DNA from: Leptolyngbya sp. SIOISBB
GTDB lineage: Bacteria > Cyanobacteriota > Cyanobacteriia > Phormidesmidales > Phormidesmidaceae
Reading direction: 5' to 3'
Length of the DNA stretch: 64,000 nucleotides
NCBI GenBank assembly: GCA_010671905.1
Contig: JAAHII010000001.1
Span: forward strand, 4,030,001-4,094,000
Numbering within the stretch: the stretch's first letter is position 1; every line of letters begins with the position of its first letter. A model generated the notes under the pieces. It did no database searches, was not told the DNA's origin, and worked only from the letters and a program-made list of their open reading frames with translations. Both the position numbers and the translations under genes were made by a program. Shown in pieces: positions 1-64,000 of this stretch.

Positions 1-1668
1 GTCAAACATGGCATCCAGTGCATTCGCGACGATGTTGGTGAAAACTTGATTGAGCTGAGCCGGCGAGCAGCGCACCAGGGGCAAAGCGCCATACTCTTTA
101 ATCACATCAATGCCATGTTTGAGGCGATGGTTCAAAATCAGCAGAGTACTGTCCAGCCCTTCATGAATATCCACCTCTTTGACAACCGCTTCGTCTAGTC
201 GAGAATAGTTGCGCAGGGACACCACAATATCCCGAACTCGCTTCGTTCCAGTTTTCATCGACTGCAACAATTTGCTCGAATCTTCTAGCACAAATTTCAG
301 GTCAATCTCTTTTTCCTTCGCGAAGATAGCTTCGGTTGGCTCCGGGTATTCGCGCTGATAAGTTTCCAAGAGAGCTCGTAAATCTTGGATGTACCCCTTG
401 AGAGGGATGATATTCCCTTGAATAAAGTTGATGGGATTGTTAATTTCATGGGCGATACCCGCTACCATCTGCCCTAAGCTCGACATTTTTTCCGTCTGAA
501 TGAGCTGCGACTGAGCTTCCTTAAGCTCTGCGAGGGCGCTGGTGAGTTCTGCGGTGCGGCTCTCTACTTGAGCTTCGAGGGTGTGGCTTGCTCGTTCAAG
601 GTCATGGGTATATTGCCCAACCCAGGCAATCAGTTGGTTCAACGCCTCAGCCAAAGCCCCGATTTCATCTTCGCGATCGGCAGACGCCCGTAAACTAAAG
701 TTTTCCTGCTCGACTACTTGCTTAGCCGTGTCCGTAATCGACTGGACGGGTTTGGCAATTCTGCGTGCCAGCCAATATCCGGCTATTGCAGCCAGCCCTA
801 AGCTCAAGCCAGATATCCCCACAATCACTAACCAGAGCGCTCGCTGAGCTTGTTGTACAGGTTTTTGAGAAATCAATAAGGCGACATCAAAATGGTCACC
901 CGCAGCACCCTCTAAAGAAAAAATTCTTGTAACATAATTTTTATTTTGCTGCAGTTGCGTTGCCGCATTGTCGTCGTGATAGAAAGAATCTATCCATTGC
1001 AGCGTATGGGGACTCGGTACAGAGGTTGACGCGACCACCTGACCGTCAGACAGGAGCAAGATCTCTTCGCCAATATCCTGATTAATTTGAGTGAGGAGCT
1101 CATCGCTGAGCGCCACCCCGAGCACCACCCCGCCCACAATGCCTTGCTGGGTTTTAACAGGAGACGTACCCACCACTAGGGGCGGGGCCGAATCGCCACC
1201 ACTGACGACAGTAGAAAAGTCAGCCCCCTTTAACACCAGATTGAGGAGAATATCTTGCTCAAGGTTAGCGTCTCGCAAAGCGTTAGTCCGAGTATCCAGC
1301 AGGACTTGACGATCGGTATCTAAAATTTGGATGACATCAGCATCCAAAATTGGTTTGAGGGGCAAGAGCTTCTGCTGCAGTGCTTGCCGGTCACCCTCGG
1401 CGGTATAGCGGGTAATTGCAGGTTCAACCGCCAACAGACGAGCATCGCGCCGTAGGCTCTGCAGCTTCTGTTCTAAGTCCCGCTCAACCAGATTGGCCAA
1501 ATCAATGGCTTTCTCTGCCTGCTTGCGATCAAGGATATTGGCAAAATATTCCCCCAGGACGAAAGTTCCTGTCGTCCACAGTCCTAGAAACAAGAGGATG
1601 AATGGCAGCGCGATTTTAACCGGTAAGGGCGATCGGCGATAATTACAAATGTGATTGATCACAGCCAT
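1..1668 (-). CDS. Membrane sensor histidine kinase, C-terminus beyond window
   Basis: The frame is open from an ATG at 1668 to the window edge (556 codons). A transmembrane helix lies at about residues 16-38. An extracytoplasmic sensor region of about 230 residues follows, resembling a Cache-type fold. A second helix lies near residues 270-295, followed by a HAMP segment and a coiled coil. The H-box reads GIAHEINNPINF with the phospho-accepting His at about residue 407. The start of the N-box (TNIVANALDAM) is reached just before the edge, so the ATP-binding domain is cut by the window and not by mutation. The INNPI type of H-box is common in cyanobacterial kinases. The ligand and the cognate regulator cannot be seen. 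Confidence 0.88.
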   Translation of the reverse strand, partial: MAVINHICNYRRSPLPVKIALPFILLFLGLWTTGTFVLGEYFANILDRKQAEKAIDLANLVERDLEQKLQSLRRDARLLAVEPAITRYTAEGDRQALQQKLLPLKPILDADVIQILDTDRQVLLDTRTNALRDANLEQDILLNLVLKGADFSTVVSGGDSAPPLVVGTSPVKTQQGIVGGVVLGVALSDELLTQINQDIGEEILLLSDGQVVASTSVPSPHTLQWIDSFYHDDNAATQLQQNKNYVTRIFSLEGAAGDHFDVALLISQKPVQQAQRALWLVIVGISGLSLGLAAIAGYWLARRIAKPVQSITDTAKQVVEQENFSLRASADREDEIGALAEALNQLIAWVGQYTHDLERASHTLEAQVESRTAELTSALAELKEAQSQLIQTEKMSSLGQMVAGIAHEINNPINFIQGNIIPLKGYIQDLRALLETYQREYPEPTEAIFAKEKEIDLKFVLEDSSKLLQSMKTGTKRVRDIVVSLRNYSRLDEAVVKEVDIHEGLDSTLLILNHRLKHGIDVIKEYGALPLVRCSPAQLNQVFTNIVANALDAMFD

Positions 1669-1689
1669 GACCTCAGCGGTTTTCAGAAA

Positions 1690-1889
1690 TAATGTATGGA
1701 GAGAGCGGTTGGTCACCATCGCAGCGGCAAAAGTTGGCCATCGCAGCCTCTCCATCCATCAGACTGGGAGGACGACAACTGTCACTGAAAAGGACAGCGT
1801 TCCTCCATCGAAAACAGGGTCACTGTTCAAAACAGGTCACTGTTCAAGCGATGGAGGCTATGGGGGGGGGGAAAACCCGATTCATTTGC
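1690..1889. other. Intergenic stretch with direct repeat and G10 tract
   Basis: This non-coding stretch lies between the kinase start and the PstS-like gene. It holds two close copies of GGTCACTGTTCAA near 1818-1850 and a run of ten G residues at about 1862-1871. Open frames crossing it run into the PstS-like gene on the other strand and look spurious. Confidence 0.5.
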
Positions 1890-2732
1890 TTATGGAGAGA
1901 TGAACTCGGCTTCCACAAGAATGTCTTGTCCCTCTGGAGTGGCCATGAAATCAACCAAAGCTTGGACTTCTGGCTTAGGCGATTGCGAAATAACGAACCC
2001 GATGGGCAGAGACATCTGGTAATCGCCGGATTGGATGGTTTCAAACGATGGCGCAACGCCGTCAATGCTCAAAATCGTGACGGGTAATTCATCGATTTCG
2101 TCTTCTAATGGAACTGCCGCCATACTGAAATCGGAGTTCCCAATTGTCTCAAGCAGTTCATCATCTTCACGGAAAACCACCGCTTTAGATGTAATTTCCA
2201 AATCATCCCCGAGGTAGGTCTCTCTGAGCACCTGCTTTTCGTTCTCATCTTCTGGTAAATCTAAAAGAACGATCTCGGCATCGGGACCTCCCAGTGCCTG
2301 CCAGTTGGTAATGTCACCCCGATAAATGTCCTGGATCTGGTCAGGGGTGATGTTGGTGACGCCGGTAACTGATTCATGTACGGCGATGACGAGAGGTGTT
2401 TCCCCCATCAGCACATAGGTCAGCTCATTGCCCAGCTCATCGGCTGAGAGCTGACGGCTTACGCCCCCAATATCGAGGGCTGCTTGCGTTACCCCCTCAA
2501 TACCGCCACTGGTTTGACTGGCCGGGAGAAAGGTCGTTTCAAGCTCCCCCGCTTCAGCGTTGTAGCCATCAATCAGGAGTTCGATCGCATCGTAAGCTTC
2601 TGTAGACCCCCCCACATTAATGGTGCCGGTGGTCGCTGCGGCATCTTCTTCGACGGTACTGCTACCAGAACAGCTCCCCGTCAGTAGCATGGCGCTACCC
2701 AGTAGTAAGACAAAAAGTTTGTTGGCTTTCAT
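1890..2732 (-). CDS. PstS-like phosphate-family substrate-binding lipoprotein
   Basis: This 280-residue protein has a lipoprotein signal (LGSAMLLTGSC, Cys about residue 21) and is therefore predicted to be anchored on the periplasmic face of a membrane. The body resembles the PstS-like family of substrate-binding proteins: a VGGSTEAYDAIELL start strand, then a segment GGIEGVTQAALDIGGVSRQL, then the TPLVIAVHESVTGVTNIT and IYRGDITNW motifs. In this family the IYxGxxxxW motif is typical of phosphate binders. No pst permease genes adjoin it, so it may act as an accessory binding protein or in phosphate sensing. The ligand is inferred from family resemblance only. Confidence 0.82.
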   Translation of the reverse strand: MKANKLFVLLLGSAMLLTGSCSGSSTVEEDAAATTGTINVGGSTEAYDAIELLIDGYNAEAGELETTFLPASQTSGGIEGVTQAALDIGGVSRQLSADELGNELTYVLMGETPLVIAVHESVTGVTNITPDQIQDIYRGDITNWQALGGPDAEIVLLDLPEDENEKQVLRETYLGDDLEITSKAVVFREDDELLETIGNSDFSMAAVPLEDEIDELPVTILSIDGVAPSFETIQSGDYQMSLPIGFVISQSPKPEVQALVDFMATPEGQDILVEAEFISP

Positions 2733-3193
2733 AAGGCTGCTATAAATAGAAATTTGTAAATCGAACCATTGTTTTCATTTAAGAGTACCCATAGAAAAGT
2801 CTCGAAATTACAAAAAGCTGACCTACAGCGTTTGCACGGTCGGGTTTCGCACCTTAAACTCAGTGACCAAGCCGCATTTCACTCTCAACAAAATTTATTA
2901 AGTGACAACCCAAAGGCTACTTTTCAGCCGGGTAAAATACCGAGGGCGTTGCTCAATTGCAGGATGAACTGCAACGGGGTAACCATCTAAGAGTGCTACT
3001 AGCTGTTGTCTTGAGGCCATAGAAAAAATCAAATTCATCCCATCACTGACCAAGGTCAATGAGCCAAAGGATGGCCCTACCTAGTTTTTCTTTGGTCGGG
3101 GAATATAAACAATTGTCTTAAGCCCTCAATCGGGCTGGATAATAGTTAGGCCGTGGTATCCAGACATTAGCGAGCAAACTCGGCAACCCATTT
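2733..3193. other. Intergenic region, no gene recognised
   Basis: This is divergent spacing between the PstS-like gene and the aldolase gene, so promoters for both probably lie here. A short open frame at 2769-2990 has no recognisable protein features. No strong hairpin was seen. Confidence 0.4.
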
Positions 3194-4039
3194 ATGCTGA
3201 CTTCTACCCAAGAGCTGTTAGAAAAAGCTCAAAAATACGCCTATGCCGTAGGTGCTTTCAACTTATACAATCTCGAAGGTGCCAAGGCCGTGGTCAATGC
3301 GGCGGAAGCCGATAACAGTCCTGCCATTATCCAAATTTTGCCGCACATCCTCAAGTATGGCGGGCCGCCCTTAATCGCCCTCTTTTTAGAAGCCGCAGAC
3401 TCAGCCAGTGTCCCGATGTCTGTACACCTCGACCATTGTGAAGAACCTGACATCATTGAGGCGGCCCTAGAGGCCGGGATTCAATCAGTATTGGCTGATG
3501 GATCGAAATATTCCTATCAAGAAAACTTAGCTTTCACTCGGGAAATGACGGCGCTAGCCCACGCCAAAGGGGCGACGGTGGAAGCTGAAATTGGCCGCAT
3601 CAGTGGCACCGAAGATGGCATGACGGTGGCCGAAAAAGAAGCCAAGATGACTGATCCTGATCAGGCTAAAGAATTTGTCGCTGCTTCCAAGGTGGATTTT
3701 CTCGCCGTCACCATTGGCAATGTCCATGGTCAGTATTTCAGCGAACCTCGCTTAGATTTCGATCGCCTTGCCAAAGTGCGTCAGCGACTCGATATTCCCC
3801 TTGTCTTACATGGGGCTTCAGGGTTACCAGCTCTGATGATTCAGCGCTCCATCGAATTGGGAGTCTGCAAGTTTAACGTCAACACGGAAGTCCGACAAAA
3901 GTATCTAGAGTTTTGGCGGGAGTATGGCAGAACCGACTCTAAAACCGACCTGCTAGACTGCCAAAAAGCCGCCACGGGGGCAATGCAAGAGATCGTCGCC
4001 CAAAAGATTAGGCTGTTCGGGAGTGCGGGTAAAGCTTGA
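3194..4039 (+). CDS. Class II fructose/tagatose-bisphosphate aldolase family protein
   Basis: The 281 residues match the zinc-dependent class II aldolase fold (ketose-bisphosphate aldolase, GatY/KbaY-like). The metal and substrate motifs are all present: VHLDHC (about residues 78-83), VEAEIGRISG, TIGNVHG with a zinc-ligand His, LVLHGASG with another, and KFNVNTEVR in the phosphate-binding region. The length agrees with the short GatY/KbaY branch (about 285) and not with the longer FbaA type (about 345-360). The gene stands alone. Fructose-1,6-bisphosphate is the default substrate guess, but related ketose phosphates are possible. Confidence 0.87.
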   Translation: MLTSTQELLEKAQKYAYAVGAFNLYNLEGAKAVVNAAEADNSPAIIQILPHILKYGGPPLIALFLEAADSASVPMSVHLDHCEEPDIIEAALEAGIQSVLADGSKYSYQENLAFTREMTALAHAKGATVEAEIGRISGTEDGMTVAEKEAKMTDPDQAKEFVAASKVDFLAVTIGNVHGQYFSEPRLDFDRLAKVRQRLDIPLVLHGASGLPALMIQRSIELGVCKFNVNTEVRQKYLEFWREYGRTDSKTDLLDCQKAATGAMQEIVAQKIRLFGSAGKA

Positions 4040-4087
4040 TGCAGACGGGCGCGATCGCCAACCTATAAGGTGCTGTGCGGGTGCCAA

Positions 4088-4750
4088 TTACAACAAACCG
4101 CGATAGCGGATAAAGACCAAGATCGCAGCCCAGGCACCTAAGGCCACTTTGACAGCCACTAGGATATTCAACAACGGAATCCAACCGCCGCTAATTAGGC
4201 TACCAGCATCTCCGTAGGGGAGTTCTAAGCCGATTAAAGACAACGCGGCGATGACGATGAAGATCAACACCGACACTTTTTCCAAGGTGGCAGCTCTCCA
4301 GCGTTTATAGATCGATTCCATCCAACTAGAGGAAGACGTGATGGCGACTAGGCCGATCGCCGTCCCCCCCGCGACGCCAGCGGCAAAGCCCCCACCCGGA
4401 CTTAAGTGTCCCCGAATCGCGAGTTCAATGCTGACGAGGGTGGCAATGGTGGCGCCCAACCGGGCTAGCACAATGGAGGGATCGTCGGTGAATTGGTAAA
4501 TCGTGCAGGAGGGCTGTTCATCGGCTAGTAAAAACCGGACGCCCATGATGGCGATACTAAAAACCACCACCTCGAAGATCGTGTCATACAGGCGATTGCG
4601 AAAGATGATGCCCGATACCGCATTGACCACGCCGGTATCTTCGACCACCATTTCCACCACGGATAGCTCGGCCGTATCGACGCTGGGGCTGGGAAACACC
4701 AGCATCTTGAGATAGAGCGCGATCGCGGCGGCAATGTAGACCCACTTCAT
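4088..4750 (-). CDS. mrpB: Mrp Na+/H+ antiporter subunit: MbhE-like segment fused to MrpB
   Basis: This 220-residue membrane protein has two parts. Residues about 45-75 (RNRLYDTIFEVVVFSIAIMG) resemble the MbhE-like tail found at the C-terminus of MrpA in other bacteria. The remainder carries the MrpB signature around RGHLSPGGGFAAGVAGG and further helices. The start overlaps the stop of the preceding gene by ATGA, which indicates translational coupling at the 3' end of the seven-gene Mrp operon. Mrp complexes exchange cytoplasmic Na+ for protons and support salt and alkaline tolerance. Confidence 0.82.
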   Translation of the reverse strand: MKWVYIAAAIALYLKMLVFPSPSVDTAELSVVEMVVEDTGVVNAVSGIIFRNRLYDTIFEVVVFSIAIMGVRFLLADEQPSCTIYQFTDDPSIVLARLGATIATLVSIELAIRGHLSPGGGFAAGVAGGTAIGLVAITSSSSWMESIYKRWRAATLEKVSVLIFIVIAALSLIGLELPYGDAGSLISGGWIPLLNILVAVKVALGAWAAILVFIRYRGLL

Positions 4751-5391
4751 GATTGACCCTCCAAGGCATTCTGCAATTGACTGTTGGGTGGCTGTTGGCC
4801 GGAGGGCATCAACCGTAACGCTCGCGAAAAACTGACCGTCGCGCTCTCCGTTGGTAGGGCCGCATCCAGAATTTCGTATAGTCGGGGAATGCGGACATTG
4901 AGCGCATAGGGAACATTCGGGGTATCGATGGCCGGATCAGTCTCCACTTGGCTGGCGGGCACACAAACCGCATGGATTTCCTTACTTTCCAGAGCGAACT
5001 GTAGGGCTTGAGGACTGGCGTAAGACAGCACTTCTAAGCGCAAGTGGTGCTGTTTGAGCACCTTACGGAGTGCCGGAAAGAGGTGCTGAGACAGAGGAGT
5101 CTCCTTGATGACCTGGCTCTCGGTCGATGCCACTGTTTCGAGGATGCCGAGGCGCAAACTCATCGAAGACCGCACGGCGATCGCATATAGCGTGATGGAG
5201 AGCATGGTACCCACCAAGGCTTCTGTCAGGGCAACGTCGGCGGCCCCAAAGAGCGCATACACCAGGGCCGCCACGGCACCCACAATGCCTCGGATGATGA
5301 GGGCATGATATGGATTCACCTGGGTGACCAACATACAGGCGGTGAGCGGTAGCAGCGCTGTGATCGCTACCACATCAAGATTCTCAAGCAT
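4747..5391 (-). CDS. DUF4040/MbhD-domain Mrp subunit (MrpA C-terminal part)
   Basis: The N-terminal about 85 residues form membrane helices with the DUF4040/MbhD pattern (NPYHALIIRGIVGAVAAL, GAADVALTEALVGTM), which in two-domain MrpA lies near its C-terminus. The following about 120 residues are soluble and look like a small alpha/beta domain of unknown role (KQHHLRLEVLSYASPQALQ). The large NuoL-like N-terminal half of MrpA is absent here. The gene overlaps mrpG by 8 nt and mrpB by 4 nt. It fills the mrpA position in the cyanobacterial C-D-E-F-G-A-B order. Confidence 0.75.
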   Translation of the reverse strand: MLENLDVVAITALLPLTACMLVTQVNPYHALIIRGIVGAVAALVYALFGAADVALTEALVGTMLSITLYAIAVRSSMSLRLGILETVASTESQVIKETPLSQHLFPALRKVLKQHHLRLEVLSYASPQALQFALESKEIHAVCVPASQVETDPAIDTPNVPYALNVRIPRLYEILDAALPTESATVSFSRALRLMPSGQQPPNSQLQNALEGQS

Positions 5392-5665
5392 CTTCTCCTC
5401 CCGTACTCGAACAGTAAGCCAACACGTAACCCAACACCGTATTCCAAATGGCCAAGCAGATCAGCGCTAACACCAAGAGCGGCCATTCGCTCGGAATTTT
5501 GAGTAACAACCCCAAGACAATACTCATTGAGCCCAGGGTGTCGGCGACAGAAAGACTGTGGAGTTTGAATAAGACAGAGCGATGGCCCAGTAAGGGCAAC
5601 GTGCCCCAAAACCAGAAAACGATGCCTAAGACGATTAGGCCGTAGCTGAAGGCGTCGTTAATCAT
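5384..5665 (-). CDS. mrpG: Mrp antiporter subunit MrpG
   Basis: The 93 residues contain three hydrophobic helices and the MnhG/PhaG-type segment GTLPLLGHRSVLFKLHSLSVADTLGS. The length is normal for MrpG. The gene overlaps mrpF by 4 nt and the DUF4040 gene by 8 nt, so it belongs to the same transcript. The product is a small integral membrane subunit of the Mrp complex. Confidence 0.82.
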   Translation of the reverse strand: MINDAFSYGLIVLGIVFWFWGTLPLLGHRSVLFKLHSLSVADTLGSMSIVLGLLLKIPSEWPLLVLALICLAIWNTVLGYVLAYCSSTGGEDA

Positions 5666-5913
5666 AATTCGTTCAACCTCCGAATAATGTGGGCCAACAG
5701 CATGAGCGCCGCATTGCCCACACTCAAAATCAAGACGCCGACCAGACCAATCATCCAGTCATCACGGAGGACCGACACCACCAAAATCATGATGGAAGTT
5801 TTGGTGGCAATGCTGGCAAAGGCCAACATTTTTTGCCAGATATCTTCATCTTGCCAAGCCTCATAAATGGGAATTAATAAGGCCAATATCATCGCAATTA
5901 GAATGCCATTCAT
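5662..5913 (-). CDS. mrpF: Mrp antiporter subunit MrpF
   Basis: The 83 residues form three helices and include a DDWMIGLVGVLILSVGNAAL stretch typical of MrpF/MnhF proteins. The length is normal. Unlike the other neighbours, which overlap, mrpF is separated from the end of mrpE by about 150 nt. Confidence 0.78.
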   Translation of the reverse strand: MNGILIAMILALLIPIYEAWQDEDIWQKMLAFASIATKTSIMILVVSVLRDDWMIGLVGVLILSVGNAALMLLAHIIRRLNEL

Positions 5914-6063
5914 AGGGATGTGAAATAGAGACTTTAGGAGCCAGTAATCAGAATAGAGAAGTGAGCCATCGGCATTCGATCATCAGAAAATACACATTGA
6001 AGCAGGGGAACGTAGTCAAAAATTGAACCGCTAATATCAAAACTAAAATCCCACATTGAGACC
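5914..6063. other. Gap inside the Mrp operon
   Basis: About 150 nt separate the restored mrpE stop (6064) from the mrpF start, while every other junction of the operon overlaps. No open frame of note was seen. It could hold an internal promoter or a processing site, but no specific motif supports this. Confidence 0.4.
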
Positions 6064-6499
6064 TTAAGGTTCAGAACGTTCTACACTCATATCCACTGAT
6101 TCCCGAACTCGTCTACTTTTCCGTCGCCGGACGCGATGCACCTCATACCAACCGTCTTCGTGGTATTTCAACACAATGGTTTTCGGGGTAAAGGTAATGA
6201 GAAAAAATGTCTAGGAAGATCAGCCCAGAAGTACGATTAGGCTTGACTCGTTCCATCACCGTATCTTCGTCCGTGTGGGGCCGAAAGATGATTTCGATCG
6301 CCTCGATATAAGCCGTGGGGATAGCAATGATAATTTCCCACAAGACATGCAACCAGTCCCGTAGAAGGGCAGTGACGGTACGATTTCGCGGCAAAATCAG
6401 AGCAATACAAACACCAATAATGATGTTGGCGGGACTCAAATCAGCGGTTAATAAAAACCAGATGACCAGCCGCAAGATAAGGTCAAGATATCCGATCAT
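6064..6499 (-). pseudogene. mrpE: Mrp antiporter subunit MrpE, frameshifted
   Basis: The frame from 6499 encodes MrpE (helices at the start, then IEAIEIIFRPHTDEDT and RTSGLIFLDIF) but switches to a nonsense tail after residue about 97 and stops at 6143. The other frame continues the family's C-terminal sequence at once: ITFTPKTIVLKYHEDGWYEV, then HRVRRRKS, ending at 6064. The switch falls in a run of six A on the plus strand (6202-6207). Removing one base gives an intact protein of 144 residues reading DIFLITFTPK. The start overlaps mrpD by ATGA. The gene is either a real frameshift mutant or carries a one-base sequence error. Confidence 0.88.
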
Positions 6500-7929
6500 G
6501 CGAGCACCATCCCAAATAAAAACAGCAGCATTAAACTCATTGCGCCAATCAGGTGGTCAAACTGCTCGACCACTCGCGGGAGCTTGATGACGATCCGGCG
6601 AAAGATGACCCAGTAGGCCGCCCAACCCAGAGCAATCGTGGCGAGCGGCTTCACAATATTGCCGAGGGTGTAGGCTTCGTAATACACCACGTTGGCAAAG
6701 ACCAACCCGCCTAGTAAGAGCGTCATCGCTAGCCAAAAGCCCGGCTTGACGGGACTTTTCAGTTCCCCACTCTGAGGCAGAAAAATAAATTTAGCAAAAG
6801 AGATGGCGGTGCCTAAGGCCGCAAGATTCATGCCGATCACCTGCCAGGGCAGCAGATTTTTCATGGTGAGAACTTTGGCCCCAAACCCTGACAACAGCGG
6901 AAAACCAGAAATTGAAAAGCTCGCGATCGCCAAGGCCACCCAAACTGAACGCGGAATCGGCTCATGTTGTAGCACTTTCAGGTTGCGGCTCGGCAGATTG
7001 CCGGCAATTAAAAACAGCGCTGATTTCACCAAGCCGTGGGTCAGGGCATAAAAGCCGCCCACTTCGGGAGCAGCCATCACAAACCCCAACTGCGACACCG
7101 TGTGAAACGCCAACATCCGCTTGGTGTCTTTTTCAAATACGGCATAGCCGACGCCTAGCAAGGCCGTGCCCACCCCAAAGAACCGCACAATGGGGTCGAT
7201 ATCTTCGAACATGAGGGCAAATCGCGCCAGCGGATAAATGCCTGACTTGACAACGACGCCCGACAGCAAGGCTGATACCGGCGTCTCCGACTCCGAATGG
7301 GTCAGCGGTAACCACAGCCCAGAGACAAAGATGCCGCCCTTGGTCAGTAGCCCCACAAACAGCAGGGCGATCGCATCCATGGGAGCATTTTCGAGCGCGC
7401 TAAAGGCAAAGGACTGGCTCTGTTGATAGACCAACGCTGCGCCCAAGAGAAAAAACAGCATGGCCGTGTTGCTGACAAACAAATAGCGCAACCCGACCCA
7501 AATTGAGCGATCGCTGCGGGGATAGGCAATGAGCAAAAATGCCGCGATCCCAATGACCTCTAGCGCAACATAGAGACTGACCAGGTCAGCGCAGATAAAG
7601 ACGGCATTCACGCTGCCGTGCAGAATGACCGTCTGCGTGTAGAAAAATTTCGATTTGTTTTGGTCCCAGCAATAGAGGACCACCGCCGCTGTCACCAGAG
7701 CATTCGTCAGAATGAAAAACCCACTAAGGGGATCGATCATCAACGTGACGCCAAAACTATCGAGTAATTGCAGGACTCTCGGCGTTTCCTCAAATAGGCA
7801 GACTAGGCTATAGGCCAAAGACGCCAAGGCAACGCCCAGGGTCAACAGTCGTCCTGAGCGCGGCAACAGATAACTGCCAAATCCGAGGAATAGCGGCAGA
7901 GTCACCCAAATGATGGTCAAAGCATTCAT
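6496..7929 (-). CDS. mrpD: Mrp antiporter subunit MrpD (NuoM/N-like)
   Basis: This 477-residue polytopic protein has about 13-14 helices and belongs to the proton-pumping NuoL/M/N family. Landmarks are VSLYVALEVIGIAAFLLIAY (containing the conserved functional Glu), TKGGIFVSGLWLPLTHSES with its conserved Lys, and the region FHTVSQLGFVMAAPEVGG followed by LTHGLVKSALFLIAGNL. It is the only NuoL/M/N-type subunit in this cluster and is predicted to carry the ion translocation path. Both ends overlap their neighbours by four bases. Confidence 0.9.
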   Translation of the reverse strand: MNALTIIWVTLPLFLGFGSYLLPRSGRLLTLGVALASLAYSLVCLFEETPRVLQLLDSFGVTLMIDPLSGFFILTNALVTAAVVLYCWDQNKSKFFYTQTVILHGSVNAVFICADLVSLYVALEVIGIAAFLLIAYPRSDRSIWVGLRYLFVSNTAMLFFLLGAALVYQQSQSFAFSALENAPMDAIALLFVGLLTKGGIFVSGLWLPLTHSESETPVSALLSGVVVKSGIYPLARFALMFEDIDPIVRFFGVGTALLGVGYAVFEKDTKRMLAFHTVSQLGFVMAAPEVGGFYALTHGLVKSALFLIAGNLPSRNLKVLQHEPIPRSVWVALAIASFSISGFPLLSGFGAKVLTMKNLLPWQVIGMNLAALGTAISFAKFIFLPQSGELKSPVKPGFWLAMTLLLGGLVFANVVYYEAYTLGNIVKPLATIALGWAAYWVIFRRIVIKLPRVVEQFDHLIGAMSLMLLFLFGMVLA

Positions 7930-8357
7930 GGCGTATGGCTCTGCTCGATTTCATGCGTGTCCAATGTGGGATTGTCACGCGATAGTTTCATCACGCCGAC
8001 TAGCATGAGCGCCTGAATGGAGAAGCCGATAACAATCGCGGTCAAAATTACCGCCTGCGGGACGGGGTCCGCATAGGCGACGTCACGGCCTTCCGCCAAG
8101 ATGGGCGTAAACAAACCTGGTCGAGCGGATACCAAAACGTAAAACGCAATGACCCCGGTGCTCATTACATCCATCGCCAGGGTTTTCATCATGAGGTTGC
8201 GCTTTAAGATGATGCCAATAAACCCAATCAGAACCGTCGCAAAGATACAAGCCTCTAACACCGACTTGGGCGCTAGATGAGTCGCTTCTGCCAAACCGAG
8301 AATAAGCGTGTGACTAACTGCATCGGACAGGAACTGATGAATCAGCAACGGCACCAC
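7926..8357 (-). CDS. mrpC: Mrp antiporter subunit MrpC (NuoK-like)
   Basis: The 143 residues contain three helices related to NuoK/MnhC: ACIFATVLIGFIGIILKRNL, VLVSARPGLF and DPVPQAVILTAIVIGFSIQA. The DPxPQAxxLTAIVIG motif is diagnostic of MrpC. It is the first gene of the operon. Its ATG at 8357 follows about 600 nt without an intact gene on this strand, so the operon promoter must lie in that upstream stretch. Confidence 0.88.
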   Translation of the reverse strand: MVPLLIHQFLSDAVSHTLILGLAEATHLAPKSVLEACIFATVLIGFIGIILKRNLMMKTLAMDVMSTGVIAFYVLVSARPGLFTPILAEGRDVAYADPVPQAVILTAIVIGFSIQALMLVGVMKLSRDNPTLDTHEIEQSHTP

Positions 8358-8412
8358 CTCATAAAGCTCATAGACTAAATACTATCAGAATTGTGAATTC
8401 CATTAACTAAAG

Positions 8413-8434
8413 TCTAGTCGTTAGATTGACTAGA
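8413..8434. promoter_or_regulatory. Inverted repeat upstream of the Mrp operon
   Basis: TCTAGTC and GACTAGA form a 7-bp inverted repeat with an 8-nt spacer, about 56 nt upstream of the mrpC start. The geometry suits a dimeric repressor or activator operator. No known binding protein is assigned. Confidence 0.3.
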
Positions 8435-8522
8435 TGTAAGCCTTTGGGTTGGAAAATTTATTGATGCCATCAAGAAGGGTGGCTTATAGCTGAATTACCT
8501 CAGCCGATCGCGATCTAACAGT

Positions 8523-8978
8523 TTGCTGGCCGGGTTCAGCGGTATAACGCGGTATAACAAAGATGGCGACAGCGTTAGGGCCAGCAACCATGCAGCGAGG
8601 AGCGATCGCCGGTTTAGCCAAAACCCTACACTCATGGTGGCGAACCCGATGGCTCAGGCGGCGATGGGGCACGGTGGGGCGATTTTCCTCAAGTCGGGGC
8701 GGCGGATTTTGGATCAGACCGCCTTTATCAATAACGCCGCCATCGCCGGTAGCGGTGCCCATCCGGGTGAGGGCAAAGGTGGGGCCATCGTTAATCTCGC
8801 CGGACTCCATGACGAAGCTGCCGAAAGTCATGTGATTACCCTCGACCGGCCCCCCAGTTGGCAGCAAAACCGGGCGGCCGATGCCAGCGATCGCCCTGAC
8901 GATAATGCCAATATGTTTGGCCCACTGTGGGTCTTTCCAACCGAGATCAGTGCAGGAGCAGGAGTGGATGGACGATAA
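8523..8978 (+). pseudogene. Remnant of a beta-helix (PMP-like repeat) surface protein
   Basis: The frame contains GHGGAIFLKSGRRILDQTAF, then INNAAIAGSG, then GEGKGGAIVNL, and ends with a DDNANMFGP-like tail. Repeats of the form GGAI...F.NN.A are typical of right-handed beta-helix/PMP-type surface proteins in cyanobacteria. Only about two repeats survive, with no proper start or signal peptide, so this looks like the 3' end of a lost larger gene. It runs into the start of hpt in another frame. A real short gene is not excluded. Confidence 0.42.
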
Positions 8979-9501
8979 ATGGGTGGTTTACATCTCGAAG
9001 GCGGAAATTGCCCAGGCGGTGGAAACTTTGGCAGCGGCAATTGATCACGAGTATGCCGGGAGATCGCTGGTGGTCGTCGCCGTGCTCAAGGGGGCCTTCA
9101 TTTTTGTGGCCGACCTCATTCGCCAGATGCAAACCTCGGTTGCTCGGGTCGAACTGTTGCGCCTCGCTAGTTACGGTGCTGGCACCACTAGTTCGGGGCA
9201 GGTTGAGGTGCTGGTAGATTTGCCACCAGGAGCCGTCACTGACCAACATGTCTTGCTGGTGGAAGATATTGTCGACACGGGACGTTCTACGACCGTCGCC
9301 ATGAAGCTGCTGCAAGAACAGCATCCCGCTTCTGTCAAACTCTGCAGCCTGTTGGACAAACCCTCGCGGCGAGTTGTCCCCGTTGTGATCGACTACCTGG
9401 GTATCTCCATCGAAGACAAATTTGTCATTGGCTATGGTCTGGACTGGGACGAACGCTACCGCGACTTGCCTGATATCTACGTGGTAGAAGGGGGCGATTA
9501 A
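8968..9501 (+). CDS. hpt: Hypoxanthine phosphoribosyltransferase family protein
   Basis: The 177 residues match purine phosphoribosyltransferases. VVAVLKGAFIFVADL is the N-terminal loop region, and VLLVEDIVDTGRST is the PRPP-binding loop with its acidic pair. IGYGLDWDERYRDLPDIYVV is the C-terminal purine-binding region seen in HPRT. The product should convert hypoxanthine or guanine plus PRPP to IMP or GMP. I chose ATG 8968 because a GGAG sits just upstream and the family begins near this point. The same frame extends upstream to 8881 without homology. The stop overlaps the convergent GST gene by 4 nt. Confidence 0.87.
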   Translation: MDDKWVVYISKAEIAQAVETLAAAIDHEYAGRSLVVVAVLKGAFIFVADLIRQMQTSVARVELLRLASYGAGTTSSGQVEVLVDLPPGAVTDQHVLLVEDIVDTGRSTTVAMKLLQEQHPASVKLCSLLDKPSRRVVPVVIDYLGISIEDKFVIGYGLDWDERYRDLPDIYVVEGGD

Positions 9502-10193
9502 TAGCGCTTCATTTCTTGAGCGCTGGCCGTGGTGGCGGTGTTATCGGCATAGCGGGCGTACTGTTCGATGTGATATTCCGGCGCTTGCGAGGTGGCTTGG
9601 ATGGCAGGCCGTTCGCGCATGGCCTCCCACCAACGTGTCAACCGCTGACAGTCCTCGGGAATTTGCATATCGCGAAAGTGGGCTAGGGCTGACCACCGCT
9701 CAAACCACGGATAGTAGGTGATGTCGAGCAGGGTGAAGCGATCGCCCAACCAATACGGCCCAGCTTCTGATAGTTCTGGCAAGCCTCGCTGCTCGATAAA
9801 CCGCAGATGATGCGTCATTTCCTCGCGCCAATCGGCTTGATCTTGAGGAGTTTGAGCGAGCAGCAATTTGTAAAAGGCCGATGTGAAACGACTGTTGGCA
9901 AAGTCAATCCAGATTCTGATCAGGGCTCGCAATCCCGGCTCACTAGGCATCAGAGCGGGAGTCGGAAACACTTCTTCCAGATATTCGTTGATGATGGTGG
10001 ATTCCCAAATGCGATCGTCACCGCAAATCAGCACTGGTACCTTCCCTTGAGGTGAGATCTGCAGGAAGTCATCCGGCTTATTCTTGAGATCAATTTCGTG
10101 GGTTTGGTAATCGAGTCCTTTCTCGTGTAGCAAGATGCGGGCGCGTTGGGCAAACGGACAAACGGCAGAACTGTACAGGTGAATATCAGGCAT
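9498..10193 (-). CDS. Glutathione S-transferase family protein
   Basis: The 231 residues show a thioredoxin-fold N-terminal domain beginning IHLYSSAVCPFAQRARILL, with Cys in the active-site position as in omega-like GSTs. The cis-proline region reads GKVPVL and the glutathione-binding turn WESTIINEYLEE. The all-helical C-terminal domain follows, with GDRFTLLDITYYPWFERW. Omega-type enzymes usually act as thiol transferases or dehydroascorbate reductases. The substrate here is unknown. The gene converges on hpt. Confidence 0.85.
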   Translation of the reverse strand: MPDIHLYSSAVCPFAQRARILLHEKGLDYQTHEIDLKNKPDDFLQISPQGKVPVLICGDDRIWESTIINEYLEEVFPTPALMPSEPGLRALIRIWIDFANSRFTSAFYKLLLAQTPQDQADWREEMTHHLRFIEQRGLPELSEAGPYWLGDRFTLLDITYYPWFERWSALAHFRDMQIPEDCQRLTRWWEAMRERPAIQATSQAPEYHIEQYARYADNTATTASAQEMKRY

Positions 10194-10290
10194 GATGAGG
10201 GTTGAAGAAACCAGATTTGTAGCGGTGAATTGCCGTCAATACATTAGCGGATTAAGTCCCCTGGTTTTGTTCAAACTGCCTCACTAGAGA

Positions 10291-11743
10291 ATGGGAATGG
10301 GTAGATTGATTGTGGCCGGCGATCGCAGCGGCTCCGGTAAAACGACTGTCACGATGGCGCTGCTTGCGGCCCTGCGACAGCGAGGCGAAACGGTGCAGGC
10401 TTTCAAAGTGGGGCCAGATTACATTGACCCGATGTTTCACCGTGCGATTACTGGGCGGCCAGCCTACAATCTCGACCCGGTTCTGACCTCAGAAAGTTAC
10501 GTGCAGCAATGCTTTAAGCGCCATAGTCTTACAGCCAGCTATGCAATTGTGGAAGGGGTGATGGGCCTGTTTGACGGTGCCGGGGGGCACTGACTGGGCC
10601 AGCACTGCCCACATTGCTCGCTTGTTGAATTGTCCCGTGCTCTTGGTCGTGGACTGTGCTCGACTGTCGCGATCGCTCGCTGCAATTGTGCATGGCTATG
10701 CAACTCTAGATGCTCAAGTTCATATTGCTGGCGTGGTGCTCAATCGAGTGGGCAGCGATCGCCATCTGACAATGCTCAAAGCCGCGATCGCTCCACTCAA
10801 CATGCCGGTGTTGGGGGTGTTGCGACGAGATGATGCTGTGACGCTGCCGGATCGCCATCTAGGGCTGGTGCCGACTGATGAACTGTCCGATTTGCCAGAG
10901 CGGTTTCGGCATTTGGCGAAACTGGGGCAGCGCTGTTTCGACTGGCTGGGCTTAGCCAAGGTATTCCGCGAGTCAGAGAGAGCCCCCGATCCCCCCTTGA
11001 AGAGGGGAGAAACCCAGCTCCAACCGACTAAAAGCTCCCTTTCCCAGGGGGCGGATCCAACGAATTTTCTGCCTGATTGCCCCATTAGGATTGGCGTCGC
11101 CCGCGATCGCGCCTTCAACTTTTATTACGCAGACAATCTAGAATTGCTCGTTCACTCTGGAGCAGAACTTGTGCCCTTTAGTCCCTTAGCGGACGAGTGT
11201 TTGCCATCAGACTTAAGGGGGCTATTGCTGGGCGGTGGCTTTCCAGAAATGTTTGCTGCCGAACTCTCTGAGAATCAAGTAATGCGTCGGGCTCTCGCCG
11301 CCGCGATCAAATCTGGACTGCCGACCTATGCCGAATGTGGTGGCTTAATGTATCTGTGTGAGTCACTGGTGGATTTTGAGGGGCAATCGTGGCCGATGCT
11401 CGGCTCTATATCGGCTACCACCACCATGACCGGAAAATTGACCCTGGGGTATCGCCAGGTCACCGCGCTCAAAGACAGCGCTGTCGTGCAGTCAGGGCAG
11501 CAGTTCTGGGGGCATGAGTTTCATCGCTCTGCGATCGCTCCTCCGTCTACTCACCCATTGTGTTCTCTGAGCGCCTATCCCCTGCTGAATGAAGCAGCGC
11601 TGTTGGCAGGCACTGAGGGGTGGGGACGTCAGTCTCTCCATGCGTCTTACGTACATGTTCATTGGGGCGGACAAACCGCGTTAGCGCAGCAGTTTTTAGC
11701 GACATGCGAGCGCTTTCAGTCGCACAATCATCGTCTTGGTTGA
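10291..11743 (+). pseudogene. cobB: Cobyrinate a,c-diamide synthase CobB/CbiA, frameshifted
   Basis: The first frame (10291-10593) carries the P-loop (VAGDRSGSGKTTVT) and the AFKVGPDYIDPMFH motif, then breaks after VEGVMGLFDGAGG. The second frame resumes exactly with GGTDWASTAHIARLL and runs to 11743 with the glutamine amidotransferase domain (LLLGGGFPEMFA, catalytic Cys in TYAECGGLMYL, His in ASYVHVHWGG). The break lies in six G at 10582-10587. Five G restore about 483 residues. The enzyme amidates cobyrinic acid side chains using glutamine and ATP. The linker between domains (about 10975-11070) contains a low-complexity, repeat-like insertion. Confidence 0.88.
10978..11062 (+). repeat. C/G-run repeat-like insertion in the cobB linker
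   Basis: The stretch holds alternating C-runs and G-runs (GATCCCCCCTTGAAGAGGGG, then CCCTTTCCCAGGGGGCGG) and can fold on itself. It encodes a proline-rich, non-conserved segment (APDPPLKRGE...) between the two CobB domains and stays in frame. This looks like a small dispersed palindromic element tolerated in an interdomain linker. I saw no second full copy in the window. Confidence 0.45.
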
Positions 11744-11806
11744 CTGACTTGCGTCCACAGGCGATTAACTTGTCAAAGGTTTCTGATATTAAATGATGAC
11801 GCTCTC

Positions 11807-11937
11807 TAGGGTCTGTCATCCGGTCGCGGCCAAACCCTTGCAGCAAAGGAACGACAGCCTCTAGCCTATGGAGTGAATGCGGGCGCGGGTATGCTTTGCC
11901 CCAAAGGCTGCTGGGATTAATTGATGACGCGTCCTAG
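11807..11937. mobile_element. MITE-like element, copy 1
   Basis: This is a 131-bp element with terminal inverted repeats TAGGGTCTGTCATCC and, at the right end, TGATGACGCGTCCTA. It shares the internal blocks CCTTGCAGCAAAGGAACGA and AATGCGGGCGCGGGT with copy 2 at 21300-21429. Both copies can be read as flanked by TA. No coding capacity is present. The bases just left of it (11794-11810) look like another right end joined head to tail. The right end overlaps the last codons of the CHASE2 gene and includes its TAG stop. Confidence 0.78.
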
Positions 11938-13556
11938 GCGTCTTCTTGGGAATCTTGCTTTGTTTTCAGCTCGCTAGTGGATTTGAAGCGTTCGGCCTTT
12001 TTCTTCAAGCTCTGCAAGTAGTCATCGGTGCTGGCAATCGGTTGAGCTGATTCACCCTGGGCCTCAACCCCTGAAGGGGGAGCAGGTTTGGCTGAAGTTG
12101 AAGCTCCTGAAGCCTGCTGCTCACGGCGCTCGCGGAGCTCTTTAGCCTGCACTTGGAGTTTGCTGAAATAGTCAGTGTCGGTAATTTCAGCAACTTGCTC
12201 ACCCACTTTGGTATGGTCAATTTCAATTTCTATCCGCAGCAGGCTTTTCATTTGCTTATAGACGGCTTGCCCGTAGTCGCTCTTGTTAAAGCGATCGAGC
12301 AAGACGACCCCACCGGATGCCAAACCCAAAGCCACTGCCGCTGGTACCAGGGGAATCCAGCCACCTTGAAGTAGGATGAGGTAACAGAGCCCGTAGAGCC
12401 CGCCGAGCAGCGCGATCGCGACCACGGCATAGATGAATGGTCGGCGAATGTACCAAGCAAAGAGTGCTCCACCCAAGCCCCAAAGGATGATCCACAGCGC
12501 TTCTCCCCAGGTCGGCCAACTCCATAAGAGGGGGCGATCGTCTAATACCGCACTCAAAATTTGACTGACTGATTGTGCATGTACGGCCACGCCCGACATC
12601 TTTTGGCTGTCTCGTAAGCCGCCGCTGAAGGGGGTGTAAAATTCGTCTTTGGCTTCGGGGGTCGTCGCCCCGATCAGCACAATGCGATCGCGAATTTGTG
12701 ATGGACCGACGTCTCCTGACAGGATATCCGTCAAGCTAACCTGAGGCACAGCAGTTCTCGCTGAACGATAGTTCAGCATGATTTGGTAGCCCTGGGCATC
12801 AACGTTACGGTACCCGCCTAAGTTAGGTTGGAGCCGCGACAACACCACGTCCCCGAAACGTAACTCTTGTTGAGCTGTGAGTTCTAGATCAATGCCCTCT
12901 GCCGCTAAGTGGTACAGAGCAAGTTGTAAGCTCAAGGAAAAGAGTTGTGCCTCCGGCTCACTACAGATATGGGCGCCGACGTTTTCAGAATCGGTCGGTG
13001 GAGCCGCGATCAACAAGCTGCGCCGCAGAATCCCACCCGGATCAACCACTAAATCAGAAAAGCTCACTTGAAGTTCTGGGGTGTCTGGCGGTGGTGGCAC
13101 CCCAGGGTTGTCAGGACTGCTAATTTTACAAACTGGGAAAATGTTGTCGCTGCTTTCAATCTGATTGATGAGGGCGGTCTGCCCTTCGCCAATCGGCAAA
13201 TCACGAAAGAGATCGAGGCCAATCGCGCGGGGCTCTGCCTCGATCAGCACCGATAACAGTTCGACCATGGTGGCATCTTCGATGGGCCACTCTTGGCGCG
13301 ATTGAATATCGGATTCATCAATCCCCACGACCAAAATGCGATCGTCGGGTGCCGGCGTTGGGCGCAGCCGCATCATCTGGTCGTAGACCCCGAGTTCTAA
13401 CCCTTGTAAGGCGCCAACGGCGCGGAGTCCTAAGACCAGGGCGCTGGCTGCTAGGGTTGATAAAACCGGCGGCTGCCCAATTTTGCTGGTCCAGGCAAAC
13501 AGGCGTTTGCGCTGGGACGATCTCTGGGAATCTTTAGAAGAGGACGAAAAAGCCAT
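11934..13556 (-). CDS. CHASE2-domain membrane protein
   Basis: The 540 residues begin with a basic tail and one membrane helix (about 32-50). A large CHASE2 domain follows (about 50-345; LELGVYDQMMRLRP, ILVVGIDESDIQ, and the region around LDLFRDLPIGEG, RIVLIGATTPEAKDEF). Three C-terminal helices come next (about 355-445), then a charged, coiled-coil-prone cytoplasmic tail. CHASE2 is an extracytoplasmic sensor domain. No kinase or cyclase output domain is attached, so the tail may signal through a partner. The stop codon lies inside the MITE end. The divergent neighbour is a DUF928 gene, a pairing known in cyanobacteria. Confidence 0.86.
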   Translation of the reverse strand: MAFSSSSKDSQRSSQRKRLFAWTSKIGQPPVLSTLAASALVLGLRAVGALQGLELGVYDQMMRLRPTPAPDDRILVVGIDESDIQSRQEWPIEDATMVELLSVLIEAEPRAIGLDLFRDLPIGEGQTALINQIESSDNIFPVCKISSPDNPGVPPPPDTPELQVSFSDLVVDPGGILRRSLLIAAPPTDSENVGAHICSEPEAQLFSLSLQLALYHLAAEGIDLELTAQQELRFGDVVLSRLQPNLGGYRNVDAQGYQIMLNYRSARTAVPQVSLTDILSGDVGPSQIRDRIVLIGATTPEAKDEFYTPFSGGLRDSQKMSGVAVHAQSVSQILSAVLDDRPLLWSWPTWGEALWIILWGLGGALFAWYIRRPFIYAVVAIALLGGLYGLCYLILLQGGWIPLVPAAVALGLASGGVVLLDRFNKSDYGQAVYKQMKSLLRIEIEIDHTKVGEQVAEITDTDYFSKLQVQAKELRERREQQASGASTSAKPAPPSGVEAQGESAQPIASTDDYLQSLKKKAERFKSTSELKTKQDSQEDA

Positions 13557-13894
13557 CGGTTTAGGGGAGACGGGAGCAAAACCCAGCGTTGAACGTCACT
13601 TATTCTAACCAGGTAGATCACTGAAATGAGGCTTTGATGCGGCGATCATAAAATTCACTCAAGAACCGTAACAGTTATCAGAAACTCTGTACTTTTCGCG
13701 TGTAGCTTTTAATCACGGCGCTGCTAGCCGAGTTTTGAAGTTCAGTGTAGATGTTTGACTATGTCACTCTAAAGCCCTTTTGTCAGGCTAGGTGACTGAG
13801 TTTGCTCAGCATCGCAATAAAACGTTGGCTCTGGTGGCCCCACAGTCTAGGGCTAATTGTCTTCACAAATATGCAGTTAGGTGGATTTACTTCT
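13557..13894. other. Divergent intergenic region between CHASE2 and DUF928 genes
   Basis: About 340 nt lie between the two divergent starts, and promoters for both should lie here. The upstream extension of the DUF928 frame (13802-13894) has no conserved character. No hairpin or known operator was recognised. Confidence 0.4.
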
Positions 13895-14638
13895 ATGAAA
13901 AATCTTATGCGGATACAGCCTCTCGGAGGTTGGGTGGCAGCGAGTTTGTTACTTGCTGGGAGTGGACTCTCGATTGTCCAGCCCGCGATCGCTCAAAACA
14001 CCATTAGATTACAGTTGCCGGATATCAGTGCCCCTGGCAATCGTGAATCAGGCTCGACTCGCAGCACCACCTGTATTGCTGCTGACGAAAATCTGATCGC
14101 GCTGATGCCTGAGAGTAACTATGGTTTGACCGAGCAGGCATATCCGACGGTGTATTTCTATCTACCCGCGACCACGGCTGAGCATCTGAAATTTGTCCTG
14201 CTCAATGAAACAACCAATGAGCTGGTTTATGAAGGTCGCTTCAAGGTTGATAGCAGTGGAGGGATTGCCAGTGTCAGCCTGCCGGATAATGGCATTCAGC
14301 AACCGCTCGCGGTGGGAGAAGCTTACGTCTGGTATGTCGCGGTCATGTGTAATCCAGCTGATCCCAGTGCTGACGCGGTTACAGAAGGACAAATTGCTCG
14401 GGTAGAACCCTTGGCCGTAGCGGCTGAAGCGACTGAGACGGAACTACCCGCCGTGTATGCGGAGGCGGGTCTTTGGTACGATGCCCTGGCTGCTTCGGCA
14501 ACCTTGAAGCAGGAAGCTGACAACACTGCGGATTGGAACGCGCTGTTAAATGCCGTAGAACTGGGCAACTTGATTCCCGTAGACCTGCTGAGTGCTAATC
14601 CATTAGCGGCGGTATCGGTGGCCGAAACAGCCCCTTAG
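13895..14638 (+). CDS. DUF928 family exported protein
   Basis: I chose ATG 13895, giving 247 residues, because AGGTGGA lies about 10 nt upstream and the protein then begins with a proper signal peptide (cleavage near QPAIAQ). The mature part has DUF928 features: CIAADENLIALMPESNYGLT, then YPTVYFYLPATTAEHLKFVL, and a VWYVAVMCNPADPSADA segment with one of two cysteines. The C-terminal half includes ALYDAL-like AGLWYDALAAS. DUF928 proteins are periplasmic and unassigned. They recur beside CHASE2 genes, as here. Confidence 0.82.
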   Translation: MKNLMRIQPLGGWVAASLLLAGSGLSIVQPAIAQNTIRLQLPDISAPGNRESGSTRSTTCIAADENLIALMPESNYGLTEQAYPTVYFYLPATTAEHLKFVLLNETTNELVYEGRFKVDSSGGIASVSLPDNGIQQPLAVGEAYVWYVAVMCNPADPSADAVTEGQIARVEPLAVAAEATETELPAVYAEAGLWYDALAASATLKQEADNTADWNALLNAVELGNLIPVDLLSANPLAAVSVAETAP

Positions 14639-14652
14639 ACCGGCAACTGCGG

Positions 14653-15936
14653 TCATCTTGATCGCCGGTTAGCTGCCGCCGTCTGGAAGGCGGCGCAATA
14701 TTCTTGATAGCCGCCAGGAAACACCACGTTCAGGGTGAGGGGATCAGCCTGATCAGCAGGATCCCCCGGGCCGGCGATCACCACCGGCTGCCCCTGACGG
14801 TGCTCAATGGTGAGGGGGCGGCGGTTTTTAAGTTCGCCCCCACTGCTGTCAATATAAGTGACGACATTGCCGACTTCTAAGGTCCGCCCAATATCCTGTA
14901 TGAGGTGTAAAAAGTTGCGATCGCTGCCTCCCCGTTTAGCGACTCGCTGCCCCTGTACCTCCATCACCTTGCTCGTGACGGTATCCCCGACGCCGACCAT
15001 CAGCGGCATGGCTGCTGGATCAAAATGGTCTTGCACAAGCTGAATCAGAGCCTGATGATCGTGGGGGGCTACCCGCACGTTGAAGTCTTTACCCAAAGGA
15101 TAAGTCCCGGTGCGCTGGGCATAGTAACGATTGAGCAAGGCCAGCACTCCCGCTTCTTTAATAGCTCCTCGCAGCATGAATTGGAAATCAGTGGTGCCGG
15201 ACTCCTCGCCCTGACTCAACCAAATGACTTCTTGCCCAGTTTCGTCTCGCCCGTGATTAGGGGCGTAATGGACAAAAAACGCATCGCCCAGTCCCTGCTC
15301 GGCGGCCTCTGTCAGCAGCGTATCCATCAGCGATTGCATCGTCTGCTGCAGTGCTAAGTAAGTGTTGTGATCGCCCGCCAAAGCACTATGAAACGTGTTG
15401 AGATTAGCCGTCGGTGAGGCGACATTGGCCAAGGCCGAAGACTGAATACAATTCTCTAGCGTCGTGCTGTCGAGCGGTAGATGTTGAGTTTGGGCAAACT
15501 GGCGCAGGCACTGCCGAATGCGATCGGGCACTTGTTCTAAAAAGGCCAACTCGGCGACACTGACACCGGGGTGAGCCAGCTCTCCCTGCCGAGTTTGCCA
15601 TTGGACGCCACCCGCTGCCAAACCTGGCAAGTAATGTCCCTGCTCACGGACTACCACGGCATTGGCGAACGCCCGTTCAATGATGCCATTCACCCCGCGC
15701 TCGCCAATATGTTCGCCGTTGGTGAGGACATAAAAGTGACTGTCAAAAGCTTGCGTAGCGATCACATAACCGGTGTCGATTTGGCGGTCTAGCGGATCTT
15801 TGACTAGACCCATACAAACCCCATCCAAATCTTGAATGATGAGTAGATTTTCCGTCTGGCTCAGGAGGTCAACAAAGCGATCGTGCTCCAGGGAATAGGT
15901 TTGCTCGTGCAACGGCAGCTGAGTGGCAGAGGTCAT
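14653..15936 (-). CDS. stpA: Glucosylglycerol-phosphate phosphatase
   Basis: The 427 residues match the StpA family (salt-tolerance phosphatase, about 420 residues in Synechocystis). Near the start is IIQDLDGVCMGLVKDPLDRQ, with a HAD-type nucleophile pair. Other conserved blocks are FYVLTNGEHIGERGVNGIIE, then FMLRGAIKEAGVLALLNRYY, and MPLMVGVGDTVTSKVMEVQG near the C-terminal metal site. The enzyme dephosphorylates glucosylglycerol 3-phosphate to the compatible solute glucosylglycerol, the hallmark of moderately salt-tolerant cyanobacteria. The stop is 14 nt from the convergent DUF928 gene. Confidence 0.92.
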   Translation of the reverse strand: MTSATQLPLHEQTYSLEHDRFVDLLSQTENLLIIQDLDGVCMGLVKDPLDRQIDTGYVIATQAFDSHFYVLTNGEHIGERGVNGIIERAFANAVVVREQGHYLPGLAAGGVQWQTRQGELAHPGVSVAELAFLEQVPDRIRQCLRQFAQTQHLPLDSTTLENCIQSSALANVASPTANLNTFHSALAGDHNTYLALQQTMQSLMDTLLTEAAEQGLGDAFFVHYAPNHGRDETGQEVIWLSQGEESGTTDFQFMLRGAIKEAGVLALLNRYYAQRTGTYPLGKDFNVRVAPHDHQALIQLVQDHFDPAAMPLMVGVGDTVTSKVMEVQGQRVAKRGGSDRNFLHLIQDIGRTLEVGNVVTYIDSSGGELKNRRPLTIEHRQGQPVVIAGPGDPADQADPLTLNVVFPGGYQEYCAAFQTAAANRRSR

Positions 15937-16331
15937 GATGGTGTTGCGGTGACTTCTGGTTCAGCCTATCAAGGGATGCCACTCCTGGAGGTTAAAGCCA
16001 GGAGATTAGGCTCCTCGTCACAACCGTAATCACGACGTTTGCTTCAACGACGGTGAGCTCTCTTGCCAGGACTTCGTAGAGCCAGTGCAAACGGTTAGCG
16101 GTGTGTACGCTATGGCAAGGGACTACTGTTCAGATCTGACAGCGATCGCAATAGGCGATGAACTTCAGTATTCAATCAAGTGCCTCAAATGGCCTGCAGT
16201 CTAGCCAACAGTGGTCTGGTAAGAATTGCCGCGTTAGCCAAATGCTGTGAAGGTCAGCCACAGATGAAATGCCGCTTCTGTAAAGTACTTTGCAGAAGCG
16301 GCAGGCTCGATTGCGGTTCAACAGCTGTCTG
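15937..16331. other. Intergenic region, mostly unassigned
   Basis: About 390 nt lie upstream of stpA and include its promoter region. The only clear structure is the hairpin at 16271-16302. The plus-strand frame at 16180-16521 is cysteine-rich with no recognisable pattern and is judged spurious. Confidence 0.4.
16271..16302 (-). terminator. Strong hairpin downstream of a small ORF
   Basis: GCCGCTTCTG and CAGAAGCGGC form a perfect 10-bp stem with a 12-nt loop. It lies about 30 nt after the stop of the small minus-strand gene at 16332-16502, a usual position for an intrinsic terminator. The U-tract is weak. Confidence 0.55.
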
Positions 16332-16502
16332 TTACAGCACACCAGCTTGTTTATTGTCAGATTCTCGAATCTGCCTAGGGATGGTGACGTTTTCGGTGTC
16401 TGGCTGTAGCACTCGACGCTTGGCTAGGGAATCCAACATTTGTTGCCGGACTGCCGTGGCCCAAGTATCAAAATCGCGGGACGGTTGGTTCAAAGATGAC
16501 AT
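16332..16502 (-). CDS. Small hypothetical protein, 56 aa
   Basis: An ATG at 16502 opens a 57-codon frame encoding MSSLNQPSRDFDTWATAVRQ, then QMLDSLAKRR and a polar tail. The FDTWATAVRQQMLDSLAKRR part predicts a single amphipathic helix. I recall similar small cyanobacterial hypothetical proteins but cannot name a family. A strong hairpin lies just downstream, which supports a real transcription unit. No function can be assigned. Confidence 0.5.
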   Translation of the reverse strand: MSSLNQPSRDFDTWATAVRQQMLDSLAKRRVLQPDTENVTIPRQIRESDNKQAGVL

Positions 16503-16975
16503 GATTCCAAGGTTTTATTAACGACTCTTTAACGGATTACTGCATTACCAAGCCCATAGGCTTCATCCTTAGAGTTCCATTTAAATCAGCTGAGATTAAC
16601 AGGAAGATAAGATTTATTTACGCTTAGCGAATCTTGCGATTACATATCTGCTTGATCAACAAGAGTAAACGGATCCACAATATTGGCTGACTATGTCATC
16701 AGACTCCTTGAAGTCCAATAAAATAGATGCTTTCAGGCGAAATCATAAGGCTCCCAAAACATCTGAAAATTCAACAAAAGTCAGTAGCTCTTGACAATAA
16801 ATGGCATCTCAATTTTTGTAATGTTTTCGTTAGCTAAAAAGTAATTTTTCGGTAGGCAAAAATGTTGGCCCAACTTCTCTGAGCAGCAGACAATGAACGC
16901 GTACTCGAACCAAGACTTTTGGTGGCGAAGTTGGCGTGTCGTGCCCCAGGACTTGGATAGCTCGCCGGAGCAAAT
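16503..16975. other. AT-rich intergenic region
   Basis: About 470 nt with no supported gene, lower in GC than its surroundings. It contains the upstream region of the 56-aa ORF. No repeat or hairpin stands out. Confidence 0.4.
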
Positions 16976-17368
16976 TTAGTCAGAATCTGAGGCTTGGCTA
17001 TCGCGGCGGCCTAGTTCATAAACGCCACTACCGACCGCACCAAGCAACCCCAGGCTGATCGACCAGCTCCCGCCTAAACCCCAAATCACGCCATAGTGAA
17101 CCAGTGTGCCTAAAGCAATGAACGGCAAAACGCTAAACATAGAGGCCCAGAAAGCATTTTGTGATTCTCGGCCAACGCGGGTTTTCTCAAATTCTTCTTG
17201 TGAGAGATAGAGCGATCGCTCAGCAAAGTTAAACCAGCGGGTGAGTTGTAAGGTCACCCAGTCACTCACCGGAGAAAAGGCTAGGTACAGAGCTAAGGCC
17301 CACAGCGTTGCTCCAGAGACTGCCATTGGATTAACTGAAAAGGAAAAGGGAAACAGTTCTGTGAACAT
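16976..17368 (-). CDS. Small hypothetical membrane protein
   Basis: From ATG 17368 the product is 130 residues. A longer TTG-initiated version (17452) adds residues without membrane or conserved character. Three hydrophobic helices are visible: GATLWALALYLAFSPVSDW, FWASMFSVLPFIALGTLVHY, and the segment SISLGLLGAVGSGVYELG. A charged loop (RSLYLSQEEFEKTRVGRE) lies between the first two. The pattern looks like a conserved cyanobacterial inner- or thylakoid-membrane protein of unknown role. No clear ribosome-binding site fixes the start. Confidence 0.6.
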   Translation of the reverse strand: MFTELFPFSFSVNPMAVSGATLWALALYLAFSPVSDWVTLQLTRWFNFAERSLYLSQEEFEKTRVGRESQNAFWASMFSVLPFIALGTLVHYGVIWGLGGSWSISLGLLGAVGSGVYELGRRDSQASDSD

Positions 17369-17795
17369 AAGCGCTGACAATAAAGATAGAAAATCTAGCT
17401 TGAACGTTGGCGGGCGAAAAGGATTTAACGGCTTTGATGTGGCTGTACACAATCGCTCTCAGGTCCACGACCTACAGAATTGTGTCTGCCTGAGATCAGC
17501 ATAAAAGGCTGCTAAGTCAACCCAAAGCCGTTGCCTGAATAACGATTTCAGATGGCAGCTTTTTGTTAAGGGCCTCTTAACAGTATTAAGGGATAAAGTC
17601 GATTTGTATAGGACTCAGAGGACTCATGTCTGACGATCTTCTGATTGGGCGCGGCAAAGTTTCCTGATGGCGTGGTGGCCTTGGGGGCGTTGAATCTCTC
17701 TGGTTCGAATGGTACATTTGAATTGATCTAGAGCTGGCTATTAGTTTGCAGAAAGCGATAAAATTCAGTACCGTGCGATCTCGATCGCCCCTCTT
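17369..17795. other. Divergent intergenic region
   Basis: About 425 nt lie between the small membrane protein and the YgjP-like gene, which are divergent. No recognisable gene or repeat was seen. Confidence 0.4.
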
Positions 17796-18560
17796 ATGAC
17801 CGAAACTGCTCAGCAACTCACCCTATTTGCTTTGACTGACCATCAAGTCCCTTTGCCGAAATATCAGGTGCGCGAAAGTCAGCGTGCGCGTCATGTTTCT
17901 CTCAAAATTTCTTTTCAGGGCACACTAGAAGTTGTAGTGCCGCCTGGGTTTAACGAGACAGAGATTCCTGGCATTTTAGAGCGGCGTCGCGGCTGGATCA
18001 CGAAAACGCTCCACCGCATTGAAAAGCAACGGGCCGCCTTGCCCAGAGAACACAGTGTCGAAAAACCCACTGAATTAGAGTTGCGATCGCGTGATGAAGT
18101 CTGGACTGTGGTGTACAAAGCGACCCGAGGGGCCACGGTCGCGTTGACGCAGAGTAACCCTCAAGAGTTGACTCTGCGCGGCCCGGTCGAAGATGCCACG
18201 GCCTGTCGTGAACTTTTACGTAATTGGTTACAGCGCAAAGCGCGGCTAGAGTTCGCCCCTTGGCTACAGCAGTTGAGTCAGCGATGTGACCTTGCTTATA
18301 GTCGGATGACGGTCCGGGGGCAAAGTACCCGTTGGGGCAGTTGCTCTTCTAAGCAATCCATCAGCTTGAACTATAAGCTGTTGTTCTTACCCCCCACTCT
18401 GGTGGATTATGTCCTGATTCATGAGCTGTGCCACACCGTTCATATGAATCATTCCAAAGTCTTTTGGCAATTGGTGCGGCAATACTATCCCGAACTTGAT
18501 CAGGCTAAGGCCGACCTTAAAAAAGGCTGGCAGTATGTTCCCCACTGGGTCGATGCCTGA
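17796..18560 (+). CDS. YgjP-type (DUF45) zinc metallopeptidase-like protein
   Basis: The 254 residues contain the YgjP/DUF45 domain. RARHVSLKISFQGTLEVVVP is the typical N-terminal strand pair. The MTVRGQSTRWGSCSSKQSIS block is diagnostic. LIHELCHTVHMNHSKVFW supplies the HExxH zinc site (HELCH) and a third His ligand (H..H). These proteins are predicted zinc hydrolases of uncertain substrate. The stop overlaps the start of the tocopherol cyclase gene by 8 nt, so the two are co-transcribed. Confidence 0.85.
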   Translation: MTETAQQLTLFALTDHQVPLPKYQVRESQRARHVSLKISFQGTLEVVVPPGFNETEIPGILERRRGWITKTLHRIEKQRAALPREHSVEKPTELELRSRDEVWTVVYKATRGATVALTQSNPQELTLRGPVEDATACRELLRNWLQRKARLEFAPWLQQLSQRCDLAYSRMTVRGQSTRWGSCSSKQSISLNYKLLFLPPTLVDYVLIHELCHTVHMNHSKVFWQLVRQYYPELDQAKADLKKGWQYVPHWVDA

Positions 18561-19653
18561 ATTTTTTTGGACACCCCACAGCGGCTATCACTGGGATGGG
18601 TTGGCGCGGCGTTTTTTTGAAGGGTGGTACGTGCGCTTAACCCTGCCACAGCAGGCTGAAACCTTTGGGTTTATGTACTCTATTGATGATCCGGCGGGGC
18701 ACTCGGTTCTCAGTGGTGGGGCGGCACAAATTCTCGGACCAGGCGACCAGTATCTCTACTCGGCGTTCCCTGATGTGCAACAGTTTTGGGCTTGGCCCCA
18801 TCGGTTGGGGGTAGGGCATTGGCAGCGGCCAGTGAAGCCGCAATTGGGCAGCCACTATTTACCACCAGAGGTATTTGAACAGACCGTACAGCAGGGCTAT
18901 CAGCTCACGGCAACGCAGCACCAAGGCTGTGTCGCTGATGTGACCACGGGTGCGATCGCCCGCTGGAATTACACAATTGAGCCGGTTTATGGTTGGGGGG
19001 CGTCATCACAGCCCGCCTTGGCGACTGCTGGTTGGCTGTCGTATTTGCCTTTATTTGAGCCGGGCTGGCAGGTGCTCATGGCCCATGGCCTCGCGACGGG
19101 ATGGGCCGACTGGCAAGGTCAGCGTTATGAATTTCACCAGGCGCCCACCTATATGGAAAAAAACTGGGGAGGAGCCTTTCCGCAGCGCTGGTTTTGGATG
19201 CAAGCCAATACTTTTGCCGCGCTCCCTGATTTAACGATTACCGCAGTGGGCGGGCGACGACAGGTGCTGGGGAAAGTGGAGACAGTGGGCTTGATCGGGC
19301 TCCACTTTGCCGGACGGGCGATCGCGCTGACTTCTCTGACCGCAGCCATGACCTGGCAGGTAAAGACCTGGGGGAGTTGGCAAATGACAGCAGAAAATCA
19401 CCGCTATCGGGTGGTGGTGCGAGGAAAATCAGCACCAAGTCCGACTCAAGTGCAAGTTCCAACGCGGGCTGGATTGCGCTTTGAGTGCTGGGACACCACC
19501 CATGGTCATTTGGATGTAGAGGTTTGGGAGCGATCGCTCCCAAATCAACCACAAAAATCCCTGATTTTTCGGGCTAGTACAGACCTTGCCGCCCTAGAAG
19601 TGGGTGGACAAGGTTGGGAACAAGACTGGCAGTTTAGCTGCTGTCATCTCTGA
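18553..19653 (+). CDS. Tocopherol cyclase
   Basis: From ATG 18553 the product has 366 residues, matching the cyanobacterial enzyme (Synechocystis Slr1737, about 363) and the mature part of plant VTE1. Recognisable blocks are TPHSGYHWDGLARRFFEGWY at the N-terminus, then FGFMYSIDDP, GWQVLMAHGLATGWADWQG, and the MEKNWGGAFPQRWFWMQANT region. The enzyme closes the chromanol ring of tocopherols at the membrane, protecting lipids against oxidation. The frame extends upstream to 18496 inside the peptidase gene, but homology begins at MPEFFWTPHSGYHW. Confidence 0.9.
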   Translation: MPEFFWTPHSGYHWDGLARRFFEGWYVRLTLPQQAETFGFMYSIDDPAGHSVLSGGAAQILGPGDQYLYSAFPDVQQFWAWPHRLGVGHWQRPVKPQLGSHYLPPEVFEQTVQQGYQLTATQHQGCVADVTTGAIARWNYTIEPVYGWGASSQPALATAGWLSYLPLFEPGWQVLMAHGLATGWADWQGQRYEFHQAPTYMEKNWGGAFPQRWFWMQANTFAALPDLTITAVGGRRQVLGKVETVGLIGLHFAGRAIALTSLTAAMTWQVKTWGSWQMTAENHRYRVVVRGKSAPSPTQVQVPTRAGLRFECWDTTHGHLDVEVWERSLPNQPQKSLIFRASTDLAALEVGGQGWEQDWQFSCCHL

Positions 19654-19657
19654 TTAA

Positions 19658-19729
<72 letters not shown>

Positions 19730-19799
19730 ACGCGAATCCTATTCTAGCGAGATTTTGGCCCCTTTGGCAACCAGTTCTGAGAAATTAGCTGCTCTTTAT

Positions 19800-20369
19800 T
19801 TAAGAACCCAGATGAGGGCGTTGTTCTAGCTGATTGCGGAGTGCCCGCAAGCGGTCATGCACGGCTGGTTTTAGGGCTGTCTTGAGGCGCTTGGGCGTCT
19901 TGCCCATCTGTCCACGATGATTCTTGCGGCCTTGTTGAACAGCGGCTTCTAGATCTCGGGCCAAGCGCTGAGCCGACATCCACTCGGCCCCGTAGCCGGT
20001 GACCGTGTGGCGGTGAGCTTGGTCAGAAGTGGCGACAATCAGGCGCAAGTTGAAGTACCGGATATCCTTCTGCAGTTCTGCGCACCATTTCTCAATGCAG
20101 GTATCCGCAGTCTGGCCGTAGTCTGTGTAATGAATCGAAACGTCTGGGGTGATGGGCTCTTGAAGGGTGGGCTGCCTCTGGCCGTAAGCGTCAAAGACAA
20201 TGCGGGTCTTAAAGCCTTGATAAGCGCTGTAGTTAGTGAGTTCTTCCACCAATTGGTTCCGAGCTGCCGCTAGCGTCTCGCGATCGCGCAGGCGTGATAG
20301 CTGAGGCCAGGCACCGATAATGTTGTAGCCATCGACAAATAGCAGCGGCTGAGGAACGGAAGGTTTCAT
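19800..20369 (-). CDS. NYN-domain ribonuclease, YacP/Rae1-like
   Basis: The 189 residues form a PIN-like NYN domain: LLFVDGYNIIGAWPQLSRLR contains the first catalytic Asp. TRIVFDAYGQ supplies the second acidic site. QTADTCIEKWCAELQ and LIVATSDQAHRHTVTGYGAE complete the fold. A basic C-terminal tail follows. Bacillus Rae1/YacP cleaves mRNA on the ribosome, and a similar role here is inference. The upstream 110 nt contain two direct copies of GCTTCTAGAAAA. Confidence 0.85.
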   Translation of the reverse strand: MKPSVPQPLLFVDGYNIIGAWPQLSRLRDRETLAAARNQLVEELTNYSAYQGFKTRIVFDAYGQRQPTLQEPITPDVSIHYTDYGQTADTCIEKWCAELQKDIRYFNLRLIVATSDQAHRHTVTGYGAEWMSAQRLARDLEAAVQQGRKNHRGQMGKTPKRLKTALKPAVHDRLRALRNQLEQRPHLGS

Positions 20370-20390
20370 GGCTCTAAGACATTAATCTGT

Positions 20391-20420
20391 GCTTCTAGAA
20401 AAACCTGCGCTTCTAGAAAA
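20391..20420. repeat. Short direct repeat GCTTCTAGAAAA x2
   Basis: Two copies (20391-20402 and 20409-20420) lie 6 nt apart just upstream of the NYN gene. Each copy contains the palindrome TTCTAGAA. This could be a regulator-binding site, but nothing identifies the binder. Confidence 0.35.
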
Positions 20421-20482
20421 TTGTGATCTTAAGCTAGCTTATTTTGGCTGCCTATAGAGCTGAGCTGGTTGGCGAGCTGTGA

Positions 20483-21167
20483 TTAGGTTTCTAGTAGGTT
20501 GCGCAATCGAGTGGGGTCTCCCTCTGCGACCACATGGCCCTCGCGTAACAACACCGCTCGGTCACAATAGTCCAGTTCGATGAGCCGGTGGGTCACCCAG
20601 AGAGCGGTAAGATGCCGCTCTTTGACCAATTTCTGCACGAGCATGACTAACTCAATCTGACTATCCGGATCGAGCAAGGCCGTGGGTTCATCGAGCAGCA
20701 GCACTTCACAATGACGGGCGATCGCTCCAGCAATCGCCACGCGCTGCTTTTGCCCACCACTCAGGGCATAGATTGGGCGCCGCGCCAGATGAGCCAAATT
20801 GACCGCAGTGAGGGCTTCCGACACTCGGCCACGGACGATGGGCAGCGGAAGGTTTTCGGATACCAGACCGAAAGCTACGTCGGCGCCAACGGTGGGCATG
20901 ACTAGTTGATGGTCAGGATTTTTGAAAGACGTAACCAAAGGTGCCATGGATACTTACTTGACCATCTTGGGGCTTGAGTAAGCCGGTTAACAGTTTCAAT
21001 AAAGTTGATTTGCCACTACCGTTATCTCCCAGCAGCATGCAAAACTCTCCGGGATGCACTGCCAGAGAGCAGCCTTTTAAGACGGGGGCTTGTGGTGTCC
21101 ATTCAAACGAGACATCCTCAATCTGAATGGTCGGCGAGCGTTCAGAAGTAAGCGATTGATTGATCAT
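20483..21167 (-). pseudogene. ECF-type ABC transporter ATPase, frameshifted
   Basis: The first frame, starting at ATG 21167, has Walker A (GDNGSGKST) and ends GYVFQKS-stop. The next frame continues NPDHQLVMPTVGADVAFGL, then the signature LSGGQKQRVAIA, Walker B VLLLDEPTALLD and the H-loop WVTHR. Joining them as GYVFQNPDHQLVMP gives a 227-residue ATPase. The switch is in five T on the plus strand (20919-20923) and is cured by removing one. FQNPDHQ with TVGADVAFG is the Q-loop pattern of energy-coupling-factor (CbiO/EcfA-like) ATPases that power vitamin or metal uptake. No permease or S-component is adjacent. Confidence 0.85.
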
Positions 21168-21248
21168 AGCTGGTCTGGCACAGCGACTCAAAGATAGGAC
21201 TGACGCACTTGAAGATCTCTTCAAGGGGCAGGAGCCCCCTGCTGTGTT

Positions 21249-21277
21249 GCTGCCCTTAAGAAACGGCCGAGGGCAGC
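21249..21277. terminator. Hairpin near the MITE
   Basis: GCTGCCCT and AGGGCAGC form an 8-bp inverted repeat with a short loop between the ECF ATPase start and the second MITE copy. It could terminate transcription arriving from the UPF0367 gene on the minus strand. No clear U-tract is present. Confidence 0.35.
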
Positions 21278-21299
21278 TTGACCGTCTTGATCGGTCTAC

Positions 21300-21429
21300 T
21301 AGGGCCTGTCATCATTTGGCAGTCAAATCCTTGCAGCAAAGGAACGATGGCCCGTCGTTTGTTGAGTCAATGCGGGCGCGGGTGTGTTGAGCCTCCAAAG
21401 TTTTTGAGATTCATTGATGACACGCCCTA
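21300..21429. mobile_element. MITE-like element, copy 2
   Basis: This 130-bp element begins TAGGGCCTGTCATCA and ends TGATGACACGCCCTA, an almost perfect terminal inverted repeat of about 15 bp flanked by TA. Internal blocks CCTTGCAGCAAAGGAACGA and AATGCGGGCGCGGGT match copy 1 at 11807-11937 in the same orientation. It has no coding capacity and lies between two genes. The TA target suggests mobilisation by a mariner/IS630-type transposase, which is not encoded in the window. Confidence 0.8.
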
Positions 21430-21464
21430 AGATTAGGCTGCGCAAATCCTTACAAATGATGTGT

Positions 21465-21746
21465 TTATTGAGCCTCTTCACCTACTAAGGAGAAAAAGCC
21501 TGGGGGGCGGCCAGAGGCAGAGGTTGTACCGGACTTCTCATAAAGCTGTACAGCGGCAATTTCACTAACTAAAAGACTAAGGTGCTTGTCGGTGACTTGG
21601 TCACAGGTCAATTCCAAGACGACGGTATTGCCACCCTTCAGCGCTTCCAAGACTTTTTGATAATCGGCCTGCGCAGCCTCAAGGGTTTCTTTTTGCACCA
21701 TCAACGGCAATGGAGAGTGCTTCAGGTTGAGTTCTAGGGTGTGCAT
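21465..21746 (-). CDS. UPF0367 family protein
   Basis: The 93 residues match the small cyanobacterial UPF0367 family: MHTLELNLKHSPLPLMVQ at the start, VVLELTCDQVTDKHLSLL in the middle, and SEIAAVQLYEKSG followed by a Gly-Arg-Pro-Pro-Gly-Phe-Phe tail. The length is normal. The protein is soluble, conserved across cyanobacteria and of unknown function. It is a stand-alone gene. Confidence 0.8.
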   Translation of the reverse strand: MHTLELNLKHSPLPLMVQKETLEAAQADYQKVLEALKGGNTVVLELTCDQVTDKHLSLLVSEIAAVQLYEKSGTTSASGRPPGFFSLVGEEAQ

Positions 21747-21949
21747 GAATCAGTAGGTTGACTAGGTACTTGCTCAGTATCTCAGAGAAGTTCTTCCTCC
21801 TGCAGTGGGTATTGTCCACACCTAGTAAACGTGTGCTCTGTAGCAAGCAGCCGTTCGTGATGGTCGCTTCGGGGTAAGTTGTTGGAGGCAATTCGTTCAA
21901 CTAAGCTAAATTACCCGGACGGCTGTAGAGATCACGAGGGTTTGACACA

Positions 21950-22474
21950 ATGACGACTCCCTTAGTCGGTATCATCATGGGCAGCGATTCAGATTTGCCG
22001 ACAATGCAATCTGCGATCGCGATTTGTGAAGACTTTGCGGTGCCCCACGAAGTCGCGATCGTTTCGGCCCACCGCACCCCTCAGCGCATGGTCGACTATG
22101 CCCAAAATGCCTATGAGCGAGGCTTACAAGTGATTATTGCAGGAGCGGGCGGGGCCGCCCACTTGCCCGGGATGGTGGCAGCGCTCACCCCCCTGCCTGT
22201 AATCGGTGTACCGGTCAAAACGAGTACCCTCAGTGGAGTCGATTCCCTCTACTCAATCGTGCAAATGCCGGGCGGCATTCCGGTGGCGACTGTGGCGATC
22301 GGGAATGCGAAAAATGCTGGATTGCTAGCAGTACAAATTCTGGCGGCGACCCGTCCGGCCTTGATGCAGCAGGTCAAGGTATACCGTCAAGAGCTATCAG
22401 AACAGGTTATGGCTAAGCAAGAACGACTGACGGCAGTGGGCTATCGGGACTATCTGGCGGGGAGCGATCGCTAA
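21950..22474 (+). CDS. purE: N5-carboxyaminoimidazole ribonucleotide mutase
   Basis: The 174 residues match PurE throughout. [14 protein letters not shown] is the phosphate-binding N-terminus and [10 protein letters not shown] contains the catalytic His. [40 protein letters not shown] and [20 protein letters not shown] follow in the usual order. The enzyme rearranges N5-CAIR to CAIR in purine synthesis. The SDSD motif and length indicate the class I mutase that works with PurK. purK is not in the window. Confidence 0.95.
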
Positions 22475-23222
22475 ACATGGCGATCAGCGGCTAGGAGTAT
22501 CAGTGTTTGCAAATGACAACTGGGTAGTTGTTGAATCTGCCTCCGTCTCGATTACTGCGCCAAAACACGATGTGGCAACCTTAGAGAGCCAGACTTTTCA
22601 CTCTTAAAATGATGAGCTGAAAGTTGATGCTGATGCGATCAGCTGCTCAGCAAGGCAGTTAAATCATTTTTGTGAGAGTCTTCATGCCAATACTAAATGA
22701 TGATTTATGGGTTGAATTCAGACTGCTGCTAGTGAATACCCGAAAGTCTTGAGCGCTTGGACATGTTGAGTCTTGTAAGACTCGAACTTTTAGACAGCCT
22801 GATCCCTATAAATACTGTAAATAAAACTGAAATTTATTAATCTGATGAAATTTGCAGTCAGCGGCGCAAAAGCCCTAAGGTTAGGGCTTCTTGACACAGT
22901 AAGTGCGCTAGTTGCTGCTTATGGATCCCCAAGAACTTGTTTGTGCTTGGAGAAATGTAACTTGCGATACAACCAATTGCCGCCATAATTGGTGGAATCT
23001 TGATACTCAAAGAGTTTGGTCGGCAAACATTAAACATTTGCCGCAGTTGGTCTACGGGGTACTCCTTTCTTGTCTCACTTAATATTGAGTGATCGAAAAG
23101 GTCTTCGGATGACTGTAGTTGCCATGCTCAGAGAATTGTTCAGGGCTTCCTCAAGGCAGTGATTTCACTGTCGGTGAGGTCGTATTTGCTGTCTGATTTG
23201 TGTTGAAGGGACGTTTTTTGAA
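22475..23222. other. Long 5' region of the ammonium transporter gene
   Basis: About 750 nt without a supported gene lie between purE and amt. The notable site is the NtcA box at 22956-22971. A short frame near 22684 (MPILNDDLWVEFRLLL) vaguely resembles transposase N-termini but stops after 22 codons. The distance from the NtcA box to the start codon implies a long 5' untranslated leader if that promoter is used. Confidence 0.5.
22956..22971 (+). promoter_or_regulatory. NtcA-binding site upstream of amt
   Basis: TGTA-N8-TACA (TGTAACTTGCGATACA) exactly fits the NtcA consensus GTA-N8-TAC with the extended flanking T and A. NtcA activates nitrogen-assimilation genes in cyanobacteria when 2-oxoglutarate rises, and amt genes are classical targets. 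A class II activated promoter would start about 40 nt downstream, near 23005. A CATAAT hexamer lies at 22984-22989. Confidence 0.75.
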
Positions 23223-24689
23223 ATGTCTAGATTAGTTTTGCGTAAGAATGGTCGTTCACGGAGACGGCGATCGTCGTCTTTCTGGAACGCAAATGTACCT
23301 CCAATTTCTGAGGCTGTGCAGTCTTACTTTGGTCGGCGCGACGGCTGGAAATGGATTGCTTGTGTTCCTCTTGCATTGACTATTCTGGGTGTTTGGGGGG
23401 TTGCCGCCTACGCTCAGGACGAAATTGCGGCTGCTGATGTGCAGACCGTACTCGACAATATTTTCGTATTTCTGGCTGCCGTGCTGGTGATCTTTATGAA
23501 CGCCGGTTTCGGGATGTTGGAAACTGGTTTCTGTCGGCAAAAGAATGCGGTCAATATTCTATCTAAGAACTTGATCGTGTTTGGTGTGGCAGTGCTGTCA
23601 TATTGGGCCATCGGCTTTTCACTCATGTACGGTAGTGGCGGCAATGGCTTCATCGGTAGTGGCGGTTGGTTCTTAACTGGTGGGCCAGAAGCTTATGGCC
23701 TGGAAGAGGGTGTAGGCTTGACTGTTGATACCTCCTTCCTGTTCCAGGCAGCGTTTGCGGCCACTGCGGCTACGATTGTGTCGGGTGCTGTTGCGGAACG
23801 CATTAAGTTCACTGACTTTTTGATTTTTAGCGTCCTGTTGACCGGGATCTCTTATCCAATTACCGGTCACTGGGTTTGGACTGGTAGTGGTTGGCTCGGA
23901 GCAGCTGGTTTTTCTGACTTTGCGGGCTCTACCGTAGTGCACTCTGTGGGTGGCTGGGCGGCTCTGATGGGGGCAGCTTTCTTAGGACCACGGATTGGTA
24001 AATATCAAGACGGTCGCGTCAATGCTATCCCTGGCCACAACATGAGTATTGCCATGTTAGGTTGCCTGATTCTGTGGATTGGATGGTATGGTTTTAACCC
24101 CGGTTCTGAGTTGGCGGCGAGCACGGCTGTCCCCTTTATTGCAGTGACGACAACGTTAGCTGCTGCAGCCGGTGGTCTCTCTGCTACCTTCACAGCTTGG
24201 GCGCTCAGCGGCAAACCTGATTTGTCGATGATTATCAACGGCATTTTGGCTGGTCTAGTAGGGATTACGGCGGGTTGTGCTGGCGTGAATTACTTGGGCG
24301 CGGTCATTATCGGCCTGATTGCTGGCGTCATTGTTGTCTTCTCTGTGGGCTTCTTTGACAGCATCCAGATTGATGATCCTGTTGGTGCAATTTCTGTACA
24401 CTTGGTTTGTGGCATCTGGGGTACGCTGGCGGTTGGCTTCTTTGCTGTTGATGGCGGTCTGTTCTTTGGTGGCGGCTTTGCTCAACTGGGTTCCCAGATT
24501 CTCGGGATTCTAAGCATTGGTCTCTTTACGGTGGTCTTTACTTCCATCGTTTGGGTTGTGCTGAAGTCGACTCTCGGTATCCGCGTTTCACCGGAAGAGG
24601 AAATGAAAGGCCTCGATATCGGCGAGCACGGCATGGAAGCCTACAGTGGCTTCTTGAAAGACACTAGCGACATGGGTGGTATTTCCTAG
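23223..24689 (+). CDS. amt: Ammonium transporter (Amt family)
   Basis: The 488 residues have a basic N-terminal extension and a hydrophobic segment ending in AYAQDE (likely signal peptide), then the eleven-helix Amt core. Family landmarks are [18 protein letters not shown], the GAVAERIKF loop, and the twin pore histidines in [20 protein letters not shown] and [18 protein letters not shown]. The [20 protein letters not shown] segment is also conserved. It conducts ammonium across the plasma membrane under nitrogen limitation. Regulation by NtcA is supported by the perfect box at 22956. A terminator follows the gene. Confidence 0.94.
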
Positions 24690-24747
24690 CGCTGCGTAAG
24701 TGCCTAAATCAAATCCAATCTTAGTCGCTGATTTTAGAGCGACATTT

Positions 24748-24779
24748 AGGGGTGCTGGAAACTTTCTAGCACCTCTTTT
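24748..24779 (+). terminator. Intrinsic terminator after amt
   Basis: AGGGGTGCTGG pairs with CTAGCACCTCT (with G-U pairs), loop AAACTTT, followed by TTTT. It lies about 60 nt after the amt stop in the same orientation. Confidence 0.75.
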
Positions 24780-24991
24780 GTATGACAGTCAGAAGCCGAT
24801 TATTCTCCTCTGAGATTTGGTAACAAATCCTTAACCCTCGGGGAGTCTGTCTGTCAGGGTGAATTACAGAAGCGTATGATTGGCCTAATTGTGCGGAAAA
24901 GTGTAATTCTCTCTGGACAGTCTTTTTGCTGCTGATTGCGAGCAGCTGCGTCTAGTTTGCTTCTGGCTGTTTCAACTCGTTCACTGCACCC

Positions 24992-27058
24992 ATGCCTAAT
25001 TCCGATTCTGTTGTTGAGCTATTGTTGCAGGCAATTCCTCAACTGCGATCGCAACTCTTTTTCAAGACTTCGCTAACGGCTCTTTCCCACGCGATGGAAG
25101 ATCAGGTCCTCGCCGGGCTTGAGCAACCTTTAGTCGTTGCGAGTTTTCAGCAGGAGCGATTTTATCGACAAGAGGCCAGTCGCTATCAACGGATTGCTGA
25201 CATTAGTGACCAAGTCTACGTTCTGTCAGCGGCGGGTACGAGCTTTGATGATGCGGCCGAGCACTATGCCACCGTGACTTTTGAAGAAGAAGACGCGCTG
25301 AGTCAAGAATGGCACTTAGTGGTGATTGGCGAGAAATATAGTGCGTGCTTGATTTGCCGTGAGCGCGATTCGGTTATCAGTGTGGCGCCAGCCTCGACCC
25401 CAGGTGCCCCTGCCTTGGATCAAACGCGGCGCTTTGAAGGCATTTGGACTCAGGAGAGCATCATCTGCCATCAGGCCGCTAATTTGTTGTTAGATCGCAT
25501 CGCTGGGTATGATGCCGCCTTGGTGCCTAAAATCCGCGCCGCTAAGCAGCGCTATCAGCTGTTATCGATCACTACGGCAGCAGAGGTGGAGATTGGCCCT
25601 GGGGCGGATCCCTTTACCCAGCGCTTAGTGACCTATTTACAAGCAGGACAATACAAACTACTCAAGGCGTATCGTGCGATCGCGGTGAAAGAGCGGCGCG
25701 AACGCCTCGTCAATTCCATCACCTCAGCGATTCGGCGATCGCTGGATCCCGAGGAACTCTTTCAGATTACCGTCCAAGAATTGGGCTCAGCCTTAGACCT
25801 GTGTCGCTGTATTATTTATCGCTGCCATGCCGAGTGGCCCGATATCGAGATTCGTCATGAATTTCGACAGCCTCAAATGCCTTCTTTGTTAGGGGTCGAA
25901 TGGCCAATTGTTGATAACCCCCTGCTAGATCAGATCAAAGCCGAGCACGAGATGCTCGTGATTCCCGATACCCAGACCCCGCCGCAGGCTTTCGCGACCG
26001 CTCTGGATGCCGTCAATTATTTGATTGAGGAATGGCATATTCGCTCCTGGGCCTTGGTCCCTCTGGTCTATCAGCAACGGCTCCTCGGCATGATTGAACT
26101 GCATCACTGCCAGGACATGCCCTACCAATGGAGCGAAGACGATCTAGCGCTGGTCGAAGCCGTGGCGGCACAGCTCAGTGTGGCGATTATTCAGGCTGAT
26201 GCCTACGCGCATTTGCAAGATCTGAATCAGCAGCTAGAAGCGCTAGAGCGGACCCGCAGCAACTTGATTGCGATTACTGGACACGAGTTGCGCACGCCCT
26301 TGTCAACCATCCAAGTTTGTTTAGAAAGTCTGGCGACAGAACCCGATATGCCCGAGCAGTTACGGTCTACTATGCTCACTTCGGCGCTCGATGACGCCGA
26401 ACGCATGCGGAAACTGGTGCAAGATTTTCTCACGCTTTCACGCTTAGAAAGCGGTCGCATCGAATGGAACTTCGAAGCTTTATCCTTATCCGAATGCTTT
26501 GACTTGGCTCTCAGCAGTGTGCAGGCCCGTCAGGGTAATCAGCGCCTTGAGGTCGATATCAATGTGGAGCTCCCCCCCAAGCTGCCCATGGTCAGAGCAG
26601 ATGGCGAATGGGTGGTCGAGGTCATCGTGAAGTTGATGGATAATGCGTGCAAGTTCACTGATCCTGGCGATACCATCACCATTGCGGCCCAGCGCGTCGA
26701 TGAGAACATGATTCAAATTACGATCGCTGATTCGGGTCGAGGCATTGAGCCTTATCGGCTGGAAGCTGTGTTTGATCGCTTTTATCAAGAGGAAGGGGCA
26801 TTGCGTCGCACCACCGGGGGCACCGGGCTGGGCTTAGCCATGTGTCGTCAAATTGTTGAAGGGTTGGGCGGTCGCATTTGGGCGACTTCCAAAGGGAAGT
26901 CCCACGGTAGTCAGTTTCACTTTACGCTCCCCATTGCTGAAGGGCGGGCAGCTCTGCATGTGCGCCATGAACGAGGCAGCCTAGTGCTAGACGACGTCAA
27001 CGAAGACGACCTGTCTCTCAGTGAACTGGAGCGGCGCAATCCATACATCTTGGAATGA
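24992..27058 (+). CDS. DICT-GAF sensor histidine kinase
   Basis: This 688-residue soluble kinase has an N-terminal DICT-type sensory region (about 1-190; VVASFQQERFYRQEASRYQR, VYVLSAAG). A linker helix, then a GAF domain (about 235-405; SLDPEELFQITVQELGSALDL), then the transmitter follow. The H-box AITGHELRTPLSTIQ has its His at about residue 431. The N-box is LMDNACKFTD, and the G-boxes are DSGRGIEP and TGGTGLGLAMCR. DICT domains usually accompany light or second-messenger signalling proteins. No cognate regulator lies nearby. The C-terminal about 40 residues are charged and unassigned. Confidence 0.86.
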   Translation: MPNSDSVVELLLQAIPQLRSQLFFKTSLTALSHAMEDQVLAGLEQPLVVASFQQERFYRQEASRYQRIADISDQVYVLSAAGTSFDDAAEHYATVTFEEEDALSQEWHLVVIGEKYSACLICRERDSVISVAPASTPGAPALDQTRRFEGIWTQESIICHQAANLLLDRIAGYDAALVPKIRAAKQRYQLLSITTAAEVEIGPGADPFTQRLVTYLQAGQYKLLKAYRAIAVKERRERLVNSITSAIRRSLDPEELFQITVQELGSALDLCRCIIYRCHAEWPDIEIRHEFRQPQMPSLLGVEWPIVDNPLLDQIKAEHEMLVIPDTQTPPQAFATALDAVNYLIEEWHIRSWALVPLVYQQRLLGMIELHHCQDMPYQWSEDDLALVEAVAAQLSVAIIQADAYAHLQDLNQQLEALERTRSNLIAITGHELRTPLSTIQVCLESLATEPDMPEQLRSTMLTSALDDAERMRKLVQDFLTLSRLESGRIEWNFEALSLSECFDLALSSVQARQGNQRLEVDINVELPPKLPMVRADGEWVVEVIVKLMDNACKFTDPGDTITIAAQRVDENMIQITIADSGRGIEPYRLEAVFDRFYQEEGALRRTTGGTGLGLAMCRQIVEGLGGRIWATSKGKSHGSQFHFTLPIAEGRAALHVRHERGSLVLDDVNEDDLSLSELERRNPYILE

Positions 27059-27463
27059 TTCTGGGGCGAGCACTGCTGGCTTGATATCATCCTCAGCGCA
27101 TACCGGATGCGGCTAACAGCTACTACTGGCCATGGGACATCGTCTGTTGCTGTGTCTCGGTCGCCAATCATGTTCTTGAAAATGACCTGATCACTGAGGT
27201 GTGCCTGTGCTGGTAATATCCTGGCGGAGATTGGGATGAAATTTTCGTCTAGGGGTTGACACGTTGTGTTACACCGAAGGCAATCAGGGGGTGATCTGAG
27301 GTGATTAATCCTTTAAGCAAGTACCTTGACACGGTTTCCAAAAGATGTGTGCTTAACTAAAACGAGAGCAACTCTGAAGAACTGTTACTTTTCCTCAATA
27401 ACTCGATAAACGCGACCTGAGCCGGTGATACGATGCCTCAAAACGGTTGAGAGAAAACGTTTT
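27059..27463. other. Upstream region of psaD
   Basis: About 400 nt separate the kinase from psaD. Two TTGACA hexamers (27256-27261 and 27326-27331) are possible -35 elements, but neither has a clear -10 at 17 nt. No perfect RpaB/HLR1 pair was seen. Confidence 0.4.
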
Positions 27464-27892
27464 ATGGCAGAAACTCTGACTGGACAAACTCCGAAATTTG
27501 GCGGCAGCACTGGTGGTCTTTTGACCAAAGCAGCAGTCGAAGAAAAGTACGCAATTACCTGGACTAGCAAAAAAGAGCAAGTCTTCGAAATGCCGACTGG
27601 TGGTTCTGCAATCATGAACCAAGGTGAGAACCTCCTTTATTTGGCGCGTAAAGAGCAATGTTTAGCATTGGGAACTCAACTACGCACTAAATTCAAGCCC
27701 AAGATCCAAGATTACAAAATCTATCGGATTTATCCCAGTGGTGAAACGCAGTATGTGCATCCTGCAGATGGTGTGTTTCCTGAGAAGGTGAACGAAGGGC
27801 GCGATCCGATTAATAAAGTTGACCGCAGTATCGGCAAAAATCCTAACCCTGCGACCATTAAGTTCAGTGGTAAAGAGCCTTTCGAGGTTTAA
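27464..27892 (+). CDS. psaD: Photosystem I reaction centre subunit II
   Basis: The 142 residues are PsaD from end to end: [20 protein letters not shown] at the N-terminus, then [40 protein letters not shown] and [20 protein letters not shown], ending with [18 protein letters not shown]. PsaD sits on the stromal side of photosystem I, binds PsaC and forms the ferredoxin docking site. The start was set at the ATG before AETLTG, although the frame is open 13 codons further upstream. The psaD-trpE order also occurs in Synechocystis. Confidence 0.97.
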
Positions 27893-27931
27893 TACTGGGT
27901 CAACGGTGTCTTCATAAATCAATCAGATTTT

Positions 27932-27963
27932 AACGGGGTGTAGCATTGCTATACCCTGTTTTG
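27932..27963 (+). terminator. Intrinsic terminator after psaD
   Basis: ACGGGGTGTAGC pairs with GCTATACCCTG (with one G-U pair) around a short loop, followed by TTTTG. It lies 40 nt beyond the psaD stop and separates psaD transcription from trpE. Confidence 0.75.
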
Positions 27964-28031
27964 TTATCGGCTTCGTAGCTCTGTGATTCGCGATCGCTGC
28001 GAGGTTCACTTATTCTTTTGCCCCCTCTCCT

Positions 28032-29588
28032 ATGGCCTTCCCTTCCTTTGAGCAGTTCCAACATCTAGCGACTCAAGGTAACTTCATCCCGGTTTATCAA
28101 GAGTTGGCCGCCGATTTAGATACCCCCGTCTCGGCTTGGCACAAAGTTTGCGCCACGGCGCCTTACAGCTTTTTGTTGGAATCAGTTGAAGGGGGTGAAA
28201 GGTTGGGTCGCTATAGCTTCTTAGGCTGTGACCCGCTATGGGTACTGGAAACCCGTGGCGAGACGACGACTCAAACCTTCCGAGATGGCACCGCCAAAAC
28301 CTATGGCGGTGATCCGTTTGCGATTTTGCCTCAATGTTTAGCACCGTATCAACCGGTCAAGCTGCCCGAACTCCCGCCGGGGATTGGGGGACTGTTTGGG
28401 TTTTGGGGCTATGAACTCATCCAGTGGATTGAGCCCACTGTGCCGGTTTATGACCGTACCGATGCTGATCTACCTGATGGTCTCTGGATGCAAATCGATA
28501 GCCTGCTTATTTTTGACCAGGTGAAACGCAAAATGTGGGTGGTGGCCTATGCCGATTTACGCCAACCAGGGCAAGATCTTGCCGTCGCGTATCAGACTGC
28601 TTGCGATCGCATCCAAACCCTCGTCAACCAATTAACCGCTCCACTACAAGGCTTATCCCCGCTGACGCAGTGGCAGTCTGTGAACGCCCAATCGGCGGCC
28701 GCGCCTTTGACCTACACCAGTAATCGCACTCAGCAGGAGTTTTGCGATGCCGTGCATCAGGCTAAGGAATACATTCGAGCGGGCGATATTTTTCAAGTCG
28801 TCGTGTCTCAGCGGTTATCGACCCGTTATCAGGGCAATCCCTTTGACCTCTATCGCTCGCTCCGGTTGGTCAATCCCTCGCCTTATATGGCCTATTTCCA
28901 TTTCAAGGACTGGCAGCTCATTGGGTCTAGTCCGGAAGTGATGGTGAAAGCGGAAAATGACCCGCGATCACCCGATCACAAAATTGCGACTGTACGACCC
29001 ATTGCCGGTACTCGCCCCCGTGGCAAAACGGCGATCGCAGATGCCGACTATGCTGCTGACTTGCTTGCTGATCCTAAGGAAATTGCCGAACACGTCATGC
29101 TCGTTGACTTAGGTCGCAATGACCTAGGACGAGTCTGCAGCAGTGGCACAGTACAGGTTGATGAGTTGATGGTGATCGAGCGATACTCTCACGTGATGCA
29201 TATTGTGAGTAATGTCATTGGCCAACTCGCCCCTGAGAAAACTGCCTGGGACCTCTTAAAAGCTTGCTTTCCGGCGGGTACGGTGAGTGGTGCCCCTAAA
29301 ATTCGGGCCATGCAAATTATTCATGAGTTAGAACCGGATCATCGTGGCCCCTATTCCGGTGTCTATGGCTACTACGACTTTGAAGGGCAACTCAATACAG
29401 CCATCACCATCCGTACCATGATTGTGCGTCCAGAGCAGCCAGGGCAACATTTTGTCAGCGTGCAGGCCGGGGCCGGATTAGTGGCCGATTCTGTGCCAGC
29501 GTCTGAGTTTCAGGAAACCTTGAATAAATCTCAGGGCATGCTCACCGCAATTCGTAGCTTACAAGGGGGAAATTCGCCGCAAATTTAG
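28032..29588 (+). CDS. trpE: Anthranilate synthase component I
   Basis: The 518 residues match TrpE. The N-terminal domain has LLESVEGGERLGRYSFLG, the tryptophan-feedback region. The chorismate-binding domain has YIRAGDIFQVVVSQRL, IGSSPEVMV, RPIAGTRPRGKT, LVDLGRNDLGRVC, then FPAGTVSGAPKIRAMQIIHE and GGYGYYDFEG-like YSGVYGYYDFEGQLNTAITI. It makes anthranilate from chorismate, using ammonia from TrpG, which is not adjacent. The LLES element suggests normal tryptophan inhibition. Confidence 0.95.
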   Translation: MAFPSFEQFQHLATQGNFIPVYQELAADLDTPVSAWHKVCATAPYSFLLESVEGGERLGRYSFLGCDPLWVLETRGETTTQTFRDGTAKTYGGDPFAILPQCLAPYQPVKLPELPPGIGGLFGFWGYELIQWIEPTVPVYDRTDADLPDGLWMQIDSLLIFDQVKRKMWVVAYADLRQPGQDLAVAYQTACDRIQTLVNQLTAPLQGLSPLTQWQSVNAQSAAAPLTYTSNRTQQEFCDAVHQAKEYIRAGDIFQVVVSQRLSTRYQGNPFDLYRSLRLVNPSPYMAYFHFKDWQLIGSSPEVMVKAENDPRSPDHKIATVRPIAGTRPRGKTAIADADYAADLLADPKEIAEHVMLVDLGRNDLGRVCSSGTVQVDELMVIERYSHVMHIVSNVIGQLAPEKTAWDLLKACFPAGTVSGAPKIRAMQIIHELEPDHRGPYSGVYGYYDFEGQLNTAITIRTMIVRPEQPGQHFVSVQAGAGLVADSVPASEFQETLNKSQGMLTAIRSLQGGNSPQI

Positions 29589-30084
29589 TATGGCTGCTGG
29601 GGGTTGTGATTGGCTGATCCTGCTGTTGCGGAGCGATCGCCAAACCTCAGCGGTTTTAGGAGTTGGTTGCACTGTCACAATTTACAAACAGTATCCTCAT
29701 GACCCACTTATCGCGAACCGCAGACACTCGACAGGAGATCGCCAGCCTTTGTGGTATGGGCATTGCAGGGTTCTCATCTGGACTCACTCGGTGGCGAGTT
29801 GCAATGGTAGTGAAGCCTAGCTTATAAATAGTGAGTCTGAGACATCAGTGAGTTGGACGGGTACACTGTGAATATCCAAATTTCTCTGCTATTTGGTCTA
29901 GACGTTTTGTCGGTCTTTCCTGAACGAACTCGATGAGCGTGTAGCCTATAGTCCAGCCCGACATTGACAAAATCCGCTTTCTGTGGGTTATGTGATGTCA
30001 ACGTTGTGCCAGCGCAGCTGACTAATAGCTGAATGGTGTGGGAAAACCTTAGCTGATTTTTTGATTGAAACCCAACGGGAGAAC
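29589..30084. other. Intergenic region, no supported gene
   Basis: About 500 nt follow trpE. The frame at 29590-29820 lacks a ribosome-binding site and any family pattern. No hairpin or repeat stands out. Promoter elements for the FHA gene probably lie near its 3' end. Confidence 0.4.
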
Positions 30085-30795
30085 ATGTTTGATCCCAAAG
30101 TATTGAGTGAATATGCCCTCTCCAACATGGATTTTGCGACTGAAAGCATTCAAAACCGGTTGAATTTATTTCAGACTTTCAAACGCTTGTATGAACAAAA
30201 TCCAGCGCTGCTGAGTGAAATCCTCAATCTGGCAACGTTAGACAAGCAAATGCCGGTACACCCCGGTAACTTTTCTTACGTGTTGGGTTTAGTGACTGAT
30301 AAGCAGGCTTTGTTGATTACGAATGTTTCAGAAGATCGCTCTCAAATTTTCCTGCAACCACAACTGCATAATCAGATTTGGACGTTTGGTAGAGATCCGA
30401 ATAAAGCTTCTTTACCCATCCGCGATCGCCGCTTATCGCGCTGCCATGCGGCGATTCGCTACGACAACGCCTGCGGATTTCTGTTGTATGACCTAGCTAG
30501 CACTAATGGTACTTATGTGAATGGTGTCCGCATCCGTCAAAGCCATATTTTACGAGACGGTGACTTGATCCGGCTGGGCAGTATGAACTTTGGCTTTTTT
30601 ACTGGAGCCGAGTTTCGTCGCGTGGGTGATACTCCCCCAGAGGTGCTGCAGTTGATTAGCGAGGCGACTGTGCCCCCAACTGCACCCATGGATGATGATG
30701 GCATGCCTGCAACGATCGCGGATGATGAAGCGCTGCCGCCTAATTTAGAACCAACCCTGCACTTTATGAGTGGTACTGAGTTTGCCCAGGAATAA
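30085..30795 (+). CDS. FHA-domain protein
   Basis: I chose ATG 30085 (236 residues) with GGGAG close upstream. The frame continues 8 codons up to a TTG. A helical N-terminal region (about 1-85) precedes a clear FHA domain (about 95-175). The domain shows the conserved phosphothreonine-binding residues in IWTFGRDPNKASLPI, then LSRCHAAIRY and the STNGTYVNG loop. The tail is acidic and unordered. FHA domains read phosphothreonine, so a partner Ser/Thr kinase is expected elsewhere. The exact role is unknown. Confidence 0.83.
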   Translation: MFDPKVLSEYALSNMDFATESIQNRLNLFQTFKRLYEQNPALLSEILNLATLDKQMPVHPGNFSYVLGLVTDKQALLITNVSEDRSQIFLQPQLHNQIWTFGRDPNKASLPIRDRRLSRCHAAIRYDNACGFLLYDLASTNGTYVNGVRIRQSHILRDGDLIRLGSMNFGFFTGAEFRRVGDTPPEVLQLISEATVPPTAPMDDDGMPATIADDEALPPNLEPTLHFMSGTEFAQE

Positions 30796-30898
30796 ATTGC
30801 TAACTCTTGGTGTGGCGTTTTGTATTCAGTCAGTAACTTTGGCTGATAGCCAGCGCTAGGTGAGTTGGGGCTGAGCGTCTTAAACGAATGCTTTTCGT

Positions 30899-31498
30899 TC
30901 AGTCACGATCAAAGGTCTCCACGATGACTTGTAACTCTTGTGGCGAATTGACCTGGTAAGCATTGATCCCCACACTATTGGCAGCTTCGACGTTGCGTGC
31001 ACCGTCATCAAAGAAGGCGGCAGTGTGCGGAGCGATATCAAGAGTTGTCAAAACATGGTGAAAAATTTCAGGATCCGGTTTCATGAGCCCGATTTTGTGA
31101 GAGAGAAACACTTGCTCAAAAGGAGCGTAAAAGTCGTAGCGATCGCGCAAGCGTTCGTAATGGGCGGAGTTGGTGTTCGACAGCAAGGATAGGTGATATT
31201 GTTGTTTGAGCCGACTCAAGGTCTCATTACACCCCGGCATGGGAGCCTGCACAAATTCCAAAAACTCGTGTTGCACTTGCTCGGCGGATACCTGCAAATC
31301 AAATTCCCGAATGAAGTTCTCGGCAAATGTCTCAAAGTCAATGCGCCCTGACTCAAAATCAACTGTGCTGCGGGCATTGATCCAGAGGTGATGTAACTCA
31401 TCAATTGGCACTGAGCGCCCTAATAAGCCGCTGATGCGCTCACTCCATTCCAGCTGTACAAGAACACCGCCCATGTCAGAAATTATGTGCGTGATCAT
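30899..31498 (-). CDS. HAD family hydrolase (YihX-like)
   Basis: From ATG 31498, preceded by GGAG at a normal distance, the product has 199 residues. The longer frame to 31543 looks non-coding. Motif I is ISDMGGVLV, in which the usual second Asp is Gly, as in the YihX-like subgroup. The cap region includes the segment around MPGCNETLSRLKQQYHLSLL, motif II SNTNS, motif III Lys in MKPDPEIF and motif IV FFDDGARNVEAA. The family dephosphorylates sugar or nucleotide phosphates. The substrate is undetermined. Confidence 0.83.
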   Translation of the reverse strand: MITHIISDMGGVLVQLEWSERISGLLGRSVPIDELHHLWINARSTVDFESGRIDFETFAENFIREFDLQVSAEQVQHEFLEFVQAPMPGCNETLSRLKQQYHLSLLSNTNSAHYERLRDRYDFYAPFEQVFLSHKIGLMKPDPEIFHHVLTTLDIAPHTAAFFDDGARNVEAANSVGINAYQVNSPQELQVIVETFDRD

Positions 31499-31982
31499 GG
31501 CGATCGCTGCTCCTGATACTGAGTCTTTTACAATTTGCCGCAAAAGCTACCGTGGAGCAAGCCGATCTGCAGGGCTTTACCCCTGACTCGCACCGCTAGT
31601 CGCTCCGTTGACTGCTTTAAGCACGCTGCTGGAGAACGGTTGATTCACGATTTGGCGAAGCACATGAAGCCTGATTGATCCAGTCGCGCTCAGTGACAGT
31701 TGGCGATTGTTGGTCAAGCATTCCCAACTATGCCAACCGGTGTCTTCCAGGAAAGTTATTTAGGGAGCTGCGGGGAAATAAAGTACCTCTTGGAGGGGCG
31801 CAAGGCCTTGCGCCCTTACAGTCAATGTTCTTGCTGGTAGGGATGTGATTAAATCGCAAGCCCCTTAGTTGGGGTTTTCATGGTCTTTGGATGAAGTCTC
31901 CGGGAAAGATTCGCAATTTATTGGAGAAATTTAGAGCAGAAGGGAATTCTCTGGCCAGTCGTTTACCTATCACATCCTTTTT
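31499..31982. other. Divergent intergenic region with palindrome
   Basis: About 480 nt lie between the HAD gene and the lipoprotein gene, which are divergent. The one clear structure is the 20-bp perfect palindrome at 31796-31815. No gene was recognised. Confidence 0.4.
31796..31815. repeat. 20-bp perfect palindrome
   Basis: GGGCGCAAGGCCTTGCGCCC is a perfect palindrome without a loop. It can form a cruciform or serve as a dimer-binding site. It resembles G/C-rich dispersed palindromes of cyanobacterial genomes, but no second copy was seen in this window. Confidence 0.55.
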
Positions 31983-33086
31983 ATGAACAGTCGTCTGCAG
32001 CCAAATCGTTACCCGCAGCACTTGAGTCAATTAGCCCTCAAAGGATTGCTAGCTGTCACTATGGGACTGATGACGGTGGCTTGCTCTAAGGACGTGGCCA
32101 ACTCTCCTGAAACGGCCCCCTCCAACGATACAGTAGTAGCGACCGCCGAAACGAGCCCAGCTGCAGACAGCAATACGCCTGATGTCGTTGAGGCCGCCAG
32201 CCAGACTCCCTCAGCCAGTACACGCAATGCAGAAGTCGGAAACGATGGCGAGCCGGATGAACCTCTCACAGCGGACATCGAACGGCTGAATCTAGAACCC
32301 GGGACGCCCTATGGAGAAGTGAGATCGCTCGTCATGGTAGCAGGCTGGGTGCCCTATACCCAGGCAGACGGTGCCACCCCCGACCCCAACAGTCGCACCG
32401 TACAAGAATTGCACGCGCAAGGGTTTGAGGAAGCTGAGACATGCTCTGGCACCGGTCAAGGCTTTTGTGCATTTCTATTTACACACATGAATCAAGTGGC
32501 GTTTCCCGATGCTCGGCTAAAAATCATTACCACCCCATCCATGGGTGAACTCTATGGCGAACCCAACTTTTATGGCTGGGATATGTGGGCCTACGAGCCC
32601 GTCGTCAGCAGTGTTCCTAAAGGTGACAGCCCCAATTATGAGTATCTAGAAGCAAACGCCACCTACGAAACCCAAAAATTCAACGCTGCCTTGTACGCAG
32701 AAGTGCTCGCGCAAGAGCAGGATTGCGTGCTCATCGGGGACTGTGCCAACTCGCAATATCTCTTTGAAGACGTTTTGCTGACATTTAGCACAGGGGAGTT
32801 TGGCTCCACTACTATGGCGGTCGTTCCTCATGCCTTGGTATCCAGAACTCAAGCGCTGAACTATGCTCAGATGCTTGATCTTGATGGTGAGATTGATTTT
32901 GCCGACAGCATCATGGTTAGCAACTACGAAGGGGGAGAGCTGCCACCCGAAGGCGTGAGAATGACCGAAAGCTTCTTTACCCTTACCCCACCAGCAGCAG
33001 AGGACGCCTCGACAAAAATGGTGAGGCTGATTGCCAGACCTAATGAAGATATCTTTCGGGTCGAATTCGAGTTCGTCATGCTTTAG
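31983..33086 (+). CDS. Hypothetical lipoprotein
   Basis: The 367-residue product starts with a signal peptide and lipobox (GLMTVAC, Cys about residue 34). A low-complexity Ser/Thr/Ala-rich stretch follows (to about 95), then a folded region from LNLEPGTPYGEVRSLVMVAG. The folded part contains several cysteines (ETCSGTGQGFCAFLF, EQDCVLIGDCANSQY) that could pair, and ends with a beta-rich segment. I do not recognise a family. It is likely anchored in the envelope. It is followed by a helicase gene 80 nt downstream in the same direction. Confidence 0.68.
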   Translation: MNSRLQPNRYPQHLSQLALKGLLAVTMGLMTVACSKDVANSPETAPSNDTVVATAETSPAADSNTPDVVEAASQTPSASTRNAEVGNDGEPDEPLTADIERLNLEPGTPYGEVRSLVMVAGWVPYTQADGATPDPNSRTVQELHAQGFEEAETCSGTGQGFCAFLFTHMNQVAFPDARLKIITTPSMGELYGEPNFYGWDMWAYEPVVSSVPKGDSPNYEYLEANATYETQKFNAALYAEVLAQEQDCVLIGDCANSQYLFEDVLLTFSTGEFGSTTMAVVPHALVSRTQALNYAQMLDLDGEIDFADSIMVSNYEGGELPPEGVRMTESFFTLTPPAAEDASTKMVRLIARPNEDIFRVEFEFVML

Positions 33087-33166
33087 CACAACCCTCAATG
33101 GCGAGCATCGGTTTGGCTCAAATTTGACAGCTCGCGATCGCGCTGCTGGGAGATGCAAAATTCGCC

Positions 33167-35599
33167 ATGATGGGGATTATGGATACTCGACTCAACCCCA
33201 TTATTGATTGGTTTGCGCGGCAGGGCTGGCAACCACTCAGCTTTCAACAGCAAGCTTGGGCAGCTTATCTGGCTGGTAGGAGTGGTCTGATCCAGGTCCC
33301 GACAGGATCAGGCAAGACCTATGCTGCAGTTATGGGTCCCCTCGCTGCAATGCTGGAAACTCCAGGCAGTGGCTTACAACTGCTCTACATCACACCATTG
33401 CGGGCACTATCGCGAGATATTGAGCAATCGATTCGTCGTCCGGTGGAAGCCATGGGCTGGAATGTACACATCGAATCCCGTACGGGCGATACGAGCGCTC
33501 ATAAAAAATCGCGGCAGCTCAAAAAAATGCCCGACGTTTTGATCACAACGCCGGAGTCGCTGTCGGTCATGCTGTCTTACAAAGACAGTCAAAAGCGTTT
33601 TCAATCTTTGCGGTGTGTCGTGCTAGATGAGTGGCACGAACTGATGAGTTCTAAGCGGGGCACACAAGCCGAACTCGCGCTGTCGCGGTTGCGAGAGTTG
33701 GTTCCCAGTCTGCAGACTTGGGCTGTGTCAGCAACATTAAGCAATTTGACAGAGGCGGCCCAGACGGCGGTTGGTCTGGATTTTGAGCCCGTGATCATCC
33801 AGTCTGATCTAGATCGTGCGACGGTGATTCAGAGCATTTTGCCCGAGTCTGTCGATAGTTTTCCTTGGGCGGGACATTTGGGCCTGCGCATGTTTGAAGC
33901 ACTGGTTGTCACTCTAGATATCGAAAAGTCGACGCTGATCTTTACCAACACGCGTAACCAGGCAGAGCGCTGGTTTCAAGCGCTGCAGTTCGCTGTACCT
34001 GACCATGAGGATGAGATTGCGTTGCACCATGGCTCAATTGATAAGCAAGAACGAGAAGCGATCGAAGCCGGGGTCAAAGCCGGTGATATCAAGTGGGTAG
34101 TCTGTACTTCATCGCTGGATTTGGGCGTGGATTTTCAGCCAGTGGAGCGGGTCGTGCAGATTGGCAGTGCTAAAAATTTGGCGCGGCTGCTGCAGCGGGC
34201 GGGGCGATCGGCTCACGTGCCGGAGGGTACTTCGGAAGTGTTCTTTCTGCCGACTAATGCTTTGGAACTGTTGGAAATTTCGGCGTTTCGGCGTGGACTG
34301 GCAGCAGGGGCCATTGAAACGCGACGTCCTCGTGATAAGCCTTATGACGTATTAGTACAGCATTTAGTCACCTTGGCCTGTGGCGATGGCTTTGAGCCAA
34401 GCACAACTTTAGCCGCTATTCGCCAAACGGTCGCTTACCAGCATCTCACGGCTGAGGAATTTTGCTGGGTGATGGAATTCATCGAGAAGGGAGGTCAATG
34501 CTTGAGGGCATATCCTCGCTATCAGAAAGTTGTTTGGGCGGGCGATCGCTACCGAGTGACTGATCCCCAAATTACTCGTATGCACCGCATGGGCATTGGC
34601 ACCATTACGGGTAACCAAGCGGTGAAGCTCATGTATACCAATCGTCGAGAAATTGGCACGGTCGAAGAAAACTTCGTGTCGCGGCTCAAACCCGGTGATG
34701 TCTTTTTCTTTGCCGGACGGCAGTTACAGTTTTTTCAAATGAAGGACATGGTGTTGTATGTGAAAAATACGCGCCGTCAATCCACCGTGACCCCGACTTG
34801 GGGCGGCGGACAACTCGCCATTTCGGATACGTTGAGTACGCACCTACGGCAAGAAGTCGAGCTGGTGCGTCAACCCGGCGATTGGAATCGTGAAATTCAC
34901 TGTATCGCGCCAATTTTGGAGACGCAGGCGCGGTTATCTCAGATTCCAGCGACGGATCAGCTGCTGGTGGAATGCTGTAAAACGCGTGAAGGTCAGCATC
35001 TTTACGTATTTCCGTTTGAGGGGCGGTTTGTACACGAGGGGCTGGGCTTTTTGTGGGGCTATCGGTTGGCGCGGCAAAAGAGCGCGACGTTCACGATTTC
35101 GGTCAACGATTATGGCTTTGAAATTCTCGGCCCTAAAGGATATCCCTTTGAGGAGCTGTTTTCAGACGATTTTTTTAGTCTGGAAAACTTGGAAGCGGAT
35201 ATCAAAGCGAGTTTGAATATTTCAGAGCTGACACAGCGAAAGTTTCGGGGCGTGGCGCAGGTGGCAGGACTCGTGTTTAAGGGATATCCCGGCTCGCGTA
35301 AAACCTCATCGCAATTGCAGGTCAGTTCATCTTTGTTGTATGAAGTGTTCAGTAAATATGAACCGAATAATTTGCTGTTGAAGCAGGCTGAGCGAGAGGT
35401 GATGGCAGAACAATTGGAGACCCATCGCTTAGCAAAACTTTTGGAAAAGTTGAGTCAGCTCAAGATCGTTTGGCAAGCCACGTCTCGTCCAGGACCGTTG
35501 GCGTTTCCGTTACTGGTAGAGCGGCTGGGTACCCGTATGACGAATGAGAGTTTACTAGAGCGGATTGAGCGGCTAAAGCAGCAGTGGAACAAAAAGTAA
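33167..35599 (+). CDS. Ligase-associated DExH-box DNA helicase (Lhr-like)
   Basis: The 810 residues contain the Lhr-type helicase core: Q-motif region LSFQQQAWAAYLAGRSGLIQ, Walker A PTGSGKT, motif Ib/II VVLDEWHEL, motif III SATLSN, motif IV TLIFTNTRNQAE, motif V CTSSLDLGVDF and motif VI QRAGRSAH. A long C-terminal region follows. The DEWH box and length fit the ligase-associated DExH helicase family, which elsewhere clusters with a DNA ligase, an exonuclease and a phosphoesterase. Those partners are absent from this window. The start could be any of three closely spaced ATGs (33167, 33170, 33182). Confidence 0.86.
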   Translation: MMGIMDTRLNPIIDWFARQGWQPLSFQQQAWAAYLAGRSGLIQVPTGSGKTYAAVMGPLAAMLETPGSGLQLLYITPLRALSRDIEQSIRRPVEAMGWNVHIESRTGDTSAHKKSRQLKKMPDVLITTPESLSVMLSYKDSQKRFQSLRCVVLDEWHELMSSKRGTQAELALSRLRELVPSLQTWAVSATLSNLTEAAQTAVGLDFEPVIIQSDLDRATVIQSILPESVDSFPWAGHLGLRMFEALVVTLDIEKSTLIFTNTRNQAERWFQALQFAVPDHEDEIALHHGSIDKQEREAIEAGVKAGDIKWVVCTSSLDLGVDFQPVERVVQIGSAKNLARLLQRAGRSAHVPEGTSEVFFLPTNALELLEISAFRRGLAAGAIETRRPRDKPYDVLVQHLVTLACGDGFEPSTTLAAIRQTVAYQHLTAEEFCWVMEFIEKGGQCLRAYPRYQKVVWAGDRYRVTDPQITRMHRMGIGTITGNQAVKLMYTNRREIGTVEENFVSRLKPGDVFFFAGRQLQFFQMKDMVLYVKNTRRQSTVTPTWGGGQLAISDTLSTHLRQEVELVRQPGDWNREIHCIAPILETQARLSQIPATDQLLVECCKTREGQHLYVFPFEGRFVHEGLGFLWGYRLARQKSATFTISVNDYGFEILGPKGYPFEELFSDDFFSLENLEADIKASLNISELTQRKFRGVAQVAGLVFKGYPGSRKTSSQLQVSSSLLYEVFSKYEPNNLLLKQAEREVMAEQLETHRLAKLLEKLSQLKIVWQATSRPGPLAFPLLVERLGTRMTNESLLERIERLKQQWNKK

Positions 35600-35771
35600 A
35601 AAGTGCCAGAGTGAACGGAGATGGGAATTGACCCGCACTCCCTTGCCGTCTATTAAAACTCGTTGTGTAGAACGGCCATATTGATCAGAAGTGGGGCATT
35701 CTGAAAGGCAGCGGTTTACTTGGCTGGGTGGTCAACTTGCCTGAATAGTCGCTGTTGCAGATGGAGTCGTC

Positions 35772-38700
35772 ATGACGTGCGATCGCCCCTTTCATGATCA
35801 GGTACCAGCTTTGCTGCAGGCGATGGATTCGAGCGGGCGACTAACAGCCGTCACCGATCGCTGGCTGAGTTGGTTGGGCTATGAGCGATCGTCGGTGATG
35901 GGTCGTCCCTGGCGAGAGTTTTTGACCCCGACGGCGCAATTACAGCTGGCTGGCTTGACTGAACTTGACTGGGTCAACGATCCTCAAGCCGATCGGGTGT
36001 TGTCGTTTCGGACGGCACAAGGCGAGGTCGTTGAGGCTCACGTGGCAGTCAGTCTATTACAGGATGAGGCTGGACTGCCAACCACTTATCTCGTGAGCTT
36101 GAGGGAGGCACTATCCGTACATCAGCCTGCATGTGACCAAGCTCCCCAGGCAGCACAGCCAGTTTGCGAAAAGTGGTTTGAACTCATCACGGAAACGAGG
36201 CGGGATGTGTTTTGGATTCACGATGCTCAAACGCGGCGGCCAATTTACAACAGCCCCAATTTTGAGGCTGTTTGGGGCCTTAAACCAGAAGATTTGCAAC
36301 CGGACTTACAGACTCTCCTTGCTCGCATCCATCCGGATGACCGTGAAACCTTTGCCGCATCTGTGCGCGATCAGTACACCCAAACAGCCCAGTTTGAAAA
36401 CACCTTTCGGATCTGTCTCCCTAGTGGCGAGGTGCGCTGGCTCCAAGAACATTACTTTCCGCTGTTAGATGAGCAGGGGCGTCCGGCGAGACTTGTGGGA
36501 GTGACGTCAGATATTACTGAACAGCAACAGGCGTTGCTGGCTGTCGCACAGTCAGAAGAGAGATTTCAGCTATTAGCTCAAAATCTGCAAGACGTCTTTT
36601 GGTTGACCGATATGCAGACAGGGCGGAATTTGTATGTCAATTCAGCTTTTGAAACCTTATGGCAACTGCCACGATCCGCTTTAGCTGAAGACCCATTTGC
36701 CTTTTTGCAACGGGTACATCCTGACGATCTCGATCGTATCAGGGCAACCATACAAACCTGCATAGCAGAGACCCGTGACTTTGATGTGGAGTATCGGCTG
36801 CAACTGCCAGATGGCACGATGCGCTGGATTCGCGATCGCGGCTTCATGATTCTGGATGACATGGGGATGATGACCCAAATGGCTGGGATCGCCACGGATA
36901 TTACCACTCGAAAGCAAGACGAAGTCTATTTGCAGCAGTATGAGCGCACTATTGCGGCGATTCCGGATGCATTTTGTCTGATTGGTCAAGATTATCGCTA
37001 TCGGTTAAGCAATGCCGCTTATCAAGACTGGTTTCATCAGGGGCGTGATGTCTGCGGTATGCAGGTTGCCGATTGCTTTGGCGAAGACTTCTTTAACACG
37101 GTCTCTAAGCCTCGTTGTGACCAAGCTTTAGCAGGGCATACCCAATGCTTTGAAGAGTGGCTATATAACCCTCATCAAGAAACTGCCAAATTCATTAGCA
37201 TCACCTATGCTCCCTTATTACGAAGCCGATGGTCAAATTGGTGGCGTCATCCACTGTATTCGTGACTTGACGACCCTCAAGCAAACCCGCGATCGCCTCG
37301 ACCAAATGGCCAATCGCTTACAGTTACACATTCACAACTCACCGCTAGCCGTCATTGAGTGGACGCCTGCCCAGCAGGTTGATAACTGGTCATCACAAGC
37401 TGCGACTTTCTTTGGCTGGTTGGAGTCAGACGTGGTGGGGCGTCATGTGACTGACCTGCCCATCTTTCCCAATGACGCGAAGTCGCATTTGGCGGATCAC
37501 ATCCGTGAGCTGTTGCATAGTGCAGACCAGCAACAGATTGTGATTACCCGCAATGTCCACCGTGACGGCAGCGAGTTGTTCTGTGAGTGGTATAACTCAG
37601 TGCTTCGTGACGCCGCGGGAGAGGTCGTCTCGATCTTGTCGTTTGTGCAAAACATTACCGAGCGTCGGCAAGCTCAGCTGGCATTGCAAGCGAGCGAAGA
37701 GCGTTGGCAATTGGCCATTGTTGGCAGCAATGAAGGGATTTGGGATTGGCAAATTTCTGCAGATGAAGTGTTTTATTCGCCTCGTTGGAAAGACCAACTC
37801 GGCTATGCCGATGACGAACTCGAAAATTCGCGCGAAGTTTGGCTTTCCAGAGTTCATCCAGATGACCTCGCAAGAGTACAGACAACCATGCAGGCTCATT
37901 TGCAGGGGCAGGACCCAACCTATCAGTCAGAGTATCGTCTGCGCCATCGCTCTGGCGATTATGTCTGGATTTTATCGCGGGGGCAAGCCATCTTTAATGA
38001 GGCGGGTCAGCCCATCCGGTTTGTCGGCTCTCATGTGGATATTACCGATCGCAAGCAGGCTGAACTCGACTTGCAGGCATCGCAACAACTGTTGCAAATG
38101 GTGTTTGACCATTTGCCTCAGCGCGTTTTTTGGAAAGCTTTAGATGGTCGTTTTTTAGGCTGTAATCAGGCTTTTGCGGTGGATATGGGATGCCAGGCCC
38201 CGAGTGAAGTGATTGGTAGAAGTGATGCTGACCTACAAGTCTTGTCCCCTGAATCCTTACAACTCTTTCAAGCGCGTGACCGAGATGTGATTGCGGCTGA
38301 TCGGACCATCGCCGTAGAAGACCAGGCGCAACACTATCTCAATGGTCAAACTCGCTGGGTCTCCACAACTAAAGCGCCATTTCGGACACCGCAAGGCGAA
38401 TTACGAGGGATCTTTGGGTGCTATGAAGACGTGACGGAGCGCGTGTTAGCTCAGCGATCGCTGCAGCGATATGCCCGCATGGTTGCGGTAGCCCAAGACG
38501 GTATTTGTCTGACTGATGTCGACTACCGCTATCAAGTGATTAACCAAACCTATCGCGATTGGTATGGCCAGGCTGACCAGCCGATTTTGGGTCAGACGGT
38601 TGCCGATGTCTTAGGGCAAGTGACTTTTGATCAGCGGCTCAAACCGCTGATCGACCGCTGCTTACAAGGTGAAACGATTCACTATGAGCAGTGGTTTGAC

Positions 38701-41700
38701 TTTCCCCATCTGGGCCGCCGTTTTCGGAGCGTTACCCTCACGCCTTATTGCGAGGAAAATGGCGACATTACCGGTATCGTGACCAGCATTCGCGACCTGA
38801 CGGATCTCAAAGATAGTGAAGACCAACAGCAACAACTGCTCGAAATTATTGAAGCAACCTCTGACTTTGTGGGCATGGCTTTGCCGGATGGACAGGTGAC
38901 TTACCTGAATCCGGCATTTGAACGCTTGGTTGCAGAGAACATGTCGAGATCAAGGTTGGCCAATATTCGGAACTATCATCCACAATGGGCCATTCATAAA
39001 GTGTTGAATGAGGCGATTCCGGCTGCTATCGCTCAGGGCACTTGGCAGGGTGAGACCGCCTTGCTCAGTGCTGATGGTCAAGAAATTCCCATCGCGCAGA
39101 CCATTACTGCACATCGAGATGAGCACGGAGACGTCAGCATCTTATCGACGATCGCGCATGATCATCGTCCCCAAAAGCGCTTGGAGCAAGAACTCCGCGA
39201 TCGCCTGGAGTTTGAACGGTTGCTGAGTCGCCTCTCGACCGAGTTTGTGAATTTGCCGAGTGCGGACTTGCTCACGGGCATTACCCAAGCCTTACAAAGG
39301 ATTGCTGCCGCAATTGGGGCGCAGCGCAGTTATGTCTATTTGCTGTCAGCTGATCGGCAGCAGAGTGAGCTGTATAGTCAATGGCACGAGGGGGCGCTTG
39401 CTCCCATCCCGGCAGCATGGCGTATCGTCCCGGTCGAGTACTTTACGTGGTGGATCTCACAGCTTAGGCAGCATCAGGTGATTACGCTGGCTGATGTTGC
39501 CCAAATGCCTGCGACAGCGGAGAACGAACGCTTAGCTATGGCGGCTTTCGAGATGCGATCGCTGGCCTTGGTCCCGATGCATCACAGTCAACAACTGATC
39601 GGTTACGTTGGCTTCGCGGCGGCTCTGGTCAAAGCTTGGACCGAGCATGAGATTGCCTTACTGCAAATCGTGGGTGATCTATTTGCCAACGCTTACCAAC
39701 GGCAACGGGTAGAAGCGGCTCTCCGACAGCAAGAACACTATTATCGCAGCCTGACCGAAAATGCTTCTGATCTGGTGATGTTGTTGGATCATCGCGGGCG
39801 AGTGCAATACGTCACGCCATCGATTACCCGATTGCTCAATTACCGACCAGACGAAGTCCAAAATCGCTCAGTGATGCGACTGACGGTACCGGCAGATTGG
39901 CCGTCGCTGGCGCACTTATGGGAGGCCGTACTACACCATCCAGGGATGCCGCAACCCGTCTTGCAGTGCCGGGTGCGGCACAAAACAGCGGCGCAGTGGC
40001 GCTACTTTGAAGTGGTTGCCACCAGCCTACTCAATGATCCAGTCATCCAGGGCGTCGTGGTGAACTGTCGTGATGTCAGCGATCGCGTCGCTGCTGAAGC
40101 GGCTCAACGTCACAGTGAGCAGGTCTTTCAAGCGATTTTTGAGCAATCTGCGGTTGGGATGGCGCAGCTGGCATTCGACGGGACTTACATCAAAGTGAAT
40201 CCGGCTTTTTGTCAATTGGTCGGCTATCGCGCTGATGAACTCATCGGCGAACACTTTGCCAAAATTACCCACCCTGACGATCTAGAATACGACCAGCGCA
40301 TGAGCGCTGCTGTCGCTCGGGGAGAGGTTTCATCACAAACCATTGATATTCGGCTCGTTTGTGCCGACGACTCAGTGCGTCATGTACAGGTCGTGATGAC
40401 GGCTGTGCAGCATGACCAAGGTCGCCCCGCTTTTTGGGCGTCTGTTTACAATGACATGACCGAGCAATTGCTGGCTGAGCGATCGCTCCGTAGCATTATT
40501 GAGGGCACGGCCTCTGTCACGGGAGCCGCCTTTTTTCCGGTATTAGCTGAGCGACTAGCCAACACCCTTGATGTTGATCATGTGTTCATAAATCAGCTCA
40601 ATGATGATGCGACTCTCACAACCATTGTCCTTTGGAGTCAAAATCAAGAGCAAGAGGCACTGACTTATGAACCGGCCAATACCCCTTGCGAACTGACCCT
40701 CAGACAAGGGTTTTACTGCTGCCCCCGAGCTGTACAGGCCACGTTTCCGAATGATATAGACCTGCAAGTGTTGAATGCCGAAAGCTATATTGGAGCGGCT
40801 CTCAGAGACTCCCAAGGAAACTTACTAGGCGAAATCTGCGCGATCCACAGCCAAGCCATCCATATTGTCGATAATGCTGCAACGCTGCTGCGCATTTTTG
40901 CCGCTCGGGCTAGTGCTGAGTTAGACCGCCAACGGGCTGATTTAGCCCTCCAAGCAACTGAGGCCAACTGGCGTAAGATTCTGGAAAATATGCCGGTACT
41001 GCTAAATGCGGTCGATGAAAAAGGCCTATTTACCCTCTGGAACCAAGAATGTGAGCGGGTCACCGGTTACCGTGCCGACGAGATGGTTGGTAATCCTGCA
41101 GCCTTGAATCGTCTATACCCTGATCCTGATTACCGGCAGATGATGCTGACACGCTGGCAGCAACGGGGCTACAACTATCGCGATTGGGAATGGGAACTCA
41201 CTTGCAAAGACGGCAGTCAGCGCATTATTGCGTGGTCTAACGTTTCCGATCAGTTCCCGATTGCTGATGTAGGGGCTTGGGGCATTGGTGTTGATGTGAC
41301 CGATCGCCGTCATGCTGAAGATGCTCTACGCCAAAGTGAAGACCGCTTTCAACGGTTGGCGGCTAACATGCCAAGCGTGATTTATCGCTATCACCAATAT
41401 CCCGATGGGCGCGATCATTTTAGCTATCTCAGCCCTGGTAGTGTTGACCTCTGGGAGTATGAGCCTGAGGTGATTTATGCAGATGCAGCCCGAGCTTGGG
41501 AACTCATTCATCCTGACGATTTAGCCGCATTTAAGCAGTCCATTGCTGTCGCGATTACGCAAGAAGTGACTTGGTTGCATGAGCACCGCATTATTACGCC
41601 ATCGGGTTGCGTAAAATGGATCCAAGCAGTGGCGAAAGGAGAGCGCCAATCAGATGGCAGCTACGCTTGGGATGGTGTCTTAATTGATGTGACTCCCCTC

Positions 41701-44010
41701 AAGCAGGCCGAAGCCGAACTCAGTGCCAGTGAAGCTCGATTTCAGCGGCTGGCCCACAATACCCCCGGGATTATCTATCGCTATCATCTCGATGCTGATG
41801 GGCGCGATCGCTTCAGCTATCTCAGTGCTGCTTGTAGAGATTTGTGGGAGCTTGAGCCAGTCGCCGCTATGGGGGATAGTACTACCTTCTGGAAGTTACT
41901 CAATCCCGATGATTACGCTCGGGTGCAAATAGCACTGCGGCACTCTGCTCAAACCCTGACTCCATTTTCAGAAGATTACCGCATCACTACTGCATCGGGT
42001 CGGCAAAAGTGGTTGAGAGTCGTGGCGCGGCCAGAGCAAGAATCCAGCGGCGGCTATTTTTGGGATGGCTTAGTGGTGGATGTCACTGAGCAAATCGCGA
42101 CCCAAACCGCTTTACAACAAAGCGAGATGCTGAACCGAGCCATTTTAGAGGCTCTGCCTGATTTGATGATCCGGATGCAGCGAGATGGCCTGTGCCTGGA
42201 TATGAAATATCCCAGCCACTTTCCAGTCGTTTGTCCTGAGGGCTTGCACGTTGGCGGCTGGTTACCAGACACCTGGTCAGCCTCTGTTACGGCTCAATGT
42301 CTGCAAGCAATAGAGCAAGCCTTATCCATGGGAGAGATTCAAATCTACGAATACGAGTTACCGATTGATGGGACACTGCGCTGGGCAGAAGCCAGGGTCG
42401 TGCCGATGACCCCCGACGAGGTGTTGATATTAGTGCGTGACATTGATGATCGCAAACGCACTGAGGCTGCCTTGCAACGCAGCGAAGCCCTCAATCAAGC
42501 GATTATTGATGCCCTGCCAGATCTGCTCATTCGGATGAATCGCGAGGGTGACAGTCTGGGTGTACACCTACCCAGCCAGTTTCCGGTGCTGTTGCCCAGC
42601 GATGAAACGATTAGCTACAACATGCGCGATGTTCTACCCACCGAGCTGGCTGAAAACCGCCTGGCCGGTGCGGCGAGGGCGATCGCTACCCAACAAACTC
42701 AGATCTGTGAATATCAAATTCTCATCAACGGCCAGACACGCTGGGAAGAGTCTCGGATCGTACCGCTGACCCAAGAAGAAGTTCTGGTCCTGATCCGAGA
42801 TATCGATGAGCGTCGCCGCGCTGAAGAAGAAGTGCGACGCCTCAATCAAGTGTTAGAAGACCACAACCAACGGTTGGAAGAATTAGTCGAATTGCGGACT
42901 GCCGAACTTGTCACATTCATGAATTCGCTACCGGATCAAATCTTTGTGATCGATCGCTCTCAAAACGTGACGTTTGGCAATCAGGTCGCTGCCGAGTTTG
43001 CTCAACTTTCTTGCCCTCAGGAATTTAAAGGTAGAAGCAATTACACCCTTTTTCCCAAAGACCAGGCAAATATTTATGCACAACAGAACCAACAAGTATT
43101 TCAGACAGGCGAAATTTTACATGTAGAAGAGGCCTTTCAAACCGCTGAAGGTCAGGTTTTTCTGGATACTTACAAAATTCCGCTTAAACGATCTGATGGA
43201 GAGGTTTACGCTCTCATTGGGACCTCCCGAGACATCACTGAACTGGTCGAAACGCGCCAAGCACTCGAACAACAAGCGACTCAATTGGCGGCGGCCAACC
43301 AAGAACTGCAGTCTTTCTCCTATTCGGTTTCCCACGACCTGAGAGCGCCTCTCCGGCATATTAACGGCTTTATTGCTGCCCTCAAACAGCGCTTTGAGAT
43401 GACAACGCCAGATCCTGATGTCAAGATGGCTCACTACATTGACGTGATTGAAAAAAGCAGCCAAAAGATGGGCTTGCTCATCGATGGCTTGTTGACGCTC
43501 TCGCGGGTGGGGCGTCGGGAAATGCATTGGCGTTCAGTGCCTTTAGGCCCATTGGCCAATCAGGCGATTGCGTTATTGACTGAAGTGCCTGACACTCCCT
43601 TGGAGCAACTGCAAATCATGGTAGATAACTTGCCGACGGTGCAGGGAGATGCCGCTTTGCTACAACAGGTGTTTAGCAACCTGCTTGGGAATGCGGTGAA
43701 ATTTAGCCGCGATCGCACGCCTGCCATTATTCATATTGGACAGCGAGCTGATGGGACTTGCTTTGTGCGGGATAATGGCGTCGGGTTTGATATGGCCTAT
43801 GCCGACAAACTTTTTAGTCCTTTCCAGCGGTTGCACAAGTCGGACAAATTTCAGGGGACTGGCATCGGATTAGCCATTGTGAGTCGCATTATTCATCGTC
43901 ATAATGGCCAGATCTGGGCTGAGAGTGAGCCCAATCGCGGTACGGCGATCTACTTCTCGCTGCCGCTAGAGCCGGTGTCGTCATCCACCAAAGAGGACAG
44001 TCAGGATTAA
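35772..44010 (+). pseudogene. Giant multi-PAS/GAF histidine kinase, split by one frameshift
   Basis: Two frames (35772-37265 and 37150-44010) make one gene of about 2745 residues if one C is dropped from CCC at 37212-37214. ISITYAP then joins YYEADGQIGGVIHC, finishing a PAS domain. I count about 17 PAS domains, many ending in DITxRKQAE-type linkers, with a GAF-like domain near the middle and another two PAS repeats later. Two near-identical PAS units (EALPDLMIRMQRDG and DALPDLLIRMNREG) precede a coiled coil and the kinase. The H-box SVSHDLRAPLRHING has His about 2521. The N-box (NLLGNAVKFSRD) and G-boxes (VRDNGVGFD, GTGIGLAI) are intact. No transmembrane helix is visible, so it is probably cytosolic. 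No response regulator adjoins it. Confidence 0.9.
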
Positions 44011-44101
44011 TCGGTGTCGGTTTTTTGTTGCTCTTGTCTGTAACTGGATTGCCCTTTCGTCCCTCCAGCTAGATATGTGCAGAGGCGGCAACGGTCCAGC
44101 G

Positions 44102-45616
44102 TTATGCCAAAAAGAGATGGTAAGCCGGATTGTTGCTTTCATCCCAATAGCGGTATCCCACAGTTTTTAAGAAAGCGTGCCAGTCATCCATTTCGGTGGC
44201 AGGAACTTGAATGCCGAGAACAATGCGGCCATAGTCAGACCCGTTATTGCGGTAATGAAATAGGCTGATATTCCAATTCGGACTCATGCAGTTGAGGAAC
44301 TTGATCAGGGCACCGGGATTTTCGGGAAATTCAAAACGATATAGGACCTCGTCATGAGCCAACGGCGATCGCCCTCCCACCATATGACGCAGGTGCATTT
44401 TCGTCAGTTCGTCATCCGTCAGGTCTAGAGTTTTAAACCCGTGAGCTTCAAATGTTGCGGCCATTTGGCTGGCATCTTGTCGATCTTGCACTTGTAGGCC
44501 GACAAAAATATGAGCCTCGGCTTGGTCAGCAATCCGGTAATTGAACTCAGTCAGGTTACGCGTGCCAATGCATTGGCAAAACTTGCGTAAACTGCCTGGT
44601 CCCTCAGGGATATTGACGGCAAAAATGGCTTCGCGACGTTCTCCCATCTCTGCCCGCTCGGCGACAAACCGCAGGCGATCGAAGTTCATGTTGGCACCAC
44701 AGGCGATCGCCACGAGGGTTTCCCCAGTAATCCCTTCGCGTTCAACATAAGCTTTCGCTCCGGCGATCGCCAGTGCACCGGCGGGCTCGACAATCGAGCG
44801 AGTATCCTCAAAGACATCTTTAATGGCAGCACAGGTATCGTCTGTATTGACTAAAATCACTTCATCGACATACTGCTGGCAGAGACGAAACGTTTCTTCG
44901 CCGACTTTTTTGACCGCCACCCCGTCGGCAAATCGCCCGACCTGATTCAGTGTGATGCGCTTGCCCGCCTGCAAAGACTGACTCATGCTATCGGCATCTA
45001 TCGGCTCAACCCCAATAATCCGAATGTCAGGACGTAACCGTTTCACATAAGTGGCGATGCCCGAAATTAGCCCACCGCCACCAATGGCCACAAAAATCGC
45101 ATGAATGGGCTTCTGGTGCTGCCGCAAAATTTCCATGCCAATTGTTCCCTGGCCAGCGATCACTTCTGGGTCATCAAATGGATGAATTAAGGTCATCCCC
45201 TTTTGAGTGGCCAATTCACAAGCATGGGCGTAGGCATCGTCAAAAGTCTCGCCATGCAACACCGCAATGCCGCCACGCGCTTCCACCGCTTTGACTTTCA
45301 GCTCCGGGGTTGTGACCGGCATGACGATGATGGCTGATGTCCCCAGACGCTTAGCACCTAGGGCAACCCCTTGGGCATGATTACCGGCCGACGCAGCAAT
45401 CACGCCCTGAGCTAAACGACCTGGTGACAACTGAGCCATTTTGTTATATGCCCCGCGTAGCTTAAACGAGAAGACCGATTGCATGTCTTCTCGCTTTAGC
45501 ATTAGCGTGTTGCCTAGCCGCTCTGATAGTCGCGGCGCTTTTTCTAGGGGAGTCTCTTGGGCGACGTCATATACCCGAGCGGTCAGGATTTTTTCAAGAT
45601 AATCGTGGTTGGGCAT
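44102..45616 (-). CDS. ilvA: Threonine ammonia-lyase, biosynthetic
   Basis: The 504 residues match the long, isoleucine-regulated IlvA. The PLP Lys lies in SVFSFKLRGAYNKM. Other core motifs are SAGNHAQGVALGAK, VAIGGGGLISGIATY and ACGANMNFDRL. Two ACT-like regulatory domains fill the C-terminal about 170 residues (EGPGSLRKFCQCIGTRNLTE and the repeat ENPGALIKFLNCMSPNWNIS). It deaminates threonine to 2-oxobutanoate and is feedback-inhibited by isoleucine. I chose ATG 45616 (MPNHDYLEKIL). An ATG 8 codons upstream is possible. Confidence 0.94.
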   Translation of the reverse strand: MPNHDYLEKILTARVYDVAQETPLEKAPRLSERLGNTLMLKREDMQSVFSFKLRGAYNKMAQLSPGRLAQGVIAASAGNHAQGVALGAKRLGTSAIIVMPVTTPELKVKAVEARGGIAVLHGETFDDAYAHACELATQKGMTLIHPFDDPEVIAGQGTIGMEILRQHQKPIHAIFVAIGGGGLISGIATYVKRLRPDIRIIGVEPIDADSMSQSLQAGKRITLNQVGRFADGVAVKKVGEETFRLCQQYVDEVILVNTDDTCAAIKDVFEDTRSIVEPAGALAIAGAKAYVEREGITGETLVAIACGANMNFDRLRFVAERAEMGERREAIFAVNIPEGPGSLRKFCQCIGTRNLTEFNYRIADQAEAHIFVGLQVQDRQDASQMAATFEAHGFKTLDLTDDELTKMHLRHMVGGRSPLAHDEVLYRFEFPENPGALIKFLNCMSPNWNISLFHYRNNGSDYGRIVLGIQVPATEMDDWHAFLKTVGYRYWDESNNPAYHLFLA

Positions 45617-45660
45617 GACGCAGTGGGCAATAATCGCCAATCGATAAAGCTATCTTCGCG

Positions 45661-45804
45661 TTATTTGGGATACAAAGACAACTCTAGATCTAGGGTGCCA
45701 ACAGTTCGATGGCGTGGGGCGATTACAAACAACGAGCTTTGAGACAGATGGCTAGGGACATCAATGAATAGGCCAGGGGACGCTGTCAGCAACAATCCAT
45801 TCAT
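45661..45804 (-). CDS. Candidate small protein, 47 aa
   Basis: ATG 45804 is preceded by AAGGAG with a 5-nt spacer, the best Shine-Dalgarno match of any short frame I examined. The frame encodes MNGLLLTASPGLFIDVPSHL, then SQSSLFVIAPRHRTVG and a hydrophobic tail, and stops at 45661, 44 nt before the chosen ilvA start in the same direction. It could be a small protein or a leader peptide upstream of ilvA. No run of Ile, Leu or Thr codons suggests classical attenuation. No family was recognised. Confidence 0.4.
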   Translation of the reverse strand: MNGLLLTASPGLFIDVPSHLSQSSLFVIAPRHRTVGTLDLELSLYPK

Positions 45805-46146
45805 AACCACTCCTTGCTGATGATTCGATGTTGGGTGAATCTCGTTTGGGTACATTCCCCACCCCTTGGGGCGTAAAAACAGGGGGCAGTAGTGCGTTCC
45901 GAAGGAAAAATTACGTAATGCTCCGTTCGCTTGCGGCGGAGATAGGAATTTTAGCGCTCCGCCTTTTTACTCCATTTCAGCCCAATTTTTAGGGAGTGAT
46001 TCCAGTGACGGGAGGCATTGACAAGCCGCAACACTGTGATTAGGCGATCGCTCTCACCCAAACACATCAATGAAGCAGCCCTCAGCAATTATTTTGGCTG
46101 AGGGCTGCTTCATTGATTCAGTTCTTTGCAGCAATTGCACAGCACT
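45805..46146. other. Intergenic region with long hairpin
   Basis: About 340 nt lie between the small ORF and PAM68, both on the minus strand. It contains G/C-rich segments around 45890-45970 and the 21-bp inverted repeat at 46066-46117. No further gene is seen. Confidence 0.4.
46066..46117 (-). terminator. 21-bp perfect inverted repeat after the rpsO-PAM68 unit
   Basis: Arms 46066-46086 and 46097-46117 are perfectly complementary over 21 bp with a 10-nt AT-rich loop. The core is GAAGCAGCCCTCAGC. It lies 30 nt downstream of the PAM68 stop, so a terminator or a 3'-end RNA stabiliser is likely. The arms are longer than in a usual terminator and no strong U-tract follows. Confidence 0.7.
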
Positions 46147-46647
46147 TTAGGAAGAAGAGTCGCGACGTTCTTCTCTCGCTTGCCGCCAAGAACCCACCAA
46201 CCGACCAAAATTTACCTGAAAATGCTCAAAACCAATGAGTGAGCCCGGCATGCTTTCTTCCCAAGAGGCTGAGAGCGCTCCATAACTTAAACCGACTACA
46301 CTGAGCCCAAAACAAGCCAAAGTCGTCAACAGAACTACAACGTTAGGCAGTTCGGCAATTCTCTGCACAATCAGCACGTAACTAGCAAAAAAAACAAGGA
46401 TTCCCAAAGTTACTGGCAGTCCTGAAAAATAGAGCATCCGACGCAGCATGCGGCGACTCACTACTTCTGGAATACTGGTTTCTTCGCGAGTATATTTGGC
46501 CGATGGACGGTTAGTGGTTGAGGAAACGGCCGCTGCAGATTGCTTGACTGGCTTCTCAGCCGCAACCTGAGGAGTCTCTTTCTGGTTCTTTTTGCGCTTG
46601 CTCTTGGGTTCAAATGGCAAACGCTCTTGTTCTGAGTCAGCAGACAT
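46147..46647 (-). CDS. PAM68 family protein (DUF3464)
   Basis: From ATG 46647 the product has 166 residues. The first about 75 are polar and Lys/Ser-rich. RMLRRMLYFSGLPVTLGILV and VVLLTTLACFGLSVVGLSYG are two membrane helices typical of PAM68. They are followed by the conserved SASWEESMPGSLIGFEHFQVN tail. PAM68 assists early photosystem II assembly in the thylakoid membrane. The gene starts 35 nt after rpsO stops, an arrangement conserved in cyanobacteria. Confidence 0.86.
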   Translation of the reverse strand: MSADSEQERLPFEPKSKRKKNQKETPQVAAEKPVKQSAAAVSSTTNRPSAKYTREETSIPEVVSRRMLRRMLYFSGLPVTLGILVFFASYVLIVQRIAELPNVVVLLTTLACFGLSVVGLSYGALSASWEESMPGSLIGFEHFQVNFGRLVGSWRQAREERRDSSS

Positions 46648-46681
46648 TAATAACGTTCCATGACCAGCAATAGTTAGCAGT

Positions 46682-46951
46682 CTACCGACGAATTCCGAGG
46701 CGACCAATGAGTGCGCGGTATTGATTGACGTCTTTCTTGGCAATGTAGGACAGCAAGCGCTTCCGACGGCCAATCATTTTTAGCAAGCCGCGGCGTGAGG
46801 AATAGTCTTTCTTATTACCTTGGAGATGTTGGCTGAGCTTATTGATGCGCTCGGTCAGCATTGCGACCTGCACCTCGGCAGATCCCGTGTCAGTTTCGTG
46901 AACCTGATATTCAGAGATGAGTTCCTGTTTGCGTTCTTGTAGCAGTGCCAT
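46682..46951 (-). CDS. rpsO: 30S ribosomal protein S15
   Basis: The 89 residues have the complete S15 pattern: [20 protein letters not shown], then [20 protein letters not shown] and [16 protein letters not shown], with [11 protein letters not shown] at the end. The length is normal. S15 binds 16S rRNA early in 30S assembly. It is the first gene of a two-gene unit with PAM68. Confidence 0.97.
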
Positions 46952-47220
46952 AGAGGTACAAATTACGTTCTAGTATGGATGAGTCAATTTGTGCGCAGAG
47001 CTTTCAATAATAACACGCCTGTCCCAGCAAGCTAGTCAAATTGACTGCCAGTGGATGAAATTATCTGCGGAATGCTTACGGGATGCTTGTACTCAAGCTG
47101 ATGAAAGGCGGGTTTGATTACCATCCTGGCCTTTCTTGAACAGTCGGTTGAGGTGCTGTGAGTAGATTATTTTGGGAAGGCTAGGAAGCCGACCCAACGA
47201 ATTTGCCCTGACGATGGGAA
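46952..47220. other. Upstream region of rpsO
   Basis: About 270 nt lie between rpsO and the Ycf20 gene. The rpsO promoter should lie here. No S15 autoregulatory structure could be recognised by eye. Confidence 0.35.
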
Positions 47221-47562
47221 TTAGCTGCCCAACTTAAAGGCTTCCACAAAGAGACTATAGGTGAGGCCAATTTTGAGAGCGTTCATGACCTCTAATAATA
47301 AGTTATTGCGGCGGGTGGCAGTTTGCGGGGGCCGGCGGTAGACGAGCCAGCTAATCAGTTCTACAGCTCCCAACAAGATGGCTGAAATCACCACATCCAG
47401 TTTGGCAGCTTGCCCCGCAATTGAGGAGATGGCAATGCCAAAAAAGTTGCCAAAGAGTAAGCCAATAATCACCAGGGACAATCGCCGCCAGGGGTTAAAG
47501 ACCCAGCGGCCAAATTGGTTAGAGGCAGATTCAACAAGGGTGGAGAGGCGGGTTCGTTGCAT
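47221..47562 (-). CDS. Ycf20/DUF565 family protein
   Basis: The 113 residues match DUF565 (Ycf20). A leading amphipathic helix is followed by NPWRRLSLVIIGLLFGNFFG, two further membrane helices (DVVISAILLGAVELISWLVY and the C-terminal FVEAFKLG end) and a conserved RRNNLLLEVMNALKIGLTYS segment. Plant Ycf20-like proteins are linked to non-photochemical quenching, but the cyanobacterial role is open. The start is 9 nt from the stop of the RDD-pentapeptide gene, so the two are co-transcribed. Confidence 0.84.
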   Translation of the reverse strand: MQRTRLSTLVESASNQFGRWVFNPWRRLSLVIIGLLFGNFFGIAISSIAGQAAKLDVVISAILLGAVELISWLVYRRPPQTATRRNNLLLEVMNALKIGLTYSLFVEAFKLGS

Positions 47563-47570
47563 GAAGGTAG

Positions 47571-49814
47571 TTAGGGAGTAAAGGCCTCACAAGCGGGGTG
47601 GATGCCGCCCTGAGCGCAGATAAATGTTAATTGCTCAGGTGATAAATTTAGGCCGCGGCTAAAGTCTACCGCGGCGTAATGATTGCCTGGCGTCAACTCA
47701 GGTACCGATTCGACGAATCCTGCTGCTGCCGTCGGGCTGCCGGCAGGGGCCGTGAAAATTGCACCCGCAAAGTCTGTCTCATCAATGATGGCTTCTTGTA
47801 GCCAGGTGCCCCGGAGGTCGGCATCTCGAAAGCTAACTGCGGTGAGGTTGGTGTTTCTGAGGTTGGCATCTTGTAGGGCAGCGTTAGTGAGGTCGGCTCC
47901 GGTTATGTCAGCTTGACCTAAGTCGGCGCTATTGAGTTGGGCGGCGATCGCCGTTACGCCTTGCAAGTTAGCTCCCGACAGTTGAGCCCCGGCAGCTGTG
48001 ATTTCAGCGAGCCGAGCGCCTGCTAGGTTCGCATCAGCAAGACGTGCTTCGGTGAGATCGGCTTTAGAGAGGCGAGCATCTGTCAGGATGGCTTGATCGA
48101 GCACGGCTTGGATCAAGCTGGCATGTTCTAGATTGGCACCGCTGAGATTAGCCAGAGTAAGATTGGTTCGGTTGAAATTAACCCGAACGAGACCACTATT
48201 GACGAGCTGACTGAGGGTGAGGTCAGCGCCTGCCAAGTTGGCATAGCTGAGATCTGCCCCACTCAAATTAGCCGTCTGATCATCGTAGGTATCGGGATGA
48301 GCATCGGGTCCAGGACTGTAAAACCGCGCCCCTTGTAACTGGGCCTGGGACAGCACTGATCCCTGCCACTCTGTGTTTGTCAGGACTTGATTTTTCAGCA
48401 CTAACCGAAAGTCACCGTGACCTTCATTGACAAAGCCGAGATTCATCCGGCTGAGATCTATTGGCTGTGAGTGATCCCCCGTTTCTAGCAGCAACAATTT
48501 GGTGATGATGCGATTGACGGTTTGTAGACGAATGACCGTTGTCCGCTGCATGGTGGGATTGCCCTGCATGGCCAAATCTGCTGATAATCCCTGATTGAGC
48601 CGTCGTAATGCGGGAAAGGCCGCTGGCCCTCTGGCTACGAGCGCTTGTTGTAGGGCGTCTAACCAGAGGGGGTCATCGGTTTGGGCAATGAGATCCACCA
48701 GGAGTGGCGTGACGCGATCGTCTGGCAGGTTACCCAAGGCTAAGACGGCGGCTCGACGGGCGGCGGGATCTAACTCCGGATTAGTGAGTGTTGAGACTAG
48801 ATTGGTATACAGATTTTCTTCAGCGGTCGGCACAGTTGAGATTGCCGGACTACCTAACAAAAAATAGCTGCCGACTCCAGCGAGTCCACCGATGGTAAGG
48901 AGCACTCCGAGCCCCATTCCCAGTTTTGGGAGCGTCAAATCTGTCTCTTGCCATCGCGCACCATGTGGGTTGATGACGACTGACGTTGGCCCAGCTGTCT
49001 GTAACCAATCAGAAGCCCGACCTAGCCCCCAGGGAACTTTGGCCTCGGCATCCCACAGGCTAGATCGGTGAATCATGGCCCCGGTTTTGTCGTCCACGAC
49101 ACAGGTGCCGGCGATCCAGTCATGCCAAGCCCGACGTGGTCGATTACCCAGGCCAGTGAGACTTTCTGTCAAGAGAGCAACGCCGCTCAACCCGACGAGT
49201 ACCCCAATGACCGGAAAGGCCCCACTTATTTGCCATACGCCGTAAGCCACGATGAGTGGACTGCCCCATTTCCCCACCGCTTCGCGCACAAAAGCTCTGC
49301 CAATGCCTGGCATTTGTCCATTTAAAGACAAGACCTGTAAGCCTAGCCAGCGCTTCGGCCAACTGCTGCCAGATCGCCCAACCCGATAGATATGACCAGC
49401 GGCCAACAATAATGGCAGGCCCACAGCAGTTGACCACAGCAAATTGGTCAGGGGAGTGACATGTGTTGGCAGCGATCGCGGGGCCAGCCCTAGCGTTTTG
49501 GCTCCCTGCTGCTGCACTGTTTGTAAAGGCGCTGCCAGTGTCGTCTTTGGGGTATCCGCCCGTTGATTGAATTTCTGACCGAGATAAAACGGCCCCACGA
49601 CGCTACCGGTTAATACCGCTACTTCTAGGCTCCAAGCCAACAATCTTCGTCCCAAGGTCGGCACCACTTGAGCCACCGACAACGTCGGTGAGTATTGCCG
49701 ATGGGTAGACTGCACACCTAGTGCTTGCTGATCTTGAGGGGTCTCCGCAGCAGCGTGACTAGTCTCCGCCGCAGGCGCAGTGTGGTTGGCAGGTCGCCGT
49801 GATGAAGCACTCAT
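47571..49814 (-). CDS. RDD membrane domain - HEAT - pentapeptide repeat protein
   Basis: The 747 residues contain several domains. A polar N-terminus is followed by an RDD-type membrane domain (about 55-240; TLGRRLLAWSLEVAVLTGSV, SWPKRWLGLQVLSLNGQMPG). A single helix lies near 300-320 (GMGLGVLLTIGGLAGVGSYF). A short HEAT-like pair follows (AARRAAVLALGNLPDDRVTP). Then come about 200 residues of pentapeptide repeats of the A(D/N)Lxx type, such as ADLSYANLAGADLTLSQL. The C-terminal end has two cysteines (FICAQGGIHPACEAF). The order suggests a membrane-anchored beta-helical scaffold. The function is unknown. Confidence 0.82.
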   Translation of the reverse strand: MSASSRRPANHTAPAAETSHAAAETPQDQQALGVQSTHRQYSPTLSVAQVVPTLGRRLLAWSLEVAVLTGSVVGPFYLGQKFNQRADTPKTTLAAPLQTVQQQGAKTLGLAPRSLPTHVTPLTNLLWSTAVGLPLLLAAGHIYRVGRSGSSWPKRWLGLQVLSLNGQMPGIGRAFVREAVGKWGSPLIVAYGVWQISGAFPVIGVLVGLSGVALLTESLTGLGNRPRRAWHDWIAGTCVVDDKTGAMIHRSSLWDAEAKVPWGLGRASDWLQTAGPTSVVINPHGARWQETDLTLPKLGMGLGVLLTIGGLAGVGSYFLLGSPAISTVPTAEENLYTNLVSTLTNPELDPAARRAAVLALGNLPDDRVTPLLVDLIAQTDDPLWLDALQQALVARGPAAFPALRRLNQGLSADLAMQGNPTMQRTTVIRLQTVNRIITKLLLLETGDHSQPIDLSRMNLGFVNEGHGDFRLVLKNQVLTNTEWQGSVLSQAQLQGARFYSPGPDAHPDTYDDQTANLSGADLSYANLAGADLTLSQLVNSGLVRVNFNRTNLTLANLSGANLEHASLIQAVLDQAILTDARLSKADLTEARLADANLAGARLAEITAAGAQLSGANLQGVTAIAAQLNSADLGQADITGADLTNAALQDANLRNTNLTAVSFRDADLRGTWLQEAIIDETDFAGAIFTAPAGSPTAAAGFVESVPELTPGNHYAAVDFSRGLNLSPEQLTFICAQGGIHPACEAFTP

Positions 49815-50040
49815 AAATCAACCAGGCGGACATTCTGCCTCCTGTTGTACCACCGTTGCCGCGATCGCAGCGGCAAATTACACGACTTTAAGCACCACTA
49901 CCCGATAACTATCGACAAATGTATGGATATGCTCTCGATGGCCCAATACTGTCCCTGAGGTCCTGCCATTGCTGATGACCAAGCGATTTAGAGGCGGCGC
50001 AGCGTAGAACCGTTGAACCGCTAGGCGAGTCAATCTGACT

Positions 50041-51510
50041 TTAGAAAATCGATACCGTTGCATCAAAACTGATACCAAAAAATGTGTCATCAAACGTAAT
50101 ACGACTCTCTGATGAACGGCCTGTACTCAGGCCCCCAAACAACGACATTCGAACCCCTGGCGTGATGGAATATCGGAGCTGCCCGGTCAGTCGTTGATAG
50201 GTTTCATGGCGTGACTGCTGAGTAAAATCAGAAATCGTCAAGCGATAGCCGATGCCAGCGTCCCACTGGGGAGCAATTTGATATCCCAGATATCCGCCTA
50301 CAGAATTCAGGACATTGCTAAAGCGCTCTGGATCGCTAAAAAAGATTTGTCCTTGGTAATAACTATCCAAGGTGAGCTGGGGGGTTAGGCGATCGCGACG
50401 TCCGACGGTCAACTCCACGCCTGTGTTCGTGAAAAACTGATCGATAAAGCCTTCATCGTAGAGCAGTTGTTGGCTCAAGCTGAACTGACCATACACGCGC
50501 TCAGAAAACCGGTGACGGACTCCCGCTTGGAAGCGCAATTCGTCGTAGCTAGAATTACTTTGTTCCTGGTATCGCAGAAAAGTGGTACGAGCCACTAGCA
50601 GTAAATTGGTGTCTGGCCCTAATGCGGGAAATGCGGTGATGCTAATGCCCGGGCGAATAAAATTATCGCTAAACCGTCCTTGGACTGGATCTTCCACCAG
50701 GAAAATATTGTCGCTACTAGATGCCGTGACAAAAGAAGAAAGATAAACCACGGGGCTACGCCGAGGCGGCGGGGCAATCTGTCGCAGTTCGATAATGCCT
50801 AGTTCTGGATCCTGGAGCGGATTTCGCAGTTGGATCACCCCTAGCTCGTCATCGCGACGCACTTCCGCCACTTGGATGACCCCCAATTCCGGATCTTGAG
50901 GCATTTCTGCGGCTGTGTCGTCAGGGCTGACTGGCTTGGTTGTGGGAGCCCCTAATCGATTCATTAAGGGGGACGCCACGGTAGGTTGATCCGTCAACGC
51001 CCCTGGTGTCCCTAGAAAACGGCTGAGTAAGGGAGTGACACTTTTGGGTGCTTTTTTGCTCGTATGAGGTTTTGCTGATCTGCTCTGGTCATCGCTGTTG
51101 GTTTTCAGCTCTGTCGCAGCCATCTCGTTCGCCTGGTTGGCAGGTTTGACAGATAGTAAGGAGACGGTTGCAGCAGACTGAAACCCATTCTGGGATTCAG
51201 ATCGGTTTCCAGAATTAGCAATCTCTTTCGGGGGCGATGGTTGATGTCGACTCTGAGAAACGGAAGACGAATTGAGAGCTTGATCAACCTCTAACCTGGC
51301 TAAAGACTCATGCCGTGCAGTTGGGCGCTTTAGAAACTCCGTTGCCTGCACTGGGTTTTCCTGCGGGTGAGCGTCCCAGTTGTTTGTCGTTTCCAGAGAC
51401 GCTTCCGGCACTTGAGCCTGGGCCGCTGGTGCTAACCCTACAACTAACAAGAACCCACAGAGTCCCCAAGATTTAAACCAGTAGAGATGGTTGACCACGA
51501 ATGGCTCCAC
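50041..51510 (-). CDS. Outer-membrane beta-barrel protein with DPELG repeats
   Basis: The 489-residue product has a signal peptide (cleavage about AAQAQ). A long polar, disordered region follows (about 35-200). Three repeats of D(P/D)ELG(V/I)I(Q/E) lie at about 207-245 (DPELGVIQVAEV, DDELGVIQLRNP, DPELGIIELRQI). The last about 240 residues are alternating beta-strands (LTPQLTLDSYYQGQIFF) ending in SIF with a terminal Phe, typical of outer-membrane barrels recognised by BamA. Similar repeats occur in cyanobacterial envelope proteins. It faces two FecR-domain genes on the opposite strand. Confidence 0.78.
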   Translation of the reverse strand: MEPFVVNHLYWFKSWGLCGFLLVVGLAPAAQAQVPEASLETTNNWDAHPQENPVQATEFLKRPTARHESLARLEVDQALNSSSVSQSRHQPSPPKEIANSGNRSESQNGFQSAATVSLLSVKPANQANEMAATELKTNSDDQSRSAKPHTSKKAPKSVTPLLSRFLGTPGALTDQPTVASPLMNRLGAPTTKPVSPDDTAAEMPQDPELGVIQVAEVRRDDELGVIQLRNPLQDPELGIIELRQIAPPPRRSPVVYLSSFVTASSSDNIFLVEDPVQGRFSDNFIRPGISITAFPALGPDTNLLLVARTTFLRYQEQSNSSYDELRFQAGVRHRFSERVYGQFSLSQQLLYDEGFIDQFFTNTGVELTVGRRDRLTPQLTLDSYYQGQIFFSDPERFSNVLNSVGGYLGYQIAPQWDAGIGYRLTISDFTQQSRHETYQRLTGQLRYSITPGVRMSLFGGLSTGRSSESRITFDDTFFGISFDATVSIF

Positions 51511-51793
51511 AAAATAATGCAGCTTGAATTTTCTGATTTAAGAACTGTTGCCGGTCATGGGGATGCATCGATCGCCTCATCCTGACAATCGCCCCACAAT
51601 GCCGTTGAAGTTGAAATTTAGGTCAGAAAGTTATCAAGCAATGAACTAAGCGGACAATCGAGACAGGGAGACTCACGGGAACAGAAAGCTTGCAATACCT
51701 TTGCTGCTTGTAACTATCCAGACTGTTTGTCAATTGTGTAGGTTGCAGAACAAGGTGTGCTTAGAATTGAGGATAGTGAAGAATTGGATGTAG
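51511..51793. other. Divergent promoter region, barrel protein and FecR1
   Basis: The 283 nt lie between divergent starts. No operator-like inverted repeat was identified. Confidence 0.35.
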
Positions 51794-52951
51794 ATGCCTA
51801 TGAGCCAATATCACCTTCGATGGGCCAGACTGGCAAGCCTAGGATGTTTCTTCTCTAGTGCGATCGCGCCAATTTCGGCACAGGCAGCTGTTCCGTTAAC
51901 ACAAGCCGATCTTCAGACATTCCGTAACCGCGTCGAGATTTTGCTGCGAGGAGGCATGGTTCGGCCGGTTCGCCCTCAGGACCGCTTGGGCTTGGGCGAC
52001 GCTATTCGCACGAACTTAGGAGCGCAGGCAGATTTGCAGCTCAATGATGGCTCCTTTGCGCGCATCGGCGAGTTGACGACTTTTTGGTTTGTCCCTAATA
52101 CCCGTGACTTGCGGCTAGCTCAAGGGACAGTGATTCTGACGCTGGCTCCCAACAGTGGAAACAGCAGTATTGAAACTCCCAATGCCATCACGCAGGCACA
52201 AAATACGGCCGTGATTGTGCGTCATGTCAGACCTGGTGGCTCAGCTTTGTCAGCTGTGGTACCAGGATCAGATGATACTTTTCAGGAGACGGATGGACGC
52301 ACCGCAGTCATGGTTTTGACCGATAGCGAGGATGCTGACGTCCAAGTCAGTGTCCGAAATGGGCCTGGCGTCAGCCTATCAGGGGGGCAAATGGCCATTG
52401 TCGATAATGACAATCTCTATCTGTTTGAATTCGACCTTGCTCTTTTTCATCAGTCTAGCCCCCTTGCCCAAGGCCTCTTTCTAGATTCAGAGCACTCTGA
52501 AGGTCGTGATGTAATCGACCCAGCGACAAGTGATGAGAGGCCGTCTCAGCCAGAGTTTGCTGGAGATTATTGGCTCGACCCTCAGTTTTTGTCTCCTGGT
52601 GGTGATGCCACCGTTGATGGTGGTTGGTTATTTCCGGTGAGTGCTGAAGGTTCCACTCCTGCTGCAACGGAGGCAGAGGCAGCGAGCTCTGATGAACCCA
52701 CGATCGTGGTTCCTGATGTGGTTGAGGGGACGACGCACAACAGCGTGGAGGTAGAAGTCGAATTGACGCCTACTCCAGCCGATACCCTGACGTCTGAAGA
52801 AGAACTCCCATCACCGAATCAACCCAACACTGAGAATTTGAATGTTCCAGCAGGTGTGATTGTTCCCTCGATCGAGGGGAGGACTCCAGGGGAGGTGCCT
52901 GCAGAGCCTAACAGCCCACCTCCAACCAGTGAGCCTCCGACTGGTTCCTGA
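51794..52951 (+). CDS. FecR-domain exported protein 1
   Basis: The 385 residues start with a signal peptide (cleavage about AQAAV). A FecR-type domain follows (about 40-210): LGLGDAIRTNLGAQADLQLN, DGSFARIGELTTFWFVPN, and the iron-regulator-like VILTLAP strand pair. The C-terminal half is acidic and Pro/Glu/Thr-rich. In this cyanobacterial subset the FecR fold is periplasmic and not tied to a sigma factor. About 60% of its core matches the second copy at 53507. It is divergent from the barrel gene. Confidence 0.8.
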   Translation: MPMSQYHLRWARLASLGCFFSSAIAPISAQAAVPLTQADLQTFRNRVEILLRGGMVRPVRPQDRLGLGDAIRTNLGAQADLQLNDGSFARIGELTTFWFVPNTRDLRLAQGTVILTLAPNSGNSSIETPNAITQAQNTAVIVRHVRPGGSALSAVVPGSDDTFQETDGRTAVMVLTDSEDADVQVSVRNGPGVSLSGGQMAIVDNDNLYLFEFDLALFHQSSPLAQGLFLDSEHSEGRDVIDPATSDERPSQPEFAGDYWLDPQFLSPGGDATVDGGWLFPVSAEGSTPAATEAEAASSDEPTIVVPDVVEGTTHNSVEVEVELTPTPADTLTSEEELPSPNQPNTENLNVPAGVIVPSIEGRTPGEVPAEPNSPPPTSEPPTGS

Positions 52952-53506
52952 CCTCAATATGCTCTGCTGCTCCAGAGGCACTGATTGCTCCTCATTGTGG
53001 ATTTTCAGTTTTTGACCACTCATGCCTGCGCACATATCCTCGGCCAAAAAAACTCGATGCATTACAAATCTCATCCTTTCTTTGCAAAAGAACTCACAAG
53101 ACACTCATCTGTAAGGTTTTGATGAAGTAAGGGCTTAAAGCGTGCTTGTAAAGGAAAAGTGGCTCAATCGCAAGGAATTTCTTCCGGTAGTTTATGAAGT
53201 TTTCGAGAAGATATCTCAGGTGCTTATGAATAAGCGAGAAAGCGCGGGTAGGTTATAGTTGGAATTACTGAAAAACTTACAACGAGCTTGACCGTAGTTG
53301 GTCGATCTGAAGTTAGCAATAGTTAAAGTTTCTATAAATTATTCAATTGTCAGTGTTCCTGAGGTGTCGCCGCCCCGCGTTCTACCTGAATCCCGTATCT
53401 CAAGTTCAGAGCATGCTCTGATTTGTGATCTACTGGCACTCTGAGCTTTGAGCAAGTTTCAAGCTGTTTGGTGAAAGTCCTAGATTTAGTCGATTTTCGA
53501 AAGCCG
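52952..53506. other. Intergenic region between the two FecR genes
   Basis: About 550 nt without a recognised gene. The stretch is AT-rich near 53090-53350 and holds no clear inverted repeat. It must contain the promoter for the second FecR gene if the two are not co-transcribed. Confidence 0.4.
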
Positions 53507-54862
53507 ATGATTATGAGTCACTTTTTACGAATGCCATCGCTGAAGCTGATCAGCCTGTCAGGTTTGATGTTGGGTCTGGCGAGTGTACTCAGCGGGTCGC
53601 CAGCTCTGGCAGAAGTGCCTTTGATGCGGGCTGATATCGAATCGATGTACAACCAGGTAGATCTGATTCCTGAAGGACAGGATGCTAGACCTGCCCGCCT
53701 GAATGACTGGCTGTCTGTGGGTGACGCTCTGCGAACGGCTCTGGGCGCAAGGGCTGAACTCCGGTTTAATGATGGTTCTCTCGCGCGAGTGGGTGAGCGG
53801 GCGACATTCTGGTTTGTGCCTAATACCCGCGACTTTCGTCTGTCTAATGGCACGGCTTTATTTTTGATTCCGCCGGATCGAGGCCCTAGCAATATTCGTA
53901 CGCCCAGTGCTGTGACAGGTATTCAGGGCACTGCGCTGGTTGTTCGCCATATTCCTTTGCCTGATTGTGACCCTTCGGCGATGCCATCCGGAGAGTCCGT
54001 TTGTCCAGGCCGAACTGTCGTCATGGTCCTGACTGATAGTCCTAAGGGCCCGGTCGAAGTGACCGCTAGCAATGGCAACTCAGCCAGGCTCTCAGCGGGC
54101 GATTTGGCAGTGGTGGAAAATGGCGCCATTCAAGTTTTGGAATTTAATCTCCAGTTGTTTTACGAGACGAGTCCCCTTGTTGAAGGCCTTGATTTAGATA
54201 ACCCTGACTTTGAAGGGACCGGAATGCCGACTGATCCGGTGCGACAAGAGACCTGGGATGGTATTCAGTCTCAAACTGACTTTGCCGGGAGTTTCTTACT
54301 GAACCCTGATTTGATTGGGCTTGATGCTCAGGTGGGGGTGGCGACTAATTGGTTGTTGCCAGCTAATGACGTCGGTGGCACGTTGCTTGCCAATGGTGTG
54401 ACAACAAATCGTATCGGTAATGTGGGCCGTGTCGATAATCAAATGTCCGCTGGGCAGTCTGAGCCTCGTGCCCTGATGTCTGCCTGGTTTACCAGAACGT
54501 TATCCACCTTAGATGCACCTCAAGCATCGGTGCCTGGTGTGGTTATTCCGGCTGGTTTAGGGCAATCGCCAACACCCGCCACCCCGGTGATTCGACCAGT
54601 GGCTGGAGCCCCTGTCCCTGCTGCTCCCCAGCCGGTAGCGCCGACTCCTCCTGTGCCAGTCGAACAGCCTGCCGAGCCGCCGGTTGAGGTTCCCGTTGAA
54701 TTGCCGGTTGAACCACCGGTTGAACCACCGGTTGAGGTTCCTGTAGAGCCGCCCGTTGAACCACCGATTGAGGTTCCTGTAGAGCCGCCTGTCGACCCAG
54801 ATCCAGATCCGATGCCGCCGGTTGAAGAGCCTGTTGATCCGCCCTTTGATCCAGGTGGTTAA
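53507..54862 (+). CDS. FecR-domain exported protein 2 with Pro-Val-Glu repeats
   Basis: From ATG 53507 (451 residues; ATG 53513 and TTG 53468 are alternatives) the protein has a signal peptide ending near SPALAE. It has the same FecR fold as its neighbour (LSVGDALRTALGARAELRFN, DGSLARVGERATFWFVPN). A central region and a C-terminal tail of about 90 residues follow, dominated by PVE(P/V)PVE repeats. The tail probably spans the cell wall or binds peptidoglycan, as such repeats often do. The pair looks like a tandem duplication with later divergence. Confidence 0.82.
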   Translation: MIMSHFLRMPSLKLISLSGLMLGLASVLSGSPALAEVPLMRADIESMYNQVDLIPEGQDARPARLNDWLSVGDALRTALGARAELRFNDGSLARVGERATFWFVPNTRDFRLSNGTALFLIPPDRGPSNIRTPSAVTGIQGTALVVRHIPLPDCDPSAMPSGESVCPGRTVVMVLTDSPKGPVEVTASNGNSARLSAGDLAVVENGAIQVLEFNLQLFYETSPLVEGLDLDNPDFEGTGMPTDPVRQETWDGIQSQTDFAGSFLLNPDLIGLDAQVGVATNWLLPANDVGGTLLANGVTTNRIGNVGRVDNQMSAGQSEPRALMSAWFTRTLSTLDAPQASVPGVVIPAGLGQSPTPATPVIRPVAGAPVPAAPQPVAPTPPVPVEQPAEPPVEVPVELPVEPPVEPPVEVPVEPPVEPPIEVPVEPPVDPDPDPMPPVEEPVDPPFDPGG

Positions 54863-55159
54863 TGGATGTTGGTTCGCAATCCTACGGTTGACTAAAACTT
54901 AGTTGGGATTCACCCAGTTGCCAGTGATGCTAATGATACTGGTTAATTCCTGAGGTTTTGTCGTTATCCTGAAGACAAAACCCGGGGAATTTAGGGATAA
55001 TGGTTGCCTGAGTGAAGGGGGCGATGTGGGGTTGCCTGTTTATGAACTGATCGCCTCCAGAGGTTAAGTAAAGCCGGTATCTTGCCTTCTCAAATGTGGT
55101 TGGTTATGGTGTGAGGTATTCTGATTTAAAGTTGGTTTTGCTCTGTTGAATGTTCTTCA
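54863..55159. other. Intergenic region
   Basis: About 300 nt with no supported gene. A short hairpin-like stretch near 54960-54990 (GAAGACAAAACCCGGGG) is not convincing as a terminator. Confidence 0.35.
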
Positions 55160-55579
55160 TTGCTGCCTGCTGTGCGCTCTAGAAAAGCTCAAAAGATTGA
55201 TTTGCAGGCAGAGTATCCCTGCCCCTGCCGACGTAATGGTGTACTCAGTCCAATTGCGCTGACAGAAGCTTTTGGGTGTCATCGTTGCCAACAGATTTTT
55301 GTCATCCAAGATGATGGTTACCTGTTAGAACAGCTGTCGACACACTACCCTTATAAGCGGGTTTGGTATTGGACAGGTAACCAGTGGCGTTTAGATCATT
55401 CGGTGCTGAGTAACCATTACCTACCCTTAGCAACCATGCTATTCGGGGTGGGTATGTTTGTCTTGCTGCTGGCTATTTTGCAACCCCCTAGTAGTTTGGG
55501 GATGTTCTTGCGGCTGCTGACAGTTGCTGCTGTGGCATTGTTATTTTTAATCGTTTTTTGGCTTTCTTGTCGCCGCTAA
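55160..55579 (+). CDS. Zinc-ribbon-like small membrane protein
   Basis: The 139 residues (TTG start; the GTG at 55172 is an alternative) contain two CxxC-type pairs, YPCPCRRNG and FGCHRCQQIF, about 20 residues apart and suited to bind one zinc. Two hydrophobic segments follow: LPLATMLFGVGMFVLLLAIL and FLRLLTVAAVALLFLIVFWL. The middle holds many aromatic residues (YPYKRVWYWTGNQWRLDH). I recall this architecture in conserved cyanobacterial proteins of unknown function. It lies 31 nt upstream of the ProA-like gene, possibly in one unit. Confidence 0.66.
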   Translation: MLPAVRSRKAQKIDLQAEYPCPCRRNGVLSPIALTEAFGCHRCQQIFVIQDDGYLLEQLSTHYPYKRVWYWTGNQWRLDHSVLSNHYLPLATMLFGVGMFVLLLAILQPPSSLGMFLRLLTVAAVALLFLIVFWLSCRR

Positions 55580-55610
55580 GCCTAACCTCTCTTGTTCCCG
55601 GAATGATGCA

Positions 55611-56867
55611 ATGACTTCTGTTCAGTCTTTGGCCGAGCTATCGGCGCTTATTCGTCAGGCACGCCAAGCTGCTCAGGCGTTGGGGCAGATGGGGCAAACT
55701 AATAAAGTGTTGCGGTTGGCATCTCAAGCTTTTCGAGATGCTAGTGACACTATCTTGGAAGCTAATACTCTGGACCTGGAAGCCAGTCTAGAAATGGCTG
55801 TACCGGAACTAGTGGTCGAGTGGCTCAAGCTGACGCCAGAACGGTTGAATACGGCGATTACGATTTTAGAGCGACTATCTCAACTCGACTCTGTGACCAG
55901 TTTTGCCTACGGGGCTCAGTTGGCGATCGCCCCGACTGCCCATTCTTACCTTTTGGGGGAACCGCTAGGGATCATTGCCTTTGTTTATGAAGCTTTTCCA
56001 GAACTCGCGATGATTGTGGCTGGCCTTAGCCTGCGGGCTGGCAATGCCTTAATTTTGAAAGGGGGACACGAAGCCAGTCAAACCAATCAAGTCATTGCTG
56101 ACATTTTTCAGTCTGTCCTGGCTCAGGTTGATATGCCTGAGCAGGTAATTGTGTCAATTTCACCGAATGAGGGCGAAGCGGCTCGCCGCTGGTTGATGCA
56201 AACGACGGAGTTAGACCTCCTGATTCCGTATGGACGGGCCAGCTTGGTCCAGCAAATGGTGCGGGAAGCAAATTCGCCGAGTCTCGCAACGGCAATTGGT
56301 AACTGTTATCTCTACTGGGCCCATACTGCGCCAGCTGAAGTGGTTGCCAAGATTGTCACGGCCAGTCACCAGGGGAACCCAGAACCCGTGAATGGGATTG
56401 AAAAAATCCTGGTTGATGAAAAGGTGCCTGCCATGGCCTGGCGTGAGTTAGAGCATTTACTGGAAGATAGCAATCTGACGATCAGAGAAGTTGCCGCGCC
56501 GGTCTTATTACCTGAGGCTCACGCGGCTGAGGACGCACTCTGGCAAGAAGCTCAGCTCAAGCGTACGATTCTGGCGGCTCGCGTGCCTCATTTAAGTGAC
56601 GCGATCGCCCTGATGAATCGTTATAGTAGCGGTCATGCTGACTGTATCGTGACCAACTCATATCAAGAGAGTATGCAGTTTGCGAGTCAAGTGCGCAGTG
56701 CATCGATTTATGTCAATGCGTCTCCCCGGTTTCAGCGCAATGCTTCACAGACTAGTGCGATCGCCCTTGGCATGTCATCGCAACGGGGACTCAAAGGTGG
56801 GCGAATTACCCTAGAAACCCTGTTGACCCATAAAGCCGTCGTTACCGGCTGCTTGGGAATGCCTTAA
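55611..56867 (+). CDS. ProA-like protein lacking the catalytic cysteine
   Basis: The 418 residues are a full-length relative of gamma-glutamyl phosphate reductase (ProA, aldehyde dehydrogenase fold). Visible landmarks are EPLGIIAFVYEAFPELAMIV, then LSLRAGNALILKGGHEASQT, LLIPYGRASLVQQM and AIGNCYLYWAH. The active-site block, normally VCNAxETLLV with the nucleophilic Cys, reads PVNGIEKILV, so Val replaces Cys. No other Cys is in position. The protein is therefore unlikely to reduce glutamyl phosphate. It may be a regulatory or structural paralog of a genuine ProA encoded elsewhere, or a divergent branch known in cyanobacteria. Confidence 0.84.
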   Translation: MTSVQSLAELSALIRQARQAAQALGQMGQTNKVLRLASQAFRDASDTILEANTLDLEASLEMAVPELVVEWLKLTPERLNTAITILERLSQLDSVTSFAYGAQLAIAPTAHSYLLGEPLGIIAFVYEAFPELAMIVAGLSLRAGNALILKGGHEASQTNQVIADIFQSVLAQVDMPEQVIVSISPNEGEAARRWLMQTTELDLLIPYGRASLVQQMVREANSPSLATAIGNCYLYWAHTAPAEVVAKIVTASHQGNPEPVNGIEKILVDEKVPAMAWRELEHLLEDSNLTIREVAAPVLLPEAHAAEDALWQEAQLKRTILAARVPHLSDAIALMNRYSSGHADCIVTNSYQESMQFASQVRSASIYVNASPRFQRNASQTSAIALGMSSQRGLKGGRITLETLLTHKAVVTGCLGMP

Positions 56868-57021
56868 GCCTGGACTTTGGAGGCAATTGGTAGACTCCTT
56901 GAGTGTGCATCAGCAAAGTGTGGGATTGGTGGTTGAGTCTTGCCACGCCCAAGGCTGCTCGACCAGGCTTGACCGTTGTGCCGCTGTATGTTGGAATCGA
57001 GCGTGTCGCTCAAGCCAATTG

Positions 57022-57747
57022 CTAGAGCTCAACACAAGCCTTCAGGTGACTGCACTCTCCTGCCAGATGTTGCCAAATTTGTATTCTCTTCGGTGCTAAA
57101 ATCCCAGTCGTGGGCACAAGCTACCATTGGTGCGCTCTAAGCGTTGGGTCAAGGCTTTGCTGACCTCATGGATAACTTACATCGGGGAGTTCTGCTCATA
57201 GCCCTGCCCAGCATCTGTTTGCCAGCGGTGACAGGCTGTTGCAACCTCCGTATTTATGATTAATGCGGCAGCTAAATCATCGCGATGTTTGCCGATACGA
57301 CCGCCGATACGACCACTGAGCCACAAACCACTGTCTTTGGCCAAACTCAAAGCGATCCAGCAATCCCCTGCCGTCTACTCATCGGGGTCACAGTGCTACT
57401 GCTTTTTGGGCCAAAGGAGCACCACTCATCGGCATTCATCACCTTGCTATCTACCCGTGTGAACTTCGCCATTGTGAATCAATTGGGCTGGCTGGCAGCC
57501 GGACGACACTGACACAGGGGTTGTCAGTCACACCAGTGATGCGTGGTAGGCCCCGGAGACGGCTCCCTTCGGGATGGCATTGAAGGATCGTCTGAACTGG
57601 TTCGGGGGCAATTGGACGACGATAGTAGAGGGGGGCAAACGTCTCGCTGAAAGTTTGTTTGCCGTCAGAGCAACGGGAGCGTTGGGAGCCGTTACTGGTT
57701 TTGCCGTGTTAATGAGGTTTCGGATGACCGCATAGAGGACATTTCAT
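57022..57747 (-). pseudogene. Degenerate IS1-family transposase
   Basis: On the minus strand, broken frames read MKCPLCGHPKPH-stop-HGKTSNGSQRSRC, then FSETFAPLYYRRP and RLRGLPRITGVTD. Further on they read GDCWIALSLAKDSGLWLSGR, then DDLAAAL and TDAGQGYE, and last TQRLERTNG. This matches IS1-type transposases: the zinc-finger N-terminus (CPxCG, GSQRxxC), the helix-turn-helix (LRGIARVTGV) and the DDE domain with WxxL..TG, TD..GYE and RLERxNG. The segments need several frameshifts and contain stops and a tandem 12-bp duplication at 57291-57314 (GCCGATACGACC). The element is dead. Terminal repeats were not found. Confidence 0.82.
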
Positions 57748-58007
57748 TGGGGATGAAAGCAATCAACTTATGATCTAGGTTGAGCAAACCCACACTTCAT
57801 TGATGCACGACCGCTAAATCCGTGAGCCTGTGGCCTGACAGGATATCGATTAATCGAGAGCGCTGCATTTAGAAATTGAGTTGAATCGCTGACTATCACC
57901 TTGCTGTCATAAGCGCTCCAAGGTAGCAAGGCGGCTCTCAAGCCTCGTTTAACTGTGTTCAAATTCACTTACGTGCTTAGGAGTTCACGGCCAAGGAGTC
58001 CTGTTAG

Positions 58008-58499
58008 TCACCAGCCCCAAGTACCTGAGCCCCCCTTAAAGGGGCCGACAATGTCGCTCGTAATCCAACCGCCGTAAAAATCCCCAGCTTGGGCTTGCAC
58101 TTGCTCATCATCGACGTAGCAGGCATCCATTTGGCTAGGGTAAACTGCAATGCAGTTGCGAATTGCCGCGAAGCGATCGGTAGGTTGCGGATAGCGCCAC
58201 ACAGCATTGTTAACGCGGCGATCTCCCACCACTAAATCAAAGTACTGCGCTGCCCCCTTCCACTCGCAGAATGTCGATCTCTGGGTCGCCTGCAGATAAT
58301 CCTGTTGCACATCTTCTAAAGGAATGTAGTAAACCGGTGGGTGGCTGGTCTCTAACACCCTGACCGTGCGCTGCGAATCCGCAATCGTCACGCTATTGAA
58401 TACGATCCGAATCCGCCGTGCAGAACTCTCGACTCGCGGTGGACGAGGATAATCCCACACCGATTCTTGACCCGGTTGAGGTTCAATTCGCTGCACCAT
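58008..58499 (-). CDS. DUF427 family protein
   Basis: The 163 residues match DUF427. The core reads ARRIRIVFNSVTIADSQRTV, then RVLETSHPPVYYIPLEDVQQ and STFCEWKGAAQYFDLVVG, with the C-terminal end WITSDIVGPFKGGSGTWGW typical of the family. DUF427 proteins have a beta-sandwich fold and no assigned biochemical role. The G/C-rich end (58030-58050) is native coding sequence and not an inserted repeat. Confidence 0.85.
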   Translation of the reverse strand: MVQRIEPQPGQESVWDYPRPPRVESSARRIRIVFNSVTIADSQRTVRVLETSHPPVYYIPLEDVQQDYLQATQRSTFCEWKGAAQYFDLVVGDRRVNNAVWRYPQPTDRFAAIRNCIAVYPSQMDACYVDDEQVQAQAGDFYGGWITSDIVGPFKGGSGTWGW

Positions 58500-58786
58500 A
58501 TGGATGGCTTCTCCTCACTTCATGCTTGACTAATGGCATTGTGGCACGGTTGTCCGGCCCCTTGCCTGCTCCAATCAAGCTAGTCCACGATGGCGATGAT
58601 GACGTCACCACAACTCAGCAACACTGGCTAAAAAATCTCATCCAACTTGAGAACTAGAGTTTGCATGTTCGGCAAAGATAAAACTTGCAATTTGGCCATG
58701 ATTTAACTACGAAAAACTAAAACAATATTCTGATTACCCAGAAAGTTTTGTAAGGTTATGTTGATCGCCTCTTAAAATCACCCCGC

Positions 58787-59371
58787 GTGACCAATTCCAA
58801 TTCCAACGAACCACAGATGGAACCCCTCAGTCGCGTCCAAATTTTGGTCGCGATGGGGGTTACAGCTCTGGTCTTGCTACTGGTAGCTCGCTTTTGGCTG
58901 CTGTTTGACTCCGTAGTCCTGCTGTCCGTAGAGTTTGATGTCGAGATTTTGCTGCTAGGACTCAGCATCGGTCTCGGTATCACGGGAGCCAGTGCGATCG
59001 CATATCAAATCTGGCCAGGGTATCGTCACAGTGCTGATATGTACCTCAAGTTAGTGCTACAACCCTTGCACTGGGGCGATCTAATTTGGATGGGATTGCT
59101 GCCTGGGCTCAGTGAAGAGCTGCTGTTTCGAGGGGTGATGCTCCCGGCGATCGGTCTCAATATCTATGGCGTGATATTTTCCAGCCTCTGCTTTGGGGTG
59201 CTGCATCTCAGTGGTTTACAGCAATGGCCATACGTGGTTTGGGCTACTGCTATTGGCTGTGTCCTTGCCATGAGTGCCCTGTTATCAGGCAACCTGCTAG
59301 TACCGATTTTGGCGCATACGACAACCAACCTGATCGCTAGCTTATTTTGGAAGGCTAAGTACAATTCTTGA
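58787..59371 (+). CDS. CPBP family intramembrane metalloprotease
   Basis: The 194 residues (GTG start; ATG 58817 is an alternative) contain about five hydrophobic helices. The CPBP motifs are all present: LPGLSEELLFRGVMLP (EExxxR), SLCFGVLHLSG with a His and the AHTTTNLIASLFW site. The family includes prenyl-protein processing (Rce1-like) and bacteriocin-immunity relatives. The substrate here is unknown. In cyanobacteria several copies per genome are usual. Confidence 0.86.
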   Translation: MTNSNSNEPQMEPLSRVQILVAMGVTALVLLLVARFWLLFDSVVLLSVEFDVEILLLGLSIGLGITGASAIAYQIWPGYRHSADMYLKLVLQPLHWGDLIWMGLLPGLSEELLFRGVMLPAIGLNIYGVIFSSLCFGVLHLSGLQQWPYVVWATAIGCVLAMSALLSGNLLVPILAHTTTNLIASLFWKAKYNS

Positions 59372-59950
59372 GAGCTGACACGCTTCAGCATCTTCTCCTA
59401 GAGCACCGGTACAGAATATCGAAAACAGTTCAGGCAAACTACCAAGGCCCAACGAGGAATCAGGTACTTCAGATATCATCCTTTCAGAGAAAAATGGTGA
59501 GCATGAATACTTTACCGGTGCTCTAGCCATCATCGCTCTACCGACAAAACAGTTAGCACTCTGAGTTAGATGCATCGCAGCCCAAATTACTGACAGAACC
59601 CAAAGTGCGTCATATTTTATACATTGATCTGAGGATTTCACGAGTCTGCTCGTAAGCATCCTTCAAAATCACCCATATGACAGCATCTCTGGAGTCGGTG
59701 ATGGACTCAAGCCTCGGCCAGATGCCTGAATATCATAGATTTCTTGACAGCCTTGCTTAAAGATAAACAACCGCCAACGCTAGAGATAGAAGCATTTCAG
59801 GAAAATCACTCATCCCCCCGCTTCAGTAGATGGGCCTGCAATACCGGAAACCAACGAAAACCTCACAAAAGCACGGGATGTATATAAAGCTACCAAAAAG
59901 GTTGCTCGTATCAATACCCACATCTCATGCCTGGAAAATATACTGAGGCC
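59372..59950. other. Intergenic region containing a MITE-like element
   Basis: About 580 nt without a supported gene. The element at 59398-59526 is the only clear feature. The minus-strand frame at 59342-59659 crosses that element and is judged spurious. Confidence 0.5.
59398..59526. mobile_element. MITE-like element with 14-bp perfect terminal repeats
   Basis: CTAGAGCACCGGTA at 59398-59411 is exactly complementary to TACCGGTGCTCTAG at 59513-59526. The 129-bp interval has no coding capacity. Its ends can be read as C-TA-GAGCACCGGTA...TACCGGTGCTC-TA-G, that is with TA duplications as for IS630/mariner-type elements. The size is like that of the other MITE family (130 bp), but the sequence is different. 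It lies 27 nt after the CPBP gene. Confidence 0.65.
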
Positions 59951-60775
59951 ATGTCTATCTCAGTGGAAATTCGATACATGCTTTCTCATTTCGCCAAATC
60001 CGCAATGATCTTTGGTACTGCTGCTGGTTGTCTTTTGATGGCAGCCAGCAGTGCCAAGGCCTTTTCTTTTACGACTAACTTCACACCCACTGTGCGAGAT
60101 GCTGAAGATGACATTCTTCTGCAATCCGTTGAAGTTGATGGCAATATCATTGACTTTAGCGACTTGGCTGTAGTCAGCGGAGCCGACATCTTGTCGAATG
60201 AGCAAATTACGACTGATCCAACCAATAACCCTCAGAATCAAGGTGCAGCTAGTGCTGATGTTGTCGATAATTCCGCTAGTGGTGTTGCAATGGAACAGCT
60301 CACTCCCGGCGATGCCAATTCTGAAGCGGCGATTGTAAGCAACCTGAGTAGCCAAAACCTGGGCCACATTATCGATACTGAAGATTCAGGAATTTTTGAA
60401 ATTGAACTCAACTTCGACAAAGCCTTCAGCAGCCTGTTGTTTTGGGAACGTGGCCTCAATAGTGATCTCGGTGTTCGAATCGGCGGCAAAGAAATCATTC
60501 TGACACGTGACCTGTTTGAAGATGCAGGCTATGACCTCGATACAACAGAGATCAATAACAATCAGAATGTCGGTAGTTATGGTTTAGACTTAGCTGCTCA
60601 TGGACTCTCTGGTCAGTATACGAGCGCTGTCCTCTTTACCCGAGACGGATTTAATGGTCCTGACTTTAAGGTGGCTGGCGTTGCTGTTCCTGAGCCTGCA
60701 ACTGTTCTAGGTTTGACTGCGGTTGCAGGTGCTTTTGTTGCAAGCCGACGCCGCAAGAACGATCTCACTGCATAA
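59951..60775 (+). CDS. Exosortase-dependent surface protein (PEP-CTERM, XDP2-like)
   Basis: From ATG 59951 (frame open to 59927) the product has about 274 residues. A signal peptide ends at SSAKAF. The mature part is beta-rich and acidic, with the FDKAFSSLLFWERGLNSDLG block that I associate with cyanobacterial XDP2-type proteins. The C-terminus is a textbook sorting signal: VPEPAT, a hydrophobic helix (VLGLTAVAGAFVAS) and RRRKNDLTA. The protein should be exported, cleaved by an exosortase (EpsH-like, encoded elsewhere) and attached at the cell surface. Confidence 0.85.
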   Translation: MSISVEIRYMLSHFAKSAMIFGTAAGCLLMAASSAKAFSFTTNFTPTVRDAEDDILLQSVEVDGNIIDFSDLAVVSGADILSNEQITTDPTNNPQNQGAASADVVDNSASGVAMEQLTPGDANSEAAIVSNLSSQNLGHIIDTEDSGIFEIELNFDKAFSSLLFWERGLNSDLGVRIGGKEIILTRDLFEDAGYDLDTTEINNNQNVGSYGLDLAAHGLSGQYTSAVLFTRDGFNGPDFKVAGVAVPEPATVLGLTAVAGAFVASRRRKNDLTA

Positions 60776-60789
60776 GAGTTCCTAGACCA

Positions 60790-60822
60790 GAGGCGATTGA
60801 TTCCTTGAGTGATCGCCTCTTC
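60790..60822 (+). terminator. Intrinsic terminator after the PEP-CTERM gene
   Basis: GAGGCGAT pairs with ATCGCCTC around a 14-nt loop and is followed by TT. It lies 15 nt after the stop. Confidence 0.6.
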
Positions 60823-60842
60823 AAGAAAAATCATATAATCCA

Positions 60843-60880
60843 AAACTCTCGCTAGCTATCGTTGCTCTAGCGAGGGTTTT
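60843..60880. terminator. Bidirectional terminator between convergent genes
   Basis: AAACTCTCGCTAG (60843-60855) pairs with CTAGCGAGGGTTT (60867-60879) over 13 bp with one G-U pair and is followed by T on the plus strand and by A-rich sequence on the other side. It separates the PEP-CTERM gene from the ferredoxin gene on the minus strand. Confidence 0.75.
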
Positions 60881-60895
60881 GGATATCGGTGACGG

Positions 60896-61387
60896 TTAAG
60901 AGTCTGGGTGAGATGATTGCGACTTTGAGCGATCGCTCTGCTTCATCCGCTTGCGTTGCTCAGTGCGAGCCATGGCTTTATCTACCGGGAAGCCCGCGAT
61001 CGGAATGACCTGGTGCTGTCGCTCTTTTTCCAGCTGCTTGAGTTCAGTGTAATCGACCCAATGGATGCAATCTACTGGACAAGTATCGATGGCTTCTTGA
61101 ATAACGTCTTCGGTATCGCCATCTTGTTTGATGGCCCGGGCACGTCCGTAATCCGGCTCAATGTAGAAGGTGTTGCGGGCAACGTGGGCACAGTGACGAC
61201 AACCGATGCAAGTCAACTCATCGACATACACGCCTTGCTGTCGTAAAACCCCTCCAAGTTCGGGTTCAAACCCAGTACGGTCAGCCGCACCTCTTAGATC
61301 ACCACCTAACTCAGGTTCTAAACCACTTGGAGAGGTTTCAGAATACGTATCAGCTTCCGAAAAAGCTTTGTCAAAAGATTGGGGCAT
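60896..61387 (-). CDS. 4Fe-4S ferredoxin with duplicated N-terminal motif
   Basis: The 163 residues have a bacterial-type cluster: CIGCRHC and, 40 residues on, CPVDC. The spacing of one CxxCxxC and one CPxxC fits a single [4Fe-4S] site. The N-terminus has a duplicated motif G(L/F)EPELGG(D/V)LR (residues about 22-32 and 38-48). The C-terminal tail is basic. This class corresponds to Synechocystis Fed7 (Sll0662), implicated from memory in redox stress responses. It is the last gene of an operon with DUF2997 and Ycf35. Confidence 0.82.
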   Translation of the reverse strand: MPQSFDKAFSEADTYSETSPSGLEPELGGDLRGAADRTGFEPELGGVLRQQGVYVDELTCIGCRHCAHVARNTFYIEPDYGRARAIKQDGDTEDVIQEAIDTCPVDCIHWVDYTELKQLEKERQHQVIPIAGFPVDKAMARTEQRKRMKQSDRSKSQSSHPDS

Positions 61388-61407
61388 TAGACTCCCCCGA
61401 TTAACAA

Positions 61408-61797
61408 CTAAGCCCAGCGTTGAACAACGAGACGAATCGCTCCGTCTTCAGTAGTTTTATGCTCAGCCACTTGAAAGCCTTCCTGAGCAGTCGCTTCCAG
61501 AACAGTATGGAAGGCATATCGCTGGCTGATTTGATTAACAAAGCCATCAACGGAAAGGGGTTGTTGCCAATACTGCAAATCAGCAACCAACTCGTAATCC
61601 TTCGTATCAGGGTTCAAACGAAAGCCAATATCAAAACCATTAGACTGTTCAATGACAACTTCAGCAGTCTCGGCAGAGCCCTGATAACCGCGAACCGGAG
61701 AAGGACCGGATTTCCAATCAATGCCCAAATCAGTCAGAGCAGATTGCAAAGAAGAAAGATTGCGGATTTTAGTCCGAATTTGGCTAAAGTGTGACAT
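61408..61797 (-). CDS. ycf35: Ycf35/DUF1257 family protein
   Basis: The 129 residues match DUF1257/Ycf35, found in cyanobacteria and some algal chloroplasts. They begin MSHFSQIRTKIRNLSSLQSA, contain VVIEQSNGFDIGFRLNPDTK and DYELVADLQYWQQP, and end with a conserved GFQVAEHKTTEDGAIRLVVQ. The function is unknown. It stands 20 nt upstream of the ferredoxin gene and 27 nt downstream of the DUF2997 gene in one direction, so all three are probably co-expressed. Confidence 0.88.
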   Translation of the reverse strand: MSHFSQIRTKIRNLSSLQSALTDLGIDWKSGPSPVRGYQGSAETAEVVIEQSNGFDIGFRLNPDTKDYELVADLQYWQQPLSVDGFVNQISQRYAFHTVLEATAQEGFQVAEHKTTEDGAIRLVVQRWA

Positions 61798-61824
61798 ATT
61801 AACCGTGCTTAAACGAACGTTGGA

Positions 61825-62043
61825 CTATCCCCAGTCGCTATAGGTGGCCTGGTTTTCGGTATGCGCTGCCGACGATTGGTGAACAGTCTGAGCATAAAAA
61901 TCAGATGTCTGTTCGCGGCTGACGACATTACCCAGCTGTTCTTCGATCTTGTGAGTAACTTCTTCGCAAGACCGTCCAACAATGCCAGTCACCATCTCCT
62001 TGACACGACCGTCGGGATAGATGATGAATTCCAGGGTTTCCAT
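61825..62043 (-). CDS. DUF2997 family protein
   Basis: The 72 residues begin METLEFIIYPDGRVKEMVTG, the DUF2997 signature, followed by IVGRSCEEVTHKIEEQLGNV, an amphipathic helix. A polar tail ends with a Tyr-Ser-Asp-Trp-Gly. The protein is small, soluble and unassigned. It is the first gene of the DUF2997-Ycf35-ferredoxin operon. Confidence 0.84.
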   Translation of the reverse strand: METLEFIIYPDGRVKEMVTGIVGRSCEEVTHKIEEQLGNVVSREQTSDFYAQTVHQSSAAHTENQATYSDWG

Positions 62044-62434
62044 ACAGTGCTTCGGGGGATAAAAAGTTAAGTCAGTCTGAACGACTCAATACCTAGTCAA
62101 AAGCTGTTAGACAACTTTATCGTACTAAGGATCTTTGAACAGCAGCGAACCATCTCATAGCAAAAGTTTATGCAAATTATTGATGGCGAGAGTGCCTGCT
62201 TCCAATTAAAGGTAGTGTTACGTAATTTGTCTGTCAGCGTCAACTGATCAAGGATAATGGCAACACGAAAACCCAGGGTTTGGAGGTTTTCGGTCTCAAA
62301 AAGTTTGCAGTTCTTTACGTCCTGAAACACAAATCTGATGCTGCGGGTGATGGTTAAAGCGTTCCTGAAATTGTCTAGGTGGCGGCGGCGCGATCACCCG
62401 ATAATGAGGGACTGTGAAGTAAAGGGATACCTCT
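62044..62434. other. Divergent intergenic region
   Basis: About 390 nt lie between the DUF2997 gene and the BioU-like gene, with divergent starts, so two promoters are expected. No known operator was recognised. Confidence 0.35.
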
Positions 62435-63445
62435 ATGAATTCTCAGCAGATGGCGTCACAATCCTCCATTGTGGTTGGCGTGCTTGGCTTTGGTGGATTA
62501 GGACAAGCCGCCACTCGAGTGCTAATGCCCAAAACCGAAATGCAGTTAGTTGCCGCCGCCGACAAGCAAGGCTATGTTTACGATGTCCGTGGCCTAGAAC
62601 CACAAGCCTGTATTGAAGCTTATCGAGATCGTGGCTCAGTGGGGTACGTCGAACCCAGTGGTGTGCCCAGTCAGGACAGCATTGCCGACCTGATTCAGGC
62701 AGCGCCCGACGTCCAGGGGTACTTTTTAGCCTTACCTAACTTGCCCAATACCTTCATGGCCTCTGTCGTGCGGCAGTTCATCGAGTCAGGGTGGCAAGGG
62801 GTACTGGTCGATGCTTTGAAGCGCACCAGTGCAATGGAGCAAATTTGGGCCCTACGGGAAGACCTGAAGGCCGCTGGCATTACCTACATGACGGGCTGTG
62901 GCGCGACCCCTGGCCTCTTAACCGCTGCGGCCACTGTGGCCGCACAAAGTTATACCGAAATTCACAGTGTCAAAATCACCTTCGGAGTGGGCATCGCAAA
63001 CTGGGAAGCCTACCGGGCAACTATCCGCGAAGATATCGCCCATATGCCTGAGTACGATGTCGATTCGGCACGCGCTATGAGCGATGAAGAAGTGGCGACC
63101 TTGCTTGATCGCACCAACGGCATCCTGAAGTTGGAAAATATGGAGCATGCGGATGACTTCATGCTGGAGTTGGCGGGCATTTGCGATCGCGAGCAAGTCA
63201 CCGTCGGCGGCATCGTTGATACCCGCAATCCGAAGAAACCTCTCAGCACCAATGTGCAAGTCACCGGGCGCACCTTTGAGGGCAAAACTTCCACTCATAC
63301 TTTTACGCTCGGCGACGAAACCAGCATGGCTGCAAATGTCTGTGGTCCAGCCTTTGGCTATCTAAAAGCGGGCATATCTCTACATCAACGCGGTCAACCA
63401 GGTCTTTATACAGCGGCCGAGGTAATGCCACAGTTTGTTCGCTAA
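62435..63445 (+). CDS. bioU: Probable BioU, (S)-8-amino-7-oxononanoate synthase (suicide enzyme)
   Basis: The 336 residues resemble saccharopine dehydrogenase-like oxidoreductases: an N-terminal Rossmann start [22 protein letters not shown], and [18 protein letters not shown]. Cyanobacterial proteins of this kind include BioU (Synechocystis Slr0355), which donates the amino group of its own lysine to make the biotin intermediate DAPA. The VDALKRT segment holds a Lys at residue 129, or 124 if translation begins at the second Met (62450), equal to the catalytic Lys124 that I recall for BioU. The gene stands alone. Confidence 0.76.
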
Positions 63446-63805
63446 TCTACTCGTGAAACTCGGTGTAGAGCTCCCTCCTGTTTCTGGCATCATCATCTTT
63501 GGGAACTGGTCACCGAGTTTCTCTCGTTGGCGGCAATTAGTCGCCCCGTCTAGTCCTGACTTTTCCTACTAAGTCCTAGAACAACCAAATATCAAGGGTT
63601 CTGGGAGTGAAGGCAATTCTCAAAAAGAGGTGTCTATTGAGAATTGCCAACGAGCCTTTAGGCTTCCAGGGTGGTCAAATCCTGCCGGATTTTTCTCCCA
63701 AAAAGATAACGGGAAAAGTCAGGTCTAGTCGTATCGAATTGTTCAGTAGCGAATACAGCCACAGTCCACCCAAGATGTACGTCAGCCAAATCAGTCATGG
63801 GTTCT
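63446..63805. other. Intergenic region with MITE-like element
   Basis: About 360 nt upstream of the cation efflux gene. It is mostly occupied by the element at 63550-63728. The plus-strand frame at 63607-63825 crosses the element and ends inside the next gene, and is judged spurious. Confidence 0.5.
63550..63728. mobile_element. MITE-like element with internal hairpin
   Basis: CTAGTCCTGACTTTTCC (63550-63566) and GGAAAAGTCAGGTCTAG (63712-63728) are complementary at 16 of 17 positions, with TA next to each end. The 179-bp interval also contains a perfect 12-bp inverted repeat (GGCAATTCTCAA, 63612-63623; TTGAGAATTGCC, 63637-63648). It is non-coding. It is a third, unrelated TA-flanked element in this window. 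Confidence 0.6.
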
Positions 63806-64000
63806 ATGGCCGAATCCTCTTCTAAAGTATCCATTTACGCCGCTCTCGGAGCCAATATGGCGATCGCTAAGTTCGTCGGTGCGAGTGTGAGTGGCAGCTC
63901 CGCCATACTGTCTGAGGGCATCCATTCGGTGGTTGACTCAGTCAATGAAGTCTTGCTGTTGTATGGCCTCAAACAAAGCGAACAAGGACCTGACGAGTAC
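63806..64000 (+). CDS. Cation diffusion facilitator transporter, N-terminal part
   Basis: The frame from ATG 63806 (or 63797) is open to the window edge, giving 65 residues: MAESSSKVSIYAALGANMAI, AKFVGASVSGSSAILSEG, then IHSVVDSVNEVLLLYGL. The segment SSAILSEGIHSVVDSVNE is the second helix of CDF/ZnT-type metal efflux proteins, with the metal-site His and Asp. The gene should export Zn2+, Co2+, Fe2+ or Mn2+ against protons. The remainder lies beyond the window. Confidence 0.86.
   Translation, partial: MAESSSKVSIYAALGANMAIAKFVGASVSGSSAILSEGIHSVVDSVNEVLLLYGLKQSEQGPDEY

Follow-up and report, generated by a model that had tools for sequence, protein, structure and literature searches.

The locus at positions 35772-44010 of the window, the 64,000-nucleotide stretch of the Leptolyngbya sp. 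SIOISBB genome analyzed here, bears on a question that to our knowledge is still open, namely how a long stack of sensor domains is read by one kinase and whether every domain in it senses something. The locus consists of two overlapping forward-strand frames that are shifted by one base. The N-terminal frame of 497 residues (35772-37265) contains PAS1, PAS2, PAS3 and most of PAS4 and has a start, MTCDRPFHDQVPALLQA, in common with the relatives G001 and G005, and the C-terminal frame of 2286 residues (37150-44010) contains the end of PAS4, PAS5 to PAS17, GAF1, GAF2 and the kinase. Their combined product is probably a giant soluble multi-PAS/GAF histidine kinase that would act as a relay in a presumed dimer, pass its phosphoryl group to an unlinked receiver and/or a REC-GAF-GGDEF-EAL protein, and have cyclic-di-GMP as its output.

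PAS4 (36930-37290) starts in the first frame and ends in the second, owing to a single base by which the locus differs from G001, G003 and G002. The break is not ancestral, because the DNA of all three, the relatives aligned at this site, reads straight through. Seven relatives carry the kinase as a single long frame, whereas the window locus is without one. The uninterrupted ortholog in G001, a genome of the same genus as the window's strain, has 2746 codons and an identical layout, which bears out the proposal of the initial annotation that the two frames represent one restored protein of about 2745 residues. As an intact ortholog with this layout exists in the same genus, the giant kinase is taken to be real, with either a mutation or an error in the assembly behind the break seen here. 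Between the window locus and G001 the coding sequence is under purifying selection, with a dN of 0.21 and a saturated dS of 3.4 over 2266 aligned codons. With its gene interrupted in PAS4 in the current assembly, the full-length kinase may be absent from the window's strain. A plausible but more doubtful account is that the break is real and the gene is heading for loss, in which case the strain would make just the 497-residue fragment with PAS1-4, plus perhaps a shortened kinase translated from an internal start. The assembly differs from the three relatives by one base at a single place, and 14 other G001 frames of at least 300 codons that match the window each do so in one frame (including one antisense shadow and some with partial matches), which indicates an assembly that is not error-ridden here and favors decay. 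A short G001 frame of 123 codons also matches the window in two frames. Decay is less easily reconciled with the kinase frame remaining open for about 2266 codons downstream of the break, and a second giant PAS gene in the window's genome (L046) is likewise broken, at a run of G, with an intact G001 ortholog of 2943 codons, suggesting residual assembly errors, although two true breaks are also possible. Programmed frameshifting that joins both frames into the full protein would suit their overlap and one-base shift but is very improbable and was rejected, as G001, G003 and G002 need no shift.

Within the interrupted giant kinase, all domains lie on the forward strand. PAS1 (35784-36125) is of a type present in all eight genomes with the N-terminal end covered, the window's included (G002 is without that end), and is followed by PAS2 and PAS3 (36165-36923), a duplicated pair of type 2/3. 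Beyond the divided PAS4 come PAS5 (37306-37677), PAS6 (37693-38064), for which 3mr0 is the nearest solved PAS domain, PAS7 (38080-38454), which is of the PAS_4 type and nearest by sequence to the PAS domains of BvgS and VqmA, PAS8 (38458-38820), which shares the type of PAS4, and PAS9 (38824-39186). GAF1 (39187-39729), a clear Pfam match, precedes PAS10 (39730-40098) and PAS11 (40114-40479), and GAF2 (40480-40956) precedes PAS12 (40957-41319). The duplicated pairs PAS13/PAS14 (41335-42105) and PAS15/PAS16 (42121-42825) coincide with paired units originally placed around 41340-42080 and 42120-42820. PAS17 (42895-43257) is the kinase-adjacent domain in the family and at all 18 outside places fetched, and leads into the HisKA-HATPase_c core (43258-44007), whose best solved relative is 8f71.

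A profile search with a PAS profile built here, which took in 25 proteins (three without a match), gave 17 PAS domains over both window frames, PAS4 being common to both, and exactly 17 in the uninterrupted G001 protein. All 17 window segments, when scanned singly, match a Pfam PAS family at E<=0.01, and 15 exceed a Pfam gathering score, with PAS9 and PAS15 narrowly below. GAF2 is over the cut-off as the second GAF stretch in a whole-protein scan, weak and below the cut-off as an isolated window piece, and over it again in the orthologous piece of five of six relatives tested. Parsing of 17 PAS domains, two GAF domains and one HisKA-HATPase module agrees with the initial count of about 17 PAS domains, two GAF domains and one kinase module. 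The PAS domains sort into 13 types. Type profiles were made from the family's own rows, and their within-family scores follow from that construction. The suggested growth by internal duplication holds for the four types present twice (2/3, 4/8, 13/14, 15/16) but not for the nine other domains, which are single types, and deletion is also visible in the family. Neighboring PAS matches are separated by 5 residues in 48 of 98 pairs and by 1 residue in 15 of 98, in a count that excludes G002 and in which 13 gaps contain a GAF domain.

The kinase end has clear Pfam matches to HisKA and HATPase_c and contains the motifs SHDLR, with the phospho-acceptor histidine at 43333-43335, NAVKFS, DNGVG and GTGIGL, so that the phospho-acceptor histidine and the N, G1 and G2 boxes of a sensor histidine kinase are all present. 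A structure model of the C-terminal part (891 residues; pLDDT 57) was too poor for use. By hydropathy alone, no membrane helix is evident in either frame, the highest 19-residue Kyte-Doolittle means being 0.82 (497-residue frame) and 1.32 (2286-residue frame), consistent with the earlier view of a protein without a membrane segment. The neighboring genes encode a DEAD helicase of the Lhr type and a threonine dehydratase, with no receiver domain in either at E<=1e-6, and the earlier statement that no regulator is adjacent likewise stands. That annotation missed a probable regulator pair elsewhere in the genome, unlinked to the kinase.

Possible ligands were approached through motifs and structural matches. 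The initial annotation had proposed a check for flavin-binding residues, and neither frame matches the NCRF-type flavin cysteine motif of LOV domains or the DxCF and PRVxLDL motifs of bilin-binding GAF domains. With no fitting motif match, identities as a LOV, cyanobacteriochrome or phytochrome photoreceptor were rejected. One loose C-N-x-x-F match is sited in PAS7, outside any GAF domain. The match between PAS6 and the haem PAS sensor FixL (8js5) runs via the first FixL PAS domain (38 bits), with 2.5 bits for the second. A model of PAS7-9 (pLDDT 84.5, pTM 0.43) matches PAS proteins of varied function (Foldseek, VIA-align) that indicate no ligand, and PAS8 has weak solved relatives only. The lack of any ligand motif counts against the reading of the protein as a sensory relay.

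The orthologs of the same architecture sought by the initial annotation were found, with the kinase present in nine of 63 family genomes, six of the nine belonging to one genus, and the intact 17-PAS protein of G001 among them. Across the nine, 8 to 17 PAS domains are joined to a conserved kinase end in a largely conserved module order, and G005 has lost four domains, PAS3-6, by a deletion in frame that gives a form with 13 PAS domains. Three other genera (G015, G012 and G011) still show recognizable domain types at the corresponding positions, with 30-72% identity to G001. In these genera PAS8 and PAS17 are near 70% identical to G001, and PAS8 is the domain closest to G001 in the distant G015, G004 and G011 (69, 73 and 69%). 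We tentatively suggest, at a little short of even confidence, that the family is one kinase with a modular evolving array, in which duplication adds whole PAS modules and in-frame recombination at the conserved domain-end motif removes them, while the kinase, PAS17 and the GGDEF-EAL output protein are fixed. If so, sensor number would be a freely evolving trait, and a rod of about 2000 residues would add up the signals from as many as 17 modules.

In the window's genome, a candidate small Rcp1-like receiver (G000:C1:7649438-7649869) adjoins the gene for a REC-GAF-GGDEF-EAL protein (G000:C1:7647009-7649405), and in G015 the kinase, receiver and REC-GAF-GGDEF-EAL genes are consecutive on one strand. 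A receiver ortholog at E<=1e-38 is found in seven of the nine kinase genomes and in none of the 54 others, with a contig-edge fragment in G004 bringing the total to eight of nine, and a REC-GAF-GGDEF-EAL ortholog occurs in 9/9 versus 3/54. Because a single genus supplies six of the nine genomes with the kinase, these counts are not independent, and by genus the co-occurrence is 3/3 within 4/14 (hypergeometric 0.011). Of the 18 places fetched outside the family, 10 have a receiver of 58-64% identity next to the related kinase, and the second receiver gene encodes a REC-kinase at seven places and a REC-GGDEF-EAL protein at five. The receiver and the REC-GAF-GGDEF-EAL protein are likely partners of this kinase in a newly proposed pathway with cyclic-di-GMP as the likely output.

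Both the sensory role of the array and the identity of the partners have alternatives that we consider rather unlikely. The array could be mainly structural, with most PAS domains serving as ligand-free spacers for length, dimerization or docking and few sensing anything, as might be expected from the range of PAS number on one kinase end, the frame-preserving loss in G005 and the lack of LOV or bilin motifs; the recognizable domain types in three other genera and the conservation of PAS8 and PAS17 argue instead for selection on single domains. In a similarly doubtful scenario, the partner of the kinase is some other orphan receiver, and the GGDEF-EAL pair answers to a different kinase. The receiver adjoins the kinase in only one of nine kinase genomes, G011 has the kinase with no receiver above 48% identity, and the window's genome holds 170 other PAS or kinase matches, all of which would fit such a scheme, but the co-inheritance of the partners and their adjacency in G015 speak for the proposed pathway. 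In that preferred pathway, the PAS and GAF domains, most of them connected through short linkers whose length is fixed, would form a long relay within the presumed dimer. Small-molecule or redox states of some pockets would shift the helix entering the kinase, with phosphorylation of the histidine to follow. The phosphoryl group would most likely pass to the Rcp1-like receiver and/or the REC-GAF-GGDEF-EAL protein, and for this reason a change in cyclic-di-GMP is the expected output. With 8 to 17 PAS domains on one kinase end in nine genomes and a clean four-module deletion, a comparison of natural variants is feasible, and the predicted receiver and GGDEF-EAL pair offers an output assay that would otherwise be missing for an orphan kinase.

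Among the papers listed by a literature search with thin coverage of subscription journals, none deals with this kinase family. Several known systems resemble parts of it. In systems of the Cph1-Rcp1 type, a kinase is paired with a small stand-alone receiver. The likeness lies in a kinase core and such a receiver, which are neighbors in G015 and at 10 of the 18 places fetched outside the family, whereas the window kinase has no phytochrome or cyanobacteriochrome motif and its partner is unlinked in the window's genome. PAS7 is similar in sequence and fold to the PAS domains of VqmA and BvgS (6ugl, 6zj8), but this concerns one domain only, at about 21-27% identity in structural alignments, from which a ligand is not inferable. 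Outside the family, shorter cyanobacterial PAS kinases share PAS17 and the kinase at 44-54% identity (20 places); a PAS17-type domain precedes the same kinase core at all 18 places fetched, where the proteins have 2-7 PAS domains and 540-1297 codons, whereas members of the window's family have 8-17 PAS domains. Similar in scale is the Aulosira tenue protein A0A1Z4MZL8 (UniProt), likewise a cyanobacterial histidine kinase whose PAS array is very long, which with 19 PAS domains, versus 17 in the window kinase, marks the upper end of published cyanobacterial multi-PAS histidine kinases (PMC10468136). The initial annotation's ranking of the kinase among the largest was therefore overstated and a status as the largest of its kind was rejected, since up to 19 PAS domains are described in that account. 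In addition, G001, in the same genus, encodes another PAS kinase in an open frame of 2943 codons.

The giant kinase is encoded by two overlapping open frames on the forward strand, an N-terminal one of 497 aa (35772-37265) and a C-terminal one of 2286 aa (37150-44010). A PAS profile trained on loci gathered in the present analysis finds four domains in the N-terminal frame, with PAS4 incomplete, and 13 plus the missing end of PAS4 in the C-terminal frame, for 17 in both together. All 17 segments of the window match Pfam PAS models when isolated, and 15 exceed the gathering score. GAF1, a clear match to the GAF models, follows PAS9, and GAF2, which gives a weak match in the window and a passing one in five of six relatives, follows PAS11. 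The protein ends in HisKA-HATPase_c with its kinase motifs, and no membrane segment is evident in it. Window 24992-27058 (+) encodes a separate kinase, whose domains are DICT, CHASE6_C, GAF, HisKA and HATPase_c.

The initial annotation had restored one protein from the two frames, and this joined reading holds as the ancestral one because three relatives (G001, G003 and G002) differ from the window by one base at the same site inside PAS4. The break-site DNA alignment covers these three; G005 has no PAS4 domain. The ortholog in G001, from the same genus, runs uninterrupted for 2746 codons and has exactly 17 PAS domains and the same two GAF-sized gaps; compared with the window, its protein aligns in two frames with a junction near 37210. 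The break may be a true one in the cell or an assembly error. Among the 15 G001 frames of at least 300 codons that match the window, one of which is an antisense shadow, only the kinase shows a two-frame match. Against that single-frame evidence from the 14 others on the origin of the break counts a second giant PAS kinase gene of the window's own genome (L046:2-7530:+, about 1.998-2.006 Mb of the contig). A one-base difference at a run of G breaks that gene into frames of 825 and 1690 codons, and G001 has it whole at 2943 codons. In a further pair of overlapping frames (L045:2372-11624:-, about 1.158-1.168 Mb), one has 1395 codons and 10 PAS matches and the other 1736 codons and 8 PAS matches, and their junction is again inside a PAS domain. 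This pair is possibly a third giant gene with an interruption; no full-length ortholog of it was found in the genus. Another giant gene of this genome (L044:3744-11915:+, about 2.034-2.042 Mb) is a single frame of 2724 codons with 11 PAS domains by profile.

The giant kinase is present in 9 of 63 family genomes and in 4 of 14 genera, and a search at order level returns the same 63 genomes. PAS counts by profile are 17 in the window and G001, 16 in G003, 14 in G015, 13 in G005, 11 in G012, 10 in G004 and 8 in G011; the G002 kinase, split over two contigs and missing its N-terminus, has 17 from 15 and 3 matches, with one domain taken by eye as seen on both contigs. Gene order in the window and G001 is helicase-kinase-threonine dehydratase, whereas the gene upstream of the kinase in G012 (L040:2630-4906, +), G011 (L041:3329-5590, +) and G015 (L039:15509-16855, -) encodes a penicillin-binding protein that carries an FHA domain, identified by Pfam in G012 and by similar sequence in the other two.

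A tree of 122 PAS domains resolves 13 types, with types 2/3, 4/8, 13/14 and 15/16 each occurring twice in the window's array (support 0.81, 0.995, 0.999 and 1.0, respectively) and with weakly supported forks within groups 15/16 and 2/3. The order of types is mostly conserved across the family. Distinct PAS13 copies are limited to the window, G001, G005, G003 and G002, and an additional PAS11-type domain lies near the N-terminus in G003 and, where sequence covers it, in G002. The G005 kinase is missing PAS3-6 and is sister to that of G001 (92/92, not starred) in a kinase tree whose two outgroup rows are unreliable long branches. Its PAS2 matches PAS2 of G001 through the body of the domain and switches to a PAS6 match at the DNA encoding the closing Asp-Ile-Thr, an in-frame joint that exchanges one domain's linker for another's.

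Searching 388 class genomes with the 554-residue C-terminal part (E≤1e-110) yields matches in 28, of which 9 are the family and 19 contribute 20 places at 44-54% identity in open frames of 467-1297 codons. At all 18 places examined further (G348 and G175 left out), a PAS17-type domain immediately precedes the kinase and total PAS number is 2 to 7; the giant array therefore looks like lineage-restricted growth ahead of a widespread kinase end.

No receiver adjoins the giant kinase in the window. In G015, a 158-codon receiver frame and then a REC-GAF-GGDEF-EAL gene come after the kinase on its strand. Ten of the 18 outside places have a receiver next to the kinase that is 58-64% identical to that of G015; it lies directly downstream in nine of them and is divergent in the tenth (L086). 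Longer flanks, taken at 12 of the 18, show a second receiver gene of REC-GGDEF-EAL type in four and REC-kinase type in seven, with none in one; L086 is a fifth REC-GGDEF-EAL outside the family and L094, by eye, an eighth REC-kinase. In the window's genome the receiver ortholog occupies G000:C1:7649438-7649869 and the REC-GAF-GGDEF-EAL gene comes next; the contig map places this pair 3.6 Mb from the giant kinase. At E≤1e-38 the receiver occurs in 7 of 63 family genomes, every one with the giant kinase. The chance probability of this pattern is 6.5e-8 when genomes are counted, a figure that takes no account of shared descent, and 0.011 when genera are counted. The G004 receiver is a contig-edge fragment (63% over 75 residues), and G011 has nothing above 48% identity. 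Each of the nine kinase genomes has the REC-GAF-GGDEF-EAL ortholog (59-100%), as do 3 of the 54 others, at 47-55%. In a receiver tree, family receivers group together (0.98) and join the outside kinase-adjacent receivers (0.82).

In PAS kinases generally, linked PAS domains in a dimer relay rotation or bending through helices to the kinase helix bundle. Gaps between neighboring PAS matches (98 pairs) are 5 residues in 48, 1 in 15 and 23 in 8, and these mostly fixed linker lengths fit with such a relay. A model of PAS7-9 (pLDDT 84.5; pTM 0.43, relative placement unsure) has a helix connecting successive domains. In the likeliest scheme the array would pass such motion into the kinase helix bundle; the predicted targets of the kinase are the receiver and the GGDEF-EAL protein, through which it would set c-di-GMP, a pathway suggested by genomic context.

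A motif search finds LOV, cyanobacteriochrome and phytochrome motifs absent from the giant kinase. PAS8 is the first candidate for ligand testing because no other domain in G015, G004 or G011 comes as close to G001 (69, 73 and 69%, respectively); the G012 kinase is without it. PAS7 is similar to the PAS domains of VqmA and BvgS, and PAS6 to 3mr0, likenesses that name no ligand. Very long PAS kinases with up to 19 PAS domains are already known from cyanobacteria, as described in PMC10468136. To these the present family adds a series of orthologs carrying 8 to 17 modules, one deletion of modules that could be mapped, and a predicted pair of output proteins.

Follow-up and report, generated by a model that had tools for sequence, protein, structure and literature searches.

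The locus lies near the right-hand part of the window, by which we mean the whole stretch of 64,000 nucleotides analysed here, taken from a cyanobacterial source genome of 8.3 Mb; its features are collected in Table 1. An earlier note, made from the sequence alone, had described three genes there, an outer-membrane barrel protein with three DPELG repeats and, divergent from it, two secreted FecR-domain proteins. This description holds, and the coordinates are confirmed. The barrel protein is laid out as a signal peptide, a variable linker of ∼170 residues, the DPELG repeats, and a 12-strand barrel that ends in Phe. On its other side the barrel gene adjoins a gene for an RDD-HEAT-pentapeptide-repeat fusion protein (47571 through 49814, minus strand), which is not among the widely recurring neighbors of the pair in relatives.

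Table 1. Features of the barrel-FecR locus (window coordinates)
Feature	Position	Strand	Details
Outer-membrane barrel gene	50041..51510	minus	ORF list; AlphaFold2 model; weak Pfam matches
12-strand β-barrel, residues 255-487	50050..50748	minus	AlphaFold2 model
DPELG repeat 3 (DPELGIIELR), residues 234-243	50782..50811	minus	Barrel-adjacent copy, kept in nearly all orthologs
DPELG repeat 2 (DDELGVIQLR), residues 220-229	50824..50853	minus	
DPELG repeat 1 (DPELGVIQVA), residues 206-215	50866..50895	minus	
Divergent intergenic region, 283 bp	51511..51793		Presumed promoter region for both arms
FecR1, secreted FecR-domain protein	51794..52951	plus	PF04773, 31.6 bits; FecR domain ~51998-52225
FecR2, secreted FecR-domain protein	53468..54862	plus	PF04773, 34.7 bits; FecR domain ~53723-53947
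Pro-Val-Glu tandem repeat, FecR2 tail	54677..54789	plus	

The AlphaFold2 model of the barrel protein (input of 43 sequences; all models are of single chains) has 12 long strands, most blocks of which reach a pLDDT of 91 to 98, and a C-terminal Phe; the repeat segment is disordered. A Pfam search returned weak OMP_b-brl and DUF2490 matches. When compared with the BBP2/OMP_b-brl profiles, the window barrel falls under the cut-off (21.2 vs. 28.7), and the barrel of one family member, L212, exceeds that of BBP2_2 (27.5 vs. 23.7). The resemblance to BBP2_2 (PF10082) and OMP_b-brl (PF13505) is one of weak-to-moderate profile similarity across the last strands of the barrel, whereas the definitions of those families include neither a DPELG leader nor a constant FecR partner. 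The PDB contained no usable sequence match for the barrel family or for the FecR family. Structural matches of the barrel are generic, with TM-scores of ∼0.5; they comprise the autotransporters EspP, Hbp, NalP, and EstA, as well as the porins and export channels OmpG, KdgM, and the COG4313 channel.

Both FecR proteins score above the PF04773 gathering cut-off of 24 bits and, by eye, have N-terminal signal peptides and no lipobox. The TTG start of FecR2 is probably wrong, translation more likely beginning near 53531 (MPSLKL...). Fold matches of the FecR2 model include the PupR cell-surface signaling domain, FecR-like anti-sigma domains, and BDI_1681. The name and fold of the domain would suit classical FecA-FecR-FecI iron signaling with a sigma factor elsewhere in the genome, a reading that the earlier note had dismissed for want of a sigma factor or a TonB receptor. 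Our analysis bears out that dismissal: the genes scanned at 35.8 through 63.4 kb include neither an ECF sigma factor nor a TonB receptor, and the 12-strand barrel, with its disordered leader, has no Pfam match to a TonB-dependent receptor with STN and plug domains. PF04773 is the only domain found in FecR1 and FecR2; the cytoplasmic N-terminal anti-sigma domain with its transmembrane helix is absent, there is no DUF4880 match, and a signal peptide stands where the cytoplasmic anti-sigma segment would be expected. Being exported by their signal peptide and lacking that segment, the window FecR proteins cannot act like E. coli FecR. Iron or sigma signaling is ruled out on domain content, and we regard it as extremely improbable even with a distant sigma factor.

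Across cyanobacteria, barrel and FecR are almost never found apart. Among 59 relatives, the barrel is present in 39, and FecR2-type proteins (at least 60 bits) occur in 38 of those 39 and in none of the others. A FecR gene adjoins the barrel at 39 of 40 testable loci in the relatives and, in named genomes, at 41 of the 43 loci that could be tested, two sets that overlap in species; the named carriers are Leptolyngbya-, Nodosilinea-, Halomicronema-, Phormidesmis-, and Moorena-type cyanobacteria. For a sample of the whole class, drawn evenly and comprising 146 genomes, FecR lies within the neighborhood limit of 4 kb at 52 of 56 barrel loci, with 38 divergent pairs, 14 co-directional pairs in which FecR comes first, and no other arrangement. 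By genome, 53 have both genes, 1 the barrel only, 2 FecR only, and 90 neither. Three of the four exceptional loci (G123, G128, and G075) fit contig breaks, because their FecR matches lie within ∼0.5 kb of a contig start; the fourth, the MAG G038, is genuine, having a barrel and no FecR in the genome. As the species are related, these counts are not independent and relatedness would inflate any p-value; the counts themselves are what matters. Co-location and co-occurrence together rule out a chance neighborhood; the survey of DPELG-barrel and FecR pairs suggested by the earlier note reveals a conserved, co-inherited unit.

Phylogenetic trees of the two families agree with this. Four genomes (G010, G012, G020, and G029) carry a second, diverged pair, whose barrels (L098, L101 through L103) group as one clade with 100% support in the barrel tree and whose FecR genes do likewise in the FecR tree; the matching clades indicate joint inheritance of barrel and FecR. 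The presence of two FecR genes in the window goes back to a duplication that its genus and the neighboring genome G012 also have. In L074 and L075 the two FecR genes in tandem are placed with each other in the FecR tree and, from this placement, look like an independent duplication. For Moorena bouillonii PNG (L147) a true loss of FecR is an unsafe reading: the contig is probably chimeric, as its upstream genes (1 through 5514), one for an ECF sigma factor among them, seem to be of Bacteroidota type. Nor do we claim a FecR/barrel gene overlap in L212, which depends on a TTG start. The source genome also has a solitary FecR2 paralog without a barrel (8481 through 9773 of L106, at ∼7.41 Mb), with two GTPases of the MMR_HSR1 type next to it, one of which weakly matches DUF697; orthologs in two sister genomes similarly have no barrel alongside.

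The repeats that precede the barrel are spaced by 14 residues (starts at 206, 220, and 234). A whole-genome search located the exact DPELG DNA pattern only within the barrel ORF, ruling out DPELG as a common motif in the source genome. The pattern D-[PD]-E-L-G-[IV]-[LI]-[RQ]-[LVI]-R, counted in 80 distinct barrels, occurs 123 times, compared with 0.1 expected in shuffled leaders. It is present in 69 of the 80, with one to four copies each, and in nearly all of these the last copy is 251 to 296 residues from the C terminus, directly ahead of the first strand. Of the 11 barrels that lack a match, five are fragments or truncated, and others hold degenerate forms (e.g., ESELGEIRII). To judge from sequence, a docking motif would be expected to take this form, a short peptide kept while the disordered leader around it varies. 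FecR is the presumed docking partner because it is the sole constant neighbor; the DPELG segment could instead bind the wall, BAM, or another protein.

The C-terminal tails of the FecR partners are Pro-rich, mostly poor in Lys and Arg, and very divergent in sequence, with lengths ranging from almost nothing past the domain to more than 400 residues. The earlier note had read the Pro-Val-Glu repeats of one window FecR protein as suited to span the wall. FecR2 does end in a repeat rich in these residues, but its sequence is not kept in relatives, most of which retain only the Pro-rich composition, and a conserved wall-spanning motif is ruled out. Such a low-complexity, usually Pro-rich tail in most partners would be in keeping with a threaded plug, in which the FecR domain stays in the periplasm and the tail runs through the barrel to the surface, plugging the barrel and reporting surface conditions. 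The 12-strand autotransporter barrels among the structural matches favor this arrangement, and in RcsF a sensor is already known that threads through the lumens of OMPs (PMC4942254). Two faint similarities point the same way: a "cell surface anchoring domain" (PDB: 5ix9; E = 6.9e-3) is a weak match of the FecR2 model, and FecR1 has a sub-threshold match to the LapA retention module (NF033682; 18.5 bits, cut-off 50). The spread of tail lengths is, however, odd for a required lumen plug, the FecR proteins have no visible lipobox, and the barrel matches are generic. We consider threading unlikely; FecR as a surface plug or gate of the barrel, as the earlier note had it, is possible and probably an incomplete reading.

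A third partner, missed by the earlier note, is visible only in relatives. Clustering of the genes around all barrels identified one recurrent extra neighbor, a transmembrane receptor in which CHASE2 is joined to either a Ser/Thr kinase or a class III cyclase. Of 37 genomes, 19 have a CHASE2 gene no more than 1.6 kb from the pair, vs. 0.76 expected from CHASE2 density (∼25 times chance), and one adjoins the pair at 9 of 20 further loci; both effector types occur, and the gene is found on either side of the pair. The co-directional order CHASE2, FecR, barrel is seen in L208, L211, L212, L214, and L217, and the CHASE2 protein is a kinase in the two that were checked (L212 and L217). About half of the loci, the window pair included, have no adjacent CHASE2 gene. 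Given this and the abundance of CHASE2 genes (17 in the source genome and up to 31 per genome in the set examined), the assignment of a partner in the source genome is indirect. In sister genomes a cyclase abuts FecR2, and its ortholog in the source genome (69% identical) is located 21 kb to the right of FecR2, past the window (4105607 through 4107565 of the source contig); we infer from this orthology that the distant cyclase may be the partner of the window pair. Two other FecR genes of the source genome also adjoin CHASE2 genes.

Further signaling genes were noted. The window encodes a CHASE2-domain protein of 540 residues (11934 through 13556, minus strand) in which no Pfam effector domain follows the CHASE2 part, and a multi-PAS/GAF histidine kinase of 2286 residues (37150 through 44010, plus strand) that overlaps the preceding PAS-only ORF. 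In L074, a Ser/Thr kinase-TPR protein without CHASE2 (6292 through 8193) directly adjoins the barrel, an arrangement shared by L075 and L116; it is a possible alternative output.

The CHASE2 neighbors might also reflect co-regulation only. In that case the barrel would be a porin or exporter, which FecR would help to assemble, anchor, or gate from the periplasm, and neither would take part in signaling. The matches of the barrel to OmpG, KdgM, and the COG4313 channel would fit such a role, as would the loci, about half, with no CHASE2 gene within reach. Against it stand the strength of the CHASE2 linkage, its extension to two effector types and to both sides of the pair, and the resemblance of the FecR fold to known signaling domains. 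We hold this account to be unlikely; a transport or scaffold role without signaling could apply, chiefly at loci that lack CHASE2.

Since barrel and FecR are almost never apart and are often beside a CHASE2 gene, they are probably the outer half of an uncharacterized sensor that relays signals across the cell envelope. We somewhat favor a reading in which barrel, FecR, and CHASE2 kinase or cyclase are cognate parts of one envelope-spanning sensor, with the DPELG leader docking the periplasmic partner. The 12-strand barrel would be seated in the outer membrane, and the FecR domain, with its disordered Pro-rich tail, would act as a soluble periplasmic sensor or adaptor. The conserved peptide ELG-[IV]-[LI]-R-[LV]-R, within the barrel's flexible periplasmic leader, would serve as the docking segment, most likely for the FecR domain. 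FecR would then relay the barrel's state (ligand, or outer-membrane or wall stress) to the periplasmic CHASE2 domain of the inner-membrane enzyme, whose Ser/Thr kinase or class III adenylate cyclase would produce the cytoplasmic output. The physical contacts among the three proteins and the direction of the signal are those that we infer.

Such a chain would resemble FecA-FecR, RcsF-OMP, and Sinorhizobium NsrA in its logic. As in FecA-FecR-FecI and PupB-PupR-PupI, an outer-membrane barrel extends at its N terminus into a periplasmic segment, and the periplasmic partner has the FecR fold; unlike them, the window system is without a TonB-dependent receptor, STN domain, transmembrane anti-sigma factor, and sigma factor. 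In the Rcs phosphorelay, a sensor protein on an outer-membrane barrel likewise reports to an inner-membrane kinase (PMC4942254), but RcsF is a lipoprotein that uses general porins, whereas the window system has a dedicated barrel and a non-lipidated FecR, for which threading is hypothetical. NsrA of S. meliloti, an outer-membrane barrel acting upstream of the CHASE2 cyclases CyaK, CyaD1, and CyaD2, similarly ties a β-barrel to inner-membrane CHASE2 signaling (PMC13001267, PMC7529298). Compared by description only, NsrA looks unrelated to the window barrel and differs in its size (∼1200 residues, with the barrel in the second half), and the available portions of those reports describe no FecR partner.

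An exported FecR-domain protein is genetically linked to a CHASE2 receptor in Campylobacterota, whose clusters combine a CHASE2 adenylate cyclase, a phosphodiesterase, a FecR-domain protein, and a TPR protein (PMC9239204), and in the BiofilmReg operon of Burkholderia, where a LysM-FecR protein accompanies a CHASE2 histidine kinase (PMC5192318). These systems differ in their effector enzymes and accessory genes and in the LysM domain on the Burkholderia FecR, and no dedicated DPELG barrel is described in the available parts of either report. Precedents exist for each half of the chain, FecR with CHASE2 and outer-membrane barrel with CHASE2. A survey of cyanobacterial kinases lists CHASE2 kinases and, in the part available, leaves FecR unmentioned (PMC2176072). 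In the literature as far as it was accessible, the combination of dedicated barrel, FecR, and CHASE2 was not found, in cyanobacteria or elsewhere. The locus is best filed under FecR/CHASE2-type envelope signaling, as a variant with a dedicated, motif-bearing barrel.

The CHASE2 partner in relatives turns what the earlier note had suggested as a surface complex into trans-envelope signaling. More tentatively, we propose that a trans-envelope sensor widespread in cyanobacteria joins a dedicated 12-strand barrel, a periplasmic FecR protein, and a CHASE2 kinase or cyclase. FecR would be held on the DPELG peptides, its Pro-rich tail crossing the wall or the barrel, and FecR cell-surface signaling would here have shifted its output from sigma factors to Ser/Thr phosphorylation or cAMP. 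We know of no outer-membrane input described for cyanobacterial CHASE2 receptors, and our literature search found none. If the proposal is true, the cognate barrel-FecR pair would be such an input, FecR signaling would operate without sigma factors, and the question of the ligand would become testable, with the DPELG peptide as a precise target for a binding test.
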